Shown here: piece by piece, positions 1-13,238 of the stretch | Position numbering within the stretch: position 1 is the first letter of the stretch | How the letters are laid out: each line of letters opens with the position of its first letter | Source of the DNA: an uncultured Elusimicrobium sp. | GTDB lineage: Bacteria; Elusimicrobiota; Elusimicrobia; Elusimicrobiales; Elusimicrobiaceae | DNA length: 13,238 nt | NCBI GenBank assembly: GCA_946061795.1 | Contig: CAMGSK010000024.1 | Span: 1-13,238, forward strand | Reading direction: 5' to 3' | Program-made: the position numbers and the translations under genes | Notes under the pieces: generated by a model | Seen by the model: the letters and a program-made list of their open reading frames with translations, nothing else | What the model was told of the DNA's origin: nothing | The model's database searches: none

Positions 1-19
1 GCCGCGAGGCGGGCTTTTT
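1..19 (+). terminator. Possible 3' half of an intrinsic terminator cut by the window edge
   Basis: The window opens with a G+C-rich run ending in GGCGGGC followed by five T residues, as in the descending arm and U-tract of a plus-strand intrinsic terminator. The ascending arm would lie outside the window, so this is inference only. Confidence 0.25.
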
Positions 20-32
20 ATTGCGGGAATTT

Positions 33-692
33 TTATTTTTTCTTGGGTTCTTGATAGGCGCTGCCATCGTATTCCGTGCAGGCTTCATACGCGTAAGCCT
101 GCTGTGTGCTTAAGGGTTCGGTTTGTCCTTTGCGGATATTTTCTTGCACTTTCCGTATAATGGCTTGGTTATAGTCCGAAGAGCCTGGCCAGCCGGAGGA
201 AAGTTGTTTTAATTTTTTAAACGTGACGTCTTTTACCCGTCCGATGCGCCAGCTCCAATACTGTCCGTTCAAAGCGATGCACTGGTCCGCCGTTAAAGAA
301 TCAATCAGTTTTTTATCCCGAGTGGCCGGCATCAATACGGCGCGTTTTGCTTTCCGGGTTTGCTCCAGCCGGGCCTCTTCTTCTTCCGTCAGAGGAGCGG
401 TGTTGCCCGTATTCAGATTTTTTTGGACCTGTTGCATCAGCTGGCGGTTGCAGTCCGGATCTCCCGCCCACTTGAGGCTGTTTCCGTTCAGCTCTCCGTA
501 CGTAAATTCCCCGTTGGAGATGCGCCGGGCCCATGCGCGCGCTTCTAAATCCATCGTCTCTTTCTGCAGGCGGCATAATTCCCGGTCTATTTCTGCGCGG
601 GGGTTTTTCAGCGGTTGCTGGGCGTTTTCCCGGGCCGGGGCGTAAGAAACCAATATAAGTACGGCCATGACGGCAAACAAGATTTTTTTCAT
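33..692 (-). CDS. Secreted or periplasmic protein with an internal duplication, unknown function
   Basis: I do not recognise this 219-residue protein. It starts with a Sec-type signal: MKK, then a hydrophobic core at residues 4-18 and APA just before residue 21, a plausible signal peptidase I site. There is no lipobox cysteine at the cleavage region. The mature part is charged and contains two related segments, W54-T102 and W146-S195. Their best-matching pieces are residues 81-101 and 174-194, which share N, VQ, N, G, T and PL at equal spacing. Four cysteines (C40, C81, C138, C205) could form disulfides. The start is supported by an AGGAGA ribosome site (699-704). Its ATG overlaps the stop of the upstream membrane-protein gene in an ATGA, so it is the last gene of a sigma-factor operon and probably the exported product of that regulon. 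The G+C-rich tract at 1-19 may be near its 3' end but points the other way. Confidence 0.8.
   Translation of the reverse strand: MKKILFAVMAVLILVSYAPARENAQQPLKNPRAEIDRELCRLQKETMDLEARAWARRISNGEFTYGELNGNSLKWAGDPDCNRQLMQQVQKNLNTGNTAPLTEEEEARLEQTRKAKRAVLMPATRDKKLIDSLTADQCIALNGQYWSWRIGRVKDVTFKKLKQLSSGWPGSSDYNQAIIRKVQENIRKGQTEPLSTQQAYAYEACTEYDGSAYQEPKKK
108..533 (-). repeat. Two diverged tandem protein repeats within the secreted protein
   Basis: Codons 54-102 (387-533) and 146-195 (108-257) encode related segments of 49 and 50 residues. Each runs from a Trp, through a basic residue followed by R-I, to a shared pattern N-x(7)-VQ-x-N-x(3)-G-x-T-x-PL. The DNA is too diverged to be a recent duplication; only the protein pattern remains. 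Confidence 0.65.
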
Positions 693-1024
693 ATTTGTTC
701 TCCTAAACTTTGATAATACGGGAAATCCACCGCGTTCAGTTCGTCAAAGTTCCGTTCCGGCTGTGCGGGCAAAGACTGGTAATACGCGTAATGGGACGCG
801 TTTCTTTCCATGATGTCCGGCGGCAGTCTCTGCTCATTTCGCTGCGGCAGCCATATGACAAGTGCCAACGCCGCCGCGGCTGTGCAAACGGCGCTCCAAG
901 TCCAGCCGCTCCGCAGAAGCGGGGTTTTTCGGTCTCCCGTTCGGGCCCGGATGTGTTTTTGCAGCGTCTGTCCCGGGTCGGGGTCCCACTGCCGGTATAA
1001 TTGTGTCAATTCCCGTTCATTCAT
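689..1024 (-). CDS. Small single-span membrane protein, possible anti-sigma factor
   Basis: This 111-residue protein has a short charged N-terminal part (residues 1-38), one membrane segment (about 40-60, rich in Ala, Leu and Val, bounded by Trp) and a C-terminal part of about 50 residues. By the positive-inside rule (RARTGDRK before the span) the N-terminus is cytoplasmic. Its ATG lies inside the last codons of the ECF sigma gene (8-nt overlap, ATGAATGA), which suggests translational coupling. This position, topology and size fit an anti-sigma factor, but the cytoplasmic part is much shorter than a typical anti-sigma domain and has no HxxxCxxC zinc motif, so the role is inferred from context. 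The outer part contains YYQSL twice (residues 81-85 and 103-107). Its stop overlaps the next gene by 4 nt. Confidence 0.75.
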   Translation of the reverse strand: MNERELTQLYRQWDPDPGQTLQKHIRARTGDRKTPLLRSGWTWSAVCTAAAALALVIWLPQRNEQRLPPDIMERNASHYAYYQSLPAQPERNFDELNAVDFPYYQSLGEQI

Positions 1025-1517
1025 GGCATTTTCCCAGTTCTAGCCGCAGCCGTACAAAAGCCCGGTGCAGTATCGTGCCGACGTTGCTTTCACTTTTTCC
1101 GACCAGTGCGGCGATTTCCCGGTTGTTCATCCCGGAGTAAAATTTCAGCGCGATGAGCTCTTTTTCCTGGCGGGACAAACTGTGCACGGCCGCAAGCAGC
1201 GCGGCGGTTTTTTCCTGTATTTCCATGCGCCCAAGGTCGTTAGAAACGGCCGAGGGCACGTTTTCTTCAAACCCGGATAAGGAAAGGATTCTGCGCAAAT
1301 ACGCCCTGCGGCAGTATGAACTGACTTCGTGGCTTGCAATGCCGAACAGCCATTGCTCCACGCGTCCGCGCGCCGGATTATATTGGCCTCGCTTTTCCCA
1401 TACTTTTTGCCATACGCCGGCGGCTACGTCCGCCGCTTCGTTTTCCGCCCAGATACGGCAGCGGATATAAGCGTAAACGGGTTTAAACCACCGGGCATAG
1501 ACCGCTTCAAAATCCAT
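1017..1517 (-). CDS. ECF-type RNA polymerase sigma factor (sigma-70 family)
   Basis: The 166-residue product has the size and two-domain layout of an extracytoplasmic-function sigma factor. Region 2 covers about residues 3-72: an acidic and aromatic helix (ENEAADVAAGVW) followed by the basic, Trp-containing 2.4-like segment ending in CRR. Region 4 covers about 107-161, with the conserved S-x-QEKELIALKF start and a helix-turn-helix (NNREIAALVGKSESNVGT, 121-138) that would contact the -35 element. The start has AAGGAT a few bases upstream. It is the first gene of an overlapping set with a membrane protein and a secreted protein, the usual arrangement for an envelope-signal sigma factor and its regulator. 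Promoter specificity cannot be read from one locus. Confidence 0.92.
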   Translation of the reverse strand: MDFEAVYARWFKPVYAYIRCRIWAENEAADVAAGVWQKVWEKRGQYNPARGRVEQWLFGIASHEVSSYCRRAYLRRILSLSGFEENVPSAVSNDLGRMEIQEKTAALLAAVHSLSRQEKELIALKFYSGMNNREIAALVGKSESNVGTILHRAFVRLRLELGKCHE

Positions 1518-1553
1518 TTTTTATCCTTAATGACGGGTTTCCCTTCACCCCTG

Positions 1554-1582
1554 ATTACGCTTGGGAAAGAAAAGTATCACAA
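1554..1582 (-). promoter_or_regulatory. Weak candidate promoter for the sigma operon
   Basis: On the minus strand TTGTGA (1577-1582) and CGTAAT (1554-1559) are 17 nt apart, each matching 4 of 6 housekeeping consensus positions. They lie in the 71-nt gap between the transporter and sigma genes. This is weak; readthrough or sigma-specific autoregulation is equally possible. Confidence 0.2.
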
Positions 1583-1588
1583 AATCTT

Positions 1589-2362
1589 TTAGAAAATCAG
1601 TAAAGACAACGCCATCACCATCATGCCGCCGATGACGCCCCAGATGACGCGGTGCCCGTCCCCGTATTCGTGGGCGGTGGGGAGTAGTTCGTCCAAAGAA
1701 ATGTACACCATAATGCCCGCCACCAGCGAAAACATGACGCCGAAGGCCGCATCGCTGAGCAAAGAGCGGAAAAGAGCAAAACCCAGCAACGCGCCCACGG
1801 GTTCGGCCATGCCGGAAAGCGCGCTGTACCAAAAAGCTTTGCTTTTGCTGGAAGTGGCGTGATAAACCGGCAGCGCCACGGCAATACCTTCGGGAATGTT
1901 GTGCACGGCTACCGCCGCCGCAATGGAAACGCCCAGCGTGACGTTCTCCATAGAGGCCATAAACGTAGCCAGCCCTTCCGGAAAATTGTGCACCGCCAGA
2001 GCCAGTGCGGTAAAAATGCCCAAGTGTTTGAGTTTGTTTTTCTTTTCCAGCGCATCGGCGTGCACGTGGTGGGAGGGCATAAAACGGTCAATCAGCCACG
2101 CCGTCAATACGCCGCCGAAGAATACCCCCGTACTCAGCCAGGCTCCGGCGTTTGCCCCGTACAGGGCGCCCAGCGCGTCTTTGGCCGCGGGCATCATTTC
2201 CATAAAAGAAACATAAATCATAACTCCGGCCGAAAAGCCCAGCCCCAAAGCCAAGACGGCGAAATTGTCTTTTTTTACCACAAACGCCAGCAAACCGCCG
2301 ATACATGTAGCGGCCCCGGCCAAGAAACTGAGCAGCAAAGCGTTTAAAACAGACGGATTCAT
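1589..2362 (-). CDS. zupT: ZIP family divalent metal transporter (ZupT-like)
   Basis: This 257-residue integral membrane protein matches the usual length of bacterial ZupT, an inner-membrane importer of zinc and other divalent metals such as iron or manganese. Eight hydrophobic segments are visible. The diagnostic metal-site motifs are HNFPEG (125-130) in the fourth and HNIPEG (154-159) in the fifth segment, followed by an AEP motif (about 186-188). Between segments three and four is the His-bearing cytoplasmic loop SHHVHAD (97-103). No ribosome site is visible before the ATG. Instead a TATGAT box ends 6 nt upstream, so the mRNA is probably leaderless. It is divergent from the helicase gene and 71 nt upstream of the sigma gene. 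Which metal it prefers cannot be told from sequence. Confidence 0.93.
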   Translation of the reverse strand: MNPSVLNALLLSFLAGAATCIGGLLAFVVKKDNFAVLALGLGFSAGVMIYVSFMEMMPAAKDALGALYGANAGAWLSTGVFFGGVLTAWLIDRFMPSHHVHADALEKKNKLKHLGIFTALALAVHNFPEGLATFMASMENVTLGVSIAAAVAVHNIPEGIAVALPVYHATSSKSKAFWYSALSGMAEPVGALLGFALFRSLLSDAAFGVMFSLVAGIMVYISLDELLPTAHEYGDGHRVIWGVIGGMMVMALSLLIF

Positions 2363-2368
2363 GTTTAT

Positions 2369-2374
2369 ATCATA
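2369..2374 (-). promoter_or_regulatory. -10 box for the ZIP transporter, implying a leaderless mRNA
   Basis: TATGAT on the minus strand sits 6 nt before the transporter ATG, so initiation would fall at or next to the start codon. No clear -35 hexamer is seen at 17 nt; that region is occupied by an inverted repeat. Confidence 0.5.
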
Positions 2375-2388
2375 GCAAACTGTCCGCT

Positions 2389-2410
2389 TTTCCGTCCGCC
2401 GGAACGGAAA
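2389..2410. promoter_or_regulatory. Operator-like inverted repeat between two divergent promoters
   Basis: TTTCCGT (2389-2395) and ACGGAAA (2404-2410) are perfect inverted arms of 7 bp separated by 8 nt. The element lies between the minus-strand TATGAT and plus-strand TATAAT boxes, where both -35 elements would be, so a dimeric regulator bound here could control both the transporter and the helicase. The regulator is unknown. Confidence 0.45.
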
Positions 2411-2413
2411 TAG

Positions 2414-2419
2414 TATAAT
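2414..2419 (+). promoter_or_regulatory. -10 box (TATAAT) for the helicase, implying a leaderless mRNA
   Basis: A perfect TATAAT ends 5 nt before the helicase ATG at 2425. Transcription would begin within the start codon region, and there is no room or sequence for a ribosome binding site. Confidence 0.55.
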
Positions 2420-2424
2420 GAAGT

Positions 2425-3741
2425 ATGCTTTATTCCGTTCCTCCCGGGCAAAATGTGGAAATCACCGATGAATTTAAAGACGCGCTGGAGTTGTTGGAAA
2501 GTCCGGCCGCTCTTCGTCCGCTGATTTTTATTACGGGGAAAGCCGGCACCGGGAAAACCACTTTGCTCAAACTGTTTGCGCGCAATACGGTCAAAAACGC
2601 CGTCGTATTGGCCACGACGGGCATCGCCGCCGTGAACGTGGGCGGTCAAACGGTGCATTCCTTTTTTCGGTTAAAACCCGGCAATTTATTGGATTTGGAA
2701 AATTTAAAAAAGCTTCCCCGCCGGACCGCGGACGCCTTGGAAACCGTGATTATAGACGAGGCGTCCATGCTCCGGGCCGATTTGTTGGACGCCATGGACC
2801 ATATTTTGCGTCTTTCCACCGGGGAGGATGCGCCTTTCGGCGGCAAGCAGGTGGTGCTTTTTGGAGATTTGTTCCAACTGCCGCCGGTGGAGGAAGCCCC
2901 GTCCGGCGGTTTGTTTGATTATTTCCGCGCGGTATATGCCAGCCCTTATTTTTTTGATGCGCGCGTCGTTGCCCAAACAAAAATAGAAGTCTTTGAGTTA
3001 AACCGCATTTTCCGTCAGCGGGAGAATGACGGCTTTGCGCGTCTGCTCAACAAAATCCGCGAAAATGAAGCCTCCCAGGCGGAACTGGACGCTTTGCTCA
3101 ACGTACGTAAAAGCGAGCAAGAACCCGACGATTTGGACGGCGCCGTCATCCTCTCTCCTACCAACGAGGGCGCGGCTTGGCGCAACCAGGACCGGCTGGC
3201 CCGTTTGCCGGGAAAGGAGTTCGTTTATCCGGCCGTCGTGGACGAGACGTTTCAAAAGAAAGCCGTTCCCGCCGAACGCGCCCTGCACCTTAAGCGCGGC
3301 GCCAAAATCATGATGTTAAACAATGACGGAAACGGACAATGGGTCAACGGCGACATCGGCACGGTTTATGATTTGGGGGAAGATTTCATCAAAGTGGAAT
3401 TGAAGGGGGGAATTTACCGGGTGGAGCCGCACGTATGGGAAGATGTAAAATACGTGTTCAACCCGTTGTCGCAAAAACTGGAGCCGAAAGTGAACGGGTT
3501 TTTTAAGCAATATCCGCTCAAGCTGGCTTGGGCCATTACCATACACAAAAGCCAGGGGCTGACGTTTGATGAAATTTATTTGGATATAGGCCGCGGAGCG
3601 TTTGCTCCGGGGCAGACCTACGTGGCCCTGAGCCGCTGCCGTTCTTTGGAAGGCGTCCGTCTTAAAAAAGATATTACACTGCGTGACATCCGCTGTGACG
3701 CGCGCGTGGTTTCTTTCTTCCGCTCCATACGCGGTAAATAA
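2425..3741 (+). CDS. Pif1/RecD-like superfamily 1B DNA helicase
   Basis: The 438-residue protein carries an almost complete set of SF1B helicase motifs in order. These are Walker A GKAGTGKTT (38-46); motif Ia with ATTGIAA and a conserved H in GGQTVHSFF (about 63-81); Walker B VIIDEASM (108-115); motif III FGDLFQLPP (146-154); RIFRQRE (about 194-200), a conserved arginine region; motif V with TIHKSQGLTFDE (372-383); and motif VI YVALSRCRSLEGV (399-411). This is the Pif1 family pattern, a 5'-to-3' DNA-unwinding ATPase acting in recombination, replication restart or G-quadruplex resolution. It is near the minimal helicase core, with no large N- or C-terminal accessory domain. It stands alone as a single-gene unit ending in a strong terminator. 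The start is taken at the ATG just behind a TATAAT box; GTG at 2455 is the next in-frame option but would remove 10 residues and also lacks a ribosome site. Confidence 0.92.
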   Translation: MLYSVPPGQNVEITDEFKDALELLESPAALRPLIFITGKAGTGKTTLLKLFARNTVKNAVVLATTGIAAVNVGGQTVHSFFRLKPGNLLDLENLKKLPRRTADALETVIIDEASMLRADLLDAMDHILRLSTGEDAPFGGKQVVLFGDLFQLPPVEEAPSGGLFDYFRAVYASPYFFDARVVAQTKIEVFELNRIFRQRENDGFARLLNKIRENEASQAELDALLNVRKSEQEPDDLDGAVILSPTNEGAAWRNQDRLARLPGKEFVYPAVVDETFQKKAVPAERALHLKRGAKIMMLNNDGNGQWVNGDIGTVYDLGEDFIKVELKGGIYRVEPHVWEDVKYVFNPLSQKLEPKVNGFFKQYPLKLAWAITIHKSQGLTFDEIYLDIGRGAFAPGQTYVALSRCRSLEGVRLKKDITLRDIRCDARVVSFFRSIRGK

Positions 3742-3842
3742 TACACAGCGCTTTTCCGTAAACCGGTTTCCAGCCCGTGCCGTCACGCGGTAAAGAGATT
3801 TCTTTTTCTGTATTTTCTCTGAGGGAAAATACCAAAATATAA

Positions 3843-3870
3843 AAAACCCCGGATATTTGTCCGGGGTTTT
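3843..3870. terminator. Bidirectional intrinsic terminator
   Basis: Perfect 11-bp arms AAAACCCCGGA (3843-3853) and TCCGGGGTTTT (3860-3870) enclose a 6-nt loop. A-rich and T-rich flanks on opposite sides allow it to end both the helicase transcript and the converging nrd transcript. Confidence 0.92.
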
Positions 3871-3893
3871 ATCTTAAATTTTTATTTTTACGT

Positions 3894-4517
3894 TTACAAC
3901 TCTTCGTGCATGACTTTCAGCGCGGCTTTTTCTTTTGCGACGGGGAGACATTCCTGTACGCGGTAGCATTTGCCTTGTACGCTGTCAGATACCGCCTGAA
4001 TGTCCGCATCCGTTAAAACTTCTTTGTCATAGGTAGTGCGGAATTCATAGGGCAGTCCGCTTTGGCGGATAAGGTCCATGCTGCGCTGCAGAATGTTCGG
4101 GTCAAACGCCACGCCGGTAATGGACGGATACTTCTCCAGCGGAGCCTTTAGGTCCATGGCGATAAAATCCACCAGTTTTTGGTCAATCGCTTCTTGAATC
4201 ACGTCCGGCTTGGTGCCGTTTGTGTCCAATTTTATCAAGTAGCCCAAGGCTTTTATTTCCCGCATAAAGGGCAGCAGCCCTTCCTGCAGGGTGGGTTCTC
4301 CGCCGGTAATGACGACGCCTTCCAACGTGCCTTGCCGTCTGCGAAGAAAAGACAAAACTTCTTCTTTGGGCATGGAAGGCTGTAAAAGATGGGGGTAAAC
4401 CAATTCCGGATTATGACAGTACCGGCAGCGGAAATTGCAGCCTTGCGTGAACACCACGGCGGCCACCCGTCCCGGATAGTCAATCAGCGTGAATTTGATT
4501 AAACCCCCGATTTTCAT
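3894..4517 (-). CDS. nrdG: Anaerobic ribonucleoside-triphosphate reductase activating protein (radical SAM)
   Basis: This 207-residue radical-SAM enzyme has the cluster motif CNFRCRYC (Cys27, Cys31, Cys34), which holds a [4Fe-4S] cluster. The SAM-binding TGGEP follows at 71-75, and KLDTNG lies near 96-101. Its N-terminus, GGLIKFTLIDYPG, is typical of the NrdG-type activase that cleaves S-adenosylmethionine to put a glycyl radical on class III ribonucleotide reductase. It is the last gene of the locus, 21 nt after the separate glycyl-radical gene. No ribosome site is visible before its ATG, so translation is probably coupled to the small gene. The physical link supports the idea that its substrate is the 68-residue protein rather than the large chain. 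Pyruvate formate-lyase activases are related, but the neighbours favour NrdG. Confidence 0.93.
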   Translation of the reverse strand: MKIGGLIKFTLIDYPGRVAAVVFTQGCNFRCRYCHNPELVYPHLLQPSMPKEEVLSFLRRRQGTLEGVVITGGEPTLQEGLLPFMREIKALGYLIKLDTNGTKPDVIQEAIDQKLVDFIAMDLKAPLEKYPSITGVAFDPNILQRSMDLIRQSGLPYEFRTTYDKEVLTDADIQAVSDSVQGKCYRVQECLPVAKEKAALKVMHEEL

Positions 4518-4538
4518 AGCTTGGAAAAGAGGAGCGGA

Positions 4539-4745
4539 CTATTTGTCGCAGCCGCAGGAGCAGCCGACGTGCATGGTCTTTCTCATGGCAAATTCTTCTT
4601 TTTTGCCTTTGTTCCAGTTTTGCACCGGGCGGAGATACCCGACCACGCGGGAATACACTTCACATTTGGAACCGTGCACATCCTGCATTTCTTTTTTCAG
4701 TTCCGAGATTTTGTTTTCTACGATTTGTTTTTCTTCAGCGGTCAT
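4539..4745 (-). CDS. nrdD: Stand-alone glycyl-radical subunit of class III ribonucleotide reductase
   Basis: The 68-residue product contains what normally forms the C-terminus of NrdD: CEVYSRVVGYLRPV (28-41) then NWNKGKKEEF (43-52). Gly36 in RVVGY is the expected site of the radical made by NrdG. It is preceded by a charged helix whose V9, I13, L16, M20 and V23 follow a 4-3-4-3 heptad pattern, and followed by a cysteine-rich tail (CSCGC, 62-66) not usual in NrdD. It has its own strong ribosome site, AAGGAG (4753-4758), 7 nt before the ATG, and sits 129 nt after the large-chain stop, so it is an independent gene rather than a simple frameshift remnant. The role as a trans-acting radical carrier is inferred; the homology to the NrdD glycyl-radical segment is seen directly. 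Confidence 0.88.
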   Translation of the reverse strand: MTAEEKQIVENKISELKKEMQDVHGSKCEVYSRVVGYLRPVQNWNKGKKEEFAMRKTMHVGCSCGCDK

Positions 4746-4874
4746 GGTTGTTCTCCTTAATACTTCTGTACTTCTTGTCCGGCTGTCGCGCTTTTTATTT
4801 TATAATTTTTGGCGCGGAACCGAACCGCTTTTTAAAGATTAGACGGGCTAACCCTAAAAAGGGATATTCAGCAA

Positions 4875-6935
4875 TTATTTGCTGTAAAGCTGTTCTTCCA
4901 GCAGGCGTACCTGGCGTTCCAGTTCCTGCATGCGCTGGGCTTTGCATTTGGGGCATTCAAAATGTTCGCCTTCAATGTAGCCGCAGGTGGGGCAGACGCT
5001 GAACGTCGGCGTGATGGAGAAGTAGGGCAAGGTGTACTTTTCGCACACGGTCTTGATAAACTTCTTCATGGCTTGCAAATCTTTAATGCGCTCTCCGGTA
5101 AAAATATGCTGCACGGTGCCGCCGGTATATTTGGACTGGATGGTGCTTTGCAAATCCAGCATTTCAAACACGTCGTCGGTGTAGTTAACGGGCAGCTGGG
5201 ACGAGTTGGTGTAGAAAGGAGGATGCCCTTCTTTGTACGCGGATTCGTCGGCGCAGATGATGTCGGGATAATGTTCTTTGTCCAGTTTGGCCAAGCGGTA
5301 AGACGTGCCTTCGGCCGGCGTGGCTTCCAAATTGTAATTGTTGCCGGTTTCTTCCTGGAAGCGGACCAGGGTTTCGCGCATAAACGTCAGCGTTTTTTCC
5401 GCAAACGCTTTGCCTTTTTCCGTACCGATGTCTTCGCCGAGCAGGTTGACGGCCGCTTCGTTGAGTCCCACGAGTCCGATGGTGGAGAAGTGGTTTTTCC
5501 AATATTGGTTGAAGCGCTGTTTGGCGGTGCGCAGATAAAAACTCATGTACGGATAGAGGTTGGCCGCCGTGAAACGTTCAATTACTTTGCGTTTGATTTC
5601 CAAGCTTTCTTTGGCTGTTTCCATGCGGTCCAACAGGTTTTTGAAAAATTCATCTTCGTTTTTGGACAAATATCCCAAACGGGGCAGGTTGATGGTCACC
5701 ACGCCGATGGAGCCCGTCAGCGGGGCGGAGCCGAACAAACCGCCGCCGCGTTTGCGCAGTTCGCGGTTGTCAATGCGCAGACGGCAGCACATGGAGCGTG
5801 CGTCTTCGGGGTTCATGTCGGAATTGATGAAATTGGCGAAGTACGGAATGCCGTATTTGGCCGTCATTTCCCACAGCGGGGTAAGTTTGGGGTTGTCCCA
5901 ATCAAAATCTTTGGTAATGTTATACGTCGGAATGGGGAACGTAAACACGCGGCCTTTGGCGTCGCCGGCCAGCATGACTTCGCAGAACGCGCGGTTTAAG
6001 AGATCCATTTCGTTTTGGAACTCTTTATACGTTTTGTCCATCAGCTTTCCGCCGATGATGACGGGCTGGTCCTTATAATAAGACGGAACATTGAGGTCCA
6101 GCGTCAGGTTGGTAAACGGCGTTTGGAAACCCACGCGGGTGGGTACGTTGACGTTGAACAAAAATTCTTGCAGTGCCTGTTTGACTTCTTCGTAGGACAG
6201 TTTGTCGTAATAAATAAACGGCGCAAGCAGCGTGTCAAAATTGCTGAACGCCTGCGCGCCCGCACTTTCGCCCTGCAGCGTATAGAAGAAATTGACCACC
6301 TGGCCCAGCGCGGTGCGGAAGTGTTTGGCCGGTTTGCTTTCGGCCTTGCCCACGACTCCGGTAAAGCCGCTCAGCAGCAAATCCTGCAAATCCCAGCCCA
6401 CGCAGTACGCGCCCAAAAGGCCCAAATCGTGCAGGTGGATGTCTCCTTCGGAGTGCATGCGTTTTACTTTGTCGGGATAAATTTTGTTAAGCCAGTAAAT
6501 TTTGCTGATTTCAGACGAAATATAATTGTTCAGCCCCTGCAGCGAATAGCCCATGTTGCTGTTTTCGTTGACTTGCCAGTCCAGCTGTTTGAGGTATTGG
6601 TCCACCAAGTCCACGTTGAATTTGGAAGAAATTTCGCGGATGCGCGCGTGCTGGTCGCGATACAGGATGTAGGCTTTGGCCGTTTTGTGATAATTGGAGG
6701 TCAGCAGCACGTCTTCCACGATGTCCTGCACGTTTTCCACGTTGGGGGTGGTGTCTGCATAGAGCTGCTGGATGATGTTAATGGCGCGAATGGTCAGCTT
6801 TTTGGCGGTTTCGGCGTCAAACTCTCCCGTCACTTCGGCGGCTTTGGCGATGGCCTTGGTAATTTTTTTAGAATCAAAATGTTGGATAGAACCGTCTCTT
6901 TTGACGATGTTGGTGATTACTTCTGCGTTTTCCAT
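4875..6935 (-). CDS. nrdD: Anaerobic (class III) ribonucleoside-triphosphate reductase, catalytic chain lacking the glycyl-radical segment
   Basis: The 686-residue chain reduces ribonucleotides to deoxyribonucleotides for anaerobic DNA synthesis. An N-terminal ATP-cone (about 7-97, starting ITNIVKRDGS) gives allosteric control. The ten-stranded barrel core includes FTNLTLDLNVP (about 274-284), the tandem cysteines SMCCRL (Cys383/Cys384, one expected to be the thiyl-radical residue), GSIGVVTINLP (about 408-418) and GTSYRLAKLD (about 543-552). A zinc ribbon follows: Cys648, 651, 661 and 664 in a C-x2-C-x9-C-x2-C pattern. The chain stops 22 residues later, with no RxxGY radical site; that part is in the next gene. 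The start is the ATG at 6935, which has AGGA 9 nt upstream and begins the ATP-cone directly. An ATG 28 codons earlier adds a segment unlike the family. It is followed by the radical subunit and nrdG. Confidence 0.94.
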   Translation of the reverse strand: MENAEVITNIVKRDGSIQHFDSKKITKAIAKAAEVTGEFDAETAKKLTIRAINIIQQLYADTTPNVENVQDIVEDVLLTSNYHKTAKAYILYRDQHARIREISSKFNVDLVDQYLKQLDWQVNENSNMGYSLQGLNNYISSEISKIYWLNKIYPDKVKRMHSEGDIHLHDLGLLGAYCVGWDLQDLLLSGFTGVVGKAESKPAKHFRTALGQVVNFFYTLQGESAGAQAFSNFDTLLAPFIYYDKLSYEEVKQALQEFLFNVNVPTRVGFQTPFTNLTLDLNVPSYYKDQPVIIGGKLMDKTYKEFQNEMDLLNRAFCEVMLAGDAKGRVFTFPIPTYNITKDFDWDNPKLTPLWEMTAKYGIPYFANFINSDMNPEDARSMCCRLRIDNRELRKRGGGLFGSAPLTGSIGVVTINLPRLGYLSKNEDEFFKNLLDRMETAKESLEIKRKVIERFTAANLYPYMSFYLRTAKQRFNQYWKNHFSTIGLVGLNEAAVNLLGEDIGTEKGKAFAEKTLTFMRETLVRFQEETGNNYNLEATPAEGTSYRLAKLDKEHYPDIICADESAYKEGHPPFYTNSSQLPVNYTDDVFEMLDLQSTIQSKYTGGTVQHIFTGERIKDLQAMKKFIKTVCEKYTLPYFSITPTFSVCPTCGYIEGEHFECPKCKAQRMQELERQVRLLEEQLYSK

Positions 6936-7246
6936 GATTAAATGTCCTGTATGTGTGGTGGCCGCGCGGCCGGAAACCTGCGACCTTTTCATTTTTACAT
7001 AAAAAAACCGAAAATGCAAATCCCGAATAGAAACCGGTTTGCTCCCCGCGCCAAAAACGGATTTTTCCGTCTGAACATTCCGGTTTTCCCGGCGGAGCGG
7101 ATCGCCGCGTTTCCGGCCGTGTATTTTGCATTTTGTTTTGCGGAGGAAGAGGCTTTGGCGGTAAATTAATCTTTTTTGCGGCTTGACCCGCCGCCGCGAA
7201 ACTGGTTAAATAAAATCAAGGACGTTTATTGAACAGGAGGGGGAAT
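6936..7246. other. Intergenic region of 311 nt between divergent nrdD and the DUF948-like gene
   Basis: No gene is supported here. It holds the AGGA ribosome site for nrdD (6945-6948), a 12-bp self-complementary GGCCGCGCGGCC (6960-6971) in the presumed nrdD leader, an A/T-rich tract (6990-7020), the palindrome AAACCGGTTT (7031-7040) and the plus-strand promoter and ribosome site of the next gene. I looked for paired NrdR boxes and saw none. Confidence 0.6.
7183..7211 (+). promoter_or_regulatory. Candidate sigma-70 promoter for the DUF948-like gene
   Basis: TTGACC (7183-7188) and TTAAAT (7206-7211) are spaced by 17 nt, matching 5 of 6 and 4 of 6 consensus positions, 35 nt before the ATG. GCGGC (7178-7182) and GCCGC (7193-7197) flank the -35 as a short inverted repeat. 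Confidence 0.5.
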
Positions 7247-7507
7247 ATGGACTTTTACCAAATTATGACCTTGATTGCGGTGGCGGCTTTTGTGGTGCTG
7301 GTCGTTTACGCGGCGGTCACGCTGGTGCAGATTAAGCGCACGGCCGAGTCGGTGGAGTATTTGGCGGCGCTGGCGGCGGAAAACGTGGAAAAAACGCAAA
7401 GTACGTTTGATTTGCTTAACAACATTTCTTCCATGCTTGACAGCACTTTTTATAAAGCGTTGAAGCTGGGCGTGGATTTCATGCGGCGCTACCGCAAAGA
7501 CAAATAA
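7247..7507 (+). CDS. Small membrane-anchored DUF948-like protein
   Basis: This 86-residue protein has an N-terminal membrane segment (about residues 6-28, IMTLIAVAAFVVLVVYAAV). A long amphipathic helix follows (about 30-70), then a basic end (RRYRKDK). The pattern resembles the DUF948 family of small membrane proteins with a helical cytoplasmic tail, whose function is not established. The start is the ATG at 7247 because an excellent ribosome site, AGGAGGGGG (7235-7243), lies just before it; an in-frame TTG 18 nt earlier would place that site inside the gene. It is a monocistronic unit with its own promoter and a terminator shared with the converging tspO gene. The family assignment is from pattern only. 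Confidence 0.75.
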   Translation: MDFYQIMTLIAVAAFVVLVVYAAVTLVQIKRTAESVEYLAALAAENVEKTQSTFDLLNNISSMLDSTFYKALKLGVDFMRRYRKDK

Positions 7508-7522
7508 AGAAAAGAAATATGG

Positions 7523-7548
7523 AAAAGGCCCCGGAGAGGGGCCTTTTT
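7523..7548. terminator. Bidirectional intrinsic terminator
   Basis: Perfect 10-bp arms AAAAGGCCCC (7523-7532) and GGGGCCTTTT (7538-7547) around the loop GGAGA, then T residues. It ends the DUF948-like transcript and, on the other strand, the tspO transcript; its T-rich arm includes the first base of the tspO stop triplet. Confidence 0.9.
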
Positions 7549-8008
7549 AATTCAGAAGCATGACGGAATAGTTCAGCGTCCATGCAAAACCCAGCCATAC
7601 CCAGTAGGGAGCAAGCAGCCAAAAGGCGGGACGGCTGCCGTGCCAGGCGCGTTTGAGCAGCCATGCAACCAGGACAACCAGCACGCTCAACACAAACAGT
7701 GCCGCTCCGGCGGCATGCCGGCCGAAAAACACCGGCGTCCATAAAGCGTTGCAGGCAAGCTGCGCGATAAACAAAACCAACGTAGTGCGTCTTCCGGACG
7801 GCGGCGTATCCCGCGCGAGAAAAAATCCCGCCGCGCCCATAAAGACGTATAAAACGCCCCAAACCGCCGGGAATGCCCAATCCGGAGGCAAAAAAGACGG
7901 CTGCGCAAGCCCGTGATACCACTCCATATTTTTAGCCGTTATGACGGCTCCCGCCCAAGCGGGCAGCTGGCATAACAACAACCAAAACAACAGTTTAAGG
8001 AATTGCAT
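7547..8008 (-). CDS. tspO: TspO/MBR family tryptophan-rich sensory protein
   Basis: The 153-residue five-helix membrane protein matches TspO in length and motifs. These are WYHGLAQPSFLPPDW (30-44), then FPAVWGVLY (46-54), the QLACNALWTPVFFG segment (83-96) and the final helix with APYWVWLGFAWTLN (133-146). Tryptophan is frequent, as expected. Bacterial TspO proteins bind porphyrins and other hydrophobic ligands and are linked to tetrapyrrole and stress responses; the ligand here is unknown. The ATG is preceded by a purine-rich ribosome site (GGGGGAG), and a small hairpin (GCCGC and GCGGC arms, 8020-8032) lies just upstream in the leader. It is divergent from the BCCP/biotin carboxylase operon, with 166 nt between the start codons. 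Confidence 0.93.
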   Translation of the reverse strand: MQFLKLLFWLLLCQLPAWAGAVITAKNMEWYHGLAQPSFLPPDWAFPAVWGVLYVFMGAAGFFLARDTPPSGRRTTLVLFIAQLACNALWTPVFFGRHAAGAALFVLSVLVVLVAWLLKRAWHGSRPAFWLLAPYWVWLGFAWTLNYSVMLLN

Positions 8009-8094
8009 TTCTCCCCCTTGCCGCTTTGCGGCTTTTATAAAAGTATAATTTGGGAAAATTTCGCCCGGCAGGGGAAAAAGAGGGTTATTCCGCT

Positions 8095-8116
8095 CCGGCG
8101 GCTCTTTTACCGCCGG
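8095..8116. promoter_or_regulatory. Operator-like inverted repeat upstream of the BCCP/biotin carboxylase operon
   Basis: CCGGCGG (8095-8101) and CCGCCGG (8110-8116) are perfect 7-bp inverted arms with an 8-nt spacer that overlaps the presumed -35 region of the operon promoter. Either a protein-binding site or a hairpin is possible. Confidence 0.4.
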
Positions 8117-8135
8117 CCGGGAAAAATGCTAAAAT
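8106..8135 (+). promoter_or_regulatory. Candidate promoter of the accB-like/accC operon
   Basis: TAAAAT (8130-8135) is a good -10 box, with TTTACC (8106-8111) 18 nt upstream as a weak -35. This would give a leader of roughly 30 nt before the ATG at 8175. Confidence 0.45.
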
Positions 8136-8174
8136 AAATACAACTTGTTTTTAAACCCGCAGCAGCGAGGCGTT

Positions 8175-8555
8175 ATGGATACCAAACTCATCACAAAAAT
8201 AACCCGGTGGTTTCACACGACCGATTTGGCTGAATTTTGCTACAGCAAAGACGACAATTGCATTGAAATCAAAACCCGCGAGGCACTGCCCGAACCGGCC
8301 CGGTTCACTTGCCGTTTGACGGCCGTCACCGCTCCGGCTTTGGGAATTTATCATGCGGCGGCCAAAGGCAAAAACCTGCCGCTCAAAGAAGGCCAGGAAG
8401 TAAAGGAAGGCCAGGCTTTGGGGCTGATTGAAAGCGCTTCGCAGAAGCATGAAATCACCTCGCCCGTTGCCGGCGCGCTGCGCATTATTTCCGCCGAAGA
8501 AGGCAAACCCGCCGAATACGGCCAGCCTCTGTTTTTCATTGAACCGCGGGATTAA
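8175..8555 (+). CDS. accB: Biotin carboxyl carrier protein homologue lacking the biotin-acceptor lysine
   Basis: This 126-residue protein has the AccB layout. The N-terminal helix starts MDTKLITKITRWF with DLAEF, as in authentic BCCP. A shorter than usual linker follows, then a biotinyl domain (about 50-124) with the thumb-like insertion near 60-70 and the ending YGQPLFFIEP. In true BCCP the hairpin reads EAMKM or similar; here the aligned residues are E86-S-A-S89-Q-K91-H-E-I, of the same length, so Ser89 replaces the biotinylated lysine. A lysine exists only two residues later. The bases (TCG at 8439-8441) leave no doubt in this sequence. The ATG at 8175 gives the family N-terminus; an upstream TTG does not. 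The gene lies 3 nt before accC. It may be a non-biotinylated structural or regulatory partner, or use an unusual acceptor. Confidence 0.85.
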   Translation: MDTKLITKITRWFHTTDLAEFCYSKDDNCIEIKTREALPEPARFTCRLTAVTAPALGIYHAAAKGKNLPLKEGQEVKEGQALGLIESASQKHEITSPVAGALRIISAEEGKPAEYGQPLFFIEPRD

Positions 8556-8558
8556 ACG

Positions 8559-9947
8559 ATGAGCGCCAAAATTACTATTACCCCTTTTAAGAAAGTTTTG
8601 ATCGCCAACCGCGGCGAGATTGCGTTGCGCGTCATTCGCACGCTCAGAGAAATGGGTATCGCTTCCGTGGCCGTTTATTCCGAAGCGGACCGCAACAGCC
8701 TGCATGTGCGTATGGCCGATGAGGCCGTGTGCATCGGTGCGGCGCCTTCTTCCATGAGTTATTTGAATATAGACGCCATTGTGACCGCCGGAAAAATCAC
8801 CGGAGCGGACGCCGTGCACCCGGGATACGGATTTTTATCCGAAAATGCGGACTTTGCCGACGCGGTCACCAAAGCGGGCATGGTCTTTATCGGGCCCACG
8901 GCTCAGGCCATCAGCATGTTGGGCGTCAAATCCACCGCGCGTGAAATCGCAGTGAAAGGCGGCGTGCCCATTACCCCAGGTTCCGACGGCGTGGTGGGGA
9001 AAAATTTCCGGGAAGTGGCCCAAAAAATCGGCTATCCCATTATGATCAAAGCTTCTTTGGGCGGCGGCGGCAAAGGAATGCGCGCCTGCTTTAAAGAAGA
9101 AGACTTGGAACGGATGATGAAAACCGCGCAGGGCGAAGCCAAGGCCAACTTTGGCGACGACCGCGTGTATTTTGAAAAGCTTGTTTTAAATCCCCGCCAC
9201 ATTGAAGTGCAGGTGGCCGCGGACAATTACGGCAACGCCGTAGCGTTTGCCGAGCGCGACTGCAGCATGCAGCGCCGCCACCAAAAGCTGGTGGAGGAAT
9301 CTCCGTCTCCTTTCGTCACGCCGCAAGTGCGCAAGAAATTGCAGGATGCGGCGGTCAAGCTGGTCAAAGCCGCCAAGTACCGCGGGGTGGGTACGGTGGA
9401 ATTTTTGATGGCTCCCAACAAAGATTTTTATTTTATGGAAGTGAACACGCGCCTGCAGGTGGAGCACCCCGTGACCGAAGAAGTGTGCGGCCGGGATTTG
9501 GTGAAAATGCAAATCCAAATCGCGCAGGGAGAGCCGCTGACGCTGAGCCAGGAGGAAGCGTCCGTCATCCGCTGCCACGCGGTGGAGCACCGTATCAACG
9601 CCGAAGACAGCGACCATAATTTTACGCCGTGCCCGGGCACCATTGAAGAATGGATCCCTTCCGGCGGTTTGGGCGTGCGCGTGGACAGCCACATGTACAC
9701 GGGATACACCATTCCCAGCTATTACGACAGTCTGATTGCCAAATTGATTTTGACTGCGCCGGACCGGGAAAAATTGCTGGAACGCAGCCGCCGCGCGCTG
9801 GGCGAATTCAAAATCCGGGGCGTAAAAACGACGATACCTTTTCACCAGAAGATTCTGAATAACGCCGATTTCGTCTCCGGCAACACCGATACGGGGCTGA
9901 TTGAACGTATGTTGGCCGCGGAAGCGAAAGATGAAAGCAAAAAGTAA
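8559..9947 (+). CDS. accC: Biotin carboxylase (acetyl-CoA carboxylase subunit)
   Basis: The 462-residue ATP-grasp enzyme carboxylates biotin on a carrier protein with ATP and bicarbonate, the first half-reaction of acetyl-CoA carboxylase for fatty-acid synthesis. The N-terminal domain begins [14 protein letters not shown] (11-24). Active-site elements are present: Lys124, Lys164, the glycine loop GGGGKG (168-173), E206-K207, His214, H241 in RRHQK, Glu281, E294 in FMEVNTR with R298, VEHPVTE (301-307), and R345 in HRINAED. These match E. coli AccC positions, so it should be active. Length is near the usual 450. It starts 3 nt after the BCCP-like gene with no clear ribosome site, suggesting coupling. 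Similar subunits occur in propionyl-CoA or pyruvate carboxylases, but the adjacent AccB-type partner favours acetyl-CoA carboxylase. Confidence 0.95.
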
Positions 9948-10395
9948 GATTTTCAGCCGCCGCGCATTGTCTTTGTGGCTGAAGAAACAGCGCGAGGCGG
10001 GCAAAAAAATCGTATTTACCAACGGATGTTTTGACATTTTGCACGCCGGACACGTGAGCGTGTTGGAGTTTTCACGCGCCAAGGGCGACGCGCTGGTGGT
10101 GGGGCTTAACAGCGACGCTTCCGTACGCAGACTCAAAGGCCCGACGCGGCCTGTGAATAAGCAGGCGGACCGGGCTTTGGTGCTGGCGGCTCTGCAATCC
10201 GTGGACGCGGTGTGCGTGTTTGAAGAAGACACTCCGTATGAATTGATCAAGCTGGTCCGCCCGGACGTTTTGGTCAAGGGCGGGGACTACAAGCCCGAAG
10301 AAATCGTGGGCCGGGAATTTGCAAAAAAAGTAGCGCGTTTTGCCCTGCTGAAAGGGCGTTCCACTACCAATATTATTAAGAAAGTACAAAACTAA
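9931..10395 (+). CDS. rfaE2: D-glycero-beta-D-manno-heptose 1-phosphate adenylyltransferase (RfaE2/HldE C-terminal type)
   Basis: The 154-residue nucleotidyltransferase contains [13 protein letters not shown] (29-41) with the catalytic HxGH at 38-41. GLNSDASV and KGPTRPV follow at about 58-75, then VKGGDY (115-120) and STTNII near 144-149. This set marks the adenylyltransferase half of HldE, here as a stand-alone enzyme. It makes ADP-heptose from heptose 1-phosphate and ATP, for lipopolysaccharide core or other heptosylated surface glycans. The start is the ATG at 9931, which overlaps the end of accC by 17 nt; an upstream ATG at 9901 would add residues that only mirror the accC reading in another frame. 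The kinase half (HldE N-terminal) is not in this window. Related cytidylyltransferases share the fold, but the GGDY and STT motifs favour heptose. Confidence 0.88.
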
Positions 10396-10417
10396 TCCGG
10401 TATAAAAGGAAAAGAAT

Positions 10418-11608
10418 ATGTCTGATATTTTTGAAAAATGCAGAAATTTCAAAGACGCCAAAATCGCCATGCGCATGGGTATTTACGGCTATTTCCAGCC
10501 GATTGAAAGCGCGCAGGGGCCGGAAGTGGTGCTCAATGGAAAGACCTATATCATGGCGGGATCCAACAACTATCTGGGGCTGGCTGATGATCCGGAAATG
10601 AAGAAAGCCGCCTCGGAAGCCGCTTTGAAATACGGCACAGGCTGTGCGGGTTCCCGGTTTTTAAACGGCAACACCAAAGCGCTGGACGCGCTGGAACAGC
10701 GCATCGCCCGCTTTAAACACAAACAAGCCGGTCTCGTCTTTTCCGCCGGATACCAGATGAATTTGGGGGTGGTGGGCTGCCTGCTGAAAAAAGGCGATTA
10801 CGCCATTGTGGATAAATTGGACCATGCCAGCATTTTGGACGGAGTAAAACTGTCCGAAGGGGAAATGGTGCGTTTTAAACACAACGACATGGCGGATTTG
10901 GAACGCGTTCTTTCCAAACTCCCCGAAGAAGCGGGCAAGCTGATTATTGTGGACGGCGTGTTCAGCATGGAAGGAGACATCGCCCCGCTGCCGGAAATCG
11001 TGAAAATCGGCAAAAAATACGGTGCGCGTATTATTGTTGACGACGCACACGCCACCGGCATCTTGGGCAAGACGGGCCGCGGCACCTGCGAGCATTTCGG
11101 CTTGGAAAACGGCGAAGTGGATTTGGTGGTGGGCACCTGCTCCAAAACTTTTGCCACCGTGGGCGGCTTTGTGGTGGGAGACGAAGACATCATCCACTAC
11201 ATCCGCCACAATGCGCGCAGTCAGATTTTTTCCGCCGCACTGCCGCCTGCTTCCGTCGCTTCCATCAACAAAGCGTTGGAACTGATTGAAAACGACACTT
11301 CCCGCCGGGACAATTTGTTCCGCATGACGGACAATTTGAAAAAAGGTTTGCGCGAACTGGGCTATGATTTGGGCAGCAGCACCACGCCGGTCATTCCCGT
11401 GCATGTGGGCAGCAATGAAAACTGCTTTAAAATGTGGCGTGCGCTGCACGAATTGGGTATTTTCTCCAATCCCGTCGTCAGCCCCGCCGTTCCCCCGGGC
11501 CGCGCGCTGATGCGTCTGACTCTGATGGCCACGCATACCGATGAACACGTCAAGAAAATTATTGACGCGTTTGCCAAGGCGGGCCGGGCCGTAGGCGTGA
11601 TTAAATAG
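10418..11608 (+). CDS. PLP-dependent alpha-oxoamine synthase, serine palmitoyltransferase-like
   Basis: The 396-residue enzyme belongs to the family that condenses an amino acid with an acyl-CoA: serine palmitoyltransferase, 2-amino-3-ketobutyrate CoA ligase, 8-amino-7-oxononanoate synthase. Visible family residues are NNYLGL (50-55), GSRFLNG (78-84), LDHASILDG with the PLP-stacking His136 (134-142), VDDAHATG with Asp208 and His211 (207-214), and the Schiff-base Lys243 in CSKTFATVGGF. The SKxxxTVGGF form, the GTGCAGSRFLNG loop and the N-terminus (FEKCRNF and a YFQPIES-like stretch) look more like bacterial serine palmitoyltransferase than like the ligase, whose signature is GKALGGASGG. No biotin genes are nearby. 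A good ribosome site (AAGGAAAAG) precedes the ATG, 22 nt after the adenylyltransferase. Family is certain; the exact substrate is inferred. Confidence 0.88.
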   Translation: MSDIFEKCRNFKDAKIAMRMGIYGYFQPIESAQGPEVVLNGKTYIMAGSNNYLGLADDPEMKKAASEAALKYGTGCAGSRFLNGNTKALDALEQRIARFKHKQAGLVFSAGYQMNLGVVGCLLKKGDYAIVDKLDHASILDGVKLSEGEMVRFKHNDMADLERVLSKLPEEAGKLIIVDGVFSMEGDIAPLPEIVKIGKKYGARIIVDDAHATGILGKTGRGTCEHFGLENGEVDLVVGTCSKTFATVGGFVVGDEDIIHYIRHNARSQIFSAALPPASVASINKALELIENDTSRRDNLFRMTDNLKKGLRELGYDLGSSTTPVIPVHVGSNENCFKMWRALHELGIFSNPVVSPAVPPGRALMRLTLMATHTDEHVKKIIDAFAKAGRAVGVIK

Positions 11609-11612
11609 TTTG

Positions 11613-11638
11613 AAAACCCCGCTGCGGCGGGGTTTTTT
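11613..11638 (+). terminator. Intrinsic terminator or attenuator between the oxoamine synthase and the GNAT gene
   Basis: Perfect 10-bp arms AAAACCCCGC (11613-11622) and GCGGGGTTTT (11627-11636) with loop TGCG and a run of six T residues. It begins 4 nt after the stop of the upstream gene and ends only 14 nt before the next ATG. Confidence 0.85.
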
Positions 11639-11651
11639 CTTTGGAGAAAAT

Positions 11652-12761
11652 ATGACGCAGATTATCATAAAAGACGCGGAAAACAATTTAAAAGAATTTG
11701 TAAATTTCTCGTATGATTTATATAAAAATGACCCGTATTGGACAGGGGAACTGAAGGCGGATACGCTCAAACTGCTTCACCCGAAAAACGCTTTCTGGAC
11801 GCATGCGCGGCGCAAGCTGCTACTGGCGTATAAAGACGGCGCCGTTGCGGGCAGAATTTGCGCTTTGGTAAACGACGTTTATAACCAATATCATCAAGAG
11901 AATATCGGTTTCTTCGGCTTTTTTGACTGCATAAATGATGAGGCTGTTTCCCGCGCTTTGTTTGCGGCGGCGGAAGCGTGGCTGAAAGAACAGGGTGTGA
12001 GCGCGGTGCGCGGGCCCGCCAACCCCTCGTCCAATCATATCTATGGACTGCTGACGGACAATTTTGACAAAATGCCCTCCATTATGATGCCTTATAATTT
12101 CCCTTATTATATGGAGCTGATTGAAAAGGCTGGTTTTTGCAAAGTAAAGGATTTGTTGGCTTTTGAACGGACGAGAGATGATAAATTTTCGCCTTTGTTT
12201 GAAAAAATCGTGGCCCGTGCGGCCCGCGGAAAAGGCCTGACGCTGAGGCGGCTGAACCTGAAAAATTTGAAGGAAGAAGCGAAGATTATCCGCAAAATTT
12301 ATAACGAAGCCTGGGCCGAAAACTGGGGCCACACCCCCATTTCTGAAGAAGAAATGCAGGATATGGTACAGGAGCTGAAGTGGGTGGTCCGCCCGGAAGG
12401 CACCTGCGTGGCGGAAGTGGACGGCGTTCCCGCCGGGTTTTACATCGCCATTCCCAACATGAACCACGTGTTAAAAATTCTGCACGGTACGTTGTGTCAC
12501 CCGCTGCGCACGCTGAAGGCGTTGGCCGTGTGGCGTAAAATCCGCGACGCGCGTCTGATTATGCTGGGCGTGGAGCCGGGCTACCGCAAACGCGGCATTG
12601 ATTTGGTGTTGATTAAACACATCGTGGAACACGGCGTCGCCGTGTGGGACTGGGCGGAATTGTCTTGGATTTTGGAGGACAATGAGCCGATTATCCGCGC
12701 CATGACCGAAGCCGGCTGTCGCCAAACCAAACGTTATCGGCTGTATCAGAAAAGTTTATAA
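11652..12761 (+). CDS. GNAT-fold N-acyltransferase-like protein
   Basis: This 369-residue protein begins with a family N-terminus (NDPYWTGEL, 26-34; HPKNAFWTHA, 43-52; AGRICALVND, 66-75). Its middle contains GFFGFFD (86-92), VRGPANPSSN (119-128), MMPYNFPYY (145-153), IYNEAWAENWG (216-226) and AGFYIAIPNMN (261-271). A GNAT acyl-CoA-binding motif follows, LGVEPGYRKRGI (305-316), then ELSWILEDN (346-354). I recognise this as a widespread uncharacterised GNAT-fold family. Bacterial ceramide synthase is reported to be a GNAT-type enzyme, so with the neighbouring serine-palmitoyltransferase-like gene an N-acyl transfer to a sphingoid base is a reasonable guess, not shown by the sequence. The start is the ATG at 11652, which has GGAG nearby; an earlier in-frame ATG lies upstream of the terminator hairpin and would translate through it. 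Confidence 0.82.
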   Translation: MTQIIIKDAENNLKEFVNFSYDLYKNDPYWTGELKADTLKLLHPKNAFWTHARRKLLLAYKDGAVAGRICALVNDVYNQYHQENIGFFGFFDCINDEAVSRALFAAAEAWLKEQGVSAVRGPANPSSNHIYGLLTDNFDKMPSIMMPYNFPYYMELIEKAGFCKVKDLLAFERTRDDKFSPLFEKIVARAARGKGLTLRRLNLKNLKEEAKIIRKIYNEAWAENWGHTPISEEEMQDMVQELKWVVRPEGTCVAEVDGVPAGFYIAIPNMNHVLKILHGTLCHPLRTLKALAVWRKIRDARLIMLGVEPGYRKRGIDLVLIKHIVEHGVAVWDWAELSWILEDNEPIIRAMTEAGCRQTKRYRLYQKSL

Positions 12762-12777
12762 GTTTCTGCTTTATTCG

Positions 12778-12806
12778 TGCCCCGGGCAAAAACCCGGGGC
12801 ATTTTT
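12778..12806 (+). terminator. Intrinsic terminator of the GNAT gene
   Basis: Arms TGCCCCGGG (12778-12786) and CCCGGGGCA (12793-12801) with loop CAAAAA are followed by five T residues, 16 nt after the stop codon. Confidence 0.9.
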
Positions 12807-12814
12807 GATATAAC

Positions 12815-12849
12815 AAAAAACCCGCGCAAGGGGGTGATCGCGCGGGTTT
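12815..12849 (-). terminator. Intrinsic terminator on the minus strand
   Basis: Arms AAACCCGCGC (12840-12849 read on the minus strand) and GCGCGGGTTT enclose a 12-nt loop and run into six T residues at 12815-12820 on the minus strand. On the plus strand only three T residues follow. Confidence 0.75.
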
Positions 12850-12980
12850 AATTCTTGACGTTCCGCCCCTTTGGAGGAAGGGGCGGAACCATCAGGGGGA
12901 TACCAGTTGCAGCTCATCCTAAAACTCATATCCCTCTGGCCCCCTAATTTGGTCGCCCGCCGCCGTAAGACGGTACGGGC
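12815..12980 (-). ncRNA. Candidate structured RNA ending in its own terminator
   Basis: Four strong hairpins occur in a row with no convincing gene. They are 12955-12980 (arms around GCCCG and CGGGC with an inner CCGT/ACGG helix); 12894-12945 (AGGGGG and CCAG pairing with CTGG and CCCCCT); 12860-12889 (perfect 12-bp arms with GTTCCGCCCC); and 12818-12849. Only on the minus strand does the last hairpin run into a T-tract, which sets the likely direction. In the minus-strand RNA the third hairpin presents a CCTCCA loop, complementary to ribosome binding sites. The second hairpin has an alternative pairing, GGGATA with TATCCC. It could be an independent small RNA or the 3' end of the upstream minus-strand transcript. 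I could not match it to tmRNA, 6S, RNase P or SRP RNA. The A/T-rich stretch 12981-13042 upstream shows no clear promoter. Confidence 0.55.
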
Positions 12981-13042
12981 AAAACAAACACAATAATAAA
13001 GAACTCTCCTGCTGTTTATATGTTAATTTTTTATGTTATTTT

Positions 13043-13238
13043 TTACAAGCCCAAAAAATTAATTAGATTGTCAATGTGTTTTTCTTTTGTCGTTTCTTCT
13101 TTCGGCGTGCGCTGAGTAATCTTGTTCCATGCGGAAGGCTTCCGGCTTTTGCCGGAGGCCTTTTTTATGGCGGTCTTTTTGTTTTTTAACGGGGAACCGT
13201 ATGTCGTTCTCTTGACCCGTTTTTTTTTTTTGATACAT
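13043..13238 (-). CDS. C-terminal part of a lysine-rich protein running off the window
   Basis: The minus strand is open for 64 codons from the right edge to a TAA at 13043-13045. The visible protein is very basic, with a KKKKRVKR stretch, KKTAIKKASGKSRKPSAW in the middle and an amphipathic end, EKHIDNLINFLGL. Basic tails of this type occur on nucleic-acid-binding proteins such as RNA helicases, pseudouridine synthases or histone-like proteins, but the fold is not visible and I do not assign a function. A second minus-strand frame is also open here for 55 codons from an ATG at 13238, so the frame choice is uncertain; codon choice and the sensible C-terminus favour this one. A run of 12 A residues (13220-13231 on the plus strand as T) encodes the four lysines. 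Confidence 0.5.
   Translation of the reverse strand, partial: CIKKKKRVKRTTYGSPLKNKKTAIKKASGKSRKPSAWNKITQRTPKEETTKEKHIDNLINFLGL

Follow-up and report, generated by a model that had tools for sequence, protein, structure and literature searches.

A gene cluster of an uncultured Elusimicrobium sp. very probably specifies a class III ribonucleotide reductase (RNR), an oxygen-sensitive enzyme that supplies the precursors of DNA, in the form of two chains. Its glycyl-radical loop would be a subunit acting in trans, held in place by a helix splint and radicalised on Gly36 by the activase NrdG. The cluster lies in a stretch of 13,238 nucleotides (hereafter the window), and its order along the minus strand is the nrdD body, a 68-aa glycyl-radical gene and nrdG.

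The nrdD body (positions 4875 to 6935, minus strand) encodes 686 aa with an ATP-cone, a class III RNR barrel and a zinc ribbon, and it lacks the radical glycine. It matched the Pfam family NRDD (PF13597) with 630.5 bits (cut-off 26.2) over profile positions 1 to 539 of 562, together with the ATP-cone family PF03477 and the model NF006126 (1040 bits). Its finger loop, MCCR at residues 382 to 385, provides in Cys383/384 the thiyl-radical cysteine expected of a class III RNR, a motif described in the portions of PMC9669993 used here. The four-cysteine zinc ribbon typical of the class was retained on the body (CPTCGYIEGEHFECPKC, positions 4944 to 4994, minus strand; Cys648, Cys651, Cys661 and Cys664). 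However, the chain ends 22 residues beyond Cys664 and contains no RxxGY radical site in its 686 aa; the radical glycine, which in class III RNR belongs to the same chain, is instead found on the separate 68-aa chain. The end of the body is a helix-like extension missing from intact NrdD (KAQRMQELERQVRLLEEQLYSK, positions 4878 to 4943, minus strand), a putative helix that may serve in docking. The nearby activase gene characteristic of class III RNR is also present, since nrdG (positions 3894 to 4517, minus strand; 207 aa, radical SAM motif CNFRCRYC) starts 21 nt past the stop of the small gene; it matched TIGR02495 (NrdG2; 212.8 bits, cut-off 131.15) as well as Pfam Radical_SAM. In the NrdD of P. 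copri, the zinc site, the loop and the tail together form the glycyl radical domain, residues 676 to 739 (excerpt of PMC11226230), and the cut in the Elusimicrobium locus therefore passes inside this domain. The initial annotation of the locus, which had the small gene encode exactly the part missing from the body, was right that the radical loop is separate; the domain as a whole is not, as its zinc ribbon stays on the body.

The stand-alone module (positions 4539 to 4745, minus strand; 68 aa) covered positions 531 to 560 of the 562 of the Pfam NRDD profile. With E values up to 0.1, PF13597 was its sole Pfam match, and the five NCBIfam matches were all NrdD models. The predicted radical glycine, Gly36 in RVVGY (codon at positions 4638 to 4640, minus strand), aligned with the RIVGY of the NrdD chains 4coi and 4u3e at E values of 0.36 to 0.38, which are weak because the module is short. 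Residues 2 to 25 (positions 4671 to 4742, minus strand) form an N-terminal helix-like extension, missing from intact NrdD, with a possible docking role. The other end is a cysteine-rich tail, CSCGC at residues 62 to 66 (positions 4548 to 4562, minus strand), with at least two cysteines in 67 of 74 relatives. A ribosome-binding site, AAGGAG (positions 4753 to 4758, minus strand), precedes the ATG by 7 nt. Comparing the module of the window with nine relatives, we found dN of 0.044 to 0.101 versus dS of 0.45 to 1.02, that is, purifying selection. The helix part evolves faster, with a pooled pN/pS over 54 modules of 0.30 compared to 0.14 for the loop (the pairs are non-independent). A search among short proteins with this module as query found 757. 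All coordinates checked agree with the anatomy first annotated, from the 686-aa body that ends 22 residues past the zinc ribbon without RxxGY to the 68-aa gene with Gly36, its AAGGAG and the following nrdG. To this our analysis adds helix-like ends at the cut, a wide distribution, a relative with the pieces fused again, a second type of NrdD that is cut, and viral modules.

The source assembly has 1.30 Mb in 159 contigs and is 85.6% complete, the window being one whole contig. An NRDD search of it gave three matches, namely the nrdD body, its module and a second module on another contig (C88), and this 85.6% complete assembly contained neither an intact NrdD, which the initial annotation had recommended looking for, nor a second NrdD body. 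An intact NrdD could still sit in the missing portion of the genome, given the completeness and the number of contigs. No match to the large subunit of class I/II reductases (PF02867) was found in the assembly either. The second module (63 aa, C88:1319-1480) lies ca. 640 nt past an endolysin-like gene (phrog_465, E value 1.4e-30), with two small ORFs between them, and beyond it come an ORF on the opposite strand and a gene of the DnaJ family, a neighbourhood that looks like the edge of a prophage. Hence the description of the locus as the only copy applies to the body found and not to the module. These results bear on the alternative that the module does no more than repair O2-cleaved NrdD, as GrcA (YfiD) does for pyruvate formate-lyase (PFL), and that the truncated body is not an enzyme. 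Like YfiD as portrayed in the excerpts of PMC8683613, the module is a small free-standing protein with a glycyl-radical motif (68 aa, RVVGY), and extra copies occur in family genomes and in viral records. However, there is no full-length NrdD in the source assembly (85.6% complete) to be repaired, and across the clade the body gene ends short of the loop, for which reasons we consider this alternative unlikely. The likeness to GrcA drawn in the initial annotation remains apt for the mechanism and not for the ancestry, as the module matched NrdD models and showed no homology to the C terminus of PFL in Pfam (E value up to 0.1) or NCBIfam.

The two-gene state proved to be widespread. NRDD matches were present in 87 of the 90 genomes of the family, and a separate module gene in 84 (85 had a module match, that of G070 sitting within an intact NrdD). 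No module was found in G031, which has a body, nor in G069, G081, G082 and G089; G069 and G070, which belong to two other genera, have an intact NrdD. Body and module were on different contigs in two genomes (G027 and G054), and the paired modules of another two (G019 and G088) had one stop within the matched stretch, although reading of the G088 pair revealed a normal end. At least one further module (E value ≤1e-15) occurred in 21 of the 90 genomes, at 25 places, five of them with one internal stop. The class I/II large subunit went unmatched in 74 of the 90, the genome of the window included, and in 44 of the 51 with ≥90% completeness and ≤5% contamination; an in-trans radical loop would be essential in those 74 because no such subunit was found there. 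G089, the sole good genome without NrdD, has a class I/II enzyme. In the sample of the whole phylum, NRDD was matched in 155 of 247 genomes; a module was detected by BLASTP for 23 of the 24 split-looking bodies of family f12 (the exception being the stretch L083) and for all seven of those of family f7. A scan of titled genomes, of which the best 80 of 440 loci were kept (a few genomes occur twice), gave 74 split pairs, five modules alone and one fused gene. These loci belong to Endomicrobium, Endomicrobiellum, Elusimicrobium, Avelusimicrobium, other Elusimicrobiota, some entries named “uncultured bacterium” and three Desulfurellales. The order to which the Desulfurellales genome G335 belongs was covered by 19 genomes; NRDD was present in 17, split in 13 and intact in four. 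Three Desulfurellales genomes (G345, G347 and G349) were considered as candidates for a single-chain intermediate with a helical hairpin, as each seemed to have both pieces in one long frame, and reading of the sequences revealed a stop and a separate module in each.

This distribution makes it most improbable that we are looking at a decaying or mis-assembled nrdD whose work is done by a full-length NrdD elsewhere. The source is a metagenome assembly in 159 contigs and 85.6% complete, as are metagenome assemblies most of the genomes surveyed, and at least two genomes of the family do have an additional divergent NrdD (intact in G020, split in G067). However, the separate module recurs in 84 of 90 family genomes, the pairs occur in all three relative frames, the module is under purifying selection, and no other NrdD body was found in the source assembly. 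Moreover, the split nrdD is found in the closed genome of an isolate, Endomicrobium proavitum (locus L078), whose chromosome of 1,588,979 bp was sequenced with PacBio (PMC4505116). We therefore rejected decay and assembly error on the conservation of the two-gene state.

The gap between body and module (positions 4746 to 4874, minus strand; 129 nt) is relevant to another possibility, that the two ORFs are joined as RNA or protein, by an intron, an intein, a frameshift or read-through, into one chain. Introns and inteins frequently interrupt nrdD in phages, with some splits unexplained (parts of PMC3653736 and PMC12363816), and the two pieces of the window are in one frame. However, five in-frame stops (TAA and TAG, the body's own included) lie between them, and so no single sequence error can join them, as the initial annotation had argued from the 129-nt separation. 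The gap is too short for an endonuclease gene, and in an Rfam scan of the window no family, introns included, reached its gathering score; the intervening endonuclease, intron or intein of split phage nrdD is thus lacking here. In the 74 titled split pairs the gap ranged between −4 and 284 nt with a median of 127, and the relative frames were distributed 28/22/24. Strings resembling a Shine-Dalgarno (SD) sequence preceded the chosen start in 70 of the 74 modules versus 7.6% of 3,700 random 14-base windows from the same loci, and with a stricter pattern the values were 66 of 74 versus 1.3%. The extra residues at both ends, missing from intact NrdD, also speak against joining. The variable gap and frame and the empty Rfam scan led us to discard frameshift, read-through and intron, and we regard one joined chain as very unlikely. 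It is likewise very unlikely that the body, which does lack the radical glycine, works without glycyl-radical chemistry while the module serves another protein, because the module retains RxxGY, its matches fall at the C-terminal end of NrdD models, nrdG is adjacent, and a natural re-fusion (see below) unites the same parts. Altogether, the split reading of the initial annotation is well founded on the sequence data, with conservation across the family and beyond, own starts, SD strings and purifying selection, and with 74 of 90 family genomes showing no match to a class I/II large subunit.

At the joint, we compared 120 homologues with a length of 600 aa or more, and the RxxGY motif is lacking in 23 of them. 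The distance from the last zinc cysteine to the RxxGY loop had one constant length in all 97 intact homologues with the motif, and the main split clade has ca. 20 helix-like residues at each cut end. The helix-like ends of Endomicrobia and Desulfurellales match in register, as none of 2,000 column shuffles reached the observed score and sliding lowered it; this control leaves some room for convergence of two amphipathic helices. The ends on both sides of the cut probably clamp the pieces as a two-helix splint. Heptad scores, which are simple counts without a control, reached only 0.5 in the module helix of L188. Not every separate module needs the helices, since they are missing from the f7 splits, from the second NrdD encoded by Elusimicrobium minutum and from many of the viral modules.

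The history of the split was followed in trees of the bodies, whose sequences were cut back to the zinc ribbon. Five changes of state were needed in a quick tree of 64 rows. A more careful tree used 45 of 66 rows, after adding two Desulfurellales and dropping 19 rows to thin out dense groups and the long branches L037 and L128; it needed four changes, three of them forced by well-supported branches. The splits of Elusimicrobiaceae and Endomicrobia formed one group (support 100/98), with the fused gene of “Ca. Endomicrobiellum siamense” inside it, joined to two split neighbours with support of 100/100. A clade of splits that excludes this gene was rejected (AU test, p = 6e-6), and the gene is therefore best read as a re-fusion; at its fused joint both helices have been lost. 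Being nested among splits, it makes the pieces and the whole look interchangeable in evolution. The f7 bodies, without helices, fell far outside the main split group. The Desulfurellales bodies also fell outside the split group of Elusimicrobiota, and a single clade was rejected (AU test, p = 0.003). An independent origin of the Desulfurellales split, favoured by this test, was nevertheless not upheld, as the matching helix-like ends oppose it; on these comparisons, one origin with transfer or re-fusion would be just as likely as an independent one. Since both re-fusion and transfer can mimic fission, the tree does not fix the number of fissions.

A second type of NrdD has been cut at the same joint. 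Besides its ordinary split NrdD, G067 encodes a divergent one (24% identical), likewise cut past the zinc ribbon, with a module of 49 aa that starts MENNKLNKNGQGVGFERIRRITGYLVG. In Elusimicrobium minutum Pei191 this module corresponds to Emin_1053, annotated as “hypothetical protein.” Used as query among short proteins it found 2,911, a number that possibly includes ORFs cut at contig ends. Bacteria of the Oscillospiraceae and Clostridia are among the sources named for the best 120, and the module genes of Clostridia encode 53 aa.

Modules of the first type are also frequent in viral data. Three viral scans gave 62 distinct records, 61 with an NRDD match and one without, and in 60 of the 61 the module was the sole kind of match; the remaining record (G283/L037) has a module gene ahead of an NrdD body gene without the loop. 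Four of the 60 had internal stops, one each in G275, G308 and G309 and eight in G310, whose match is probably not a gene, and the module of G334 was under the family cut-off. A scan with the second type found 245 viral loci, of which 80 were kept: 65 were module-only (eight under the cut-off, two with one internal stop), 10 had one frame that includes both the module and the remainder of NrdD, and five had a body plus a separate module, which in one case (G403) precedes the body. The ANMV-1 virus, an annotated phage, has a 435-bp gene of the module kind (8 kb of its 38 kb viewed). That many viral records have the module alone is as spare parts would be; however, records can be fragments or include host DNA, and module-only is thus not proof.

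In the genomes of Elusimicrobiaceae, modules at likely prophage edges have an N-terminal helix of the same kind as host modules and group loosely with free viral contigs, which would fit with docking on the host body. Orphan modules share 64 to 78% identity with their best host module, and in a tree of module sequences 11 of 15 clustered together to the exclusion of host modules (support, 0.77), the sequences being too short for a firm grouping. The proposal that all orphans are phage genes was not upheld by the seven contexts examined. Endolysin or KilA-N genes are close by in three (C88, L107 and L108), two (L115 and L181) have only weak matches to tail proteins, L111 has no phage-type gene among the two neighbours searched, and L137 is flanked by genes of a PEP-utilising enzyme and a methionine synthase.

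In the two-chain enzyme that we propose, one gene cluster would give rise to the nrdD body and the small radical subunit as separate products, and NrdG would install the radical on Gly36 of the small subunit. The loop of this subunit would then reach into the barrel close to Cys383/384, in the manner of the covalent C terminus of ordinary NrdD, and the helix-like end of the body would probably pair with the helix-like start of the module as a splint in place of the peptide bond. We infer chain pairing, radical installation in trans and turnover. A radical loop damaged by O2 could likely be replaced without remaking the body, and prophage module genes could supply the same replacement part. The wider pattern, of a loop set free, fused again and taken along by viruses, is a more interesting result than the split itself. 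We give roughly even chances to the wider idea that the glycyl-radical loop of class III RNR is an exchangeable and horizontally traded subunit, freed repeatedly in bacteria, which phages commonly have by itself and plug into the host body, whether split or opened by O2, driving or rescuing dNTP synthesis during infection. If true, PFL would no longer be the only glycyl radical enzyme with known spare parts. The locus, its second copy and the viral modules make the spare-part question raised in the excerpts of PMC8683613 directly testable, cultured isolates being available, and a separable radical subunit of 68 residues would make it simpler to follow how NrdG installs the radical by EPR, NMR and titration.

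The locus shares with class III NrdD, including the solved relatives 8p23, 9d3x, 4coi, 4u3e and 1h78, the ATP-cone, the barrel, MCCR, the zinc ribbon, the RxxGY loop and the adjacent nrdG. Unlike in the solved enzymes, the radical loop is here a separate gene product and helix-like additions flank the cut. With its radical on a small protein of its own, the arrangement is reminiscent of class I reductase, which has a separate radical subunit. Another bacterial reductase in two chains is reportedly the split class II enzyme of Pseudomonas aeruginosa; it is B12-dependent and has no glycyl radical. The consulted parts of a review (PMC4390871) place the class III radical on a glycine of the enzyme itself, and those of PMC12662201 describe a glycyl radical domain that flips out toward NrdG. 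The literature searched, with subscription journals mostly outside its scope, gave no description of an NrdD with its radical loop as a separate gene, and the available portions of PMC9669993, PMC9531940, PMC4390871 and PMC3019208 do not mention one.

A parallel in concept is PFL, functional with its radical loop given in trans by YfiD. The portions of PMC8683613 covering this name only two validated spare parts, E. coli YfiD (GrcA) and phage T4 Y06I, both for PFL, and consider others possible for other glycyl radical enzymes; an excerpt of PMC1524935 lists a Gly_radical match for the T4 ORF vs.6. Like these two, the module is a small free glycyl-radical protein that would serve a loop-less body. 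Unlike them, it belongs to the NrdD family and not to PFL, and unlike YfiD, the module of the host cluster would not be a repair part but a permanent partner for a body always without the loop. Reductases in pieces are also known from phages, such as the functional two-gene nrdA and the nrdD of phiAS4, 949 and the Jug phages, where the cuts are accompanied by homing endonucleases, introns or inteins or have no known cause (parts of PMC3653736 and PMC12363816). In contrast to those, the present cut sets one functional element apart and is conserved throughout entire bacterial families, and it bears helix-like ends in Elusimicrobiaceae, Endomicrobia and Desulfurellales.

The C-terminal tail of the small stand-alone glycyl-radical module is rich in Cys in the window (positions 4548 to 4562), and at least two Cys residues were found in the tails of 67 of 74 relatives, while the Desulfurellales modules that were read had no Cys-rich tail. 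In "Ca. Endomicrobiellum siamense" (L165), the NrdD body and the module appear to have been naturally re-fused; the fused gene has neither of the helix-like extensions found at the two cut ends in the main split clade.

Modules were also found without an NrdD body gene beside them. The genome that holds the window carries one such additional orphan of 63 aa (contig C88, 1319 to 1480), preceded by an endolysin-like gene at a distance of ca. 640 nt. In another Elusimicrobiota bacterium (L137), the orphan (4001 to 4183) is flanked by genes for a PEP-utilising enzyme and a cobalamin-independent methionine synthase, a setting that is not phage-like.

Among viral sequences, an IMG/VR contig of 7,575 bases (L037, 3210 to 6425) showed the reversed gene order, with the module ahead of the NrdD body, whose frame of 1,029 aa contains two NRDD matches separated by a large insert, possibly an intein. 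In the isolated Eggerthella phage EL753P1, nrdD (952 residues) stops after the zinc ribbon, and the downstream module (4923 to 5131) is broken by a frame change.

Elsewhere in the window, on the forward strand (10418 to 12761), a GNAT-family gene comes after one for a protein of the class I/II aminotransferase fold (PF00155), and the two together give the impression of belonging to a lipid pathway.

Elusimicrobium minutum encodes a divergent second NrdD cut at a joint identical to that of the first, its module being Emin_1053 (49 aa, annotated as a hypothetical protein). A protein search retrieved 2,911 short proteins of the RIRRITGY type, which may include ORFs cut by contig ends, with Oscillospiraceae and Clostridia among the sources named in the best 120 of these 2,911. 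They would represent a far bigger pool of free glycyl-radical modules.
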